Below, piece after piece: positions 1-64,000 of a stretch of 64,000 nt of DNA. The notes under the pieces were generated by a model that ran no database searches, was not told where the DNA came from, and worked only from the letters and a program-made list of their open reading frames with translations. The DNA lies in assembly GCF_003574135.1 (NCBI RefSeq), contig NZ_AP018341.1, positions 1,959,740 to 2,023,739 of the forward strand. Reading direction: 5' to 3'. Position numbers and translations under genes: made by a program. Numbering within the stretch: the stretch's first letter is position 1; each line of letters begins with the position of its first letter. The DNA comes from a cyanobacterium endosymbiont of Rhopalodia gibberula (GTDB lineage: Bacteria; Cyanobacteriota; Cyanobacteriia; Cyanobacteriales; Microcystaceae).

Positions 1-625
1 AGAACCCAATTATTGTTAATAGAGCGACCAAAGATAGACTATCAACTTCAATTGCTGTAATTAGCCCTAACACAGCAAAGACTCCCACTGTAATGAAAAC
101 ATCATGAAAGAGGGCAATAATTGCAAAGAAGGCATAATCAAATTGAAAGCGAACAGTAAGATAGACAATGATTCCGAAGAAAGCTACTAACAAAGCTAGG
201 ATTCCTGACTTAAATAACTCTTGTCCCACTGTTGGACCTACTGTATCAATTTGAATGGTCTCAGGGTCAAATTGTCCAATTTTCTTATTTAAGATTTGTT
301 GTAACTGAGTACGTTGGTCAACGTCGAGATTTTTACTCCTAATTGATAGAATGTTGTTTTCTAAAACCTGAATACTGCTGCCATTCAACCCCTGTTGAAC
401 AAGAATTTCTCGAACTTTCCCTGTATCGATGGGCTGGTCACAGGTCCCTTCTGCCGCACAGACTAATTGTAACTGTAGTCGAGTTCCCCCTATAAAGTCT
501 ATCCCTGGACGTACAGGCGAGTTGAAGGTGGAATAGGAAATTAACATCGCAATGATTCCACCAAGAATAAGAAATGTTGAAATCGACCACCATAGGCGTT
601 CCCATTTAAGAATATGTAATTTCAT
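1..625 (-). CDS. secF: Protein translocase subunit SecF (3' end cut by window edge)
   Basis: SecF pairs with SecD in the inner membrane and uses the proton-motive force to help SecYEG finish moving proteins across. I translated this open-ended frame from the ATG at 625-623: it starts MKLHILKWERLWWSIS, has one N-terminal membrane segment, then the SecF signature FIGGTRLQLQL in the first periplasmic domain, a soluble region of about 90 residues, and the first of the C-terminal helices with VYLTVRFQFDYAFFAI. About 208 residues are present; roughly the last third lies beyond base 1. It follows secD on the same strand with a 111-base gap, so the two are probably cotranscribed with pdhB. Family identity is secure; completeness cannot be judged here. 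Confidence 0.93.
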   Translation of the reverse strand, partial: MKLHILKWERLWWSISTFLILGGIIAMLISYSTFNSPVRPGIDFIGGTRLQLQLVCAAEGTCDQPIDTGKVREILVQQGLNGSSIQVLENNILSIRSKNLDVDQRTQLQQILNKKIGQFDPETIQIDTVGPTVGQELFKSGILALLVAFFGIIVYLTVRFQFDYAFFAIIALFHDVFITVGVFAVLGLITAIEVDSLSLVALLTIIGF

Positions 626-736
626 TGTTTGGTAATCAATAAATTAGTAAACTGCAACAGTTAGGAAATTCATAAACAAAGTTTTTTTCTCTTCTCCTTT
701 GAGGTTCTCACTAGTAAATTCAATTCGAGGAAAAAA

Positions 737-2149
737 TTAATTAACGGTTTTAGGTAGATTAGGACAAAATAGTTCAGGTTTTTTACGGACTGAGGGCAAT
801 CCTAATACCGTTAGTAATGAAAGAGTTCGGCTACAAGTAACTGCCGTAAACATACTTACCAATACGCCAATAGCAAGGGTGAGGGCAAATCCTTTAACCA
901 ATCCCGATCCCAATCCAAACAAAGCACTGCAGGCAATCAAAGTAGTGACATTACTGTCTAAAATACTAGAAAATGCGCGATTAAATCCAGATTCTACAGA
1001 GCGATAAAGACTATTTCCAGATCTTAATTCTTCACGAGTCCGTTCGAAAATTAGTATATTTGCATCTACAGCCATACCAATACTTAAGATAAATCCGGCA
1101 ATTCCAGGTAACGTTAAGGTAACGCCAATCAAAGCGTAAAAAGCTAATGTGTATAAGGTATAAACCCCCAAGGCCAAATTAGCAATCATCCCAGGAAGGC
1201 GATAATAAATCGCCATGAAGATTAACACAAGGATCAACCCAGCCACCCCAGCATAAATGCTGCTTCGGATGCTTTCTTGTCCTAAAGTTGCCCCGACAGT
1301 ACGGTTTTCCACCACTTCTACCGGAAATGGTAAAGATCCCCCGCGAATTTGAACGGCGAGTTCATTGGCACTATCAATAGTAAAATTCCCTGTGATGACA
1401 GCACTACCTCCCGTAATCCCAGTATTAGCAAACTCTACACCTACAATTGGAGCACTAATCAGTGTATCATCTAGAAAAATTCCGATACTACGACCAGTTC
1501 CCGCCAGATTTTTCGTGAGTTCGGCGAATTTTTTGCCCCCGTCATTATCAAATTCGATAGCCACCTCCCAACTAGTTCCTGCTTGGGTGGGACTAGGACG
1601 AGCATTCTTGAGGTTTTTTCCGTTTAAATCGACTGATTCAAACAAATCTAAGATAGCAAGGTTAGATTGTTTAATAGATTGAGTTAATTCGATAACACGT
1701 TCAGAATTTTCCTCTAATGTGCCATCACGCCTTAGAATTGCTAATTCTACTTCTAATTGTCGTTTAATCGTAAATTCCGCTTGAAACTGACCTTCAGTTC
1801 CTTGTTTTTGTTCTCGAAATTCCAATTGGGCGGTTCCTCCTAGCACCCGTTCAGCTTGTTGAGAATCAGTAACCCCTGGTAACTGGATAACGATTTTATC
1901 TTGTCCTAGGGTTTGCACAATGGGTTCAGCTACCCCCAAAGCGTTAACCCTATTCCCCAACACAACTTTCTGTGCTTCCAAGTCTTCTGGACTGATGTTT
2001 TGAATCTTGCCAGTGGGTTTAACTTGAATAGTTAACTGCGCCCCTCCTTTAAGGTCTAACCCTAATTGTAGGGGAATAGCTACTAAAATGGCGATCGCCC
2101 CAATAGCTAGGGCGGCGATTAAACCAAGGACTAAACGCTGTTGTTGCAT
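737..2149 (-). CDS. secD: Protein translocase subunit SecD
   Basis: SecD is the large partner of SecF in the accessory Sec translocon complex. The 470-residue product has an N-terminal helix, the GLDLKGGAQLTIQV motif of the family (residues about 29-42), a large periplasmic region and a C-terminal block of five or so helices including GLILVLIFMAIYYR and GMAVDANILIFERTREE, the conserved helix-4 motif. The length suits cyanobacterial SecD, which lacks part of the longer E. coli periplasmic insert. It starts 71 bases after pdhB and ends 111 bases before secF, all on the minus strand, which supports one transcript. A HIP1 octamer lies inside it at 2091-2098. Confidence 0.96.
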   Translation of the reverse strand: MQQQRLVLGLIAALAIGAIAILVAIPLQLGLDLKGGAQLTIQVKPTGKIQNISPEDLEAQKVVLGNRVNALGVAEPIVQTLGQDKIVIQLPGVTDSQQAERVLGGTAQLEFREQKQGTEGQFQAEFTIKRQLEVELAILRRDGTLEENSERVIELTQSIKQSNLAILDLFESVDLNGKNLKNARPSPTQAGTSWEVAIEFDNDGGKKFAELTKNLAGTGRSIGIFLDDTLISAPIVGVEFANTGITGGSAVITGNFTIDSANELAVQIRGGSLPFPVEVVENRTVGATLGQESIRSSIYAGVAGLILVLIFMAIYYRLPGMIANLALGVYTLYTLAFYALIGVTLTLPGIAGFILSIGMAVDANILIFERTREELRSGNSLYRSVESGFNRAFSSILDSNVTTLIACSALFGLGSGLVKGFALTLAIGVLVSMFTAVTCSRTLSLLTVLGLPSVRKKPELFCPNLPKTVN

Positions 2150-2220
2150 GATAATTCCTTTATAAAGTTAGGGAAGAGGGGCAGACCGCAAAAGATGGAC
2201 TCCTAGTCTTTCCTTTACAT

Positions 2221-3204
2221 TTAAACCTGCAATGCGATTATTTTCCGCACTGCTTCAACAATTTTAGGAGGTTGAACAATAGTTAAATTTTCTAGGTTGC
2301 CGTTATAAGGGGTAGGGATGTCTTGGGATGATAAGCGAATAACAGGGGCATCCAATTCATCAAAAAAATTATCATTAATTAGAGCAATTAATTCAGCGGC
2401 AATTCCCCCTGTTTTCATGCATTCTTCCACAATAATCACCCTATGAGTTTTACTAATAGAATTCCCAATGGTTTCTAAGTCAAAGGGTTTGAGAGAAATT
2501 AAGTCAATAATTTCAGGGTCATACCCTTCTGGTTCTAATTTTTTCAACGCTTGAAGACAATGATGACGCATTCTAGAATAAGTCAATATAGTGACATCTT
2601 GCCCGGATCGAACGATTTCGGCCTTATCCAAGGGCACTATATATTCTGTATCGGGAAGTTTTTCTTTGAGATTATAGAGAAGAACGTGTTCAAAAAATAG
2701 AACAGGATTTTCATCTCGGATGGCTGCTTTAAGGAGTCCCTTGGCATTATAAGGAGTAGAACAGGCAACAATCTTAAGCCCAGGAACCGCATGGAAATAG
2801 GCTTCGAGGCGTTGAGAATGTTCAGCTCCTAACTGTCGTCCTACGCCACCTGGACCACGAATGACCATCGGAATTTTGAAGTTTCCTCCGGAGGTATATC
2901 GTAACATCCCTGCATTGTTAGCAATTTGATTAAAAGCTAGGAGTAAAAAACCCATGTTCATTCCTTCGATAATGGGGCGTAACCCTGTCATAGCAGCACC
3001 AACAGCCATTCCTGTAAAGCTATTTTCAGCGATCGGAGTATCGAGGACTCTTAGATCTCCATACTTTTTGTAGAGATCTTTTGTTACCTTGTAGGAACCA
3101 CCATAGTGGCCTACATCTTCTCCTAAAACAAAGACTGTCTTGTCATATGCCATTTCTTCATCAATGGCTTGGCGGAGTGCGTTAAATAATAAAGTTTCTG
3201 CCAT
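2221..3204 (-). CDS. pdhB: Pyruvate dehydrogenase E1 component, beta subunit
   Basis: This is the beta half of the thiamine-diphosphate E1 enzyme that decarboxylates pyruvate, feeding acetyl-CoA to lipid synthesis and the TCA branch. The 327-residue length is normal for the alpha2-beta2 type. Visible family motifs are [18 protein letters not shown] near residue 28, [17 protein letters not shown] (about 56-72), and the C-terminal transketolase-fold region [16 protein letters not shown]. It is first of a minus-strand run pdhB-secD-secF, an arrangement I know from other cyanobacteria, and is divergent from the DUF364 gene with 105 bases between the start codons. No pdhA is in the window, so it must sit elsewhere, as is usual in cyanobacteria. 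Confidence 0.95.
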
Positions 3205-3309
3205 ACATTCACCAGCGAGCGCACTTGTTATCCTATCATTTGAACTTCACATTTTAATCTTTTTGGTAGGCATCGTACCATGAGGTATTTTTTTAGATTA
3301 TTCTATTAA

Positions 3310-4083
3310 ATGTCCCCTACTTACTCTGAAATGATTAATCCTCAAGAAATTTATGATTTACTCCTAGATTATGGTACCGACACTACACCTATCCGAGAGG
3401 TTATCATCGGTTTAACCTGGACCATCTGTCATGGTGAAGAGATTGGACTGTGTATGAGTCCGACTATTCCTACACGTACCCTTTCTTGGTCAGGAACCCT
3501 AGTTAATCGAACTATAGCAGATATAGCCCCCTGGTTGCGATCTTGGGATGACTATCAAGCAACGATTGGAATGGCTGCAATTAATGCTGTAATCAATTCT
3601 AAGTCTAATCTCTCGGAAAAAAGTCAGCCTGTTCTTTCATCTGGTCCAGCTAATTTAGCAGTCTTTGAGCATTTTCTACCTCAATTGCGAGGAAAACGGG
3701 TTTCAGTCATTGGGCGCTACCCAGGGTTAAACCGTTACGAAACTGAAATGGCAATCAATATAATTGAACTCAAACCAAGGTCTGGCGACTTTCCCGCATC
3801 TGCATCAGAATACTTATTACCCGAGTCTGACTGGGTATTTCTAACGGGAACTTCTATACCAAATAAAACCTTTCCTCGCTTAGTAGAACTCTCTAGGGAT
3901 GCAAAATTAGTGTTAATGGGACCAACAGTTCCCTGGTTAGCAGAGTTAGCCGAATTTGGGATAGATTACCTTGCAGGGGTGACCGTTATTGATCCCAACG
4001 CTTTACGACAGACTATTGCTGAAGGGGGTGGAGTTAGGATTTTTGAAACAGGGGTTCAGTACCGATTGTATGATTTTTCCTAA
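3310..4083 (+). CDS. DUF364/DUF4213 domain protein, possible metal-chelating protein
   Basis: A 257-residue soluble protein with an N-terminal DUF4213-like part (EIYDLLLDYGTDTTPIREVIIGLTW) and a C-terminal DUF364 Rossmann-like part that starts about residue 118 (SGPANLAVFEHFLPQL, then RVSVIGRYPGL). The family is annotated as putative heavy-metal chelation and its members in other bacteria often lie near metal transport or metalloenzyme genes; the exact reaction is not established as far as I know. Start: ATG at 3310, with a second possible Met at residue 8 (MINPQEI) that is the more conserved-looking beginning. The gene is alone between the divergent pdhB and hisG, so context does not sharpen the role. 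Confidence 0.8.
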   Translation: MSPTYSEMINPQEIYDLLLDYGTDTTPIREVIIGLTWTICHGEEIGLCMSPTIPTRTLSWSGTLVNRTIADIAPWLRSWDDYQATIGMAAINAVINSKSNLSEKSQPVLSSGPANLAVFEHFLPQLRGKRVSVIGRYPGLNRYETEMAINIIELKPRSGDFPASASEYLLPESDWVFLTGTSIPNKTFPRLVELSRDAKLVLMGPTVPWLAELAEFGIDYLAGVTVIDPNALRQTIAEGGGVRIFETGVQYRLYDFS

Positions 4084-4253
4084 CTATTTTGTATTTATAC
4101 AATTTATTAACTTAAACAGAGTTAACATTGTTTCCAGTATTTCATCGATTTTTCTCTTTAACCAACAATAGATTATTAAATTTTCTGGAAAAAAGTATCC
4201 TAAACTCAAAAAATATGTGAGACAATCTGGCCATTAATCATAATTAATAGTTT

Positions 4254-4898
4254 ATGTTAACTGTTGCCATCCCCAAAGGTGCACTTTTGTCCGATAGTAT
4301 TAAACTCTTCCAAGAAATTGGATTAGATTTTGGTGTTTTTCTTGACCCCAAAAATCGTCAATTGCAAATTACAGACTCTACTAACACCGCTAAAGCATTA
4401 TTAGTTCGGGCGACTGATGTCCCAGTTTATGTTGAATACGGACAAGCACAATTAGGCATTGTTGGCTATGATTTATTACTAGAAAAAACTCCCTTAGTAG
4501 CGGATTTAGCCGATCTGGCTTTTGGCTATTGTCGAATGTGTATTGCGGTATCTAAGACTAGTCTTTATAAACGTCCTGTTGATCTTCCCCCTCATGGTAG
4601 AGTAGCTTCTAAATTCGTTAATTGTGCTAAAAGTTATTTTTATAATTTAAATTTGCCCATAGAAATTATTACCCTTTATGGATCAGTTGAATTAGGACCT
4701 ATAACCGGAATGTCAGAAGCAATTGTAGACTTAGTTTCTACCGGAAAAACGTTGAAACAAAATGGCTTGGTAGAAATTGATACGTTGTTTGAAAGTACCG
4801 CTCATTTAATTGCCCATCCTCTAAATTATCGCCTGAATTGCGATCAGATTAGTTTTTGGGTTGAAAAGATTAGAAAAATTAAAACCCGTAATTTATAG
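4254..4898 (+). CDS. hisG: ATP phosphoribosyltransferase, short form
   Basis: HisG joins ATP and PRPP in the first step of histidine synthesis. The 214 residues match the short (HisGS) form: [16 protein letters not shown] at the N-terminus, the [18 protein letters not shown] substrate-binding region (about 59-76), and the PRPP loop [20 protein letters not shown] (about 159-178). The C-terminal ACT-like regulatory domain of long HisG is absent, so activity and feedback should need a HisZ partner, which is not in this window. It stands 170 bases after the DUF364 gene with its own spacer, so probably has its own promoter. A 16-bp-arm hairpin at 5111-5147 may end its transcript. Confidence 0.94.
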
Positions 4899-5546
4899 CG
4901 AAGAAATATAGCAAATAAAGCGCAATAGCACGATATTTTGTATATGTATTTTGAGCAAGAAAAGATTAAAAATTAAAACTAAATAAAGATCAAAATAATT
5001 ATTATCAATTTAACTTGTTGATTCCGAAAATATCAAGAATTTCTATTACAGTCAACGGTAACTCTCTAATTGATAATACTGATATTAGGAATATGACTTT
5101 TTCTTTTCTTATTTAAGTGATAGTTTCGGTAAAACTATCACTTAAATACATAATTTAATTCCAGATATTTATTTTCTAAATAAAATCCTGTAACTAAAAA
5201 TCCAGAAATATTTTTGTACACTCTGATTATCTAATCTTAACAAATCTTCAATTAATTAAAATTTTCTTTTTCCCTCAGAAGATTGCTATCTAAAGTTAAT
5301 TTGATCACAGTCAGTATTATAAATTCTTTCTTCCAATTGCTTCTTAAATTAGTAGTGAAAGTATCAGATACTTTTTATAAAGTAAATCTTGAGAAAGCTA
5401 TCGGGTGTATTAGCGCAGCATAATATACTAAAAAACCGTATACATACCACATTACAGTGCAATGAGGATTGTAGTCCGTTTCATCTCGAAATAACAAAAA
5501 TTTGTCTAATGTATCTTAACTTAATATTTTTTTGATAAGTAGTCTT
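4899..5546. other. Convergent spacer hisG/ddl
   Basis: AT-rich spacer between the 3' ends of hisG and ddl. Apart from the hairpin at 5111-5147 I see no reading frame, RNA gene or repeat in it. Confidence 0.7.
5111..5147. terminator. Perfect hairpin, possible bidirectional terminator of hisG and ddl
   Basis: Sixteen-base arms (5111-5126 and 5132-5147) match perfectly around a 5-base loop. It sits between converging genes. There is no run of T directly after either arm, so classic intrinsic termination is not certain. Confidence 0.5.
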
Positions 5547-6602
5547 TCAATTATTTCTTTCTAATGCTAATTGAACCAATTGATCGACTAATTCAGGGAA
5601 GGAAACTCCTGTTGCTTTCCACAGTCGCGGATACATACTAAAAATAGTGAACCCTGGAAGGGTGTTAATTTCATTTACAAACACTTCTTGGCTATCCTCT
5701 ACATAGAAAAAGTCTACCCGAGCTAGTCCCGCTCCATTTACTGCAGCAAACGCAAGGATGGCCATTTCTTGAATTTGAGTGATAATGTGGTCAGGAAGTT
5801 CAGCCGGAATACATAACTGCGCCTTACCACTTGTATATTTCGCCTCATAGTCGTAAAAATCAGTATTGTAAGTAATTTCCCCAATCACCGATGCTTTGGG
5901 GTTTTCATTGCCAAAAACTGCACATTCAACTTCTCTAGCGGCTACTCCCGTCTCAATGACAATGCGTCTGTCGTAACCTGCTGCATCATCCAAGGCTGCT
6001 TCAAGTTCTAAACGTGATCGCACCTTAGCAATTCCTACAGATGACCCTAAGTTAGCAGGCTTCACAAAACAGGGATAAGTTATAGTTTCTTCGATTCTAT
6101 CGCAAAGTTTTGGAAAAGTGCAGGAATTAGACCAAATATCAGCTCGGTCTACCGCAATATATTTAACTTGGGGCAATCCTACCTGGGCAAAGACCATTTT
6201 CATTGCAATCTTATCCATGCCTACAGACGATCCTAAAACCCCACTCCCTACAAAAGGAGTTTGCATTAAGGTCAATAACCCTTGTACCGTCCCGTCTTCT
6301 CCATTTGGTCCGTGAAGAATGGGAAACCAAACATCCACTTCACTCACTTGGGGAGGAAATTGCCATAATTGTTGTGTGGTTGCATCTTTACAAGGCAAGG
6401 GAGTTCCTTGATCGAGTATCTGTTGTGCGGTATTTCCTGCTTGCCAAACTCCATTTTTTTGAATATACACAGGGAATACCTCGTATTTTTGGTAGTTTTC
6501 TGCAGTGTTTAAGGCAGTTGCGATTGCCTTTGCAGATTTTATAGAAACTTCATGTTCTCCTGATCGTCCCCCAAACAATAACCCTACCCGTAATTTGGTC
6601 AT
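5547..6602 (-). CDS. ddl: D-alanine--D-alanine ligase
   Basis: Ddl makes the D-Ala-D-Ala dipeptide for peptidoglycan, so the cell still builds a wall. The 351-residue ATP-grasp enzyme shows [20 protein letters not shown] (residues 8-27, with the catalytic EHEVS), [14 protein letters not shown] in the ATP-binding loop (about 177-190), a V-E-C-A segment, and the metal-binding end [13 protein letters not shown]. Length is standard. The start at 6602 is backed by AAGGAG eight bases upstream and a perfect TATAAT at 6634-6639 on the minus strand. It is a single-gene unit bordering a 4 kb gene desert. Confidence 0.95.
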
Positions 6603-6633
6603 TAATTTTACTCCTTAATTCTTACAAACAGCA

Positions 6634-6664
6634 ATTATACTTTCATACTATACTTTCATACTAT
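6634..6664 (-). promoter_or_regulatory. ddl promoter with 13-bp tandem repeat
   Basis: Read on the minus strand there is a perfect TATAAT (6634-6639), 31 bases before the ddl start. It overlaps a 13-base tandem duplication: TATACTTTCATAC at 6636-6648 and again at 6649-6661 on plus. No good -35 box is obvious. Confidence 0.5.
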
Positions 6665-7221
6665 AGATGACCTATCCTATCTTAAAGAAGTTCCACCACA
6701 TTAACTAATGAAATAGGGAGAACTGGTTATTTTTATACTTCTAATGGTTATAACTTCTCTGAATAAATTAGCTGTCCTTTTTATTTAAAAGTAGAAAGTG
6801 ATATAGGTGATTCATCCCAAAGAATTAGGAAGTTATGGTATAGATATCTAACGGAGTGATGCTCTTCACTCTTTGCACATAATAAAAACTAAAAATAAGT
6901 GTTTAACAAGTATCTTTATTTCTGTAGTTATAATAATTTATATCAAATCTTATTCAGAAAGATTTGTTTATGACTGGGACTGTTTTATCAATTACCAATA
7001 ATATTATGTAATTAATGCCTACTACCCTCCATTTCAATTAGTCATCCGTAGTTAAAACTAAAATTAAACTGGTATGAAAATCTTTTAACTAAAATTATCT
7101 AAACTAATTTTAGTTAAAACAAAAAAGGTACGATAAAAAAATTACTTCAATTAGAATAATTCTATTATATTTATCTTTACATTAAATTAATTTGATTAAA
7201 ATCAATACAATACCTACTATT

Positions 7222-7255
7222 ATAAATCACCTTACTTATAAGTAAGGTGATTTAT
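7222..7255. repeat. Perfect 34-base palindrome
   Basis: Seventeen-base arms with no spacer, core ACCTTACTTATAAGTAAGGT. It is isolated in a desert and has a short T-rich stretch after it on plus. It may be the terminator of a lost gene. Confidence 0.6.
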
Positions 7256-7883
7256 TTTAAAAAATTTTAGTTATTTTAGATAATAAAAAGTAGGGATTAT
7301 TACTTTTATCTCAAAATAACCTAAAAAAGAAATATGAATTATATAGAGCATAATCTTATTTTTTAAAAAATATAAATGTTAAATATTTTAACTAGAGTTA
7401 CTTATGAATTTGATTAAGATAAAAAATAAACATTCCAATTTACACTTATAAACCTAAATTAAATAAATTATTTTTTTTAAAAAAATGATTTATGATCTAA
7501 ATCAACTGTGAATTTAATATATCTATACTCATCCTATTTTATGGACTTAAAATAGGATGTGATTGTAGTTATTATGCAGTTAATTGCAACCGAATTAATC
7601 CAGAGTGAAAAACTTCAAAAAAATTGAGAAATTAACTAATAAACTACAATAGTTGAGAATGGTATAGTTGTATAATATTGTTTCTAATTACAAAGACTAT
7701 AATACTAAAAAATAGTAAATGTGTTACTAAATTGATTAGATTTAATTTAACAACAATTAATATTAATACGGACGGCTTTTTATGCCTAAGGTAAATTTAT
7801 AATAATTAGTTTATTCTTTCAATGAAGTTTCCAGGTAGTTAAAACGCAATAAATATAAGTTGTTATTGAGTCTATTTTTAAAT

Positions 7884-7945
7884 AAAACTAACTATCAGTT
7901 ATTATCATTTCTTAAATGAAATGATAATAACTGATAGTTAGTTTT
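7884..7945. repeat. Perfect inverted repeat with 28-bp arms
   Basis: Arms 7884-7911 and 7918-7945 are exact reverse complements around a six-base loop TTAAAT. No gene flanks it within a kilobase on either side. This is far longer than a typical intrinsic terminator stem. Confidence 0.7.
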
Positions 7946-8728
7946 GCTCTATTGACAATCTCATTCATTAAATCGTTTAGTTTAGCATAATTTAATTAAA
8001 ACATAATACTCATCGCGATACTGTTTATATAATTCAATTTAATATTTTTGACGATTCTATGATCAAACTTTGTCCTCATATATTTTATTTTCACATTACA
8101 GATTAGGTAGAACTAGATATTTTAGGATTAATTTAGCAATTAATGGCTAATTATCAAGATGAATAACTAAAAATATGAACAATTAATCAGGTTTTATAAA
8201 CTAAAAAATAAAATTTAGCTAGTTCTCGACAAAATCCTATATTCCCATAGAAGTAATCAGACAATATCGAGAAAATCTAATTACCTTTATCAAACATCAA
8301 AATAACATTACCACAATCATCATCACATCTAGTTTTATAACCAATTTAGTTGATAAAAATACCCGGACTATAAAATAACTAGTGTGGAAATATCCTAGCT
8401 TAAATTACTTTACAAAAATCATACACTTCTCGGCAATAAATAATTAGTAATTGCTATATTTTTCTAGTATATGCCTTATATTTCCTCATTCCCAGGGAAA
8501 TTATCATAACATTTTTCTATTGCTTTATTGGTCAAGAAACGTTTATAATAGACAGAAATAGAATTTTTAAAAAGTTTAGAAAATAATTTTAATGCTATTA
8601 AAAAAATAAACTGCTAATCCCCCAAGATGTCATATTATGATTACGGGAAACAATCATAAAAAAATCGTCAGGTCTTTAACCTTTCTACTTTCTTAAGTTT
8701 AACTCATACCAGGACTAAGCAAGATTAA

Positions 8729-9045
8729 TTGTTGTTTACCCAACAACTAATTAAGTTTCGTCATCAACACCCTGTTTTTCGACGGCGTAAGTGGTTTCAA
8801 GGAAAAGCACTTCACGGATCAGACGTAAGGGAATTATTTGGTTTAATCCTAAAGGGTAAGAGATAACCGAGGAACAATGGGAAGACAGAAAGGTGAGGGC
8901 AATTAGCATTTTCCTCAACGGAGAAGGAATTAAAACCCTTAATATCGAGAGTAATTGTATAATTGATGCTGGTTTTCTTTTATTATTTAATGCTGAACAA
9001 AATACATTAGAGTTTACTTTTCCTTCTGACTCAAAAATTCAATAA
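8729..9045 (+). pseudogene. glgX: Remnant of glycogen debranching enzyme GlgX (C-terminal part)
   Basis: Translating across breaks gives LFTQQLIKFRHQHPVFRRRK, WFQGKALHGSDVRE, then IWFNPKG, EITEEQWEDRKVRAISIFLN and a tail ending FTFPSDSKIQ plus TAA at 9043-9045. This is the end of a GH13 glycogen debranching enzyme (family length about 700 residues). There is a frameshift near 8837 and an in-frame TAA right after NPKG, and the N-terminal catalytic domain is not recognisable upstream. So the gene is dead. A 21-bp-arm hairpin begins at the old stop codon and was probably its terminator. Confidence 0.85.
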
Positions 9046-9083
9046 TGTAAAGTAGTAATTGATACTACTTTACATTATTGAAT
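9037..9083. terminator. Long hairpin at the end of the glgX remnant
   Basis: Arms of 21 bases (9037-9057 and 9063-9083) are perfectly complementary with loop ATTGA. The left arm overlaps the stop codon of the decayed glgX frame, so a terminator role for the former gene is likely. Confidence 0.6.
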
Positions 9084-9539
9084 CGAGCAAAGAAAAGTTG
9101 ATCAAGAAAATTGATCAGTTACTAGTATGAAAGGCAGATTATTGATGATTATATATTTAGAAAATATTTTATGATTTATATCATTTTTATAAATAATTTT
9201 ATTATTGTCATTCTTTTTTCTTGTTAAAAATTTTAAAAAAAAATGTAGTTTTTATAGGGTATATAATTTAATTTAAAAATTAAATTATATATTATAAATT
9301 ATTTTTAATTGTAATAAAATATTTCTTATCTATGAGAAATTCTAATTTTTTTGTGGGGCTTATATCCTAGACAGTAGTGTTTCTATACTATTTTTTACTG
9401 ATCCACAAAGAAGAAACTGTAAGAATTAGTCCTATTGATTTTACTGAGACAGGAGTCTATTTATAATACCTTTAGCAGAAGACACCGAGTCTTTGAAGAA
9501 TTAATTTGATGGAATCAGAATTCTGCATAATAGCATTAG
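9084..9539. other. Spacer with unidentified coding-like fragment
   Basis: Mostly AT-rich. On plus near 9395-9510, joining frames gives a protein-like string (FTDPQR, then RISPIDFTETGVYL and LAEDTESL), which looks like decayed coding sequence. I could not assign it to a family. Confidence 0.4.
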
Positions 9540-9890
9540 AAATTTAACCCAGATTAAATCATAAATAACCACGACGAATTATTGACTTTTCAGTTAACTC
9601 CAGAAAATGCCGATGAAAATAAATATATTTATGAGTTAACGCAATATTTAATCATAAAACGATTTAAATACTTAAAACATACTGTTTACTAACTCTTTGA
9701 AAAGCTTTGTCAAAAAAGATTTCAATTAATGGTTTGTCATCGACACAATACGAAGCATGAGTGAGTCAAACTGAGTGATAGAATCTTGCTTTATAAGCTT
9801 TCTATCAAAAATATCTCTCAGATTGAACATTCGAGAAATCGAATGTTCAATCTGTCTTGTTACCCTTTTTGCTTGATTGATTGCTTATAC
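9540..9890 (+). mobile_element. IS982-family transposase remnant
   Basis: Across several frameshifts and stops the plus strand reads NNHDELLTFQLTPENADENK, later KLSIKNISQIEHSRNR and, in another frame, LVTLFA then LIAY. These correspond to the C-terminal half of IS982-type DDE transposases, whose usual pattern is a GELL..FQLTPGN..DR block, then LKN..QIEHSRHR and NF..NL.AGLIAY. No terminal inverted repeats could be recognised, and the first half is missing. It is non-functional. Confidence 0.75.
9819..9854. repeat. Perfect hairpin inside the IS982 remnant
   Basis: Arms CAGATTGAACATTCGA (9819-9834) and its exact complement (9839-9854) flank a GAAA loop. The left arm encodes the conserved QIEHSR of the transposase, so the right arm looks like an inverted duplication within the dead gene. 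Confidence 0.6.
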
Positions 9891-10569
9891 TGATTTACTG
9901 AAAAAATCTTCTCATAATTGAGGATAAAAAGGTAAACTGGTTTTGTGTTATGCTGTTTTGTAAGTGACTACTTTAGTCTTGATTGTTAGTAATTGCTATT
10001 TTTTGATAATCATCAACATCGTCTTATTTTAACTTAGATACTGAGAATAACAACTGTGTTTCTAAATCTTGTTAAATTTACCTTGCACTAGGGTAAAATA
10101 AGAGCATAAATACTTATATTAGGCTGTTTATAGTAAAGGAAATACTTTGGAATTTATGCTGAGTGCTAAAAAACCGTACAAGTGGCTAAAAGACCTTGTA
10201 ATTAACTTCGTTAACCATGAACATAATAAACAATCTAAAGTAATTAATCTATATAAAAACAAGGTTTATATCTAAGCTATTTAAAAACCTTAAAAAGATA
10301 AAAATCCTGAATAAAGATAGTAAATTAAGACAAGCGGAATGTCTAATTATATTCTCATCAACTTGGACTAAAGCTGCATATTATCTGTAGGAGTCAATGA
10401 CCATTGACTCCTACAGATAATATGCAGCTAAACTTCAGGAAATTTATATAAATAGTCGAAGAGAACAAAATCATAAAAGAGTGAAGATGATAACCAACAC
10501 TCCAAAAAATTAGATTGGCATATGGTACGATGGCTGTATACCTTTAAACTTTTGGCGACGGAACCTTAA
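9891..10569. other. Spacer with long palindrome
   Basis: No gene recognised. Holds the 28-bp-arm inverted repeat at 10372-10429. Confidence 0.6.
10372..10429. repeat. Perfect inverted repeat, 28-bp arms, 2-base spacer
   Basis: Arms 10372-10399 and 10402-10429 are exact reverse complements. The sequence differs from the other palindromes here. It is 140 bases beyond the 3' end of the HMA-protein gene and could serve as its terminator, though no T-run follows. Confidence 0.7.
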
Positions 10570-10767
10570 TTAATATTCAACAGTATGCCCTGTCCCTTCA
10601 ATAATTTTTTTAATAGTTTCTTCAGAAACCGTTGTTTCAACAGTAACAATTTTTGTAGAAACATCAATAGATACGGTAGTCCCCGGCTTTTCACTTTGGA
10701 CTGCTTTAGTGATAGTATTGGCGCAAGCTTCACAGGCAATAGTAGGGACTTTGAATGTGATATTCAT
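10570..10767 (-). CDS. Heavy-metal-associated (HMA) domain protein, Atx1-like metallochaperone
   Basis: A 65-residue ferredoxin-fold HMA domain. With the start at 10767 the protein begins MNITFKVPTIACEACANTI; the metal-binding CxxC is C12-E-A-C15, followed by the usual beta-alpha-beta-beta-alpha-beta pattern ending TGHTVEY. Such proteins carry Cu(I) to P-type ATPases such as the thylakoid and plasma-membrane transporters of cyanobacteria. An in-frame upstream ATG at 10800 would add 11 residues (MISNILRSSCA) that do not fit the fold, so I prefer the inner start. It is a lone intact gene in a decayed area, which argues that it is under selection. The metal is inferred, and the residue before the CxxC is Ala rather than the more usual Met-x-Cys. 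Confidence 0.85.
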   Translation of the reverse strand: MNITFKVPTIACEACANTITKAVQSEKPGTTVSIDVSTKIVTVETTVSEETIKKIIEGTGHTVEY

Positions 10768-11132
10768 AGCACAACTGGATCGTAATATATTTGAGATCAT
10801 CCAAATTATAACTCAATCTAAATAAAATAAAGATCATCGTCAATAATATAATATTTCTATATTAATTAATAACTATTAACTATACGATAGCCATTACTAG
10901 TTTAAAGCTGAATATTTGGTACTATTTTTTATATAAATTTTACTTTATTTTTTATTTCTTCAAAAAATCTTATCCATAGAATATAGATTAAATTCTCATT
11001 TAATAATCTATCTTGGGATGAAAGCAATACTTTATGAGCATGAACGGATTTTTTAGAAGTCATAAATTGAGCTCAAGATCGTAATTTTTTCGTAATATCA
11101 GTGTAGATAGTAACTGGAAATTAATAGTTAAT
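10768..11132. other. Spacer between sufR and the HMA gene
   Basis: AT-rich; no gene, RNA or strong hairpin seen. Confidence 0.6.
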
Positions 11133-11801
11133 TTAGTTAGCTTGAATTAAGTACCCACAATTGTGTTCTCCTTTATTAATCCAGTGGGTTCTTTCAACAG
11201 TGCAATCAGGTAAAATTTCGGCAAACATTTCCAATTCGTGACCGCAGACTGTGGGGTAAGATTCAGCTACTTCAGAAATTGCACAATGGTGCTCTGCCAA
11301 GATATACCCTTCTTTTAAGGATTGACAACTATTTTTAGGATTAAATAAGTGTATTTCTGCCATATAACCTTCTTCTTGCCGTAATTTAACTAACTTACTT
11401 ACCCTTTCTCCAAGTGGTCCATTACCAATGCGCTGGCGATAGTCTTCAGCTTTACGTTCCCATTGTTTGCGTAAAACTTCTCCTACCTGTTGTTCCCCTA
11501 AGGTCTCAGTGAGAGTTTTAAGGAAAGAAACTGCAAATTCTCCATAGCGACTAGGGAAGTGATCGCGTCCTTGTTTACTGAGATAATAAATATGTTGGGG
11601 CCTTCCTAAACCAACTTGTTGAGATTGATGTTGAATTAAGTCCTCAGTTTCCAAGTCTTTGAGGTGGCGGCGAGTTGCTTGAGGTGTAATTTCCAAAGCT
11701 TGGGCTAATTCAGAAGCCTTGGCTTGACCATGTTTAAGCAAATAATTCAGAATATCTTCTTTAGTTGAAGGGGGATGAATAATAGTCATCGTTTCGGTCA
11801 C
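11133..11801 (-). CDS. sufR: Iron-sulfur cluster-sensing repressor SufR
   Basis: SufR is the DeoR/ArsR-like repressor of the cyanobacterial suf operon; a bound 4Fe-4S cluster tunes DNA binding to cluster status. The 222-residue protein has an N-terminal winged helix (EDILNYLLKHGQAKASELAQ and ITPQATRRHLKDLE, residues 15-51), then a C-terminal sensor domain. Its cysteines C173, C186, C200 and C215 are spaced C-X12-C-X13-C-X14-C, exactly the SufR ligand pattern. An extra Cys is at 159. It is divergent from sufBCDS, the standard arrangement, and the shared 370-base spacer carries an ACAAC-N6-GTTGT operator at 11928-11943, so autoregulation is expected. Confidence 0.96.
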   Translation of the reverse strand: MTETMTIIHPPSTKEDILNYLLKHGQAKASELAQALEITPQATRRHLKDLETEDLIQHQSQQVGLGRPQHIYYLSKQGRDHFPSRYGEFAVSFLKTLTETLGEQQVGEVLRKQWERKAEDYRQRIGNGPLGERVSKLVKLRQEEGYMAEIHLFNPKNSCQSLKEGYILAEHHCAISEVAESYPTVCGHELEMFAEILPDCTVERTHWINKGEHNCGYLIQAN

Positions 11802-11927
11802 TGGCTAATTGGGTGGAACTGGGATAAGCAGTGGTATAGAAACGCTAGGAATATCTTAATCATTATGGCTTTATTCCTGATGCGCCGTTGTCAATAAATC
11901 TTCAAAAAAGATTTTAATGTGACTTTG

Positions 11928-11943
11928 ACAACAATCACGTTGT
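11928..11943. promoter_or_regulatory. SufR operator
   Basis: ACAAC-AATCAC-GTTGT is a perfect match to the known SufR inverted repeat (CAAC-N6-GTTG). It overlaps a perfect TTGACA at 11925-11930 that could be a -35 box for the sufB side, although a well-spaced -10 is not obvious (TAGAAT at 11954-11959 is 23 bases away). A small inverted repeat ATTCTA-TTG-TAGAAT follows at 11945-11959. I found only one full operator, whereas Synechocystis has more than one. Confidence 0.85.
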
Positions 11944-12171
11944 TATTCTATTGTAGAATAAGGTTGAGCAATACAAAAATTGTTTTAGTAAACACAAGGA
12001 CTTTTGCGAGAGAACCTCTCTGTCTGGACCGTCGTTGTCGACCGCATGTAACTAAAGCGCGTTTTTGACGATATATAAAATTGTGAGACCCAAAACATCT
12101 ACTTCCGAGTGCGGTAGACTTTTCACCCTTGAAGCTGGGGACTCTCTAGATATCCTAAGAGAAATTATCAA
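11944..12171 (+). promoter_or_regulatory. Long sufB leader region
   Basis: The 228 bases from the operator to the sufB start are less AT-rich than other spacers and contain short G/C-rich stretches (about 12010-12055 and 12100-12150). There is a -10-like TATAAA in the GATATATAAAATTG stretch near 12070. The region could be an extended 5' untranslated leader or hold a second promoter. No known RNA family recognised. Confidence 0.35.
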
Positions 12172-13638
12172 ATGGAAACGGAGAACAAACAACTTATGAG
12201 TGAGACATCAGTTAAAATCCTGGTTAACCAACCCTATAAATATGGGTTTGTTACCGATATAGAGTCCGATAAGCTCCCTCGTGGTATTAATGAGGATATT
12301 ATTCGTCTGATTTCTGCGAAAAAAAAAGAACCGGACTTTATGTTGTCTTTTCGTCTAAAGGCTTACCGACAATGGCAAAAGATGACAGAGCCAACTTGGC
12401 CTCATGTCACTTATCCGCCCATTGACTATCAGAATATCATCTATTATTCTGCCCCTAAACAAAAGAAAGAAAAATTAGGCAGTCTTGATGAGGTTGACCC
12501 GACTTTACTTGAAACTTTCGAGAAGTTAGGTATTCCTCTATCTGAGCAAAAAAGATTAGGAAACGTAGCAGTGGATGCTATTTTTGACAGTGTTTCTGTA
12601 GCGACAACCTTTAAAGAAAAATTAGCTGAATCTGGGGTTATTTTTTGTTCCATTTCAGAAGCTTTACAAGAACATCCTGGTTTGGTTCAAAAATATCTCG
12701 GTTCAGTAGTTCCAGCCAATGATAATTTCTTTGCTGCTCTCAATGCAGCAGTTTTTAGTGATGGTTCTTTTGTATTTATACCCAAAGGGGTTAAATGCCC
12801 TATGGAACTATCTACTTATTTTCGGATTAACAGCGGAGATACAGGGCAATTTGAACGGACATTAATTGTGGCTGAAGAAAAAGCTTCTGTTAGCTATCTA
12901 GAAGGGTGTACCGCACCGATGTATGATAGTAATCAACTTCATGCTGCCGTAGTAGAGTTAGTAGCTTTAGATGATGCTGACATTAAATATTCTACTGTCC
13001 AAAATTGGTATGCAGGGGATGAAAATGGTAGAGGAGGAATCTATAACTTTGTTACTAAACGAGGTTTATGTAAAGGGGTTGATTCTAAGATTTCTTGGAC
13101 TCAGGTAGAAACAGGTTCTGCTATTACTTGGAAATATCCGAGTTGTGTCTTAGTGGGTGATAACTCGGTTGGAGAATTTTATTCCATCGCTCTCACTAAT
13201 AATAAACAACAGGCAGATACAGGAACGAAAATGATCCATATTGGCAAAAACACTCGTAGCACTATTATTTCTAAGGGTATTTCTGCGGGCGGTTCTAAAA
13301 ACAGTTACCGTGGATTAGTAAAAATGGGACCAAAAGCTACAGGGTCAAGAAACTACTCCCAATGTGATTCAATGTTGATTGGAGATAAAGCTGAAGCTAA
13401 TACCTTTCCTTACATTCAGGCAAATAATAATACTTCTACGGTAGAACATGAAGCTTCAACCTCTAAAATTGGAGAGGACCAATTATTCTACTTCGCCCAA
13501 CGAGGGATCCCTGAAGAAGATGCTATCTCTATGTTAGTGAGTGGTTTTTGTAAAGATGTCCTTAGTGAGTTACCGATGGAATTTGCTGCCGAAGCTGATA
13601 GACTTCTAGGTCTTAAATTAGAAACATCTGTCGGCTAA
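12172..13638 (+). CDS. sufB: Fe-S cluster assembly scaffold SufB
   Basis: SufB is the core subunit of the SufBC2D scaffold on which Fe-S clusters are built from SufS-derived sulfur. The 488-residue protein carries the N-terminal [14 protein letters not shown] block, [19 protein letters not shown] in the beta-helix core, and a C-terminal region with [20 protein letters not shown] and [21 protein letters not shown], typical of the family. An alternative start at 12196 ([12 protein letters not shown]) resembles other cyanobacterial SufB N-termini better and has GGAG 12 bases upstream; the first eight residues are therefore uncertain. It heads the sufBCDS operon, followed by sufC after 75 bases. 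Confidence 0.97.
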
Positions 13639-13713
13639 GCTAGGGTAGATAATGCCCACTTTACTTCAAGTTTTAAACACACAAAGTCTAGTTATTAATT
13701 CTTACAAAAATCA

Positions 13714-14484
13714 ATGAGTGAAGTTATCCTATCAGTTCAAAATCTAACAGCTAATGTTGAAGGAAAACCTATTCTAAAAGGTGTTAGCCTGGAAATCAAA
13801 GCCGGGGAAATTCATGCGATTATGGGAAGAAATGGGTCTGGTAAAAGTACTCTGTCAAAAGTGTTAGCGGGACATCCTGATTATGAAATAACTGGTGGAA
13901 ATATAATTTATAAAGGGGAAGAAATTATTGGAAAAAGTCCAACTGAACGGGCAAATATGGGAATTTTTCTGGCTTTTCAGTATCCTTTAGAAATTCCAGG
14001 GGTAAGTAACTTAGATTTCCTGCGGGTGGCTTACAATGCTCATCGGAAATATCAGGGGCTAGAAGAAATTGACACCTTTGATTTTGAAGACTTAGTAGAA
14101 GAAAAGTTAGATGTTGTCAAGATGAGCCCTAGCTTTTTGGAAAGAAGTTTAAACGAAGGGTTTTCTGGGGGAGAAAAAAAACGCAATGAAGTTTTACAAA
14201 TGGCCTTATTAGAACCTACCCTAGGCATTTTAGATGAGATTGATTCTGGACTAGATATCGATGCGTTAAGAATTGTTGCTAATGGAGTCAATAAATTGGC
14301 TACTGATGAGAACGCTTTTTTGTTGATTACCCACTACCAAAGGTTACTTAACTACATTGAACCCCAGTATATCCACGTAATGCACAATGGACAAATCGTA
14401 ACGACAGGAGGAAAAGAGTTAGCTCTTGAGCTTGAAGAAAGCGGTTATGACTTTGTCGAAGAAAAGCTGTTGGCTAACGCCTAA
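13714..14484 (+). CDS. sufC: Fe-S assembly ATPase SufC
   Basis: The ABC-type ATPase of the SufBCD scaffold, 256 residues, without membrane segments. Walker A is GRNGSGKST at 38-46, the Q-loop lies in [13 protein letters not shown], the signature is [10 protein letters not shown] and Walker [13 protein letters not shown]. The SufC-specific family feature of the D-loop/H-loop end ([10 protein letters not shown]) is present. Position three of conserved order B-C-D-S, 64 bases ahead of sufD, supports a single SufR-controlled transcript. Confidence 0.97.
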
Positions 14485-14548
14485 AAGTATCCCCTAACAA
14501 CTTAATAAATTATCCCATATCTGAATCTTTCATAAGGGAAGTGATTAT

Positions 14549-15913
14549 ATGACAACATCGATCATAAAAAAAAGTGCACGTATCAACCAAATTTGGGAGA
14601 ATATTCTACTGGGATTGTCAAAAGAACGTCAATCTCAAGCAGTAGGTGAGCTGCAATTTCTATCAAAATTGCGGGAAGATGCAGTATCTGAGGCCCGGAC
14701 ACTGAACTTCCCGACAAGACAGGATGAAGATTGGAGATTTGCTGACTTGTCTGAATTGTCTAATATTCAGTTTAAACCGACAAAATCGGCTAATACCATT
14801 TCTCTAGAAAATTTATCCCCTTTCATATTACCCGAGGTACAAGAAAGTCGGCTCATTTTTGTTAATGGAGAGTATGTCCCTGAATTATCAAATTTATCTG
14901 CTTTACCTGAAGGGGTATATGTAGGAAATTTAATGGAGCTTCCCGAATCGAAGAAAGCCAAAGTTGTTCATTATCTGGGGAAAAATAACGAGGAAAAAGA
15001 CTTTTTCACTCTGACAAATACGGCAGATCTTTATCAGATTGCTATCGTTTGGGTCGACCCAGATATTATTGTCGACGTTCCTATTGATTTAATTTTTGTA
15101 TCTGTTCCTACAGATTCTCATAATTTAATTCAACCTCGTGTTTTAATGATAGCCGAAACAGGGTCAAATGTTACTTTTGTAGAAAATTATACGGCTATTG
15201 CCCAAGAATGTTCCAGTGTTGTAGAGAACAAACCTTATTTAGTAAATGGGGTAACAGAGATATTTTTGGAAAACAATGCCCACATTAATCATAGTCGAAT
15301 TCAACGAGAATTAGGAGATAGCTTTCACATCGGAAAAACCACAATTACCCAAAATCAAGAGAGTCGTTATATTTGTAATGATATTAGTCTAGGTGCAAAA
15401 CTCTCTCGCCACACTCTTAATGTGTTTCAACAAGGAAAGCAAACCGAAACTTACCTGAGTGGTCTGACAATGGTCGGAAGTTTACAGATTTCAGATACTC
15501 ATAGCGCAGTCTATCTTGACTATCCCCATGGAACAATCCATCAATTACACAAATGTATCATTGATGATCATGGGCATGGGATATTTAACGGTAAAATTTT
15601 CGTTCAAAAACCAGCACAGTTAACTAATGCAACCCAATTAAACCGAAATTTGTTGCTATCTTCAAAAGCCCGTATTGATACTAAACCAGAATTACAAATT
15701 ACTGCAGATAATGTTAAATGTTCTCACGGGGCAACTATTAGTCAATTAGAATCTGATGAACTCTTTTATTTACAAAGTCGTGGGTTAAGTCAAAACGACG
15801 CCCGTAACCTCTTAATTGATGCTTTTGCCACCGAAATCTTAGATAAACTTCCTCTTAAATCTCTGCGTCAAAGACTCGCTCAATGTGTTGCCTGTCGCAC
15901 TTTAGAATCCTAA
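14549..15913 (+). CDS. sufD: Fe-S cluster assembly protein SufD
   Basis: SufD is the SufB paralogue that forms the heterodimer in SufBC2D and is needed for iron entry. The 454-residue product has a divergent N-terminal half with FPTRQDEDWRFADLSEL (family hallmark, residues about 51-67), a beta-helix core and the conserved C-terminal block KCSHGATISQLESDELFYLQ, with Cys and His that correspond to the iron-site residues of the family. GGGAAG before the ATG at 14549 suits a ribosome binding site. It ends 86 bases before sufS. Confidence 0.96.
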   Translation: MTTSIIKKSARINQIWENILLGLSKERQSQAVGELQFLSKLREDAVSEARTLNFPTRQDEDWRFADLSELSNIQFKPTKSANTISLENLSPFILPEVQESRLIFVNGEYVPELSNLSALPEGVYVGNLMELPESKKAKVVHYLGKNNEEKDFFTLTNTADLYQIAIVWVDPDIIVDVPIDLIFVSVPTDSHNLIQPRVLMIAETGSNVTFVENYTAIAQECSSVVENKPYLVNGVTEIFLENNAHINHSRIQRELGDSFHIGKTTITQNQESRYICNDISLGAKLSRHTLNVFQQGKQTETYLSGLTMVGSLQISDTHSAVYLDYPHGTIHQLHKCIIDDHGHGIFNGKIFVQKPAQLTNATQLNRNLLLSSKARIDTKPELQITADNVKCSHGATISQLESDELFYLQSRGLSQNDARNLLIDAFATEILDKLPLKSLRQRLAQCVACRTLES

Positions 15914-15999
15914 ATAAATTATTAATTGCCTTAATAACTTATGTAGAAATATTTCAAGATGTTCAAGCCTCTAACTAACTCTTAACGTTTGAATTTGTC

Positions 16000-17259
16000 A
16001 TGATTTCTGTAAAAGAAAAAACTCTCGCTGCTAAAGTTCGTTCTGATTTTCCAATTTTACACCAAGAAATTAACGGAAAGTCATTGGTTTATCTCGACAA
16101 TGCTGCAACTTCTCAAAAACCTTTAATTGTCCTCGATACCCTGCGTCATTACTATGAAAAATATAACGCCAATGTTCATCGAGGGGCGCATAGTTTGAGT
16201 GTGCGGGCAACAGAAGCATATGAAGGGGCGAGAGACAAGGTAGCAAAATTTATCAATTCCGAATCATCTCAAGAAATTGTTTTTACTCGTAATGCTACAG
16301 AAGCCATTAATTTAGTCGCTTATAGTTGGGGATTAACCAACTTAAAGCCGGGAGATGAAATTATTATTTCCGTCATGGAACACCATAGTAATATTGTCCC
16401 CTGGCAAATGATAGCTCAAAAAACAGGGGCAGTAATCAAATATGTCTTCTTAACTGAACAAGAAGAATTTGATTTAGATCAGTTTAAATCCTTGTTATCT
16501 CGTAAGACAAGATTAGTAGCTATCGTCCATGTTTCTAATACGTTGGGCTGTATTAACCCAGTAAGAGAAATCACTTCTGCAGCTCATCAAGTGGGAGCAA
16601 AGGTATTAATTGATGCTTGTCAAAGTGCGCCCCATTTAGCTATTGATGTGCAGCACATTGGCTGTGATTGGTTGGTGGCTAGTGGACATAAAATGTGTGC
16701 TCCTACGGGAATTGGGTTTCTCTATGGTAAGAAAGAGATTTTAGAAGGTATGCCTCCTTTTCTTGGTGGAGGAGAAATGATAGGAGAGGTATTTCTTGAG
16801 GGGTTTACCCATGGAAAACTACCCCATAAATTTGAAGCAGGAACCCCTGCTGTTGGTGAAGTTATAGCCTTAGGAGCAGCAGTGGATTATTTAACAACTA
16901 TTGGATTGGATAAAATCCATGTTTATGAAGAAGAATTGACTACCTATTTGTTTAAAAGATTAACAGAAATTTCTAAGATACGGATTTATGGATCTAAGTC
17001 TAATTTAGACGGTAAAGGAAGAGCAGCATTAGCTTCCTTTAATGTCGAAGGAATTCATGGGAGTGATTTATCAACCTTATTAGATAATGAAGGAATTTCC
17101 ATTCGATCAGGACACCATTGCACTCAACCCTTACATCGCCTATTTAATGCCTCAGGAAGTGCCAGAGTAAGTTTATATTTTTATAATACCCTTGAGGAAA
17201 TTGACAGCTTTATTTTAGCTTTAAAAGAAACGATTGATTTTTTCACTGAAATTATGTGA
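16000..17259 (+). CDS. sufS: Cysteine desulfurase SufS
   Basis: SufS takes sulfur from cysteine as a persulfide and passes it to the SufBCD scaffold. The class V aminotransferase-fold enzyme of 419 residues shows [12 protein letters not shown] at 30-41, the PLP lysine K231 in [12 protein letters not shown], and the catalytic cysteine C374 in [14 protein letters not shown]. This is a group II desulfurase loop. No SufE is in the window; the usual partner must be encoded elsewhere. Last gene of sufBCDS; a GGTGGGA/TCCCACC hairpin follows at 17287-17303. Confidence 0.97.
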
Positions 17260-17286
17260 TAATGAAAGACAGTCTGCGTTTTTTGG

Positions 17287-17303
17287 GGTGGGAAGGTCCC
17301 ACC
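17287..17303 (+). terminator. Probable terminator of sufBCDS
   Basis: Stem GGTGGGA/TCCCACC with a 3-base loop, 28 bases after the sufS stop, followed by a pyrimidine-rich stretch. The long T-run of a textbook terminator is missing. Confidence 0.55.
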
Positions 17304-17576
17304 TCTTCTCATCTATTTTAGTATTTTCGCTTGAGTAATTGATAATTGCAAATATACAAAAAGTTGGTGAGAGTTATATTTCACTACTCTTCTGGACTAA
17401 GTGTGACGAGTTATTGAAATATGACTTCCTAATTTTTTTATGACTGTATTCTATAAACTACATAAGTTTGATTTTGATAAAAATCAAGACTTTAAATCTT
17501 TGTTTATTGTAATTTTATTACATCCCTTACAGAAGAAGCTATTTTACTAACTTTAAAATTTTTTCTAATCATTTCC

Positions 17577-18718
17577 CTAGAGTATGTTCCTTTTTTTACC
17601 CAAAATTCCTTGGAATCGCAAGACCATTAATTTAATTAAAATTAAGCAGGTAACCATCACACGAAATACACCTGTCTGATTCTGAGTAAACCTTCTTAAT
17701 TGAGGGAGAATAAAACAATTTATATAATCATAACCCCAAATAATAATTGACCTTAAGATTATCCCTATGTTACTTTCTATACCTCCTAAAATAATAGAAA
17801 TCCAAGTATTAAAAGTTAATAACAGTTCAGAACTTTTTTGATAAATAGTAGTTAATTGCTAAACAAAGAAAGATCTTATAATTTCTAAAATCGCTCCCTT
17901 AACAGGAAGGATTCTAATTTATAGAATAAAATGTTCTCCCCTAACGCTTTGGTAATATCTTCATCCTCTCTAATTACTTTTAAAATACGTCCCCAAGGGG
18001 AATAAACTAAAAATTATAATCCTGCATGAACAATGGCTAATGTCAATAAAGCTAACACCATCAATCCAGCTCTGTACGTATAGTTAGAAATAGTAACAGT
18101 CCCAGGAACTTAAAATAAGGTAATAAATAATGTGGTTAGAACTCTCCAAACAATCAAACTCAGAGGTTTTCTATGTTCAATACTTTTTCCTTGAATTCGT
18201 TGATATTGTCACCATTGTTAAGACAGGTTATTCCATAATAGCCATTCAGTATAAATTGTTAATAAGGTTAACACAGTGAGCAAAATAAATTTAGTCAATA
18301 GATTTTCTTTAAAATCTAAGGGAGTAGATAGTTTTTTGCCACAAAATTCTCACCTGTCAGCCATTCATCACTATTAACAATTAGGCAAATTAATTCAGAT
18401 ACACCAATGGTAATAATTGCTAAATAGTCTTCTCCTAAACGCAGTATCGATAGACCAATTCCTAACCCTAGAATCGCAAAAAAAATCGCTTCAATTAAGA
18501 CAGCCAGAATAATAGGAAAGCCTTTAATCGTTAAGAGAGCAGACTTTAGCAAAGCTGTAGTGTAAGCTCCAAAGGTCATAAATACAACCACTCCGAAGTT
18601 GGTGAGTACTGTTGTAAATCTCCCATTGTAGGTTTAACCCTAATGCAAAAATACCATAGAAGGTTGATAAGATAACTAGAAAAACAATGTAATCACTGAT
18701 AGCAAAAAGTTAATCCAT
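17577..18718 (-). pseudogene. natD: Decayed amino-acid ABC transporter permease, NatD/LivM type
   Basis: Read on minus from the ATG at 18718, pieces in different frames give IFALGLNLQW, VVVFMTFGAYTTALL, LRLGEDYLAIITIGVSELI, then DITKALGENILFYKLESFLL, TFNTWISIILGG and a tail ending QGILGKK with TAG at 17577-17579. This is the full length of a LivM-family permease, closest in memory to the neutral amino-acid permease NatD of cyanobacteria. Stops and frameshifts break it throughout; a 91-codon stretch at 18316-18591 happens to stay open. Uptake of neutral amino acids by this route is lost unless another copy exists. No sibling nat genes lie next to it. Confidence 0.87.
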
Positions 18719-18984
18719 AATATGGATGACTAATAGATAAATTAAGATATGGAGTAACTGTGATTGTATCGTCATTACGAGCAATTAAGCAGTAACTTCT
18801 TTGCTAAAGTCTGAAGTGTTTCTAGAAAACATTTAGGACCTCGTATAAGTCTTAAAAAACTAGCCTTGTTTTTTAGGACTTTACAATTAAAATCTCAAAT
18901 TTAAATTATTTGACGCGGAACTTAAATCGGGGATAATGTTTAGACACGAAATTACACGGATGTTAACTCTTACTCTAATAGTTT

Positions 18985-20346
18985 ATGACCTTTCTGCATT
19001 CCCATACTAGACGTCCCAGCGCAATTGACCTTGTTTTTGTCAGCCTTATGGCTATTTCTATCCTTTTAGCAGGGTATACGGGCAGGATGGAAGCTATAAC
19101 CAAAGCTAGCGTAGACTCAGCCAAAAGTGCTGTCGAATTAGCTATTGGGTTAATTGGAATTATGGCACTGTGGTTAGGATTAATCCGCGTGTTAGAAGCT
19201 GGGGGGTTAATGTTAACTCTAGCACAATGGCTCAAACCTTTGATGATTCGGTTATTTCCTGGTGTTCCTCCTACTCATCCCGCGATGGGGGCAATGTTGT
19301 TAAACATCTCTGCCAATATGTTAGGACTAGGAAATGCCGCTACCCCGTTTGGATTAAAGGCGATGGCCGAACTTGATAAACTCAATCCTCTGCCAGGGAC
19401 AGCTACTAACGCTATGTGCCTATTTTTAGCGATTAATACTTCTAGTGTTGCACTATTACCCCTAGGGGTCATTGGGGTGCGTGCGGCGGCAGGAAGTACC
19501 CTTCCTGCCGCAATTTGGATGCCAACTTTCTTGGCAACAACGGTTTCAACAGTGTTAGGAATCTTGGTTTCAGCTTGGTTAGGACAAAGAGATCAGAATT
19601 ACGCTAAATTGTCGTTTCAACCTTCTCTGCAGACATCTGAGATAAAAGAGAAATCTATTAAAATAGATAGCCTAATAGAAACAGAAGAAAGCTACAATTT
19701 TGACCATCTTTTGTATTCCCCTAACTTATTATCTCGCTTTTTTTCCTGGGGATGTTTTGGAGTATTTTTAGGAGCCATTCTTTATCGGACTATCAATAGT
19801 GATAATTTAGGAGAATTTATCCGCAAAGAATTTCTCTCTCATTGGTTACTTCCTGCGTTAATTTTATTAATTGTTGTTTATGGTGTCGGACGGGGAGTTA
19901 AAGTTTATGAAGCAGTCACTGAGGGAGCTAAACAAGGGTTTGAGATTGCTATCCGAATTATTCCCTTTTTAGTAGTAATTTTAGTGGCTATTGGCATGTT
20001 TCGTGCATCGGGGGCAATGGATAAAGTTATTTATTTTTTAAGTCCCTATACTAACTGGATTGGTCTTCCAGTGGATGTATTACCGATGGCTTTATTACGT
20101 CCCTTGTCTGGGAATGGTGCATTTGCCTTAATGACTGAGGCGATAGAACACGATCCTAACTCCTACAGTGCCTTTGTTTCTTCAATTATTATGGGTAGTA
20201 CAGAAACTACTTTTTATGTGTTAGCGGTTTATTTTGGATCAATTGGGATTACGAATATTCGCCATGGATTAGTAGCTGCTTTGTTAGCAGATACTTCAGG
20301 AATTTTATCTGCTTGTTTGTTTGCTCGAATTTTTTGGTCAGGTTGA
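18985..20346 (+). CDS. SpmA-SpmB fused nucleoside-recognition (Gate) domain membrane protein
   Basis: A 453-residue integral membrane protein made of two nucleoside-recognition/Gate domains. The first half resembles spore maturation protein A (ANMLGLGNAATPFGLKAMAEL, about residues 111-131, then NTSSVALLPLGVIG), and the second resembles SpmB (IAIRIIPFLVVILVAIGMFRASGAM, LRPLSGNGAFALM, and a last helix with GLVAALLADTSGI). SpmA and SpmB are separate proteins in Bacillus; fused forms are common in non-spore-formers, where the role is unknown, possibly transport. It has about 10 predicted helices. A Shine-Dalgarno is not obvious. It is a single-gene unit that stays intact between two decayed zones. 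Confidence 0.85.
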   Translation: MTFLHSHTRRPSAIDLVFVSLMAISILLAGYTGRMEAITKASVDSAKSAVELAIGLIGIMALWLGLIRVLEAGGLMLTLAQWLKPLMIRLFPGVPPTHPAMGAMLLNISANMLGLGNAATPFGLKAMAELDKLNPLPGTATNAMCLFLAINTSSVALLPLGVIGVRAAAGSTLPAAIWMPTFLATTVSTVLGILVSAWLGQRDQNYAKLSFQPSLQTSEIKEKSIKIDSLIETEESYNFDHLLYSPNLLSRFFSWGCFGVFLGAILYRTINSDNLGEFIRKEFLSHWLLPALILLIVVYGVGRGVKVYEAVTEGAKQGFEIAIRIIPFLVVILVAIGMFRASGAMDKVIYFLSPYTNWIGLPVDVLPMALLRPLSGNGAFALMTEAIEHDPNSYSAFVSSIIMGSTETTFYVLAVYFGSIGITNIRHGLVAALLADTSGILSACLFARIFWSG

Positions 20347-22954
20347 TATTTTTCTCCCTGAACTAGGTAGGTGAGTGAGTTCAAATAAGTGAAAAATGAC
20401 AAGGTAGTTAAAAAAAAGTGATTGCTAGATACTAGCCTGCCTTTCTAATTCTGTTGAAATTATCTCCAGAACGGAAATAAAATCAGGAGTTTTGTATTCA
20501 AATATAAGAGAATGAAAAGTTGAAGAAATTGCAGATCGTGTTGAATCTATACTAAGATTTGATTGAAAGGTTAGTTTTTATCTTTTCTTCAAAGAAAAGA
20601 AAGATTTTATAATTCTCTGAAGAAGTGGAAGAGAAAAAACTTAAAAAAAGCGTTAACTTTAACTTTGTTGAATAATTTTTCAAAAAGGAACAAAACACTC
20701 AATGATGATCAACAACTATTTAATCATCTAACTGACTCTTTGCTTAATATTGAAAAGGTGGAGTTAGAAAGAAAAGTTAAGATCGTCATTTAGTCAAGTC
20801 TTAAACAACAATCAGTTTATCAACTGTGTTGCAAATATAGTTAGATGTAGTTAGAACAAATAGATGATTTCCTCTAAAATTATGGCAATCACAAAGTATC
20901 AAGTTACGGGGAACTAGTGATATCGTTATTGACTTATGTTGTGAGTGAAATTGACCGTGGAATTTGTTTTCTATAAAAATGAGTATAGAAGATTTAAAAA
21001 AGCTTAGCAAGGAATAACAGGATAGAAAATCCGAGACAAAGAAGTAAAAGATGACTTTTCAATTGTTCATCCAAGCTAGAAGTGGCATCTAGTAAAGCTA
21101 AAAGTTACGGAGATACAGGAATCTAGTCCAAAACAAAACTGTTAGCTAATTGGGTAGAAAATTTTCTAACAAAAATAATTGAAAAAATAAAAAAAATTAG
21201 AATTGTTAGAAATTAGCGATAATACTGGGATTATATAAGGAAATATTTAAGTCTAACCTAAAATTGAGAAAGAGTTATCACATGAGAAGAAAGGATAGCT
21301 ATTTACTCGGCAAAATCTATCATAATCTTGTTAGATTAATTTTTCATATTAAATACTTAAAAAGACATTAATTTTTCCCAAAAATTTTTATTTTTCTGTA
21401 AAGATACTAAATAAAGATGAGAAGTTACTTGCATACAATATTTAATGAATTTTGAATAATTATCGTTTAAATTTTAATTAAATATCTAAAATTCTCAATT
21501 GAGAAAATGATTAACTATAAAAAAGTCTATATAAAGTTATGAGATCGGCAGTGTTAAGTTTTCTTACTGACAAGTTTTTGTCTTAAAATTAATTATCAAC
21601 TGGGAACGTTTGTAAACTAAAATTTAGGTTTTCGAGACAATCCCCCTAAAAGAGTCATTTACATGCTCTACCAATTTATTTTGAAAACTAGGAGAAAATT
21701 ACAGAATTGATGTCTTTATTAAGCATTGTGTTCAAAATTTTTATTTTAATGGAGTTAGTGATGCATCGTTAATTTCATTACTCTCAGTCCATTTTAGCTG
21801 GATTTTATGAAAGAAATTATAAACGCGTTGTTAACCATCTATTTACTGAAAAAATTTTAAACGTTTTTGAGCTTATCACTTTATATATACATCGAGATGA
21901 CTCAAGAACAATTTCTGTACTCAATTTTGTATAACAAAAAATCTTAAGATTAATGAATTTAGAAAAATATATTTATATTACCGACTACTTTACCTCGAGA
22001 TAAAACTACGTTAGCTCAAGTAATTCAATTCTTAATTAAGTAAACTTTTTAACCTGTTTCCCCTTGTAAAAAAAATGAATAAACGATAGATACTAAAATT
22101 TAAAAAAGGGAGAAAAATAAAATTAACTTCCTAAAAAACCGATAATATCTAAAAAAATACTGAAGATAAACATAGACAAAAGTAAAGATGAGTATTTACT
22201 TATTTCCTGGAGATAAAGAAGCAAAAAAAGTAAATTTTAGAATACTGTGTTCTCTAAAAACAATGTGAGTATAAGACTACAAAATTTATATCAATAAAAT
22301 TTTAGTCTACAGAGTTAAGTAAGTTTTACTTATATAAAAGTAGGAAAATAGAAAGTAATTATATAGAGTCGAAAAAATTACAAAACTAAATATAATATAA
22401 ATATACTAACTAAATAAAAGTCTTGATTAACAGAGCTCAACAGAAAGTGATGGAGAGGGGAGGAGTAATGCTGTTGGAAGTAGTGTTTATTGAGAGTTGA
22501 TGCTATAGATGTCAAATCTTATCTTGAGCTTACCGAGGTATTTTGTAATGTTGTATATCACTTATATCAAGAACTTTAACATCATTGTTATTTTGTTTTC
22601 TAATTGACAGTATTTTTTAAATAAAAAATGCCGTTCTCGTTTAAAAAAAGGCTAACTTGTGACCATTGTAATCGCTCTTTATCAGTCGTGCTCTCAAACC
22701 TGTAATGTATAAAATCCTTTGCAAGTTATTTCCCATTACAAAAAGGAATTTACTAGCAGAGGTAACCAGAATCATTTTGCAGAGATTATACTCAAGGTAA
22801 TCATTTTCCTGCCCTATCTCCTACAGACTTACAAAGGCAAAATTACCAGAATTAGTTTCACTAATTACAATTAACTTAGGAGTCTATTATCAGGTTTATA
22901 GTAGAGTAATTGACTGTTTAAAGATTTAGTTAGATAACATAAAAAATCCGTAGA
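20347..22954. other. Gene desert with unassigned coding relics
   Basis: 2.6 kb without an intact gene. Some plus-strand stretches look like eroded coding sequence (for example about 20600-20795 with open codons ending at a TAG, and about 21710-21900), but none could be assigned to a family. A short open frame on minus at 20801-21010 has no support. Confidence 0.5.
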
Positions 22955-23390
22955 ATTGCATTCTAAATTTAAATCGCACTTAGTTGCAAATAACTATGGT
23001 GAATTATTAACTTTGAAATTAACTATAGGCAACATACATGGTCGTTAATATGTTTCTGATTTGAGGTAAGACTCAACTAGTAAATTATTTGGAGACTGGA
23101 ATTTTTTTCTAAAAAACTTTTTGACGAGATCTATCAATCAAAACTTTAAGTAATTGCCAGTAATCAATAGGAGATGGAGCAACAGTTAGTGAAACTGATT
23201 AATAAAATTTAATCTGCTAAACGTTCTTTGATTGAAACAACCAATGAATCACTCAAAAATACCGCTCATATTGAACATTTGATGAATTTAAATATTTGTA
23301 ACTTTTTTATTAACCTTTTTACTCGACTAATTTCTTGTACTTCATCTAGACAAAAAAACTTATCTAGAAGTTGGGGAAAAATGTTTATCG
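22955..23390 (+). mobile_element. IS982-family transposase remnant (second copy)
   Basis: Plus-strand fragments read FKSHLVANNYGELLTLKLTI, then GNIHGR, KLFGDWNFF, SAKRSLIETTNESLKNTAHI and EHLMNLNICNFFINLF. They line up with IS982 transposase blocks (KLH..ND.GELL.F.LTPGN.DDR; KLFGDKGY; RSIIET..LKN..QIEHSRHRS..NF..NL). Multiple stops and shifts show it is dead. More decayed sequence upstream to about 22600 may be its N-terminal half. Ends and target duplication not found. Confidence 0.78.
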
Positions 23391-23630
23391 GCCTTGTCTA
23401 TTAATGTTTTTAGACAAAAATTTTAATCTTAGTTCCTGCGGTTACTGTTTAAAATACTCATAAACTTCGTCAGATTTATACTTAAAATATTAAAGATAAC
23501 AACTACGTTTTTAAGTATATTTGGACTCATGCTTTAAACAAGACTTTCAGCTTTTGTCTATTATAATGTTGTCACAGTTGCTCTGTAAGAGTACTATTTT
23601 TTAGTTTGATTAGTCGATTTCCTAATTGAC

Positions 23631-23657
23631 AATCTCCTTACTAACAGTAAGGAGATT
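23631..23657 (-). terminator. Hairpin downstream of fabF
   Basis: Twelve-base perfect arms AATCTCCTTACT / AGTAAGGAGATT with a 3-base loop, 20 bases past the fabF stop on the minus strand. Likely terminator of acpP-fabF. Confidence 0.6.
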
Positions 23658-23676
23658 CATAACTTATCCTTCTTGT

Positions 23677-24927
23677 TTACTGATATTTCTTAAAAGCTAA
23701 AGTGACATTATGTCCACCAAATCCAAAGGAATTAGATAGGGCAACTTTGATATCAAAAGAGCGACTTTCATGAGGTACATAATCGAGATCACACTCAGGC
23801 TCAGGATTATCTAAATTAATTGTAGGAGGAACTCTTCCTTTAGCGATCGCCATGGCAGTGGCTACTGCTTCTATTCCTCCAGACCCCCCTAATAAATGGC
23901 CTGTCATTGACTTGGTAGAACTAATGAGAATTTCGTAAGCGTGTTTTCCCAAAGCCTTTTTAATAGCTTTAGTTTCCGTTACATCATTGGCTAGGGTACT
24001 AGTTCCGTGAGCATTAATGTAACTCACTTGTTCTGGAATCAGTCCCGCATCAGCTAACGCTAGTTCCATCGCTCGGGTTGCGCCGTAACCATCAGGAACG
24101 GGGGATGTCATATGATAAGCATCACAAGTCATGCCATAGCCGACGATTTCAGCATAGATTTTAGCCTCACGATCAAGAGCGTGTTCGAGTTCTTCAAGGA
24201 TTAGGATTCCTACCCCTTCACCCATCACGAACCCATCGCGATCACGATCAAAAGGACGACAGGCCATTGCTGGATAATCATTGCGAGTTGACAAAGCTCG
24301 AGCTGCCGCAAATCCGCCTATTCCCAAGGGCGTAATAGCAGCTTCGGTTCCCCCACAAATCATCGCTTTGGCGTAACCTCGTTGCACTAGGCGAAAAGCG
24401 TCTCCCACAGCATTAGAACCAGCAGCACAAGCAGTTACCGTACAGCTATTTGGTCCTTTAGCTCCCGTATGGATTGCTGTTAATCCAGCAGCCATATTGG
24501 CAATCATCATGGGAATCATGAAAGGGCTACAACGACTGGGTCCACGGTCAAGGTAGATTTTTTGTTGATCTTCGAGCACCTTTAGACCGCCAATCCCCGT
24601 CCCAATAATGACTCCCACTTGGTCTGCGTTAAGCTTATTAATCACTAACTGGGAATCGGACAAGGTTTGTAAACTCGCCGCTACCCCAAATTGTGCAAAA
24701 CGGTCCATCCGTTTAGCTTCTTTCCGGTCTAAGTAATCGTGGGGGTCGAATCCTTTGACTTCTCCGGCAAAACGGCAGGCATGCTGGGCGGCATCGAAAT
24801 GAGTAATTAAACCAATCCCATTGCGGCCACTAACTAATCCGTCCCAATATTCCATCAGGTTATTGCCAATGGGGGTTATTGCACCTAGTCCTGTTACGAC
24901 AACGCGCTTTAATTCTGAATTGGTCAT
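23677..24927 (-). CDS. fabF: 3-oxoacyl-ACP synthase II (KAS II)
   Basis: FabF elongates acyl-ACP with malonyl-ACP in type II fatty-acid synthesis. The 416-residue thiolase-fold enzyme has the C-H-K-H active site: C167 in TVTACAAGSNA, H307 in NAHGTST, K339 and H344 in TKSMTGHLLG. VVVTGLGAITPIGN is at the N-terminus. Its gene follows acpP by 91 bases on the same strand, the conserved acpP-fabF pair. A HIP1 octamer lies at 23843-23850. Together with accA at 55-56 kb it shows that lipid synthesis is retained. Confidence 0.97.
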   Translation of the reverse strand: MTNSELKRVVVTGLGAITPIGNNLMEYWDGLVSGRNGIGLITHFDAAQHACRFAGEVKGFDPHDYLDRKEAKRMDRFAQFGVAASLQTLSDSQLVINKLNADQVGVIIGTGIGGLKVLEDQQKIYLDRGPSRCSPFMIPMMIANMAAGLTAIHTGAKGPNSCTVTACAAGSNAVGDAFRLVQRGYAKAMICGGTEAAITPLGIGGFAAARALSTRNDYPAMACRPFDRDRDGFVMGEGVGILILEELEHALDREAKIYAEIVGYGMTCDAYHMTSPVPDGYGATRAMELALADAGLIPEQVSYINAHGTSTLANDVTETKAIKKALGKHAYEILISSTKSMTGHLLGGSGGIEAVATAMAIAKGRVPPTINLDNPEPECDLDYVPHESRSFDIKVALSNSFGFGGHNVTLAFKKYQ

Positions 24928-25018
24928 GATCTTCGCTTAAAGATATTAGGCTAACTCTGCCCCACAGATTATAGAGAGAGTAAGGGATGGGGACAGCAAC
25001 CTCTCCCAACAAGTAAGG

Positions 25019-25267
25019 TTAAGTGGTTGCTGTAATTTTTTCACCGATGTGTTCAACAGCTTTGCCAACTGTGTCAATTTGTTCGGCCACTTCGTCAGGA
25101 ATTTCAATATCAAATGCTTCTTCTAATGCCATAACCAGCTCAACAGTATCTAGGGAATCTGCTCCTAAGTCATTAGCAAAACTTGACTCCGGTGTTACCG
25201 TTCCCGGCTCAACTTCAAGTTGTTCGATAACGATGCTTTTAACTTTCTCAAAGATTTCTTGGTTCAT
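25019..25267 (-). CDS. acpP: Acyl carrier protein
   Basis: A small acidic 82-residue carrier of growing acyl chains. The phosphopantetheine attachment serine is S38 in [17 protein letters not shown]. Length and the four-helix pattern are standard. It precedes fabF in the same direction, probably in one transcript. The 100 bases before it are G-rich by the standard of the window, and a 20-bp-arm hairpin stands 167 bases upstream at 25434-25476. Confidence 0.97.
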
Positions 25268-26990
25268 TAATCCTTAATTTGCCGCTAGGTACCCCTTCCG
25301 AGGGTGTCGTCATGGGGAGGAAATGGGGCGGGTAATGCCATTCCCTAAGGTCTGTGTCACTAATTAATTGGAGTGAGCATTTTCTATATTATCGGTAAAT
25401 GGTCAGTCGGGGAATAACTATTTCTCTCAGTCTTCCATTCTCAGCCTCTTGTTCTAAACAAGAGGCTGAGAATGGAGGAGAGGATTTAACTTCCCTATTA
25501 CCATAGTTTTTGAGATAGACAAAATTCAATACATATTAGCAAGAGTTAATGCTGATATTTTTGGGTTAAAAAATCTTTATTTTTCAGTAAGTTTAAAATC
25601 TAGACTATAATTTTTATTCCCTCATCATTGCGATACTGACGATTATATTTTACAGATAATAAAATACAATTGATTCTTGTTTTAGTCTTCTATTTAATTT
25701 TTTTAACTAACTTATTAAAGATTTAATTGATTCACTTTGTTAAATTTATTAATTTTTTTAAAAATTTAACAAAAGAAATTTATTTAGTTCTAGTAGCATT
25801 TGTAATGCTGATTACAGCATAGACTTTTTCAAGTTTAAGGATAAGTCTAATTGCAGATTAAACTTTTCGAGTAACGCTCGTATTTCTAGTTCAGGTAAAA
25901 TCTCAATCAAGGCTAATATTATTTACTTTATCAAGAGTTATTTAATACCAGGAACTCCTTTAATCTGATACTTTTAAACCAATTAAAGCCCTTAATAAAT
26001 CTCAATCATATAAATAATATAGTTATCTCTTTTAAAGAGAATTTTTAGAATAAATTTTAGCAATTTACACAGGCATACTAAATGGTGTAAAAATAGATAA
26101 TTATGGGTGTTAACAAGCCTGTTATTTATAACGATAATTTGTCTTTATGTTTAAAACAAAATACTAGATTTATTAAATCCCCAAAAAATCTGTTTAAAAG
26201 TACTTGCTTGATAAAAACTTATATCAACTCAAGATTAATTAAAATTTACCCGCGAAATTTATTTCCAGAATGGATGTAAGCTCAATTTTTCCTTAATGAT
26301 AGGGATACTGCCCTAATTTCATAATAATTACCACACGGTTCTATATTTTTCAGTTCCATTTACAAAATAGAATCGTCAAGTTTTTTTAATATAAGTTCGA
26401 TTATATTTAAAGAAACTCTTATCATTATTAACTTCAATATAAATACAAAATTATCGATTATCTGAAATAATAACCGCTAACGCTTAAGACTATAATAGGG
26501 TTTCTAAAAAAGCAGAATATAAGGCTAGTTTACTTTTTTATCCTATCGTAGCAAAGTACGGATAACAGCTTCAGGACCTGTATAAGAATAGATAATATTC
26601 ATAGCCTTGACAAGTTCTTAGGAACTATCAATTCACAGGAGACATTCCTCTTATCTTTCTTTTTCTTGGTCTAACGAGCCTCTAAAATCGATGATATAAC
26701 GGCGATTATTTTCCAAAATATTGGGAATCTGGGTAATGTGTTAAACTCGAGGTTTTGTCATTTGAGGCAAATGATTCATATGGCTAATTTACATAGAGAG
26801 TCGTGCTTTCTAGTTTTCCATACAACAACGAGTTTCTTATCTTGACTCTATATTTAGTAAATTTCAACGTAAACTCCTATATCCAATTCAATTTCAATCT
26901 AAACAATTGGAGGAAAACGTTAAGAGCTAAAGCTCAAAAAACAATACATGTGAGTTTAATCGACTCTTTTATCTCAATTTAAGTCATCTT
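25268..26990. other. Spacer acpP / pseudo-orthocaspase
   Basis: 1.7 kb with no intact gene. The strongest structure is the hairpin at 25434-25476. On minus about 26540-26770 there are coding-like pieces (for example QIPNILENNRRYIIDFRGS, and YSYTGPEAVIRTLL in a second frame), clearly a broken gene but of a family I cannot name. Another minus-strand relic may lie at 25800-26090. Confidence 0.5.
25434..25476. repeat. Perfect hairpin, 20-bp arms, upstream of acpP
   Basis: Arms 25434-25453 and 25457-25476 are exact complements around CTA, with G/C content well above the surroundings (core CTCAGCCTCTTG). It lies upstream of acpP-fabF, where no converging gene needs a terminator. Confidence 0.6.
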
Positions 26991-29249
26991 CTAAACAACC
27001 TGATATACAATACTTAGAGTGGCCCAGGCACTGCTATCAAGAGCATAGCTATCAGCGAATGTTCCTCCTGACTCGTTTGAAAAAGCTCTAGGAGTATTTA
27101 AGTCTCCTAAGAGTGATTGTGTGATCTTGAGAGGCTCCTCTAGAGTAAATATTTGCCCTTGATCAAGTTTAAATCCTGAAAACTCTGCTAAGGTTTCTAA
27201 AGTTTTCGTAAAAGGGAATTTAGACCCGACAATCATCATTTGACCCCATCCCTGACTACTGGCTAGTGTCCAGTTAAGTCCTCGCGAAGAAAAAGGGACA
27301 AGCCTGGTTTCTCCTGGGGATAGGTGGGCTGTCTGTTGGGTTTGATTTTTTTGTTGGGGAGGTAAGTAGGCGGTGGTTTGTCCACTGGCATCTACTCCTA
27401 AAATTAGGTAATAGATAGGACAATCACCTCGATTTTCTAATCGACATTGGAAACGACTTCCTTGGGGTAGTTGAGGTAAATGCTGGAGTTGTAGGGAATC
27501 GGGAGGAAAATTTGTCGACGGCAAGAAATTAGCCTGAGTTAGATCTGAAGATGTTTTAACCGATGGTAGTTTGCGTAGAGTTTGTCGTTGTAGCACTAGG
27601 GAAGGATCTTGATCAAGATTTTTTAGTGTTACCCCTAGCCCCAATCCAGAAGAACCTTCATTAAGAGTAAGCCTCCACCACTTGATAGCCAAAAGTTTTT
27701 TTAAGGCGGGTTGAAGCCTCTCGACAGCTGATTTAATGGCTTCTCCCGATTGACCGAAGGTATTAGGAACGGGAATACCTCCTTGTAAAAAGAGTCCATA
27801 GCCTCCCTTTGTTTCTAATTCAGACGAATCTCCCTCATCAAAAATTAATGTCTTTTGTTGTCGTCCCAAGACGCAGTCAGCTCCTGACTCTCCTGCAGTA
27901 ATGACTGATGAGACAATTTTTACAGAGGCAAAAGCACTCGTCGCATCGACCCGTTCAATTCTCTCTAAGTTTTTATCGAGGGCAACATTAAGTCCTAGAG
28001 TTTTGGGAATCACACGCAAGGTTTCTTGAAGTAATTGCCCCTTTTGTAAGGGATATATATCAGTTTGGTCTTGTGGTATCTGAAGCAGTCGAACCTTACC
28101 AGTTAGTCCTTCAAGAGAGTATAATTGTACGATAATGGGATGTAAAGATTGGGAGCCAACCACCTTAAAGCAAGAATTAAGTCCGTAATGTTGCATAGCC
28201 GATAGGGGCAGTCCAGTTAGTTTAATGGTGGCGGTAGTTCTTTCTTCTACTTGTATAATCACTCCCTCAGCTCCCTGGGGGGTGACTGGAAGTAGGTAGT
28301 AGGTAAAAAGAGACTGTTTTTGGTTTGCTTGGAGTTGAGGTTGTTGTTGTTGTCCCCTGATGGGAAACATGTGTTCGCTGGAATTTTCCAGAAAAACTAT
28401 AGTTTTACTGGTGGGGACTGCCTGCCAGAGACATTGGGTTAAGAGATAGGTGAATAAACCAGTACTAAAGCCATTGCTCATGATTTCGGTGGCTACTTGC
28501 TGGTGTTGAGCAGCCCTTAGCAGAGTGCCAACTATTTGCGATGGTTTAGCTTGAACGTTTTTAGCTTTGAGTATTTCTTTTAATTGAGTTTGAAATGTCA
28601 TTTCTCCTGGACTAGCTTGTTGAGCCTCATAAGGAAAGGAACGTCCTTGTAGATTTCCTTCGAGTTCTCTTCCTAAATACTGATGACTGGTGTCCAAGAC
28701 CATGGTCAGTTTATCAGTAGCTAAAGACTGACCTAACAGTAGGAGAGTTTCTTCAAGAATATCGTTGGTTGTAGGAGTACCTTTAGTTAGGAAAATTCCA
28801 TCTTTGGGAACTAGACCCCGTTTTCGCGTTGACGAGAGAGGGGAACCATCATGAAGATTTTCTTTGACATAATTGCCATAGCCACTGAAGTGAAACAGTA
28901 CAACATCGCCTGCTTTCGCCTGTTGAATCAGATGTTCGGTGAAAGCCTGTTCTATTCTTTCACGAGTTCCCTGCTGTTCCGTTAAGGTCAAGATATCTTT
29001 ACGGGCAAATCCAAAGCGATAAATTAGTAATTCTCTTTGTCGCTCAACATCGGTAACACATCCTTTCAACTTGTAATGACTACTATAGTCATCAATACCT
29101 ACCAACAATGCCAGTTTACGGGGGGTTGGCGTAGCTAAGGTTTGATAGTAACGTTTAATTTTTGGTTGTCTAGAGAACCATTCAAGCCCTGCTTGACTAA
29201 TTCCCCAGATGAGCAAGGTCTTTAGAAAAGTCCGCCGATCCCATTCCAT
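26991..29249 (-). CDS. Caspase-like (C14) protein, YS-type pseudo-orthocaspase with Tat-like signal
   Basis: A 752-residue protein. Residues 1-21 (MEWDRRTFLKTLLIWGISQA) match a twin-arginine export signal (RRTFLK). Residues about 45-200 form a caspase p20-like fold: KLALLVGIDDYSSHYKLKGC, then VVLFHFSGYGN and LTMVLDTSHQYLG. The catalytic His of HFSGHG is Tyr at 124 and the catalytic Cys of the D-x-C-H site is Ser at 188, so it should not be a protease. Such YS pseudo-orthocaspases are known from cyanobacteria. The C-terminal 500 residues, about half of them beta-rich (a segment near 560-680 has RFQCRLENRGDCPIYYLILG), resemble the DUF4384-like tails of such proteins. It is a single-gene unit and intact despite the decayed surroundings. 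The function is unknown. Confidence 0.88.
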   Translation of the reverse strand: MEWDRRTFLKTLLIWGISQAGLEWFSRQPKIKRYYQTLATPTPRKLALLVGIDDYSSHYKLKGCVTDVERQRELLIYRFGFARKDILTLTEQQGTRERIEQAFTEHLIQQAKAGDVVLFHFSGYGNYVKENLHDGSPLSSTRKRGLVPKDGIFLTKGTPTTNDILEETLLLLGQSLATDKLTMVLDTSHQYLGRELEGNLQGRSFPYEAQQASPGEMTFQTQLKEILKAKNVQAKPSQIVGTLLRAAQHQQVATEIMSNGFSTGLFTYLLTQCLWQAVPTSKTIVFLENSSEHMFPIRGQQQQPQLQANQKQSLFTYYLLPVTPQGAEGVIIQVEERTTATIKLTGLPLSAMQHYGLNSCFKVVGSQSLHPIIVQLYSLEGLTGKVRLLQIPQDQTDIYPLQKGQLLQETLRVIPKTLGLNVALDKNLERIERVDATSAFASVKIVSSVITAGESGADCVLGRQQKTLIFDEGDSSELETKGGYGLFLQGGIPVPNTFGQSGEAIKSAVERLQPALKKLLAIKWWRLTLNEGSSGLGLGVTLKNLDQDPSLVLQRQTLRKLPSVKTSSDLTQANFLPSTNFPPDSLQLQHLPQLPQGSRFQCRLENRGDCPIYYLILGVDASGQTTAYLPPQQKNQTQQTAHLSPGETRLVPFSSRGLNWTLASSQGWGQMMIVGSKFPFTKTLETLAEFSGFKLDQGQIFTLEEPLKITQSLLGDLNTPRAFSNESGGTFADSYALDSSAWATLSIVYQVV

Positions 29250-29470
29250 TGTTTTTCAGTATGCCGTTAGTGGGACTACATTTTAATAGTCTAAATCTTT
29301 TTAGCCTAATATATGGTTTGCAGAAGTTCAAATTTATGATCTAGCATAAGCAACACAGTACATGTTAACTTAACACGCTTTTTCATACAGTACCATTGAC
29401 TCTTGTCCAAAATGTGCCATTCCTGCAGGGAATTTAATATTTTTTTTAGACGAGTTCTTCTTATTAAATA

Positions 29471-29544
29471 TGGACGTAACTGGAATCGAACCAGTGACCC
29501 CATCGATGTCAACGATGTACTCTAACCAGCTGAGCTATACGTCC
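29471..29544 (-). tRNA. tRNA-Val(GAC)
   Basis: On minus, a 74-base cloverleaf with acceptor GGACGTA/TACGTCC, D-arm GCTC with an AGCTGGTTA loop, anticodon stem CATCG/CGATG around TTGACAT (anticodon GAC), and T-arm ACTGG-TTCGATT-CCAGT. Discriminator A; the CCA end is not encoded. All stems pair fully apart from a D-stem GAGT end position (G-T wobble). Confidence 0.95.
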
Positions 29545-29684
29545 GCGCAGACTCTCATCCTAACATATTAGTTTTTAAAAGAGCAATTCCTCTCTCTAAC
29601 TTACATAGATTTCCTTAAGAGATGAACGAATTGATTCGTTAGAGGAGTGTAATTAAAAGACGACATTAAGCATAAAACAATTCT

Positions 29685-31112
29685 ATGTACGAGAAACTAA
29701 TATCTCCAACCACCGGTTCTAAAATTACTTATGAAGACGGTAAACCTATTGTTCCTGATGATCCCATCATTCCCTTCATTCGAGGTGATGGAATAGGTGT
29801 AGACATTTGGCCAGCTACTAAAAAGGTAATCGATGCTGCGGTCGCCACTGCGTATGGAGACAAACGCCAAGTTAACTGGTTTAAAGTCTATGCAGGAGAT
29901 GAAGCGTGTGACCTGTATGGAACCTATCAATACTTACCCGATGATACTCTTAAAGCTATTGGAGAATATGGTATCGCTATCAAAGGACCCTTAACTACTC
30001 CCATCGGTGGGGGGATTCGTTCGCTTAACGTTGCATTACGGCAAATTTTTACCCTCTATGCTTGCGTTCGTCCCTGTCGTTACTATCATGGGACTCCTTC
30101 TCCCCATAAGTCGCCTGAAAAACTCGATGTTATTGTTTATAGAGAAAATACCGAAGATATTTATTTAGGAATTGAATGGCGTGAGGGCACAGAAATTGCT
30201 CAAAATTTGATTAAATATCTCAATGATGAGTTAATTGCTATAACCCCTGAACATGGACAAAAACGTATTCCCCTTGACGCGGGGATTGGGATTAAACCTA
30301 TTAGTAAAACGGGTTCCCAAAGACTAGTTCGCCGTGCTATGGAACACGCATTACGTCTCCCAAAAAACAAACAAATGGTTACCTTAGTCCATAAAGGGAA
30401 TATAATGAAGTACACCGAGGGAGCTTTCCGCGACTGGGGTTATGAACTAGCTACGACAGAATTTCGAGATGTCTGCGTTACAGAACGGGAATCATGGATT
30501 TTAGGTAATAAAGAAGGTAATCCTAGTATTAGGATTGAAGATAATGCGCGCAAAGTCGAACCCGGTTACGATTCTTTGACCTCTGCAAAGAAACAAGAAG
30601 TATGTGCTGAAGTTAGATCGATTTTACAGTCAATTTGGGATAGTCACGGGGATGGAAAATGGAAGAATAAAATCATGGTCAACGACCGTATTGCTGACAG
30701 TATTTTCCAACAAATTCAAACCCGTCCCGATGAATATTCTATTCTTGCAACTATGAACCTGAACGGAGACTATCTCTCTGACGCTGCTGCTGCTGTGGTT
30801 GGTGGTTTAGGAATGGGTCCTGGTGCTAATATTGGGGATACTTGTGCTATTTTTGAAGCTACTCACGGAACCGCACCCAAACATGCAGGTTTAGATAGAA
30901 TTAATCCTGGTTCAGTAATTTTATCTGGAGTAATGATGTTAGAGTATCTAGGATGGCAAGAAGCGGCAAATTTGATTAAAAAAGGCATTGGAAACGCGAT
31001 CGTTAACCGCGAAGTGACTTATGATTTAGCAAGGTTAATGGAACCTCCTGTTGATTCTCCTTTAAAATGTTCGGAGTTTGCTCAGGCAATTATTGATCAT
31101 TTTGTGGATTAG
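29685..31112 (+). CDS. icd: Isocitrate dehydrogenase, NADP-dependent
   Basis: Icd makes 2-oxoglutarate, the carbon skeleton for ammonium assimilation and so central to a nitrogen-fixing lifestyle if the organism is one. The 475 residues match cyanobacterial NADP-ICDH (longer than the 416 of E. coli). Visible: [20 protein letters not shown] (substrate-serine loop, about 99-118), [28 protein letters not shown] (about 246-259), and the coenzyme/metal region [17 protein letters not shown] and [19 protein letters not shown] hairpin terminator follows. It is alone in its transcription unit, next to tRNA-Val in the opposite orientation. Confidence 0.97.
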
Positions 31113-31123
31113 ACTAATAATAG

Positions 31124-31153
31124 GGGTTGGCACTGCCAACCCTGCTCTGTTTT
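31124..31153 (+). terminator. Intrinsic terminator after icd
   Basis: A GGGTTGGC/GCCAACCC stem (31124-31142) followed by TGCTCTGTTTTT, 11 bases after the icd stop. Confidence 0.8.
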
Positions 31154-31264
31154 TATCTAATAAGTTGGTTATTTCGAGACTCAAAAGTTTAGGTTAGAAT
31201 ACTTCTAAAAATCTCGTAAAAAGAAGCTTTTTCAGTTGATCGTGGTTTTTGTTTAAAATTTAAC

Positions 31265-31905
31265 TAAAAGAAAGGATGTTTAGGTTCAGAGAGGAGACTG
31301 TATAACCATTCTAGTCCTACCTCACTGATCCATTTTAGTGAGCGACTTTTACAACCCGCTTCAAAGTCAATAGTTGCTCCAATTACCAGAAAGACTCTAA
31401 CATTGGATAGTTATTTTTTGTATTTACCGCTCCACTTTTCTTGTTTAGGAGCTCCTAAACTGACAGCCAGAAATGTTGCTCCTGAGGTACGAATTTTTTC
31501 TAGGAAATTTTTGTATGCTCTATCACCTTTCTCAAAACCAAACCTGGGAGAATAACAATTAAATAATAATCTCACGCTCTAGTTTTTGATTGATTTCATT
31601 TTGGGCTTGTCGGGCAATTCCTTTTTTAGACCCTAGTAGAAATATCTTAATACTTGAATTATCTCTATTTTTTTCTAAAAAGTAGGAAATAAGTCCGAGC
31701 CGGAAAATTTTTCTACAAGAGGAGTTCCCCAAAGTTTAGAGGCATATTGAACAATTTTGCTGTCGCACACTCGTTAATTAGACTGTCGATAAGCCTATTT
31801 TAGTTCGGGATTCGTGCGTAATTTTATTAAATGATCCATATTTAGGTGTAACGATAAATCCTCCAAAAATATCAAAATTTTCTAAAAACTCTGACATAGA
31901 GAAAA
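31265..31905 (-). pseudogene. Decayed WecG/TagA/CpsF glycosyltransferase
   Basis: On minus, pieces in shifting frames give GGFIVTPKYGS near the start, then QYASKLWGTPLVEKFSGSDL, IKIFLLGSKKGIARQAQNEI, GFEKGDRAYKNFL, and the conserved block FLAVSLGAPKQEKW, followed by VRVFLVIGATIDFEAG and SEVGLEWLYSLLSEP. That is the full-length outline of a family GT26 enzyme (N-acetylmannosamine-type transferase of polysaccharide synthesis). Stop codons and frameshifts are spread along it. The next decayed gene is also a glycosyltransferase on the same strand, so a former exopolysaccharide or glycolipid cluster lay here. Confidence 0.88.
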
Positions 31906-32302
31906 TATAAACAACAATATTAAGAATATTAACTATATTTATCTTAAACTAGAAAGTTTGTTTTATCTGTATATAATCGGATTTAAACATATAAATTAAG
32001 TTTGAAATTTTGTGCAACTTAACTCTATTTTTTTTAGAAAAAGTAATTAAAATATGTAGTTTTTTAGAATCATAAAGTGCGATGCTGCAATTTTGAGATG
32101 GTTAAAAACCAAAAGTTATGTATGCTACAAAATAGAAAACCTACTAAATAACTTAATACCGAGAAAAAAATACTAATGTTAGCGACACAAAGATATCGAG
32201 AATTCTTTGTTTCAGAGAACTTATAAGTACAAAATCTGTTATGGAGACTATCTACTCCATATCTAAAATAGAGGGAAAATACTCGAAGTAGCTATTTTAT
32301 AT
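31906..32302. other. Spacer between two glycosyltransferase pseudogenes
   Basis: AT-rich, nothing recognised. Confidence 0.5.
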
Positions 32303-33178
32303 TCAATTAATGCTGTCTTTTTTCATAACAAACAACTTTTGTAAAAAGCCATCTGACCTTGAACATTGGCAAACTCCCATAAAAGGCAAAATACTATAAA
32401 GCCATGCTTGTTTAGAACTCAATCGCTCTTGTTGTTAACAACGATAAATCCGATAAGCTAGGACAGGATAACCACCAAATAGAAGTAAACTCAAGTTAGT
32501 CATTATAGGAGCTAATACCAAAGCTATCACGGGCAAAGTTATTCCTCAAAACCAAATACTGTGACTTTCTTTAACAAGAATGATTTTCAGTAGTTTTCCC
32601 TGTAACCAAGCCCCTTTTCCGTAGGGGTGACTAGTGCAAATACTCCGTTTCCATCATTGACCAAACTTAGTCATTTGAGCATTGTGTAAGGTCATTTCCC
32701 CCTCAATACAAAGAATTTTCCATCTCTGTTGTCATCGTCTCATACATAACTCAGATTCTTCTCCAGCAATCATTGACAAGTTAAAAGCTTTTACGTATTG
32801 AAATGCTTTAACTCGCATCATTAGAATCTCTTCTACAGTCCTTGGTCTCTCCTACAGGAATATCTCATTCAATATCGCATAAACTGCTCAGGATAGCGTT
32901 CTCCTCGGCGGACGCAAACTACAACTACTTGCTCTTGTTGTCCCAGTTTTTTTATACCGAGTTTAGCCAGCTGTCAACAACTTCACAGTTTCTATCTACA
33001 AATTTAACACTTGTTCAATTTGTATTAATTTCTGCAGGGCAGCGATTAAACCATGATTTTTTTAGCACGGGCGGCAGTAAAGGAGACATAATAAATCTAA
33101 TTCAACTACTTCAACTCCTAGTAATCGCGCTAATTTTACACTACCATTCAGTTGATACTGAATTAACATAAGCTAAAA
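32303..33178 (-). pseudogene. Decayed family 2 glycosyltransferase
   Basis: Minus-strand reading with corrections gives KLARLLGVEVVELD, then VKFVDRNCEVVDSWL, CDIE-stop-DIPVGETKDC, GEMTLHNAQMTKFGQ, SHPYGKGAWLQGKLL, ILVKESHSIWF and ITLPVIALVLAPIMTNLSLL, ending near 32303. This is a GT2 enzyme with C-terminal membrane helices. At least three tryptophan positions expected in the family are TGA (after CDIE, after KFGQ and after SIWF), as if TGG had decayed to TGA. Several frameshifts are also present. It has no intact remains large enough to work. Confidence 0.85.
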
Positions 33179-34827
33179 AATCTATCTAATTAACCGCTGA
33201 TTCTAAGCACCGACAGAGCTTTTCTCTTTCATTGCGTCCAATGGACACTAATCCAATTTAGTTCACTTTAACTTCTCTATCAAAAATCTTATATAAGGTT
33301 CTCTAATTTTAGAAAAAATGTTTGAAACTCTACAGGGTAGAAAAACGGAGCCAATATTTTTTTGCTAATCAACTGAACAACTTATGTCGCAGAAGCAATA
33401 GCCTTTTCATATAATTTATATACTAGATAAATTTTTATATAATTTAAGTATCATCATCTTCACTAAATAAATAAATATTCAAAATAGTAATTAAAGAAGA
33501 GATAAAAGTTAAAATTAACTATTAAAATAATCTGTAAAAATCAAGAAATTATTGAAAATAAAAATAAATAAAAAAATGCTGTGTTTTTAACAAAAAAATA
33601 ATTGTATAGTCCGAAATACTTGCCTTTAAAACTTATGTTCTATAAACAATAATAATTGGTATTTGTATAAAAGCTATAAAACTGAAGTAGTTTAACAGAG
33701 TCAAAGTAAAAAAATCAAATATATAAATAAAAAAGTAAGCAAAACTAAAAATACCACAAAAAAAATAAAAATAAATACAGTAATTGTTTTTGATAATTAC
33801 TCATTGCATACAAAATAAATGATACTTCATTTCTACTCTCATACGGTCTCAGTCTCAATTATTGTTAATCTCTTTGAGAGATAATTATATTTTTGAGTTT
33901 TCTGTTCCATTCTTTATAAAATTATTGTTTTTTATCAACTTTTGGTTTTTGTAAAAAACAAATTTAAGGAATTGCTGAATAAACAGCATACATTCTCAAA
34001 GAGAATTGTATAAAGTCTGTGTTTTGAGATGGTTTGTAATAGGCTATAGTGTTGAATGAGCTTGTTTGTTATAAGGGTCAATAAAGACTTAAGACTAGTC
34101 AAAGAGATGCTATTCTGTCCTCTTTCATCACGAGCTAAAATCGATTAGTGACCATTGCGTTGTACATAAACATGACCGAAGTTATAGGTAAACAACCAAG
34201 TATATAATTTTAATCCTTTCTTATCACTTGAGTAAATAAATAAACTAAAATTTCTTGCCCCAATAGTTTTAATAACATATTTCTAAGGAATAAGATTATC
34301 TGTGAGGGATAATAGAATTTGACTATCGCAAAATACTTCTACATGGATCTCATTAAAATATAATCTAACGCCCCTCCAATAAACCCTGAACGAACATCAC
34401 ATAAATATAATCTTAACCAAATAGTCTGTTTTAAAAATTAAATTTGAAAATGACAACAGCCTAAAGTAGCACTATAATTTTCAAATTAAGATTTTATAAT
34501 TTTAACTAGCGTTAGGATCACCTTGTAGAGCTCATTGTAGAAAATTTTGCTTTTCCATTATCTCTTCTAAAGAGATTTAACAAGAATTTTGAGGATACTG
34601 TGAACGAGAGAACTCCATCTCAAAGAAATAAACTAACTTTCCATGATGAAAAATTTGCCTATGATTCTAATCTAGCTATTGACTGAAGGATCGTTTAGTC
34701 ACTAATTTTTACTCCTACAACCTTAATTTCTATCTCTATTTGATTAAAAAAGATCTCATCTCTTGATTTCTCTACTCGGCTCTCAATTTCATGGCAACAA
34801 ACTAGTAAAGTCTTTATTTTCTCTTAA
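33179..34827. other. Desert between GT2 pseudogene and tRNA-Thr
   Basis: 1.6 kb without an intact gene. On minus about 34050-34330 there is a coding-like relic (TIGARNFSLFIYSSDKKG, LKLYTWLFTYNFGHVYVQRN) that I cannot place. The rest is very AT-rich. Confidence 0.5.
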
Positions 34828-34899
34828 AGCCGATGAGCGGACTTGAACCGCCGACCGTTCGATTACGAATCGAATGCTCTACCACTGAGCTACATCGGC
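34828..34899 (-). tRNA. tRNA-Thr(CGT)
   Basis: On minus, a 72-base cloverleaf: acceptor GCCGATG/CATCGGC, D-arm GCTC-AGTGGTA-GAGC, anticodon stem TTCGA/TCGAA with loop TTCGTAA (anticodon CGT), T-arm GGCGG-TTCAAGT-CCGCT (one G-T wobble). Discriminator T; CCA not encoded. Confidence 0.95.
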
Positions 34900-35530
34900 A
34901 CTACCAACTACTCAGTATATCGCAAATGACTAGACTGAACAGCAACAACTATCACTAGAGCCCTCTAATGACTATATCTTCTAATCAAAATCTACGTTCT
35001 CTTTGATCTCAACGAGACTCTAAAAAATATGCCACACTCAAAACAAAAGCTCAGCTTCCTTATAAAGGGTTGAGACAGTTTTTTGTCATCGCTTTTAGTA
35101 CATAGGAGTTGATTAGAATTGTAATATTTTTCTCGCATTTAACGGGCAGATGTAACGTCGCGGAGAATTTACACAATCTTAAGCTAAAGAGAGGATTGTA
35201 GCTTTAACAATATGGTTGTTCAACGTCGAAATCTTATCGTAAGACTTATGTACAAAATATCAATGATAGAGAAATACATTTTTAATAGATTCGGAGAAAT
35301 TTTCTGTCCTATCCAGATTACAGAACAAGAAAGGGAAGTTACCTGGACTTCTCTTCAACTTTGAAAAGATTGAGTAACAATTTAAGTCGTTTTAAATGTC
35401 TATCTAAATAGGAAAAGCTAATTTTCTCCCCAACAATCCTAAATTAAAAACTAAGGTCGTACTCTAATTCCACTGGAATTAGAGTACGGCGGCTCTCTAC
35501 TTTTGTACTTATTACTCCTCCGTCCTATAC
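34900..35530. other. Spacer tRNA-Thr / FKBP pseudogene
   Basis: No gene recognised; contains the hairpin at 35458-35488. Confidence 0.5.
35458..35488. terminator. Perfect hairpin downstream of the FKBP pseudogene
   Basis: Fifteen-base complementary arms centred on 35473 (CGTACTCTAATTCCA and its complement). It sits 43 bases beyond the pseudogene stop on the minus strand and is likely its old terminator. Confidence 0.5.
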
Positions 35531-35925
35531 TTAAATCACTTGTACCACAGCAATTTTGAAGAAGAATGGTTGGACACGATCACAGGAATTATCAAATTTT
35601 TCCTATTCTCTAAGGTTTCTGTCTGATGTTCCCTTACTGTCTGTCCTTTACTTCTAAAATCTCTTATCCCTTCTTTAATTTTTACGTATTGAAGTCCAGA
35701 ATCAGTTTCAACAGCATTGTCTAGCTCCATTTCGTTAATTCCCTTAATTAAAGTGTTTAGGGCTATTTGTAAAAATTCTCTACTCGTTAAAGAGACAATC
35801 ATTGAAAGCTTACCTTCAGTGATTGCCTGTATTTTCTTTGGCGTGTTAAACAAAGATCCTCCCGACAACAATAAGCTGAAAACGGCAATAACCCTAAAAC
35901 CAATATAAATCTCCAGTATAATTCT
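35531..35925 (-). pseudogene. Truncated FKBP-type peptidyl-prolyl isomerase
   Basis: The minus strand keeps a hydrophobic start (FRVIAVFSLLLSGGSLF), a linker, then ELDNAVETDSGLQYVKIKEG, then KGQTV and TGTLEN-like residues, as in cyanobacterial thylakoid-lumen or periplasmic FKBPs. In the A-run after ENRK a one-base shift moves the frame; in the corrected frame it reads KFDNSCDRVQPFFFKIAVVQVI and then stops at TAA 35531, just where KGWDEG should follow. There is no ATG in the expected place and the last third with the active-site GYG region is missing. Read without correction, a 111-codon frame is open at 35536-35871 but would be non-functional. Confidence 0.8.
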
Positions 35926-35949
35926 TTTGTTAAACTTTACTTGCCTTAC

Positions 35950-36273
35950 TTAACGCCACATTTTGTTTTCTAAATCTCTAATCTGACGTTCTAAACGATC
36001 AATACGCCCACGCAATTCATCCATTTCAGACTGACGAGGAACGCCTAAATTCTGTAGCATGTTTCGCAGTTGACGTTCCATCGTACTTTCAAAGTTACCT
36101 TGTCCTGCTCTAATCTGTTGCATTATATCCTCAACAAATCCTTGAGCTTCTTCCGAATCGATTCTGCCATCTTTAACCCACTGATCACTCACTTCTTTGA
36201 TTTTTTCAGCAACTAGTGAGGTTGTGCCGATTCCTACCAACAATAATTGTTTCATCCAGTCATTACTATCCAT
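35950..36273 (-). CDS. Phasin-like / coiled-coil protein
   Basis: A 107-residue helical protein: MDSNDWMKQLLLVGIGTTSLVAEKIKEV at the N-terminus, then a helix with DGRIDSEEAQGFVEDIMQQI and a C-terminal heptad region LRGRIDRLERQIRDLENKMW. This is the pattern of the phasin / poly(hydroxyalkanoate) granule-associated family found in many cyanobacteria. A granule role is family-based; PHA genes are not in this window and the protein may serve something else, such as a membrane-associated scaffold. It is transcribed towards the FKBP pseudogene, 25 bases away, which may once have been in the same transcript. Confidence 0.7.
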   Translation of the reverse strand: MDSNDWMKQLLLVGIGTTSLVAEKIKEVSDQWVKDGRIDSEEAQGFVEDIMQQIRAGQGNFESTMERQLRNMLQNLGVPRQSEMDELRGRIDRLERQIRDLENKMWR

Positions 36274-36470
36274 GAATTTTCATTACCTCCGAAATCATGC
36301 TCCTGTACTCCTAACTGATAGTTATAAAGACTCACTAATTGTAACCATACCAAAATTTTCGATAACTTGATCTCTCCGTTGATAATTAAAGTTAGGTGAG
36401 GTATGTAAAGTTAAATAATTAACCAATAATTAGTTCAGAAGTAAAGACTGTAATTTTTTTTGATTTACAC

Positions 36471-36476
36471 TACAAT
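36471..36476 (+). promoter_or_regulatory. -10 box for the M67 gene
   Basis: TACAAT, 29 bases before the start codon, after a long T-run. No clear -35. Confidence 0.35.
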
Positions 36477-36505
36477 GATTTTAATTAAACTTCAAACTTA
36501 ACGTT

Positions 36506-36988
36506 GTGATTTTTATTACTTTAAAGCACCTAAATCAGATTTATAACCACGCCTTTATAATTTATCCAGAAGAATGTTGTGGTTTGCTTCTTGGTGTTAT
36601 CAAGGATAATCAAAAACATGTAATTGAAGTTTTTCCAACAAAAAATAATTGGAGTCTAGAAGAAAATAAAATATTACCCAATATCACTAATAATCATGAA
36701 AAATATTTAAGTAAACACAACCGTTTCAGTATTGCTCCGTCAATACTTGTAAAAATACAAAAAGAAGCCCGTGATCGCCAATTACAGATTATTGGTATTT
36801 ACCATTCTCATCCTGATCATATAGCCGTTCCCTCAGAATTAGATCGGGCAGTCGCTTGGGCTGAATATTCATATATTATTGTTTCAATTACCTCAAATCA
36901 AGTTAATGGGGTTACAAGTTGGCAATTAGATAATACAAAAAATTTCCAACCTGAAGATATAAAAATTATAAGAATTGATTCCAATTGA
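36506..36988 (+). CDS. M67 (JAMM/MPN+) metallopeptidase
   Basis: A zinc peptidase of the Mov34/MPN family, 160 residues. The JAMM motif is complete: Glu in YPEECCGLLLG (22/23), then H100-x-H102, seven residues, S110 and D113 (HSHPDHIAVPSELD). Bacterial M67 enzymes of this size act on ubiquitin-like sulfur carriers (for example Mec+ removing an amino acid from CysO-like proteins) and are often linked to MoeB/MoeZ-type activating enzymes. Here moeZ lies 1.8 kb downstream on the same strand with one opposing MFS gene between, which fits that link. Start GTG (36506-36508). Confidence 0.88.
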   Translation: MIFITLKHLNQIYNHAFIIYPEECCGLLLGVIKDNQKHVIEVFPTKNNWSLEENKILPNITNNHEKYLSKHNRFSIAPSILVKIQKEARDRQLQIIGIYHSHPDHIAVPSELDRAVAWAEYSYIIVSITSNQVNGVTSWQLDNTKNFQPEDIKIIRIDSN

Positions 36989-37145
36989 GATATTGTCCAT
37001 TTAAACTAAGTCAACTCTAAATTATTTAACGACAGTAGATATTATCTTTTACTGCATTAGTACGTAAGTTGATGTCAGTTAATTTCTTTATTTTTTTAAA
37101 ATTATTAAAATTCAAAGTAGCTTAGTTTTAAGTATCTTTTTAAGA

Positions 37146-38531
37146 TTATTTAAAATGGGTATAATGAGAACTGAGTTTAAGTAATATTTCCTGGTGAACT
37201 TGTCGAGTAATTGGATAAAAATAGGCTAAAATTAATCCTATGAGTAAAATCCCTGTGGAAATAGGGCCGATAATAATCCGAATTGCCCATAGAGCTGATT
37301 CAGTTTGTACTCCTTCACCGGAAGGAATATACCCTGACCAATCTAAGATTTGACCGACAAAAAACAAGGCTAAAGCAACTCCTATTTTTTGCAACTGTAC
37401 TACCACTCCAAAAAAAATACCCTCTCGTCTTTCTCCAGTATTTAATTCATCTAAATCTATAACATCAGGCAACATTGACCAAGGAACAATATAAGCAGTT
37501 GCAATTCCGATACCAGCCATAAAAGCAAGAATGTACAGTAATACTACTTGTCCTGATTGTAGAAAAAATAGTCCTAATCCTGCAATAATTATAGACTGTA
37601 TACCATATAAATATATATACTTTTTTTCAATTTTCTTACTCATAAAATTTAATAAAATTAGTACAAATAATGCTGTGCTTTGAACTGTGATAGCCATTTG
37701 GGTGACATGAGTTTCTTGTAATTTCATACAATTAATTACAAAAAAAGGAAGAGTTGATGCAATGATTTGAATACCCAACCAAGAACAAAGATAAATTCCC
37801 ATGACATATAGAAAAGGACGATTATTAAATGCCAAGTACAATTCTTTTTTAAAAGATAGGGGAGAAGTTTTGTTGCTTTTTAGATGTTTTTGTTGAACTT
37901 GATGGTAACGATGATAAGTTCCCCAAACACTGATGTATATCATCAGCATTGCCAGCAATCCACAAATTAATCCTATTAACAAATACTGTTGTTTTATATT
38001 ATAGATTTTTGTAAAAATTATTTGTGCTAAAACTAGAGAGAAAATACTACCACCAATACTAAAAGCTGAGCGAAAACTAATTAAACTTGTACGTTCATCA
38101 TACTCTTGTGTTAACTCAGCAGATAAAGTTCCGTAAGGTAAAAGAACTGCTGTAAAAGATACATAAAATAAAAAAGAAACCACTCCATAATAAACAAATA
38201 AAAGTATCTGATTAGTAGTAGGAGGAACCACCCACAATAAAATAGAAGTTATTCCTAAAGGAACTGATCCAAATAACATCCAAGGATAGCGTCTCCCCCA
38301 ACGAGAACAAGTATGATCGCTCAACCAACCAATAACTGGATCATTAATCCCATCCCATACTTTACCTACCAACATCATCAATCCCGCCAAACCTGGACTT
38401 AAACCAGCTACATTTGTTAAGAAGAATAGAAAGAAGAAAATCAAAATATTACTAGGAAGAGCTCCACTTAATTCTCCAATTCCATAGAAAAATTTTGTAT
38501 GGAAAGTTAATTTTTTTTCTTTGCTGAGCAT
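37146..38531 (-). CDS. MFS transporter, GPH (glycoside-pentoside-hexuronide:cation symporter) family
   Basis: A 461-residue, 12-helix membrane protein. Early motifs FFYGIGELSGALPSNIL and GKVWDGINDPVIGWLSDHT plus RWGRRYPWMLFG are diagnostic of GPH/MelB-type symporters, which bring sugars in with Na+ or H+. The second half carries GERREGIFFGVVVQLQKIGVALAL, also family typical. For an endosymbiont without photosynthesis such a sugar importer could matter for host-supplied carbon, but the substrate cannot be read from sequence. It is transcribed against its neighbours, so it is a unit of its own. Confidence 0.88.
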   Translation of the reverse strand: MLSKEKKLTFHTKFFYGIGELSGALPSNILIFFFLFFLTNVAGLSPGLAGLMMLVGKVWDGINDPVIGWLSDHTCSRWGRRYPWMLFGSVPLGITSILLWVVPPTTNQILLFVYYGVVSFLFYVSFTAVLLPYGTLSAELTQEYDERTSLISFRSAFSIGGSIFSLVLAQIIFTKIYNIKQQYLLIGLICGLLAMLMIYISVWGTYHRYHQVQQKHLKSNKTSPLSFKKELYLAFNNRPFLYVMGIYLCSWLGIQIIASTLPFFVINCMKLQETHVTQMAITVQSTALFVLILLNFMSKKIEKKYIYLYGIQSIIIAGLGLFFLQSGQVVLLYILAFMAGIGIATAYIVPWSMLPDVIDLDELNTGERREGIFFGVVVQLQKIGVALALFFVGQILDWSGYIPSGEGVQTESALWAIRIIIGPISTGILLIGLILAYFYPITRQVHQEILLKLSSHYTHFK

Positions 38532-38708
38532 AAGTGATTTTAAATTTATTAAAGATTAAATAGCTATTAAAACAATCGCTGATTTTAGACTAGGAAAAAA
38601 ATTGACTTTTGAATGATTGAGCAAAGAGATGTTAATGAAAGTTAATAAAAGTAGGAGCATAAGCTAATGTTTTTCTATATTGTAGATATTCAGTCGAAAA
38701 AAATCTGC

Positions 38709-38770
38709 TACAATGATCTGGTTGAGCGCCTATCAAGAAACCAATGTGACGCTTAAAACGTGACGCTTAA
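38709..38770 (+). promoter_or_regulatory. moeZ upstream region with direct repeat
   Basis: A TACAAT -10 box at 38709-38714 is followed by GTGACGCTTAA repeated at 38746-38756 and 38760-38770 (14-base period), just before the moeZ start at 38788. The repeat is in the expected 5' leader. Confidence 0.45.
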
Positions 38771-38787
38771 TTAGTCAGGCGACGCCT

Positions 38788-39960
38788 ATGCTAAATCCCA
38801 ATTTACAAGAAATCGAACTCGACAAAGAAGAGTTTCAAAGATACTCTCGTCACATTATTCTTCCAGAAGTAGGACTAGATGGACAAAAACGCCTCAAGGC
38901 CGCCAGTGTTCTGTGTATAGGGACAGGGGGACTTGGATCTCCTTTACTCTTATACTTAGCGGCCGCAGGAATTGGATGTATTGGAATTGTTGACTTTGAT
39001 ATTGTCGATAGTTCTAACTTGCAACGTCAAATCATTCATGGAACATCTTGGGTAGGAAAACCGAAAATTCAATCAGCAAAAGACCGGATTTTACAGATTA
39101 ACCCCTACTGTCAAGTGAATTTATATGAAACTCACTTATCTTCAGAAAATGCACTAGAAATTCTTAAACCCTATGATATTGTTATCGATGGGACGGATAA
39201 TTTTCCGACTCGGTATTTAACTAATGATGCTTGCGTTTTACTTAATAAACCTAACATCTATGGGTCTATCTTTCGTTTTGAAGGACAAGCAACGGTCTTC
39301 AACTACCAAGGAGGTCCTAACTACCGTGACTTATATCCCGAACCCCCACCTCCTGGAATGGTTCCTTCTTGTGCAGAAGGAGGAGTTTTAGGTGTACTTT
39401 GTGGCATTATTGGGACAATCCAAGCCACTGAAGCTATTAAGATTGTTTTAGGAGCGGAAAATACTCTCAGCGGACGTTTGTTGCTTTATAATGCCTGGGA
39501 TATGAAATTCCGTGAGTTGATATTACGACCTAACCCTGAACGTCCGCTAATTAATAAACTTATTGACTACGAACAATTCTGTGGAATCCCCCAAGCACAG
39601 GCAGTGGAAGCGCAGGAAAAAGCAACTGTTCCTGAAATTACTGTTAAAGAATTAAAAAAATTAATTGATCATGGTACAGGTACTTTTGTCTTGATTGATG
39701 TTCGTAATGTCAACGAGTACGAAATAGCCAAAATTCCAGGGTCAACTTTAGTTCCTTTGCCAGATATTGAAGATGGAAAAGGAGTAGAAAAAATCCGCGG
39801 ATTATCACAAAACAGAAAAGTTATTGCTCATTGTAAGACGGGAAGACGGTCAGCTAGGGCGCTAGGAATTCTCAAGGAAAAGGGGATTATAGGAGTTAAT
39901 GTTAAAGGTGGAATTACAGCTTGGAGTAAAGAAGTTGATCCTGATATTCCCCAATACTAA
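38788..39960 (+). CDS. moeZ: Adenylyltransferase/sulfurtransferase MoeZ (ThiF-rhodanese fusion)
   Basis: MoeZ/MOCS3-type enzymes adenylate the C-terminus of a sulfur carrier (MoaD, ThiS or similar) and load it with sulfur. The 390 residues hold a ThiF/E1-like domain with the nucleotide loop GTGGLGSP (45-52), D138-N-F and the conserved Cys195 in PSCAEGG, followed after residue 285 by a rhodanese domain with the persulfide Cys349 in AHCKTGRRSARA. The zinc CxxC pairs of MoeB are not apparent. The upstream M67 peptidase suggests a carrier-processing system; the carrier gene itself is not in this window. A good terminator follows at 40011-40047. Confidence 0.93.
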   Translation: MLNPNLQEIELDKEEFQRYSRHIILPEVGLDGQKRLKAASVLCIGTGGLGSPLLLYLAAAGIGCIGIVDFDIVDSSNLQRQIIHGTSWVGKPKIQSAKDRILQINPYCQVNLYETHLSSENALEILKPYDIVIDGTDNFPTRYLTNDACVLLNKPNIYGSIFRFEGQATVFNYQGGPNYRDLYPEPPPPGMVPSCAEGGVLGVLCGIIGTIQATEAIKIVLGAENTLSGRLLLYNAWDMKFRELILRPNPERPLINKLIDYEQFCGIPQAQAVEAQEKATVPEITVKELKKLIDHGTGTFVLIDVRNVNEYEIAKIPGSTLVPLPDIEDGKGVEKIRGLSQNRKVIAHCKTGRRSARALGILKEKGIIGVNVKGGITAWSKEVDPDIPQY

Positions 39961-40010
39961 TGTTGCTACTGCTCCTCAGATTTCTAACTAAGTAAAAATA
40001 GTAGTAAAGT

Positions 40011-40047
40011 AATCTACCTTTTCCTAATTTAGAGGTAGATTTTTTTT
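40011..40047 (+). terminator. Intrinsic terminator after moeZ
   Basis: Stem AATCTACCT/AGGTAGATT followed directly by seven more T; 50 bases past the stop. Confidence 0.85.
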
Positions 40048-40679
40048 AGGGTGAGGATTTTATCATGAAATTTCTTGATAAGTAGATAGGTAAAAATAAA
40101 TGGTTATCTTAGACTGACGAGATTGAATTTTTCTTTTATTAAAATTGGCAACAATTTCTCTAATACAATATCTGAAAAATCAGGTATTTTTAAGTGCAAT
40201 AAATAAGTTATTTAAAACTAATTAGCTAATTTCAATAGTTTTGATACCAAGTATGGGTTGTTATAAAAAGGTTTCTAAACTTATATTTATTTTTAAGTGA
40301 AGTATTTTTGATATGATTAGTGAGTTTTTATACACTTAGTTTAATTTAGCTTTTTGTCCTTTGCTTAAATATTTTTTATTTTAGAGCAAATATCTTTACT
40401 CTTATTTTATACTCGCGGTTCTTCTTTTAAACTACTATTGGAAGCTCTTTAGCTTCCTGTTTAAGAGGTTCTCTTTGATTATTAAATGGTTGGTTTCAGT
40501 TGAATAGCTAATAATAACAGCAGTTTATAAAAAAAATAATTATGTATTAACATGTTACTAAATCAATCAATGAAGTGATTTTTATTCTACAGTTTTTAAT
40601 GAGGTTTAAATCAAGAAGATAAAAAGATAGAATACAACCATTACTTCTATAGATTCCATATTTTATCTGATTTTACTGC
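40048..40679. other. Spacer moeZ / IS630 remnant
   Basis: AT-rich. Only a small GGAAGCT/AGCTTCC hairpin at 40440-40457 stands out; no gene seen. Confidence 0.5.
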
Positions 40680-41160
40680 TTTAAAAGCCTATAAATAATC
40701 CATAAAGTACAAGTTCATAGCAATATTTTTTGTGTCAGTACCTGCGTTATATAAGTGAGAAAAGTTTCTTTAATTTGTATATACTTTAAAGGTAGTTTCG
40801 TAAAAAGACGATGAGTGATTGATTTAATCAACGTAATATTTTTTCCCCAATTATTAGTGCATTTTCCATAAGCTCGTTTTCCTGTAGTTGCTCCAGCAAA
40901 GTGATGAGTAATAGTTAGCCAAAACCCAGTTCCATCAATAAAAACTAGGTCTGAAAGTTTGACTTATCTAAATGTAGTCAAATATTCCATACCTTGAAAG
41001 CCTATTAGTATAAGTTTTCAAGATATAGAGTATTTTTTTTGTGTAAGCAAGTACTTATTTCTTGTAGAAAAGTCTCTTTATCTAGTTCTAGCAATTTTTT
41101 TATAGCATTAAGTTGTTCTGTATCAATTACTCAATTAAATAAGATTGTCCTTGACTACTA
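40680..41160 (-). mobile_element. IS630-family transposase remnant
   Basis: Minus-strand pieces read EQLNAIKKLLELDKETFLQE then STCLHKK in the helix-turn-helix part, and SDLVFIDGTGFWLTITHHFA, GATTGKRAYGK, NWGKNITLI and ETFLTYITQVLTQK in the DDE core. The D-G-T-G replaces the usual DETG, so even the catalytic motif has changed. Stops and shifts are frequent. The same family is seen again at about 59.0-59.65 kb, with matching segments, so they are copies of one element. Confidence 0.82.
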
Positions 41161-41601
41161 CTTAGGTAATAGTTCTAGACTTTGAGTTTAATATTTTATT
41201 GAACTAGATTGAAAATTTATGTTTATTTGGTAAGGAAATTCTCCATTTTTTTTAGTACTAGTTAACGGCTTATCTACTTATAGTATTATTTATGTATGTA
41301 TAACTAATTAGAGCATAAAAAAAGTAGTCTACATTAAGAAAATAATTAAGATTTAGCTGCCAAGTATGTAACTAAAGAAATATCAATAAATTATTCATAA
41401 TATGTCTATTATTATTCCTGACTTACAGTAACAAAATACTATCTTTATTTCAAATTTGTTAAAATACAAAATATTTAATACTTAAAATATTTCATACTTG
41501 TTTATATTCAAAATATATACCAATTTTAAAATCGTGGGTAATACCTCTACAAACAGATAATATTTTTTGTTGTAACTTAAGTTAGCTTTTGAGAAAAGAC
41601 G

Positions 41602-41645
41602 TATAAGAAACGTATAAAAAGATTATTTTTTATACGTTTCTTATA
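41602..41645. repeat. Hairpin with 19-bp perfect arms
   Basis: Arms 41602-41620 and 41627-41645 (core AGAAACGTATAAAAA) are exact complements around GATTAT. There is no gene beside it. Confidence 0.6.
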
Positions 41646-42193
41646 AAAGATAAAACATTAAATTAATTTAAATATCAATTAATAAGAAATATTGTTGTAA
41701 ACAATAGATCTAAATTAGCTAGATGTTTAAAACATATTTAACGCTAAAAAAAATATCAATTTCTTAGTAAAAAATAGAAGGCTAGATCATGAATTATCTA
41801 TAAATAATTAATATTAACTTTTAATTATTAATTGGATACTTTTGGGTAAGCAATCAATAGTGATTTATTAAATATTGTGATCACAAACAAATAATACTAC
41901 TGTCCTTTTTTTAGTCGTTAAATACACTATCAATGATCAGATAATTGCTTTAGATACGTGGGCCGATTATTATCTAGTTAGAACTTTTAAATTACGGAAG
42001 TTATTAATGCGAGTTTAAGTCTTACTGTATCGTTCTCCCTTATATTTAAAATAAATACATTCACCCATACTAAAATCAGCATATCTAGAATTTTTAGAAA
42101 AAATTCAAATCACTTACGATCAAAAATAAAGAATAAATTTATCAAATAAATAAATTCAGCTTATCTCCTATTTCATGCAACATCCAGGACAAT

Positions 42194-42235
42194 TTCTTAT
42201 CCGTAAATAAGCTTACCAATATCTACGGATAAGAA
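42194..42235. repeat. Hairpin, 12-bp arms
   Basis: TTCTTATCCGTA at 42194-42205 and its complement at 42224-42235, loop 18 bases. Function unknown. Confidence 0.45.
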
Positions 42236-42584
42236 CAAAATTAAACCAGTAGTAATGTTGTGGCTGTTTTAATTCTTCATTTTACGGTGCAAAATTTCAC
42301 CAGATAGTAGATTCACCTTAATTCAAACTGTGTATAGACAAGAATATCGCCTTTATAACTAAAATATGATGATCATCCCTCTTTGAATCCTAAAATTCAA
42401 GGTTATTTAGTCTGACGAAATAAGAGATAGATAAACATTTTAAATGTCAATTAGAACAACCCTAATAAGATCTAGATAATTTTTTTTTCTCATTTGACCT
42501 CCAACCTTCCATCGTAGAGCTTAGCCTAACCATTTCAACAGCTTAATGCTAAGCTTAAACTTAAATTTTTCATTCTTTTAACCG

Positions 42585-43391
42585 ATGACCGCCGAGCCAA
42601 ATATTGTCTTAGAAGGGACAAACCCCCAACCATCCTCTTCCTCTTCTGGAGTTTATTCTCAAGTTCATTTAAAGAGTGAAGGGAAAAAACTCCTACTGAT
42701 ATTGCCCAAGATAACTAAAGAGGAACAAGATCCTCTGAAAGATTGGACGAAGATCTTCCAGGATCTAAAACATTGTCTAACCTATCATCAAGGAACGTGG
42801 GTATCGGGAATGTCAGTACACTTAGTAGTACAAAATCGTTTACTCGATAGTAGACAATTACAAAGTATTGGTGAGGTTATTGAAAATGTTAATCTAAAAC
42901 TCAGTAGTATTCACACTAGTCGCCGTCAAACCGCTGTAGCAGCGGCAATTGCAGGTTACTCAGTAAAACAAGAAGTTTTTAGAAGATCATTGTTTTCTGA
43001 AAGACAACCGACTTTATCTCCCTTAGCTGAGCCTCTTTACCTAAAAACAACGGTACGCTCAGGAGTCACTATTCGCCATCCTGGGAGCATTATTATCCAA
43101 GGAGATATTAATCCTGGAGGAGAAATCATTGCTGATGGCGACATTCTAATTTGGGGATGTTTGCGAGGAATTGCCCATTCGGGAGCAAAAGGGAACTCAA
43201 AATGTTGCATTATGGCACTACAAATGCAACCGACACAACTACGCATTGCAGAATTGGTTGCCAGAGCACCGTCAGGAACCCCTGAATTTCTCAGTCCTGA
43301 AGTTGCTTATGTTACTTCCGAAGGAATTCGTTTGAAGCTAGCCCCAAATTTCAGTAAAACCCATATCCTAAAACATAAAAGAAAAGAGTAG
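42585..43391 (+). CDS. minC: Septum-site determining protein MinC
   Basis: MinC inhibits FtsZ rings away from mid-cell. The 268-residue protein has an N-terminal FtsZ-binding domain (about 40-130, LLLILPKITKEEQDPLKDW) and a C-terminal beta-helix domain (about 155-245) with VRSGVTIRHPGSIIIQGDIN, GGEIIADGDILIWGCLRGIAH and GNSKCCIMALQMQPTQLRIA, the MinD-binding family signature. It is first of minC-minD-minE, with 83 bases to minD. The retained operon implies division is still placed by the symbiont. Confidence 0.96.
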   Translation: MTAEPNIVLEGTNPQPSSSSSGVYSQVHLKSEGKKLLLILPKITKEEQDPLKDWTKIFQDLKHCLTYHQGTWVSGMSVHLVVQNRLLDSRQLQSIGEVIENVNLKLSSIHTSRRQTAVAAAIAGYSVKQEVFRRSLFSERQPTLSPLAEPLYLKTTVRSGVTIRHPGSIIIQGDINPGGEIIADGDILIWGCLRGIAHSGAKGNSKCCIMALQMQPTQLRIAELVARAPSGTPEFLSPEVAYVTSEGIRLKLAPNFSKTHILKHKRKE

Positions 43392-43474
43392 AGCTAAAAA
43401 ACTAATAATTCGTCATAATATCGATGAAAGTTAAATTATCATCGGTCATTGAAATTGCACATTAAAATTAAATT

Positions 43475-44275
43475 ATGAGTCGTATTATCGTAATCACCTC
43501 CGGTAAGGGAGGCGTTGGTAAAACTACCACCACTGCTAACTTAGGATTGGCTATAGCCAATTTGGGGCACAAAGTTGCTCTAGTTGATGCAGATTTTGGA
43601 TTAAGGAATTTAGATTTATTACTTGGACTCGAACAGAGAGTTGTCTATACCTCAATCGATGTTTTAGAAGGACAATGTTCTATCGAGAAAGCCTTAGTTA
43701 AAGATAAACGTCAACCTAATCTGGTACTGTTACCAGCCGCCCAAAATCGAACTAAAGAAGCTATTAGCCCCGATCAGATGAAGCAGCTAGTAGGACAAAT
43801 TAATGAGCACTTTGACTATATTCTGATTGATAGTCCAGCCGGAATTGAAATGGGTTTTCGTAATGCTATAGTCCCTGCAAAAGAAGCTATTGTCGTCACG
43901 ACACCAGAAATGGCTGCGGTTCGGGATGCAGACCGGATAGTTGGGTTATTGGAAAGTGAGGAGATCGAAAAAATTCACTTAATAGTTAATCGAGTTAAAC
44001 CAGAAATGATAAAACTAAATCAGATGATTAGCGTTGAAGATATTATCGATCTTTTGGTTATTCCTCTCATTGGAATTATTCCCGATGACGAACGAATCAT
44101 TGTCTCGACCAATCGAGGAGAACCCTTAGTCTTAGAAGAACCTCCTTCTATTCCAGCTATGGCTTTTAACAATATTGCCCGACGCTTGGATGGTCAAGCG
44201 ATTCCTTATCTGGATTTGATGGCGGCTCATGATAACTTAATGACTCGTATTCGTCGCCACTTTTTCGGTAGTTAA
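43475..44275 (+). CDS. minD: Septum-site determining ATPase MinD
   Basis: MinD is the membrane-bound ParA-type ATPase that recruits MinC and oscillates with MinE. The 266 residues show the deviant Walker A KGGVGKTT at 11-18, switch region DSPAGIEMGF and the C-terminal amphipathic membrane-targeting helix (HDNLMTRIRRHFFG). It is the central gene of minCDE; minE begins nine bases after its stop. Confidence 0.98.
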   Translation: MSRIIVITSGKGGVGKTTTTANLGLAIANLGHKVALVDADFGLRNLDLLLGLEQRVVYTSIDVLEGQCSIEKALVKDKRQPNLVLLPAAQNRTKEAISPDQMKQLVGQINEHFDYILIDSPAGIEMGFRNAIVPAKEAIVVTTPEMAAVRDADRIVGLLESEEIEKIHLIVNRVKPEMIKLNQMISVEDIIDLLVIPLIGIIPDDERIIVSTNRGEPLVLEEPPSIPAMAFNNIARRLDGQAIPYLDLMAAHDNLMTRIRRHFFGS

Positions 44276-44284
44276 GTCCTTTCT

Positions 44285-44593
44285 ATGAAAATTAAACCTA
44301 TGATTTTTGAACAACTAGAAAAACTTTTTCCGTGGAAAAGTCTCCCAAAAAGTGGAGAAGAAGCCAAACGCCGACTAAAAGTAGTTATTGCCCATGATCG
44401 CGCTGGACTCAGTTCAGAAATACTTGAATCTATGCGTCAAGACATCCTAGAAGTGGTAAGTCGATATGTAGATATTGATCATGAAGAAATGGAGTTTGCC
44501 TTAGAAAGCGATCAACGAATTACCGCCCTTATAGCTAACTTACCTATTCGTCGCTTAAGTCAAAAAAACTTAATTCCACCCCAATCTGATTGA
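44285..44593 (+). CDS. minE: Cell division topological specificity factor MinE
   Basis: MinE displaces MinC and stimulates MinD ATPase to set the mid-cell site. At 102 residues it has the membrane/anti-MinCD region ([20 protein letters not shown], about 28-47) and the C-terminal dimerisation domain ([20 protein letters not shown]). It is close to minD and so translated from the same mRNA. A TAGCCA/TGGCTA terminator with a T-run follows after 50 bases. Confidence 0.97.
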
Positions 44594-44643
44594 AAAATTA
44601 ATTACAGTTAATTTCTTTTGAATAGTGGGATAAATAGAAACTT

Positions 44644-44665
44644 TAGCCACCTTGGCTATTTTTTT
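44644..44665 (+). terminator. Intrinsic terminator after minCDE
   Basis: TAGCCA-CCT-TGGCTA followed by seven T. Confidence 0.85.
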
Positions 44666-45274
44666 ACTTTTCTCTTGTTTTTGGAGTTTTTTGAGTTTAT
44701 ATTTTAATTAGTCGACGGCAGTTGAATATTTCCAATACTCTCTCTGAAAAGGTAAGACTATAGCAATTTTATAATGTTAATTTTTCTATGTCTTTGTTTA
44801 TAAGAAGTGTTTAAGGTATAAATACTAGTTTTTATTCTTTGTTTTTCTTATTCTAGTTCTTTGAGTATGGTATAGATTTATAGATATAATTTCGGGTTGT
44901 TGTTCAGAAATCGTTCCAGTAGGAACTCGAAATTATCTATAATTTCAAGTAGTGTTCTCTTAATTTCAAAGAAAATAGCTTATGAGGTTCTAAACTCAGT
45001 TTGATTATTAATCGATGAACCTACACAACAAATTCAGTGAACATCATCAGCAACTAAATAAATTACTGAAGATGTTGGTAAAAGAGCCAAATTATTAAAG
45101 CGAATAATTAAAAATTCTTCAACTAATAGGAAGTCGAATAAATTTGTCATATTTTTTCAGTAAATGAACTTTACAGGATTGATGAAGAGCCTGAACCCCG
45201 TCTACAATAGGTAAATATGGAAACCATCCTTGACTATTTATAGTTAGTTATCAACTTTACAAAAACAACATCCT
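44666..45274. other. Spacer minE / ffh
   Basis: No gene recognised. The ffh promoter lies in its last 100 bases. Confidence 0.5.
45179..45208 (+). promoter_or_regulatory. Likely ffh promoter
   Basis: TTGATG (45179-45184) and TACAAT (45203-45208) are 18 bases apart, about 66 bases before the ffh start. The next bases are C/G-rich only in short patches. Confidence 0.5.
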
Positions 45275-46711
45275 ATGTTTGATGCTCTCGCCGAACATTT
45301 AGAAGACGCTTGGAAAAAAGTACGCGGTCAAGACAAAATCACTGAAAATAACATTCAAGAAGCTCTTATAGAAGTGCGTCGTGCTCTACTAGAAGCAGAT
45401 GTTAACCTCCAAGTCGTCAAAAAGTTTGTCGCAGATGTCGGAAAAGCGGCCGTCGGTGCAGAGGTCATTGCTGGGGTTAAACCTAATCAACAACTCATAA
45501 AAATTGTCTATGACGAATTAGTTAAAGTGATGGGGACCAGTAATGTTTCCCTTGCTAAAACTGAAACGTCCCCCACCGTCATCTTGATGGCAGGGTTGCA
45601 AGGAACAGGGAAAACCACCGCTACCGCTAAACTTGCTCTTTATCTTCGTAAAGAAAAGCGTAGTTGCTTGATGGTGGCTGCCGATATCTACCGTCCGGCA
45701 GCTATCACTCAGTTAATTACCCTTGGACAACAAATTAATGTTCCTGTCTTTGAACTCGGAAGTGAAGCGAACCCAGTTGATATTGCTCGTCAAGGGGTAG
45801 AAAAAGCCAAGGAAATGGGACTCGATACTGTCATTATCGACACTGCCGGACGACTGCAAATTGACGAAAGTATGATGGTAGAATTAGTCCGCATCAAAGA
45901 CGCCACTAAACCTGATGATACCCTCCTGGTGGTAGATGCTATGACCGGTCAAGAAGCGGCTAACCTAACCCGAACTTTTCATGAACAAATTGGCATTACC
46001 GGCGCAATTCTGACTAAAATGGACGGGGACACGCGTGGAGGAGCAGCTCTATCAATTCGTCAAATATCAGACAAACCAATTAAATTTATTGGAGTTGGGG
46101 AAAAGGTAGAAGCACTACAACCATTTTATCCTGATCGCATGGCATCCCGTATTTTAAACATGGGGGATGTTTTGACCTTAGTTGAAAAAGCCCAAGAAGA
46201 AATCGATATTGCAGATGTAGAAAAAATGCAGTCGAAAATTATTGAGGCTAAATTCGACTTTAATGACTTTCTTAAACAAATGCGCATGATGAAAAATATG
46301 GGGTCATTAGGAGGTCTTTTAAAGATGATTCCAGGGATGAATAAACTCAATAATATAGATATTGAGAAAGGAGAAACTGAACTTAAGCGAACTGAGGTGA
46401 TTATCAGTTCCATGACTTTTGAAGAACGAATAAATCCTGATTTATTGGCTAAGTCCCCCAGTCGTCGCCGTCGTATTGCCAAGGGGTCAGGCCATTCTGA
46501 AACCAAAGTCGGAGAACTGGTGAAGAATTTTACACGTATGCGGAGTATGATGCAGCAAATGGGACAAGGAGGAATGCCAGCTATGTCTGAAATAGGCAGC
46601 AGAATGTTTGGGGGCATCGGTGAACAAATACCTCCAGGGTTTCGTGGTCATGGTGATACAAAGAAAAAAAAGAAAAGGGTCAAAAAGAAAAAAGGATTTG
46701 GCCAACTTTAA
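45275..46711 (+). CDS. ffh: Signal recognition particle protein Ffh (SRP54)
   Basis: Ffh binds signal sequences of nascent membrane proteins and, with SRP RNA and FtsY, delivers ribosomes to SecYEG. The 478 residues comprise an N domain, a GTPase G domain with GLQGTGKTT (107-115), DTAGR, and TKMDGD, and a methionine-rich M domain (KQMRMMKNMGSLGGLLKMIP, then RMRSMMQQMGQGGMPAM) with the RNA-binding SPSRRRRIAKGSG. The tail is Lys-rich. The 4.5S-type SRP RNA gene was not found in this window. Confidence 0.97.
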   Translation: MFDALAEHLEDAWKKVRGQDKITENNIQEALIEVRRALLEADVNLQVVKKFVADVGKAAVGAEVIAGVKPNQQLIKIVYDELVKVMGTSNVSLAKTETSPTVILMAGLQGTGKTTATAKLALYLRKEKRSCLMVAADIYRPAAITQLITLGQQINVPVFELGSEANPVDIARQGVEKAKEMGLDTVIIDTAGRLQIDESMMVELVRIKDATKPDDTLLVVDAMTGQEAANLTRTFHEQIGITGAILTKMDGDTRGGAALSIRQISDKPIKFIGVGEKVEALQPFYPDRMASRILNMGDVLTLVEKAQEEIDIADVEKMQSKIIEAKFDFNDFLKQMRMMKNMGSLGGLLKMIPGMNKLNNIDIEKGETELKRTEVIISSMTFEERINPDLLAKSPSRRRRIAKGSGHSETKVGELVKNFTRMRSMMQQMGQGGMPAMSEIGSRMFGGIGEQIPPGFRGHGDTKKKKKRVKKKKGFGQL

Positions 46712-46785
46712 AAGATAGTCTAAAGTTGGCATTGCCCATCTTGAAACAGCCTAAAAGAACCTTTTAGATATAAAGAGTGATTACA

Positions 46786-47721
46786 ATGGCTTTCTTTAAC
46801 TCAGACGACGTTCTACAACAAATCGGCAACCAAATTTTGGAGGTTACGCGGTCCGAGTTCCCACAATTAGCTCCTGATCAATTAGCATTAACTTGGATTG
46901 TTTATGATCCTCCGGTGATTGCTAATACAGGAGGCGCAATCTCTGCCGAAGAATTCTGGAAATATTCTGTTAGAGGATTCAGTTATCGGGGAATTGAACG
47001 CGTCTACCCAGCAAGTGTCGTCAAATTATTTTATTTAGTAGCGATTCATGAATGGCTAGAAAGTAAAATGATTCCCGAGTCAGTGGAGTTAAACCGAGCC
47101 ATTCGGGATATGGTAGTAGATTCTAGCAATGATGCAACTAGTTTAGTCGTTGACGTACTGACAGGAACCACCAGTGGACCGGAGTTACCGGCTAGTCCAT
47201 TTGACACTTGGCAACATCAGCGTAACATTATCAACCGTTATTTTCAATCATTTGGATGGGAAGGATTAGCTGCTATCAATGTTAATCAGAAAACCTGGTG
47301 TGATGGTCCCTATGGTCGAGAACGAGTATTTGTAGGGGAAATGATGGAAAATCGTAATATGTTGACGACCAATGCCGTTGCTCAATTGTTATATAGTATC
47401 GTTGGCGGGGTAGCTGTCTCTTCAAAGCGATCACAACAAATGATGGAACTGCTCAAACGAAATCTGACCGCGAAAAATTTAAATATGACGGGGGAAGAAA
47501 ACCAAGTTATTGGTTTTTTAGGGGAAGGGTTGCCTCCAAATGCCCAATCATGGTCAAAAGCAGGTTGGACTAGTAGAGTTCGCCACGATGCAGCTTATAT
47601 TCAAATTCCTGGATATCAACCTTATTTATTAGTTGTTTTTACGGAAGGACAGAATAGTAAAAATAAAACGATCATTCCTTTTATTTCTCAAGAAGTCGTG
47701 ATAGCGATGGCTAATCTTTAG
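46786..47721 (+). CDS. Serine beta-lactamase-fold hydrolase (class A-like)
   Basis: A 311-residue (314 from the GTG at 46777) soluble protein of the penicillin-recognising serine hydrolase fold. The three motifs are S-V-V-K in YPASVVKLFY (first catalytic Ser and Lys), S-S-N in DSSNDATS in the place of SDN, and K-A-G in WSKAGWTSR in place of KTG. No signal peptide is visible at the N-terminus, which differs from secreted beta-lactamases, so it may be cytoplasmic and may not act on antibiotics. The ATG at 46786 is preferred to the GTG. It follows ffh by 74 bases and could be cotranscribed. Confidence 0.8.
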   Translation: MAFFNSDDVLQQIGNQILEVTRSEFPQLAPDQLALTWIVYDPPVIANTGGAISAEEFWKYSVRGFSYRGIERVYPASVVKLFYLVAIHEWLESKMIPESVELNRAIRDMVVDSSNDATSLVVDVLTGTTSGPELPASPFDTWQHQRNIINRYFQSFGWEGLAAINVNQKTWCDGPYGRERVFVGEMMENRNMLTTNAVAQLLYSIVGGVAVSSKRSQQMMELLKRNLTAKNLNMTGEENQVIGFLGEGLPPNAQSWSKAGWTSRVRHDAAYIQIPGYQPYLLVVFTEGQNSKNKTIIPFISQEVVIAMANL

Positions 47722-47761
47722 AATGTCTCGCCATCAGCGAAATAGATTCTATAAAGAAAAT

Positions 47762-48262
47762 TCAGGAAATTAATTGAAAAAATTTTTCATCAAGATCATA
47801 GCCAAACATTTTTGCCATCGACTGAAGACGAGCGATACTAGGAATTTTTCTACATTTTAACCAATCAGACAAGGTAAACAATTTGTGCATAATAAAAATT
47901 TCTAGAGCTTCTGGATTATATTGAATTCCCTCAGTCCGGCTAAATTGATGAGGAACCAACATAGCGAAATAACGGGCTAATTCCCCATCTTTCCAATCTA
48001 AAATAAAAGGTATCCAGGGATAAATTGAGTCTAAACGAACAAACCACAGGCGAACCTCCGGAATTTCTGATAATTCTCTGGGATCAGTGGGACTACGAGG
48101 ATAATTAATTTCAAAACTTAGAGTTTGTTCATAGGAGACAATCCCATTTTGGGAAGCCTTTGGCTGTGCTGTTTGTATCAAAATCGGTTCAACAATGGCA
48201 GTGACAGGAGATAAATCCAATCGCATTAGATGATCCGGTTGTAAGACAATTGTATGAGTCAT
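47762..48262 (-). CDS. crr6: CRR6-family NDH-1 (NdhI) maturation factor
   Basis: The 166-residue protein belongs to DUF1817, the CRR6 family, needed in plants and cyanobacteria to mature the NdhI subunit of the photosynthetic-type NDH-1 complex. Visible conserved stretches: EVRLWFVRLDSIYPWIPFIL, DWKDGELARYFAMLVPHQFS, EGIQYNPEALEIFIMHKLFT and a closing AKMFGYDLDEKFF. If the organism no longer photosynthesises, its survival points to NDH-1 still working in respiration. Single gene convergent with the upstream hydrolase, 40 bases apart, and divergent from csaB. Confidence 0.85.
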   Translation of the reverse strand: MTHTIVLQPDHLMRLDLSPVTAIVEPILIQTAQPKASQNGIVSYEQTLSFEINYPRSPTDPRELSEIPEVRLWFVRLDSIYPWIPFILDWKDGELARYFAMLVPHQFSRTEGIQYNPEALEIFIMHKLFTLSDWLKCRKIPSIARLQSMAKMFGYDLDEKFFQLIS

Positions 48263-48347
48263 TCTTTAAGTGTTTTGTCAGAAGCTATCTAATCCATCGT
48301 ATTCTAGTATAAACCTATAGAATTGGTATAAACACTGACGTTAAAAC

Positions 48348-49388
48348 ATGAAAAAAGCGGTTATTTGTGGTTATTATGGTCAAGGAAACGGTGGAGATGA
48401 AGCCTTATTAGTCTCTTTATTGCAGATGCTTCCGTCTCAAGTGCAGCCTATTGTTCTCTCAGCAAACCCACGGCAAACCCATAAACGTTATGGAGTTAAA
48501 AGTTGTTCTAATCGTTCGGTTTTTGCCATCTTAAAAGCTTTAAAAACTTCTGATTTGTTTATTTGGGGTGGAGGGAGTTTAATGCAAGATGTCACAAGTT
48601 GGACAAGTCCTATTTATTATGCTGTATTGATGGCTTTGGCTCAACAACAAGGCTTAAAAACTATCGCTTGGGCTCAAGGAATTGGCCCCTTACGACGTCC
48701 TTTCACCCGTTGGTTAACCCACCAAGTTCTTTTAGGTTGTACGGCTGTTAGTGTGAGAGATGGGGCTTCGGCTAAATTAGTATCTCAATGGCAAATAAAT
48801 CCTTTAATTGCTCCTGACCCAGTTTGGGCTTTGACAGGGAAATCAATCCCAGGGTTAGTAGATATCCCTGCCCCTAGAGTGGCGGTTAATTTACGGAAAC
48901 ATCCCCAATTAACTCCCCAAAGACTAAAAATTTTGACTAAAGCGTTAATTGATTTTCAAAAAGCTGCTAATGTTTGTTTATTATTAGTTCCTTTCCAAGC
49001 CTCCCAAGACTTATCAATTGCTCATTCACTTGCTTCAGAATTACCTGGTTCTCATCAGATTATTTACCTAGAAGATCCTAGAGAATTGAAGGGACTATTT
49101 CGTGAAGTTGAAATGACTATTGGAATGCGTCTTCATAGTTTAATTATGGCAGTGGCTGAAGAATCTCGGTGTTTTGCACTGAGTTATGATCCTAAAGTTA
49201 GCCGTTTGATGGAAGAAATTAATTTACCTGGATGGAAATTAACTGAACTTCCTGATGATTCCAGTATTATTAGTAGCGTGTGGTTAGAATACTATGCTAA
49301 TGGGAAAACACTAAACCGCAATCACCTTCAATCTTTAGTAGATCGGGCTTTAATACACCAAGAAATCTTCAAACGGGTTTGTGAGTGA
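48348..49388 (+). CDS. csaB: Polysaccharide pyruvyl transferase CsaB
   Basis: CsaB-family enzymes add ketal-linked pyruvate to cell-wall polysaccharide, which anchors SLH-domain proteins. The 346-residue enzyme starts KKAVICGYYGQGNGGDEALL, the glycine-rich motif of the family, then has FIWGGGSLMQDVTSWTSPIYYA (about 72-93), AWAQGIGPL, and a conserved IGMRLHSLIMAVAEE in its second Rossmann half. Cyanobacterial outer-membrane SLH porins are the expected clients. It is divergent from crr6 and followed by a 0.9 kb desert. Confidence 0.92.
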   Translation: MKKAVICGYYGQGNGGDEALLVSLLQMLPSQVQPIVLSANPRQTHKRYGVKSCSNRSVFAILKALKTSDLFIWGGGSLMQDVTSWTSPIYYAVLMALAQQQGLKTIAWAQGIGPLRRPFTRWLTHQVLLGCTAVSVRDGASAKLVSQWQINPLIAPDPVWALTGKSIPGLVDIPAPRVAVNLRKHPQLTPQRLKILTKALIDFQKAANVCLLLVPFQASQDLSIAHSLASELPGSHQIIYLEDPRELKGLFREVEMTIGMRLHSLIMAVAEESRCFALSYDPKVSRLMEEINLPGWKLTELPDDSSIISSVWLEYYANGKTLNRNHLQSLVDRALIHQEIFKRVCE

Positions 49389-50291
49389 TGAAAGAGAATT
49401 ACTAACGTAAACTCACCTGTTCTTGGAAAGTCACTCTAGAATCATCAGATGTATTTCAAATTACTGTAAAATAGATGATTTTAAAATAAACTTTTTTTGA
49501 TTATATTAGTAAGTTTTTTAAAAATTTTTATATTTTTTTATAAACTATGCCTATTAAAAATTATCAAGTATATGATTAATAATCATAAAGTGCTCAGTGC
49601 GGTAGGCTATCTATAAACTAGCAATATATGACGATTGTAAAGACTCCAAAAAGTATTAATTTTACCATAAATAATTTAGTTATATTGATGTTTTATATCT
49701 TAGTAGTTAAGGCATTAAGCTTTTAACTAAATTTAAAATTTTTTTTTCTTTATATGAGAAGTGTTCTTTTAGATAAGAAGCATTTATTTCAGGATTGATA
49801 AGTGAATATAATTCGATACATAAATCTTTTTTTGTTCGACTATTCAGTATTTGAAGAGAAAATACTTTTAGATATAGAATCACTTTTTTTGAGTCGATCT
49901 ATATACTTTTATTTTGCAAGTTTTTTAAAGAAAATCTTCTTTTATTTTTCTTTGATCTTGATTATAAAAATCTTTATTATTATGATCTTATTAAGGTTTA
50001 AATGTTAAAATTATGTCTATATATGACCTAGTTTTGTTTAGCAACAATATGATAATAAGCAATTTTTATAAACTAGAATTATTCCTAAATAAGATATTCA
50101 AAATGTTAACATCGATAGTTTTACATTACAGGTTTAGTAAAACTATTCTTATCTATTAAGATAATAATCTCTTGTTTTGCTTCTTAGGTAGAGCAAACTT
50201 GAAGAGAAATAGTACAAATTCTAAGAAAAACTGGATTGTGTGGGACGATATGTTCCTGTTGTTTAAGTGAGATATAAAAAGTGAGCAATTC
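49389..50291. other. Spacer csaB / malQ
   Basis: Very AT-rich; no gene. One short hydrophobic frame (49802-50008) looks like chance. Confidence 0.55.
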
Positions 50292-51800
50292 ATGATATTT
50301 TCTCAAAGAGCCAATGGTATTTTATTACATCCAACATCTCTACCCAGTCGCTTTGGTATTGGTGACTTGGGAGAGGGATCCTATCGTTTCATTGATTTTT
50401 TGGAAAAAACCGGTCAAACTATTTGGCAAGTTCTTCCTTTAGGCCCAACTGGATACGGCAACTCCCCTTACTTATCTTATTCTTCTTTAGCAGGGAATCC
50501 CTTATTAATTAGCCCAGATGTTTTGTACGGGGATGGGTTAGTTAACAAGGAAGATTTGGCTTCTTTTCCAGATTTTCCAATTGATTATGTCGACTACGAC
50601 CTCGTCATTAGAACTAAGTTTCCTCTTTTAAAAAAAGCTAGTAATGCTTTTAAAACTAATGCCTCATATGAACTACGCCAAAGCTTCGAGACTTTTTGTG
50701 ATTATCATTCCTATTGGTTAGAAAACTACGCCCTCTTTATGTCTCTCCATGAAGCCCATCCAGGAAAGACTTGGAGACACTGGGAAAAAGATATTGCTAC
50801 TCGTCAACCTGAAGCAATACAGCATTGGACAAAAAGATTGGCTGAATCAATTTTTTACCATAAGTTCCTTCAGTTTGAATTTTTCCGTCAATGGCAAAAA
50901 GTAAAAAAATATGCCAACGATCGCAACGTTAAGATTTTTGGAGATATTCCCATCTATGTCGCTTACGACAGCGTTGATGTTTGGGCTAATGTTGAATTTT
51001 TCTGTTTGGATAAAAAAACTCAAGCCGCATCGTTAATGGCTGGCGTTCCCCCAGATTATTTTAGTGCTACGGGGCAATTGTGGGGAAATCCGGTTTACAA
51101 TTGGGAAAAACTTGAAGAAATCAACTTTAAATGGTGGATTAGACGGTTTAAAAGAACATTAGAATATCTTGATGTTGTTAGGATTGACCATTTCCGAGGT
51201 TTTGAAGCTTATTGGGCAGTTCCCCAAGGAGAAACCACAGCTGAGAAGGGGAAATGGTTAAAAGCTCCAGGAGAAAAATTTTTTCAGTATCTTAAAAACG
51301 AATTGGGTGAATTGCCCATTGTTGCTGAAGATTTAGGGGTCATTACTCCAGAAGTTGAAATATTACGAGATAAATTCAATCTTCCAGGGATGAAACTTCT
51401 CCATTTTGCTTTTGATAGTGACCGTGCTAATCCTTTTCTCCCTTACAATTACACCAACCATAACTGTGTCGTTTATACAGGAACTCACGACAACAACACT
51501 ACAGTGGGATGGTTTGCAGAACGTAGTTTCGAAGAAAATGCGAGAATTACAGACTATTTGGGTGGTATTTGTCCCCAAGGAATTCACTGGAGCCTAATTC
51601 GCTTAGCTATGGGATCTGTCGCTAATCAAGCCATTTTTCCCTTACAAGATTTACTCGGTTTGACGGAAACAGCAAGAATGAATACCCCTGGTTTAGCTGA
51701 TGGTAATTGGGGATGGCGATATTGTTCTGATGTACTAACTCCAGAATTGACTAAGCATTTACGATTTTTAACGGAATTATATGGACGTATAGTTCATTGA
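50292..51800 (+). CDS. malQ: 4-alpha-glucanotransferase (amylomaltase)
   Basis: MalQ moves alpha-1,4-glucan segments between maltodextrins, in glycogen turnover. The GH77 enzyme is 502 residues, typical for the bacterial short form. Motifs: LHPTSLPSRFGIGDLG at residues 12-27, VVRIDHFRGFEAYWAVP with the catalytic Asp, PIVAEDLGVITPEVE with the acid/base Glu, and YTGTHDNNTTVGWF. It is intact, while glgX at 8.7-9.0 kb has decayed, so breakdown of branched glucans must be altered or the gene serves another substrate pool. Confidence 0.96.
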   Translation: MIFSQRANGILLHPTSLPSRFGIGDLGEGSYRFIDFLEKTGQTIWQVLPLGPTGYGNSPYLSYSSLAGNPLLISPDVLYGDGLVNKEDLASFPDFPIDYVDYDLVIRTKFPLLKKASNAFKTNASYELRQSFETFCDYHSYWLENYALFMSLHEAHPGKTWRHWEKDIATRQPEAIQHWTKRLAESIFYHKFLQFEFFRQWQKVKKYANDRNVKIFGDIPIYVAYDSVDVWANVEFFCLDKKTQAASLMAGVPPDYFSATGQLWGNPVYNWEKLEEINFKWWIRRFKRTLEYLDVVRIDHFRGFEAYWAVPQGETTAEKGKWLKAPGEKFFQYLKNELGELPIVAEDLGVITPEVEILRDKFNLPGMKLLHFAFDSDRANPFLPYNYTNHNCVVYTGTHDNNTTVGWFAERSFEENARITDYLGGICPQGIHWSLIRLAMGSVANQAIFPLQDLLGLTETARMNTPGLADGNWGWRYCSDVLTPELTKHLRFLTELYGRIVH

Positions 51801-52132
51801 GAAACCGAAAATTGGAATGCTTAGATTGCAGCTATTAATCTTAGAGACTATTTATTAACAAAACATTAAGCAGATGCATCGGGCACAAACTATAGTAGTT
51901 TGGGTAACTTCTTTATTTTTCGTGTCGTAACGTATGAAAATAGTTCTTTTGGTGTATTGATGTAGAGCAGTACACCCTACAGTTCTCTTGGAATATACTG
52001 TGTGAACAGAGTATATGATGTAACTTAGGCTAACTGTTCTGATGGTAACCTAAGCTAGGGTGAGATTATGCTGTAATTCGTAAAAATGAATAGGCTTGTG
52101 GATCTACTTTTTTCTTTTTTCTTAAGGATTAT
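51801..52132. other. Spacer malQ / candidate RNA
   Basis: A mix of AT- and GC-rich patches, with partial complementarity around 52020-52060 (CTTAGGCTAA... and TAACCTAAGC). No gene assigned; may include part of the candidate RNA locus. Confidence 0.4.
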
Positions 52133-52290
52133 TAAAAAAGCCCCTGGTGGTGTTGAAGACAACAACCTCAAGAAAACTAGAGTTTTGTGACTTCAATAAA
52201 CCACCAGAAGTATAGAGTAATTCTTGGTGACAAGAGAAGTTCTTGCAAGAGCAATGAACCTCTGCATTGGAAGAAGAAAATCGATTGATA
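52133..52290 (-). ncRNA. Candidate structured RNA or isolated terminator on minus strand
   Basis: A long hairpin at 52145-52206 has outer arms TGGTGGT/ACCACCA, then TTGAAG/CTTCAA, and an inner AAAACT/AGTTTT. On minus it is followed by GGGGC and six T (52134-52139), as in a Rho-independent 3' end. No minus-strand gene lies upstream (rdgB runs the other way from 52355), so this would end a small independent transcript of perhaps 100-200 bases. I could not match it to 6S RNA, tmRNA, SRP RNA or Yfr families from memory. The 5' end shown is a guess. Confidence 0.45.
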
Positions 52291-52354
52291 ATAGTTCCCT
52301 AGAGCTCAGTAAACAGTTATGAGTAAATAGCTATTAATAATCCGTTAATTTTCA

Positions 52355-52924
52355 ATGAAAAAACTAATTGTTGCCACAAGTAATCCAGGAAAACTTAAAG
52401 AGATACAAAACTATTTAATTGAGTTAGACTGGAAATTAGAATTAAAGCCAGATACCTTAGAAATTGAAGAAACAGGAACGACATTTGTTGAAAATGCCCG
52501 CTTGAAAGCTTCTCAAGTAGCTAAAGCCTTAGGAGAGTGGGCGATTGCTGATGATTCAGGGTTAGTAGTTGATGCCCTAAACGGTGCCCCAGGAATATAT
52601 TCAGCTCGATATGGTACAACAGATGAAGAGCGCATTGAACGGTTATTAAGAGAATTGGGGAAGACAGACCAGCGTCAGGGGCGATTCGTGTGTGCTATTG
52701 CGATCGCTCGTCAGGATGGTTCGATTGCCTTACAAAGTGAAGGTGTTTGTCGTGGAGAAATTCTGACCAGTCCGAGAGGAACAGAAGGGTTTGGTTACGA
52801 TCCTATTTTTTATGTTCCTCAATATAAACAAACCTTTGCCCAAATGCCGCCAGATATTAAATGTAAAGTGAGTCATCGAGGCCAAGCATTTGAAGCTTTA
52901 CTTCCCCACTTGTCTGAAGTATGA
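52355..52924 (+). CDS. rdgB: dITP/XTP pyrophosphatase (Ham1/RdgB)
   Basis: RdgB removes non-canonical purine nucleotides from the dNTP pool. The 189-residue enzyme has the N-terminal ATSNPGKLKEIQNYL motif (8-22), FVENARLKA, the metal site ADDSGLVVDALNGAPGIYSARY and the C-terminal GFGYDPIFYVPQ and SHRGQAFEALL blocks. A HIP1 octamer lies at 52700-52707. The next small gene begins 94 bases later on the same strand. Confidence 0.96.
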   Translation: MKKLIVATSNPGKLKEIQNYLIELDWKLELKPDTLEIEETGTTFVENARLKASQVAKALGEWAIADDSGLVVDALNGAPGIYSARYGTTDEERIERLLRELGKTDQRQGRFVCAIAIARQDGSIALQSEGVCRGEILTSPRGTEGFGYDPIFYVPQYKQTFAQMPPDIKCKVSHRGQAFEALLPHLSEV

Positions 52925-53018
52925 ATTATACTAATATAACTGTAGAAAAAAGGTTGTTAAAAATTGTCATGATGCTTATTTTATTTACCGTTTAGTTTTT
53001 TGTTAGATAGCTGTTGAT

Positions 53019-53261
53019 ATGGATAAAGATACTCGATTTGCGTTATTAGTGTTAGGACTTCCCATTTTAGGCTTACTTTACTGCGGTGGAATTATTGCAG
53101 TTTTAAGGAGTATTCCGTTTGCTAGAGAGCATCCTTTAGTGATTGGTTTTGGAGTAATGTTTTTCCCATTTACTTTGGCGGCAACGATTTGGATCAAAGC
53201 TTCTGCTAAAGCTTACAAAAAAAATGAGTTTATGATGAAATTAGAAGACAAAAATAAATAA
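53019..53261 (+). CDS. Small conserved-looking membrane protein
   Basis: An 80-residue protein with two likely membrane helices: FALLVLGLPILGLLYCGGII (residues 7-26) and VIGFGVMFFPFTLAATIWI (about 41-59), then a Lys-rich cytoplasmic tail. I do not recognise a named family. Its coding character is supported by a sensible hydrophobic pattern, a basic tail and a terminator hairpin after it at 53299-53341. It may be cotranscribed with rdgB. Confidence 0.65.
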   Translation: MDKDTRFALLVLGLPILGLLYCGGIIAVLRSIPFAREHPLVIGFGVMFFPFTLAATIWIKASAKAYKKNEFMMKLEDKNK

Positions 53262-53298
53262 GATTATCTAACTTCAATTTAGTGATGAACTAAGGAAG

Positions 53299-53341
53299 TG
53301 ACATAAGAATTTCTTAATTGAATTAAGTGGTTCTTATGTCA
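53299..53341. terminator. Hairpin between convergent small membrane gene and folE
   Basis: Outer arms TGACATAAGAA/TTCTTATGTCA and inner CTTAATT/AATTAAG, almost continuous. Suited to ending transcripts from both sides. Confidence 0.6.
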
Positions 53342-53363
53342 GGGCTAGTGCTGTTAGATTAAG

Positions 53364-54095
53364 CTAAAAAAAGCTAGGTTGATGACGAACCAAATTTAGG
53401 AACTCTTCGCGGTTTTTCTGTTCTTCTTGAAAAACTCCTAACATCGTACTGGTAACAGTCCAAGATCCTAGTTTTTGCACCCCTCGCATCACCATACACA
53501 TATGAGTTGCTTCCATTACGATTGCTACTCCTTGAGGATCTAAAATTTCTTGAATTGCTTCCGCAATTTGACGAGTTAAGCGCTCTTGTACCTGTAAACG
53601 ACGGGAATACATTTCCACAATCCGCGCCAGTTTACTGAGTCCGACTACTTTTTTATTAGGAATATATGCAACGTGAGCTTTTCCCATAAACGGAAGCATA
53701 TGATGTTCACATAGACTATAAAAATGGATATCTCGCACTAAAACCATCTCATTGTGTCCCTCGTCAAAAATAGCATCATTGACTAAGGTTTCTAGAGATT
53801 GATTATACCCATCAGTTAGAAACGCCATGGCTTCTGCAACTCGTTTAGGAGTTTTCAATAATCCCTCTCGATTAGGATCTTCCCCTAGTGCTTCTAACAT
53901 AGTTCGGACAGCCGCCATTATTTCTTCTTTATTGGCTTCCTCTGCTGGACGGAAATCTACTTGTTCTCCATTGTGAGCATTACGGTCAGGTCGGCTGGAA
54001 ACACACTCAACCAGACTGGGGCTGAGATCGGGGCTGCGATCGTTAAAGTCATTAGAATCAAGGGGATTGAATCCTTTAGAAGACGCTATTGTCAT
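53364..54095 (-). CDS. folE: GTP cyclohydrolase I
   Basis: FolE opens the folate and pterin pathway by converting GTP to dihydroneopterin triphosphate. The 243-residue protein has an extended, Asp/Ser-rich N-terminus (about 55 residues) and then the conserved enzyme. Zinc ligands C129 and H132 are in [20 protein letters not shown], and the third, C200, in [12 protein letters not shown] with catalytic H198. It begins 27 bases after the SDR gene on the same strand, so both probably share a transcript. Confidence 0.96.
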
Positions 54096-54122
54096 GATTA
54101 AAGTAAAAACACTTATCTGGGC

Positions 54123-54866
54123 TTACAGAGTTCCAGCACTAGGTAAAATAGTCATTTCTTCAATGACAGCTTCTGCTGGCAAGAGTGCCGCCTGAAGAAT
54201 AGTTTGAGCGACGGTATAGGGGTCGAGCATAGCAGAACGATTCAAATCGGCTTGAACAGTGTCTGTATCCCAGATGGGGGTATTAACTGCTCCAGGGTTG
54301 ATGGTGATGATACGAATACCATTAACTTGTTCTTCAGCTGCTAAAACTCTAGAAAAAGCGGCTAAGCCAGCTTTGCTGACGCTATAGGCTCCCCATTTAG
54401 GGAATGTACTAGAAGCAGCGATCGAAGATACATTAATAATCGTTCCATATCCCTGCTTACGCATCTGGGGTAAAATTCCCCGAACACACTGAAACACACT
54501 GGTCAAATTTAAATCCATCACCTTTTGCCAGTCTGATAGAGAGGTATCTGCCAGGGGATTGGTATAACCCATTCCCGCATTATTGACAATGATGTCAATA
54601 CCTTCAAAACTATCGGCAATTTGTTGTACCTTTACTGGTATCTCGGTTAATTTACACAAATCGACCCCGTAGGCTCGAGCTAATACTCCTAACTCTTGGG
54701 CTGCCTTAGCAACTGCTTTTAATTTATCTGAAGGACGGCTAATTAGGGCGAGATCTATCCCAGCCTTTGCAAAAGTCAGGGTGGTGGCTTCCCCAATACC
54801 ACTGCTGGCTCCTGTAATAATAGCTCGAAGTTGACTTGAGGGAAAACTCATGATACGCTTCTGCAT
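54123..54866 (-). CDS. Short-chain dehydrogenase/reductase (SDR)
   Basis: A classical SDR of 247 residues: TGASSGIG at 18-25 for NAD(P), NNAG (95-98), the catalytic S148 and Y161-x3-K165 (YSVSK). The Thr/Ser-x-Pro region PGAVNTP and general form resemble the YdfG / 3-oxoacyl-reductase-like group; the substrate is not readable from sequence. The start could also be the inner ATG at 54851 (MSFPSSQLRA), which fits the family better than MQKRI. It lies just upstream of folE, which hints at pterin reduction but does not show it. Confidence 0.85.
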   Translation of the reverse strand: MQKRIMSFPSSQLRAIITGASSGIGEATTLTFAKAGIDLALISRPSDKLKAVAKAAQELGVLARAYGVDLCKLTEIPVKVQQIADSFEGIDIIVNNAGMGYTNPLADTSLSDWQKVMDLNLTSVFQCVRGILPQMRKQGYGTIINVSSIAASSTFPKWGAYSVSKAGLAAFSRVLAAEEQVNGIRIITINPGAVNTPIWDTDTVQADLNRSAMLDPYTVAQTILQAALLPAEAVIEEMTILPSAGTL

Positions 54867-55189
54867 CAGTATCTACACTGCTCCCTGGCTGAAAGTTGTT
54901 AGAATTATACTAAGCTAAGCCTCCAAGCAACTTGTATAGATTCAGAAAACAATAGGAATTGATTTGTTAAGAAATCTTCAGTTGCCTAGGAGATGAGACC
55001 CCGGACAGGGGGATAGTGATACCCGGGCGAAAACGAGCCGAGCTCGCCTTGCTTCAGATACTTTCATGGATCGTCATCTGAGTAATTATAACATCCTAAG
55101 ACTATGAAGTCCTAAATTTCAGGAAGCAAATTTTAGGTTATAGATAATTTATTACTCGAAAAAAAAACATTATTCGTTGGGAATGTTCT
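54867..55189. other. Spacer accA / SDR with GC-rich element
   Basis: 323 bases. The middle holds an unusually G/C-rich patch treated separately at 54975-55095; the edges are AT-rich. Confidence 0.6.
54975..55095 (-). ncRNA. Candidate GC-rich structured RNA
   Basis: In a window of about one-third G+C this patch is well above half. On minus a perfect TATAAT lies at 55086-55091, and the following sequence can fold into CAGAT/ATCTG, a GGCGA/TCGCC stem with GAGC/GCTC inside, and a CCCGG/CCGGG stem. This order of promoter then stems suggests a small RNA read towards the SDR gene, or a 5' leader of SDR-folE. I could not assign it to a known family. Confidence 0.45.
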
Positions 55190-56164
55190 TCAATTCTCAA
55201 AAAATTTACCAATTTGTCTATACTTTTGATAGCGTAATTCTCGTCGCTCCTTAGCCGTCATAGCAGAGAGTTCATCGAGAGTATCTAGAAGGGTTTGTTT
55301 CAGTATAGCTGAGGCCTCTAGCGGTTTCGTGTGAGCTGCTCCAGAAGGTTCAGGAACGATGCTATCTACAATACCTAATTCCTTAAGATTTGAGGACGTA
55401 ATTTTTAGGGCTGTGGCCGCTTGGGGAGATTTTTTGGCATCTTTCCAGAGAATGGCAGCACAAGCTTCCGGAGTAGCTACCATATAAACAGCATGTTCAA
55501 GCATTAATAGGCGATCACCTACTCCAATACCTAATGCCCCACCTGATCCTCCTTCTCCAATAACAGTAGAAATAATGGGGACATCTAAGCAAAACATTTC
55601 CCGTAAATTGTAGGCGATTGCTTCTCCTTGTCCTAATTTTTCAGCTTCTACCCCTGCCCAAGCCCCAGGAGTATCAATAAAAGTTAAAATTGGCTGATTA
55701 AATCGATTGGCACGTTCCATCAAACGCATTGCTTTACGATAACCTCCAGGAGAAGCCATTCCGAAGTTACGGGCGACATTATCCTTAGTGTCCCGTCCTT
55801 TTTGTTCTCCTAAAATGGTGACAGGACGACCTCCTAAACGCGCTACTCCTCCCACTAAAGCAGGATCATCGTACCCGCCGCGATCACCATGTAATTCGAA
55901 CCATTCATCAGTAATTGCTTGAATGTAGTCAAGGGTACTGGGACGACGGGGATGACGAGCTAATTGCAGCCGTTGGGATGGGGTAAGGTTACTAAAAATT
56001 TCTTTGCATAGCTGATTAGCCCGTCGTTCAAGTTGAGCGATTTGTTCAGATACATCAACATTATTCTCTTCGGCAAGCTCCCAAATTTGGCTAATACGGG
56101 CTTCCAATTCTGATAAGGGTTTTTCAAAGTCTAAAAGAAAGGTCCGGCGTTCGGTTTTTGCCAT
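55190..56164 (-). CDS. accA: Acetyl-CoA carboxylase carboxyltransferase subunit alpha
   Basis: AccA with AccD transfers the carboxyl from biotin to acetyl-CoA, the committed step to fatty acids. The 324 residues cover the N-terminal helical part and the crotonase-type core, with [69 protein letters not shown] and [18 protein letters not shown]. Length and order are standard. In cyanobacteria the four acc genes are scattered, so standing alone is normal. Confidence 0.97.
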
Positions 56165-57584
56165 TGTTCGTTTTTATCTGTTGAATGTCTATTAACGGTT
56201 AGGGATAGAGAGCAATATAAGATACTATTGATTTTAACCTAATTGAGTGAGTATTACGGTTAATGTCCATCATTTGATAGAACATAGAACTTGACGATCT
56301 GTTTTCTTGCCTATTCTAAATAAATATAGATTGTTAATCTACAATGAAGGGTAATTATTTTATGAATTTAACTAAGTAAATACATTTAAAGACTTCTGCT
56401 CTTTTAGTCTAAAAATGACAGACTGGCGGCTAATAACTCTTATAATTTTTATTATGAGTGCATTCTGCAATTTTAAAAGCTTAGTTTTAGACAAATCAAG
56501 TCGGTCAGTATAGTTGAATGTGTTTGTAATAAAATTTCTATTTTTGTGATTTAAACTACATCGCAAAGTGTAAAAACAATAAGTAGCATATTCTATATAT
56601 GATAGAATAATTAAAAATATTTAAATCCCATTTTGAGAATTTAAATTCGTTTGGAACAGTAGAATTTATTTCAACTGATTGAGAGAAGTTACAGGAACTA
56701 CAATTCTGTCACAACTAGCATGTCAATATTAGGAGTATAAGTGTAAGGAAAGAATCTGATTACCAATGATAATTTTATAAAAAACTATCATTAGTGTGTC
56801 TACTATCATAGTAGAGTCTATATTTAGATTAACTTATGCTAAGCTCAATGTTTTTACTGAATTTATGTTTATAGCATCGAGTGCTCAACTCAGTTCAACG
56901 AATAAGATTGTAAATCTACAAGGGTTTATTATTATTTATTACTAAAATCTTAAATCGAGATAGAAATACTTTGATTAATATAAAAAATATACGTAACTTA
57001 AACTCATGTTTATTATAGCTAAACTGCCGAAAATTTCCATCTAAATAATGAATAACTATTAGAAAATTTTCTTGGGTGTGGAAAGCTCTTAAGAGATCTT
57101 AAAAAGAGAATATTAAGAATATAGAAAACAAATAAATTAAATAAATCAAAATAATTATCTAGATCTTGATATTAAAAATTACAAATAAAAACCTATTGCT
57201 TAAAAATAAGATTTAATCACAAAATAGCGAATAGGTTTAGACTTAAAATATAAAACTTCACTCCTTTTTAAGATATACTCATTAAATGAAAGATAAATTT
57301 AAAATAAAAATTGAGAATAATTTTTACGCAAAACATATAGCTTTTATATATTCAAGTATGATTAATTATTGATTAATAAGTTCAAAGCCAAGCAATACTT
57401 TAAGTATTTAACTAAGTACTAATAAAAAAATAAACCCCTATTCTACACAAATAAAGTCAGCAAATACTGATCTTATTTGTGTAGAAACTTTTATCTATAT
57501 AGCTTAACTATCCACTAATCTAAATCAATTATTGACAATAAGTCAGCACAACTGATATCATGCACTCTCGTTTATTTGATTATC
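56165..57584. other. Spacer accA / EamA gene
   Basis: 1.4 kb. No intact or recognisable gene. Features are a weak hairpin near 56764-56796 (AATGATA.../...TATCATT) and the terminator-like hairpin at 57441-57486. Confidence 0.5.
57441..57486 (-). terminator. Hairpin downstream of the EamA gene
   Basis: Arms TTCTACACAAATAA (57441-57454) and its exact complement (57473-57486), with a further TCAG/CTGA inside. About 100 bases beyond the EamA stop on minus. Confidence 0.5.
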
Positions 57585-58034
57585 CTAAATAAGTGAACGT
57601 GCAACTAAAATACTCCCAATAGTAGTTAAAAAAGATCCCGCACATAACCATATCATAGATACTTGGGTCCATTCATTAAAAATAATCAGAGCTATGAGGA
57701 CAGCCACTAAAGTATTAGAATTATAAATGGGAGATATAACTGAGAGAGGAACTGAAAATTTTTGAATAGCTATGGCAATCATTAATTGCCCCAATGCCCA
57801 TGTTATTCCAACACATAAGGCAGAAAAAGTTGATTGAAAGTTAGCTATAAAGTGCTGTTCCGCCGTAAAGCCACTAATGATTCCTACTAAAGTAACTGCT
57901 ATTCCAACAATGGTTATATAGGCACTTGTTGACATTCCGCCAGAGATACTAACTTTAGTAAGAATATTAGAAAACCCAAACATTAATGCTGGTAAGACTC
58001 CACCGAGGATCAGTGCCGTTGTTTGTTGACTCAT
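57585..58034 (-). CDS. EamA/DMT-type small transporter
   Basis: A 149-residue membrane protein with five hydrophobic helices, equal to one EamA repeat: GVLPALMFGFSNILTKVSI, AYITIVGIAVTLVGIISGF, FSALCVGITWALGQLMIAI, SPIYNSNTLVAVLIALIIF and a last helix ending ILVARSL. Single-repeat drug/metabolite transporters are thought to act as dimers. The substrate is unknown. It is divergent from the DUF938 gene with 102 bases between. Length is typical for single-repeat members, so it is not obviously truncated. Confidence 0.8.
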   Translation of the reverse strand: MSQQTTALILGGVLPALMFGFSNILTKVSISGGMSTSAYITIVGIAVTLVGIISGFTAEQHFIANFQSTFSALCVGITWALGQLMIAIAIQKFSVPLSVISPIYNSNTLVAVLIALIIFNEWTQVSMIWLCAGSFLTTIGSILVARSLI

Positions 58035-58136
58035 TTTATTTTTTTCCTTTCATTTAATTAATGTCCTGTTTGTAGCTACCTTAATGTTATTCTTTTTATC
58101 GAATATTAAACGTCTATTAAGTTCAAGCAGATTATT

Positions 58137-58760
58137 ATGACTTTCGAAAATGATTTAAGACAGTATGCTCCCGCAACACGACGAAACCGTGATTCTATTT
58201 TTGAGACTCTGGTGAGTGTTTTACCTCCCAAAGGTAATATTTTAGAAATCGCTAGTGGCACAGGGGAACACGCCGTTTATTTTGCTCCCAAACTAAAAAA
58301 TTATCAATGGATACCCTCTGAACCTGATGCGATGCAACAGAAAAGTATCGATGCATGGCGAGAGTTTTGTCATTCTCCTAATTGTCAGTCTTCTCTAAAT
58401 ATAGATGTACTAAATCCTACTTGGACTGAGGAATTAAAAAATCTCGAAATCATAGCAATTGTAAATATTAATATGATTCATATTAGTCCTTGGGAGGCTT
58501 GTTTAGGGTTAATTAAAGGAGCAGGCAATCTATTACCTTCAGGAGGTATTCTTTATCTCTATGGACCCTACAAACAAGGAGGCAAACATACTGCTCCTAG
58601 TAATCAGTTGTTTGATGAGTCTCTTCGCATTCAAAATCAAGCTTGGGGAGTTCGTAATCTTGAGGATGTTATCAATATTTCTCAACAGCAGGGATTAAAG
58701 TTCGTGAAAAAAGTTAGTATGCCAGCAAATAATTTATCTGTTATTTTTAAAAAAAATTGA
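58137..58760 (+). CDS. DUF938 SAM-dependent methyltransferase-like protein
   Basis: A 207-residue class I methyltransferase fold of the DUF938 family. It starts with RQYAPATRRNRDSIFETLVS, then has the SAM-binding loop ILEIASGTGEHAVYFAPKL (about residues 35-53), WIPSEPDAMQQKSI, NINMIHISPWEACLGLIKGA (motif after strand 4) and LYLYGPYKQGGKHTAPSNQLFD. The substrate of DUF938 proteins is unknown to me. It begins a 2.4 kb stretch of decay downstream. Confidence 0.85.
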   Translation: MTFENDLRQYAPATRRNRDSIFETLVSVLPPKGNILEIASGTGEHAVYFAPKLKNYQWIPSEPDAMQQKSIDAWREFCHSPNCQSSLNIDVLNPTWTEELKNLEIIAIVNINMIHISPWEACLGLIKGAGNLLPSGGILYLYGPYKQGGKHTAPSNQLFDESLRIQNQAWGVRNLEDVINISQQQGLKFVKKVSMPANNLSVIFKKN

Positions 58761-58999
58761 CTTCCTGTTCTGATAGTGTGACAAGATAACAAAAAGAGTC
58801 TGAAGTAATACAAAAAGAAATAACCCTAAGTTGCTATCACCAATATAAATATCCTTATAATAAAATTTAAATATTTGGGGTATTTCTAGTATTTCTCGTA
58901 AAATAAATAAATTTCTAGTACAAATTAGTAGGTTAACTTACAATAAATCTAAAATAGAAAAGTGGTTAAACAAGAGCGATTATGAAGAGATAAAAATAT
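58761..58999. other. Spacer after DUF938 gene
   Basis: AT-rich, nothing recognised. Confidence 0.5.
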
Positions 59000-59650
59000 G
59001 ACTTACGTTCCTTATATTCCATTAACTTTTTAATGTCTGTTACTTTATGAGTCGGTAAACTATCAACGATTACACAAGCTTATGGACATAGGCTTGTCTG
59101 GTAGTTACTTTTGTTTCATAAATAAGAAAACCTCTTTTGTCTATCTATCTTTCAAAAGGATAAGAGAGCAAGAAGCTCGATGTAGTGAGCGCTCCAATTA
59201 ATGTAATATTTATTTTTAGATTATTAAGAAGTTTTCCATAAGCTAGTTCTCCTTTAGTTGCTATGACAGAGTGATGATTCTTAGCTATATAAACTCCGGT
59301 TTCATTAATCAAAATTATATCTAAAAATTTGAATCCTATTGTTGTAAAGTTCCATAGTATGAAGTGTTTTTTTAGGTTAAATTAAGTTTTTGGATGAAGT
59401 GGTATATGTTGGAGATCTGAACTTCAATATCGATTTTTTCTGTATAAGCAAGTACTTAGTTCTTATAGAAGAGCACCGTTATCTTATATTAATAATTGTT
59501 CTATAACATTAAGTAATTGTCTCAATTAAAGAGAATTTTCCTAGTCTGTTAGGCATCTTTGTCTACTTTTTATTTTTAATAAAGGTCTAAAAAGACGACT
59601 AATAAAATTATAATCGACCTGGAGACACCCTGCTAGTTGTTAAGTTTATT
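59000..59650 (-). mobile_element. IS630-family transposase remnant (second copy)
   Basis: Minus-strand pieces give a helix-turn-helix part (QLAGCLQVDYNFISRLF, later LSTCLYRKN), then FLDIILINETGVYIAKNHHS, ELAYGK, NITLIGALTTSSFLLSYPFE, and in another frame a stretch like VDSLPTHKVTDIKKLMEY. The N-E-T-G replaces DETG. It aligns with the relic at 40.68-41.16 kb (shared run STCL-x-K-K/N and others), so both derive from one IS630 element. No ends found. Confidence 0.82.
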
Positions 59651-60076
59651 TATTGGTATTATTGTTAGTATATATTACTTTAGTGGTAATATTTATGAAG
59701 CCTGTTCTCATTTTTTTCTCTTGAGAGAAGCTCATGAATATCTCGATGTTTTCATTAAAATTTTGTGCGGTCAAAAAGAAATCATCTTAAATCTATAAAC
59801 TATGATATTAAAGTGCATTTATAATATTTTTAGGTGTAACTATCTTCGGAAATAGACAATTCTGTATCGTACTTGATCTTTAATATCTACTTAATTAGAT
59901 ATAAAAAGCGCAAGCAAAGAGGGTTTTTAGTTAAAATTTTCTAAAGTAACTATTGAGATAAAAACTTTATTTGACTGTTTTGGTTAAATAATATCTATCT
60001 TCAAACATCAAATTTTTACCTGATGCCATTTTTTTTATCTACTATTTTAACATTTACTTCAACTAAACTATTTCTA

Positions 60077-60113
60077 CATAATGAGTAACTATTATTAATA
60101 GTCACTCATTATG
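60077..60113. repeat. Imperfect hairpin
   Basis: CATAATGAGT and ACTCATTATG arms continue to ACTAT/ATAGT with one A-C mismatch. Confidence 0.5.
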
Positions 60114-60621
60114 CATTCTTTTATTTTTGCTACTTTTTTATACTTCTCTAACTTTATTTTATACGATAAAAATTAATTTTCACATTCACTTTTGCTTCTT
60201 TCCATCTCTAGCTTTTTTAAATCTAAATTTTTTCGTAAATTAATTAGATTTTCTATCCATTTAAAGAAAATGATAGTTATTCAAACTATCTTATATCTTA
60301 TTTTTTATAGTTTTCTGTTTCTATTATTGAATGATCCGCCCAGAAATTATTTTTTTAAAAAAAATTTACGCTATTGTCTAGCTATATAAAAACTTTTGGC
60401 GGTAAATTAACTTTGTATTATGCTTTTTCTTTAAATTAAACTAGTCTAAAACTTGGATAAGTTTATGTCTAAAAATTACTCTTAATTAGCTATTTTTTGT
60501 ATTTATTATAACTAACCTTTTAAACTCACTTATTTAGTTAACAGTGTTACTGATAGTTATGCTTTAACTTTAATCTCCAAAGTAGCATTATAGCCAAAGT
60601 AGTGTGTACTAATTTATAAAT

Positions 60622-60666
60622 TTTAGCAATGATGTTTTTAATTAACTTAAAAACATCATCGCTAAA
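60622..60666. repeat. Hairpin with one mismatch
   Basis: About 20-base arms with a single A-C mismatch around the loop TTAAC (60642-60646). Confidence 0.5.
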
Positions 60667-61178
60667 CATCCTGTCACTATTTTAATTTTTAGTAAAATTA
60701 TCTAAAAAAAAGGATAGTCATTATATTTTTACAATTTTAAGTTTTAGATATTAAAATAAAAGTTTCGACAGCTTATAAGAGAAAATCAGGAAACTATCAA
60801 AAATATACTGATTACTAATATTTAAATTTTAATTAATAAAAAAGTTGTTAGTAAGCCTTGATCTAAACTATATTTACCTCTAATGGTAATATATAAATAT
60901 ATTTTATTTTTCTGTTTGCAATTATTTATCTCTGGTAATTATTAATTTGTTATTTAAATAATCTTTAAAAGATTGCATAAAAATTTAACTAAAATTTTAG
61001 AAAAAAACTCTCAAGTGCAACTAATTTGATTAGTATTTAATGCACTTATGTGAAGTTTTTTCTGGATATATTTGACATAATTGCTAAAACATGCGTAAAA
61101 AAGATAGGGACATCGGCTGCAACGAGTTGATGCCTCGATGTATCACAATGAAAAGGATTAACATCACTTAATCTATCC

Positions 61179-62654
61179 ATGACCCAGAAAAAATCATTGA
61201 AACGTCTTCGCTGGCTTAGCCTGATTTGTATTACCATGTTCTCAGTATTGATACTGCGGCGGGTACCCGCGATCGCCCAAATTCCAAAACACTATACTGA
61301 ACTGGAATTTCCTCCTCTCCCTGAAATTACTATTCCTGATTATGAACGCTATGAACTTGATAATGGAATGGTGGTCTATTTGATGGAGGATCATAAGTTG
61401 CCATTGATAAATGGCACCGCTATCATTCGTACTGGCTCACGACTGGAACCATCAGATAAAGTAGGATTAGCAGAAATCACTGGAATACTTATGCGAACGG
61501 GAGGAACCAAAGACCACCCCCCCGAAGAGTTAAATGAACTTCTTGAAAAACGAGCAGCTCACGTAGAAACCAGTATTAGTACTGCATCAGGGAAAGCAAG
61601 TTTTAATGCCCTGACTGAAGACATTGAAACTGTCTTTAACTTATTTAAAGAGGTGATTCGTGAACCAGCATTCACTCCAGAACAACTAGCATTAGTTAAA
61701 ACCCAATATAAAGGGGCAATTGCACGACGCAATGATAACCCCAAAGATATTGCCAGTAGAGAATTTCGTAAGTTAGTCTATGGCGAGACCAGTCCTTACG
61801 CACGAACGGAGGAATATAGCACCATTGATAATATCTCTCGTGACGATATCATCACTTTTTATCAAAATTATGTGCGCCCCGATGGGATGATTTTGGGAAT
61901 TGTGGGAGATTTTGAGCCCAAAGCTATGAAAACGTTGATTAATGAAACCTTTGGAGATTGGAAACCGTTAACTCCTAAACCAAACATTGCAATCCCGTCT
62001 ACTCGACAGAAATATACTCGAGGACTCTTTTTGGTCGATCAACCTCAATTGACTCAAAGTAGTGTCCTAGTAGGACATTTAGGAGGACAATTTGATAGTC
62101 CTGATTATCCAGCATTGAGTGTATTAAATGGTGTGGTTAACGGATTTGGAGGAAGGTTATTTAATGAATTGCGATCACGTCAAGGACTTGCCTACTCAGT
62201 CTATGGCTATTGGAGTGCTGCTTATGACCATTCAGGAATGTTTTATGGCGGAGGACAGACTCGTTCTGAGACCACAGTTCCTTTTTTAGGATCTTTTATG
62301 CAAGAAATTGAACGGATAAGGACAACACCTATTACTGAAGAAGAACTCTCTAAGGCTAAAGAATCTATTCTCAATTCTTTCGTTTTTAAGTTTGAGAACC
62401 CCAGTCAAGTCTTATCCCGTTTGATGACCTATGAATATTATGGTTACCATAAAGACTTTATTTTTAGCTATCAACAAGGAGTCAAGGCTACTACTATTAA
62501 AGATGTTCAACGGGTTGCTCAAAAATACCTGATTCCTGAAAAGATGATTATCTTAGTCGTTGGTAATAGGGAAGTTATTGAACCTCCTCTTTCTCGTTTA
62601 GAGAAAACTATCACTACCATTGATATTACTATTCCCGAATCAAATAAAAGTTAA
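61179..62654 (+). CDS. M16-family protein lacking the zinc motif (non-catalytic subunit)
   Basis: A 491-residue exported protein with a signal-like N-terminus (LRWLSLICITMFSVLILRRV, then AIAQ). The M16 fold is clear: YELDNGMVVYLMEDHKLPL, IIRTGSRLEPSDKVGLAEIT, and in the second half FNELRSRQGLAYSVYGYWSA plus FYGGGQT. The HxxEH zinc motif is replaced by L-A-E-I-T at 97-101, so it should not be a peptidase by itself. In other cyanobacteria M16 proteins come in pairs, one catalytic and one not. The catalytic partner is not adjacent here: 5' is desert and 3' is a convergent pilin-like gene. A HIP1 octamer is at 61269-61276. Confidence 0.88.
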   Translation: MTQKKSLKRLRWLSLICITMFSVLILRRVPAIAQIPKHYTELEFPPLPEITIPDYERYELDNGMVVYLMEDHKLPLINGTAIIRTGSRLEPSDKVGLAEITGILMRTGGTKDHPPEELNELLEKRAAHVETSISTASGKASFNALTEDIETVFNLFKEVIREPAFTPEQLALVKTQYKGAIARRNDNPKDIASREFRKLVYGETSPYARTEEYSTIDNISRDDIITFYQNYVRPDGMILGIVGDFEPKAMKTLINETFGDWKPLTPKPNIAIPSTRQKYTRGLFLVDQPQLTQSSVLVGHLGGQFDSPDYPALSVLNGVVNGFGGRLFNELRSRQGLAYSVYGYWSAAYDHSGMFYGGGQTRSETTVPFLGSFMQEIERIRTTPITEEELSKAKESILNSFVFKFENPSQVLSRLMTYEYYGYHKDFIFSYQQGVKATTIKDVQRVAQKYLIPEKMIILVVGNREVIEPPLSRLEKTITTIDITIPESNKS

Positions 62655-62705
62655 AAATTTGGGACTCAGGGGAATATACTAAGCACTGGGGGCTTGGCTA
62701 AGTTT

Positions 62706-63044
62706 CTATTCCCCGTTCCCTACCGTCTGGGTTGTACAATATTGGTGTCTTTGATCATAACCACATTGGAGGATCACAGTTTGTCCCCGTCTGTCTTTTG
62801 CCTTACACAAAACTAACCCATTTTTATCTCTGTCTTGTCCTTCACATTTCAAAGCGTTCAATTTGTTCCCGTGAGAGAAAGTTCTCAAATTTCTGATAGC
62901 TGGTCTTCTAATTTGATGGCTCTCTTGGGTTTCTAAGAGGTTATGAAGAGCAATAACAACAATAATGGTGAGAATTATCACTCCAATGATCAAATCAATT
63001 AGGGCAAAACCTCGGTGTTGTTTCCGTTTGAATTTTAAGGGCAT
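62706..63044 (-). CDS. Type IV pilin-like protein (prepilin N-terminus)
   Basis: A 112-residue protein with a prepilin signal: basic leader MPLKFKRKQHRG, cleavage expected after G12, then FALIDLIIGVIILTIIVVIAL as the hydrophobic helix. Position 5 of the mature form is Asp17 in place of the nearly universal Glu. The C-terminal part has four Cys (in LKCEGQD, VLCKAKD, LQCGYD, YCTTQT), likely two disulfides, as in GspH/FimT- or PilA-like minor pilins. It is short for a major pilin. It may belong to a surviving type IV pilus or a competence-type secretion system, or be on its way to decay. Confidence 0.75.
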   Translation of the reverse strand: MPLKFKRKQHRGFALIDLIIGVIILTIIVVIALHNLLETQESHQIRRPAIRNLRTFSHGNKLNALKCEGQDRDKNGLVLCKAKDRRGQTVILQCGYDQRHQYCTTQTVGNGE

Positions 63045-64000
63045 TGTACGCTTAATTTAGTCATTAACTATAAATGTCTTATTTTCAACTTTTATTTTAT
63101 ATAAAATCTTAATAAGATTATTGCTGTAAAAAAACTAATCTCTTTAATTTAGGATATCTAGGGTAGATTTAAATACTATTGCCAACAACATAAATTGTAG
63201 TTACTCAGTAGAAATTATAATTTTTTTCTGTAAAGGATGATGCAAAATTAAGACAAGGACACTTCAAGATAATTACGGCAGAAATTTTCACTTGATATAA
63301 ATTTTATGTTATTGATTCTTTTAAAAAAAGGAGCAAGAGTAAACACGGATCCTATGCCACTAGCAAAGTTAATAATTAAACTAGGATCAATATTTGTATT
63401 TGATTCTCCTAGCCTACTTGGAAAATAAAGTCCTGTCATGTTAGCTGACTAGGTGTAGCCTCTTATTTTTAATAAAATTAGCACTTACTAACTGCCATAA
63501 TTTTTCTTGTCAAATTTTATTTGAAGTAAAACTGTAAAAAAATATTTTTCTCTTTAGATATTAATATTTAAGGTCTAGTTTGTATTGCTTTTATTTATAT
63601 TTTATAATACTGAACTGATGGTACGCAGTTAACTGGTAGCAGGCAAAGTTAGAACCACCAAGAGTTAAAAAATTAACGCAATTTTTTATAGTTAAGACTG
63701 ACATCTTCTGAAAAAAAGTGTTTTTAAACTATTTAGTTTTTAAAATTAATTTATTTATAATAAAATTATATATATAATAATCTTCGTTTAGATATAAACT
63801 AACCCCTTTTCCCAAAAATCTAGTTATTTTACTGTTTATTTAGATCTTTTTACTTTTATAATTTATAGACTTATACGCTCATTATTCTATCTAAATAGAC
63901 TCATGCTATATGCTTATTTTTTTATTTTTTAATCATATTCTAAAATTTATTTATCTGCAATTTTTGTTCTAAATATTCAAAGATTATTTCTATTTTTCCG
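63045..64000. other. Spacer at window end
   Basis: Very AT-rich. One short minus-strand frame (63248-63439) with protein-like composition (LYFPSRLGESNTNIDPSLII) could be a relic but has no family assignment. Nothing else seen. Confidence 0.5.

Follow-up and report, generated by a model that had tools for sequence, protein, structure and literature searches.

The gene at 26991..29249 on the (-) strand of the window, the 64,000-nucleotide stretch of DNA analyzed here, encodes a pseudo-orthocaspase in the genome of the Rhopalodia gibberula spheroid body (3,020,309 bp), and the question it raises is what an orthocaspase with a replaced catalytic dyad does in a non-photosynthetic endosymbiont. The nature of the host, which was missing from the preliminary description of the locus, is the strongest point of the analysis and bears directly on the published hypothesis, drawn from distribution, that YS pseudo-orthocaspases are tied to photosynthesis and/or thylakoids (Klemencic et al. 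2019, PMC6426788). The answer preferred here, with chances judged to be just short of even, is that the protein is a catalytically dead orthocaspase, probably exported by the Tat pathway, that serves as a binding or scaffold protein beyond a membrane, in the periplasm or the thylakoid lumen.

Domains, catalytic dyad, and pocket

The frame runs for 752 codons from ATG to TAG with no internal stop, so that the earlier statement that the gene is fully open stands. Residues 44-309 (28323..29120, (-) strand) match the Peptidase_C14 family PF00656 of Pfam at 65.5 bits (cut-off 21.4), and residues 594-677 (27219..27470, (-) strand) match DUF4384 (PF14326) at 30.2 bits (cut-off 27), a domain found in 28 of 30 orthologues. 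A profile of the 30 orthologues (A2) matches metacaspases in the PDB with E values from 1.3e-18 to 1.4e-12, and it is from such matches that a p20 fold is predicted for the 752-residue protein; the AlphaFold2 models have mean pLDDT values of 30.6 (whole protein, five-row alignment A1) and 33.1 (residues 39-333, single sequence). The middle region (residues 395-545) is matched in 38 of the 39 genomes searched, its own included, and has no stand-alone homologues among them, the listed places all overlapping matches to the whole protein. The protein is a well-formed member of the known cyanobacterial family of YS pseudo-orthocaspases in an unusual host.

Family comparisons were made with 64 proteins, 53 of them pseudo-variants (30 YS orthologues and 23 variants from across the cyanobacteria) and 11 of them relatives that retain His and Cys (HC). 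The HC set consists of nine full-length relatives of 722-779 amino acids and two proteins from the wider set (G095b and G209b); it was retrieved by the same A2-profile search as the pseudo rows, the 20 HC-relative loci fetched gave 12 rows, the other loci yielding none, and three more distant H+C proteins (two in L063 and one in L056) are left out of it, one of which was used as an outgroup. From the wider set L051, a repeat of L029, was dropped, and L108 (G213) gave no row.

Where active orthocaspases have a His-Cys dyad, the window copy has Tyr124 (28878..28880, (-) strand), within FHFSGYG, and Ser188 (28686..28688, (-) strand), within LDTSH. These residues are assigned to the catalytic positions because all 11 full-length HC relatives have SGHG and LDSC, with H and C in the same columns, where the pseudo-orthocaspase has SGYG and LDTS, and because FHFSGYG aligns, at the His position, on FHYSGHG of a solved plant metacaspase (A2 profile against the PDB). 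The pseudo-protease dyad named in the preliminary description is thus borne out, and the replacement suggests that protease activity has been lost. The emphasis laid there on the YS pair holds for the 30 A2 orthologues, all of which have Y and S, but does not extend to the whole family, in which the dyads are YS (41 members), YG (8), LG, HG, LS, and YR (1 each), the Ser188 position being occupied by Gly in 10 of the 53 and by Arg in 1. In a ranking of the 752 columns by conservation, the Tyr column is 11th and the Ser column 138th.

Serine can act as a nucleophile and His120 is invariant in the 30 orthologues, so that a hidden hydrolase in which Ser188 is served by His120 or Tyr124 might be imagined. 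This is the most improbable of the readings considered, given the replacement of Ser188 by Gly or Arg in the members just counted and the distribution of His120, which is ancestral, since it is also present in 9/9 HC enzymes examined, and which gives way to Ala or Gln in G025, G034, G087, and G215 of the family; hidden catalysis through His120 and Ser188 was rejected on these grounds.

The pocket, by contrast, is conserved. The S1-pocket residues of TbMC2 named in PMC6426788 were mapped onto the window protein by spacing as Cys64, Asp67, Ser122, and Asp186 (span 28692..29060, (-) strand); the last three are invariant in all 53 pseudo proteins and all 11 HC relatives, and Cys64 is kept in 50/53 and 9/11, respectively. 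With both acidic residues, Asp67 and Asp186, kept throughout the family, the p20 pocket may still hold basic (Arg/Lys) peptides without cutting them.

Export motif, RIERVDATSA block, and family tree

The N terminus, MEWDRRTFLK, begins a twin-arginine-type signal spanning residues 1-43 (29121..29249, (-) strand), with the arginine pair at residues 5-6 (29232-29237). Arg5, Arg6, Phe8, and Leu9 are invariant in 30/30 orthologues; in a motif scan RR followed by [FLM] was found in all 30 YS and all 9 HC proteins, and RR is present in 21 of the 23 further pseudo-variants. The gene for TatC is open in 11/11 genomes tested, that of the window included. Taken together with a Tat-like signal of YS pseudo-orthocaspases already published in 2019 (PMC6426788), this upholds the signal noted in the preliminary description, and Tat export of the protein is probable. 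It should be noted that the motif is not specific to the YS class, because the full-length HC relatives carry it too. The hydrophobic stretch is modest, its best 13-residue Kyte-Doolittle mean being 1.14 in the window copy and 0.74-1.10 in the other three spheroid bodies, and the nearest AxA-like site, T37-L38-A39, fits the relaxed pattern [AVSTIL]xA, there being no strict AxA. The weak hydrophobicity of the h-region and the missing strict site are counted against the preferred reading.

The feature that most clearly sets the pseudo-orthocaspases apart is a block with the sequence RIERVDATSA at residues 430-439 (27933..27962, (-) strand). It is recognizable in 53/53 pseudo proteins, a count to be read with the proviso that the A2 profile used to collect the family rows contains the block itself and could have missed pseudo-variants that lack it, and it is missing from 11/11 full-length HC relatives. 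Ile431, Glu432, and Asp435 occur in all 53, and Arg430, Arg433, Val434, Ala436, Thr437, and Ser438 each in 49-52 of them, Ala439 being untabulated. Among ten-residue segments of the pseudo family it ranks second in conservation, and none comes close to it in specificity for that family: it scores 3.83 bits/column against 1.52 in the HC relatives, a gap of 2.31, the next gap being 0.48. A literature search for ERVDATSA returned 0 papers, supplements and preprints being outside its scope. The block would represent a new interaction site in place of catalysis, and its ten residues could be targeted by mutagenesis and in pull-down experiments.

In a tree of 40 rows the 30 YS proteins are split from the 9 HC proteins by one branch with support of 100/100, the outgroup row being very long and the rooting unsure. 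Together with the p20 match, the Y/S dyad, and the pocket, this separate clade confirms the assignment to the YS class made in the preliminary description. In a second tree, made by a quick method that gave long-branch warnings, the 53 pseudo proteins separate from the 11 HC relatives by one branch (SH-aLRT 100) with the columns of the dyad and the block removed. On that tree the YS label requires 7 changes, at least 5 of them on supported branches, and YS alone is not one clade. The RIERVDATSA signature groups YG, HG, and other variants regarded in the literature as scattered or as having been acquired independently. It is proposed tentatively, with a likelihood noticeably below even, that the YS, YG, LG, LS, HG, and YR proteins are one orthologous family in which proteolysis was swapped once for a C-terminal recognition site, RIERVDATSA, and whose exported product would do a photosynthesis-independent job on the membrane side, persisting even in nitrogen-fixing endosymbionts that are evolving toward organelles. 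The window protein is best read as an exported binder or scaffold, the residues needed for cutting having been lost and the pocket, the export motif, and the near-invariant block kept.

Selection and retention without photosystems

The gene was matched in 58 of the 59 genomes searched, its own included, with no match in G019; 54 of the 58 have it as a single near-full-length stretch, and the matches in G009, G034, G044, and G056 are partial or broken up. Protein identity to the window copy is 92% in the endosymbiont of Epithemia turgida, 91% in that of Epithemia clementina, 82% in isolate uoEpiScrs1, a specimen name that belongs to Epithemia pelagica (PMC11167328), and 70% in the unicellular cyanobacterium SU2. 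Pairwise codon models gave omega values for the window copy of 0.187, 0.190, 0.167, and 0.207, respectively. The comparison of dN/dS with relatives that the preliminary description had proposed therefore yields values of 0.17-0.21, which are not near 1, and omega = 1 is rejected for the three endosymbiont pairs (2ΔlnL 108.4, 119.0, and 222.9) and for the endosymbiont crown as a whole (lnL −10961.6 with omega fixed at 1 versus −10745.3; 2ΔlnL 432.6). For the 43 codons of the signal region, comparison with the three endosymbionts gives omega values of 0.54-1.14, too noisy to read.

These values reflect ordinary purifying selection. Counting from the lowest omega, the gene ranks 15th of 35, 28th of 35, 31st of 35, and 7th of 8 among window genes, in a list of 37 ORFs that includes two short overlapping ones (6203 and 46126) that are probably spurious and for which the comparisons are incomplete per ORF; it is middling to weakly constrained, and the description "exceptionally constrained" was rejected. 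Selection no stronger than that on other retained genes is also counted against the binder or scaffold reading. Omega is 0.162 on endosymbiont branches and 0.208 elsewhere, a small effect (lnL gain of 2.4 for one parameter). The preliminary description had taken retention to mean that the gene does something essential or symbiosis-relevant. This does not follow from a gene that is ancestral (58/59 genomes) and under middling constraint, and whose counterpart SyOC (sll0148) can be deleted from Synechocystis PCC 6803 with normal growth under normal conditions (PMC7889975). The opposite view, that the gene is a slowly decaying relic with no present function, can appeal to the decay of the host genome, which has 1,671 protein genes and 286 pseudogenes (PMC5638926, Table 1), but is very improbable, since all four spheroid bodies have an intact gene, at dS values of 0.22-0.62 from the window copy, and omega = 1 is rejected. 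The nearby MFS gene at 37146, by comparison, appears broken in the E. turgida endosymbiont.

In all four spheroid-body genomes (G000, the window's own; G001, E. clementina; G003, E. turgida; and G004, uoEpiScrs1) the gene is full length, and in none of them are there working photosystem genes. PsaA/B is reduced to stop-bearing fragments in the window's genome (2492356-2493001) and is wrecked, with numerous stops, in the E. clementina endosymbiont, and no match to it was found in the E. turgida or uoEpiScrs1 genome. For PF00124 (PsbA/PsbD) neither the window's genome nor that of uoEpiScrs1 gives a match, and the matches are weak in the E. clementina (best 1.3e-8) and E. turgida (best 8.6e-11) endosymbionts. 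A miss in a draft genome may reflect an assembly gap, as in G033, which has the gene and no PsaA/B, or G007 and G052, which have PsaA/B and no PF00124; each of the four spheroid-body genomes is one contig. The published count of functional photosystem I or II genes in the R. gibberula spheroid body is likewise 0 (PMC5638926). Two further genomes, of 1,443,806 and 1,491,611 bases, also carry the gene and have PsaA/B with 0 matches to PF00124; they are probably UCYN-A, to judge from their size and from this combination, which fits the published retention of photosystem I and loss of photosystem II in that lineage (PMC11070190, PMC4804200). The omega of 0.094 between their copies is unremarkable because 873 of 887 shared UCYN-A genes are under purifying selection (PMC4804200).

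A draw of 386 genomes from the phylum extends the comparison. With cut-offs of E up to 1e-20 for the A2 profile and up to 1e-50 for PsaA/B, the profile matches 130 genomes, some of which may owe their match to an HC relative only, the profile also catching full-length HC relatives and the dyad having been read in part of the genomes; PsaA/B matches 183. Both are found in 125 genomes, including the E. clementina endosymbiont with its wrecked PsaA/B. The profile occurs without PsaA/B at threshold in the window's genome, the E. turgida endosymbiont, G417 (a draft), and the deep-branching G068 and G094, the last two with weak matches, and 58 genomes have PsaA/B without a profile match, namely 57 of family f36 (1.6-3.7 Mb) and G404. 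Family f36 is taken, from its genome sizes, to be the marine Synechococcus/Prochlorococcus/Cyanobium group. No PF00656 match was found in G404, G019, or 7 of the 8 f36 genomes tested; G213 has a single match of 35.5 bits. Because each occurs without the other in the draw, PsaA/B and the gene separate in both directions.

Involvement in oxygenic photosynthesis, which the published hypothesis proposes first, would accord with the presence of the profile in 125 of the 126 PsaA/B-matching genomes that lie outside f36 and with the light-regulated expression in two strains cited in PMC6426788. As the sole role of the protein it is disfavored, and it is quite improbable in any case: the hypothesis is weakened because the gene is kept, under purifying selection, in four spheroid bodies where the photosystems are gone, as it is in the two small genomes without PF00124, and is absent from 58 genomes with PsaA/B. 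For this pseudo-enzyme, widespread in cyanobacteria, photosynthesis cannot be the full explanation. The other half of the hypothesis, in the form of a role in thylakoid membrane biogenesis or thylakoid-housed respiratory electron transport, fares better, because spheroid bodies retain thylakoid membranes after loss of the photosystems (PMC11070190, PMC5638926) and are in this respect a natural experiment that parts the two, with the gene kept; a thylakoid or envelope role is compatible with this. In addition, Gloeobacter, which has no thylakoids, is without pseudo-orthocaspases, and the Tat pathway can deliver to the lumen (PMC6426788). The thylakoid role is nevertheless rather unlikely, as the gene is missing from 57/57 PsaA/B-bearing f36 genomes, G404, and G019, all presumably thylakoid-bearing. 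The same absences, in small genomes with photosystem I in the case of f36, imply that the task of the protein, on any reading, is dispensable in some phototrophs that presumably have thylakoids.

The remaining alternative is that the protein is a regulator of stress or death that lowers tolerance of oxidative stress, in the manner of SyOC in Synechocystis, where the deletion strain is more tolerant of H2O2 and H2O2 down-regulates SyOC (PMC7889975); nitrogen-fixing symbionts may well face oxygen stress. This is unlikely, since a purely death-favoring protein should vanish fast in an obligate symbiont but this one persists in all four spheroid bodies as well as in the two UCYN-A-like genomes, and since those genomes offer no active orthocaspase as a partner. 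Exactly one PF00656 match is present in each of G000, G001, G002, G003, G004, G013, and G021, and this excludes action of the window protein through an active orthocaspase of its own genome; regulation of such an enzyme was rejected for these genomes. A single match is likewise present in SU2 (a 5.2-Mb draft, presumably free-living), so that the single-caspase state probably predates symbiosis and a loss of other caspases during symbiosis is unsupported.

The neighboring genes were considered as a clue and dropped. The gene for tRNA-Val(gac) lies upstream (29471..29544, (-) strand; ARAGORN), followed by the divergent isocitrate dehydrogenase gene icd (29685..31112, (+) strand; PF00180), and fabF (PF00109/PF02801) and acpP (recognized from its sequence, not by family search) lie downstream on the same strand (23677..25267, (-) strand). 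The ATP sulfurylase gene, sat, immediately precedes the pseudo-orthocaspase gene on the same strand in 14/20 genomes, and a protein of ~545 residues, presumably DUF6930-like, is encoded nearby in 12/20. The linkage to sat is not needed, because sat is intact elsewhere in all four spheroid bodies. For the exported binder or scaffold, the task would be envelope or thylakoid upkeep or stress sensing, needed with or without photosystems, and would be performed without any active orthocaspase in the cell.

Comparison with known systems

Genomes of Rhopalodia or Epithemia endosymbionts and of UCYN-A go unmentioned in the main text of PMC6426788. The terms UCYN-A and Atelocyanobacterium are absent from PMC6426788, PMC8283722, and PMC7475262, and Epithemia from the first and last of these; conversely, the word caspase has 0 occurrences in PMC5638926, PMC11070190, PMC11131595, PMC12903740, PMC11167328, and PMC4804200. 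A search of titles and abstracts, with supplements and preprints outside its range, found none that joins pseudo-orthocaspases with spheroid bodies or UCYN-A. New here are the retention without photosystems, the drift of the dyad within one family together with the RIERVDATSA block, and the Tat-type signal in HC relatives, and the locus is of interest for the light its host sheds on the function of the family and for the block, rather than for the dyad. Nostoc azollae 0708 is a plant symbiont. It is listed with pseudo-orthocaspases only (PMC8283722).

The pseudo-metacaspase TbMC4 of Trypanosoma brucei, likened here through its description in PMC6426788, has the same YS replacement but is eukaryotic and partners an active metacaspase, whereas the window's genome is without a second PF00656 match. 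The full-length Tat-type HC orthocaspases (e.g. L066-L074) resemble the window protein in length, twin-arginine motif, p20 domain, and alignment over the whole protein, and differ in having an intact His-Cys dyad and no RIERVDATSA. SyOC shares with the window protein a pseudo-dyad and the status of sole orthocaspase of its genome (PMC7889975), but its dyad is YG and its host is a free-living phototroph; it probably belongs to the same orthologous family, as judged from the YG members G025 and G034, which carry RIERVDATSA. The closest match is the YS class as described in PMC6426788, which combines a YS dyad with a conserved acidic pocket and an RR signal at the N terminus, occurs as a single copy in several unicellular genomes, and, by that paper's definition of orthocaspases, lacks p10. 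No description of the RIERVDATSA block was found in that account, which reports no other domain for the class, whereas the window protein has DUF4384, a domain listed in four pseudo-orthocaspases in PMC8283722. The window protein departs from that class most plainly in its host, a non-photosynthetic endosymbiont.

Genomic surroundings of the pseudo-orthocaspase

Among the 20 genomes with relatives of the pseudo-orthocaspase (window positions 26991-29249, minus strand) at loci L036-L055, ATP sulfurylase is the direct upstream same-strand neighbor in 14, and a protein of ~545 residues is encoded nearby in 12. In the spheroid bodies, the ATP sulfurylase gene, sat, is intact but has moved to another location.

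Other genes of the window

Conserved open reading frames of at least 100 residues cover ~52% of the window (1-64000), which is consistent with the reported gene decay. Positions 14549-17259 of the plus strand hold a sufD-like gene (PF01458) followed by a sufS-like class-V aminotransferase gene (PF00266) and, from these Pfam matches, are apparently an intact Fe-S cluster assembly stretch. The MFS_2 sugar-transporter gene (PF13347; 37146-38531, minus strand) is intact in the window genome and has full-length relatives in the symbionts G001 (Epithemia clementina) and G004 (isolate uoEpiScrs1) and in SU2, a presumed free-living unicellular cyanobacterium; its alignment with the Epithemia turgida symbiont, G003, extends over 63 codons only, and the gene appears from sequence to be broken in that lineage.

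Catalytic relatives of the pseudo-orthocaspase and its absence from two draft genomes

G404 (2.2 Mb) and G019 (2.8 Mb) are cyanobacteria that encode the photosystem I proteins PsaA/B and are not members of f36, a cyanobacterial family in which 57 of 57 genomes with PsaA/B lack the pseudo-orthocaspase. A PF00656 search of these two draft assemblies gave no matches, and it is possible that the pseudo-orthocaspase was lost independently in each draft genome.

In the parts of the orthocaspase literature consulted, no description was found of an exported twin-arginine group with the catalytic His-Cys dyad. The His-Cys orthocaspases at loci L066-L074, L119, and L129 share both the twin-arginine motif and the length of the pseudo-orthocaspase family and, judged by their sequences, are probably exported active orthocaspases.
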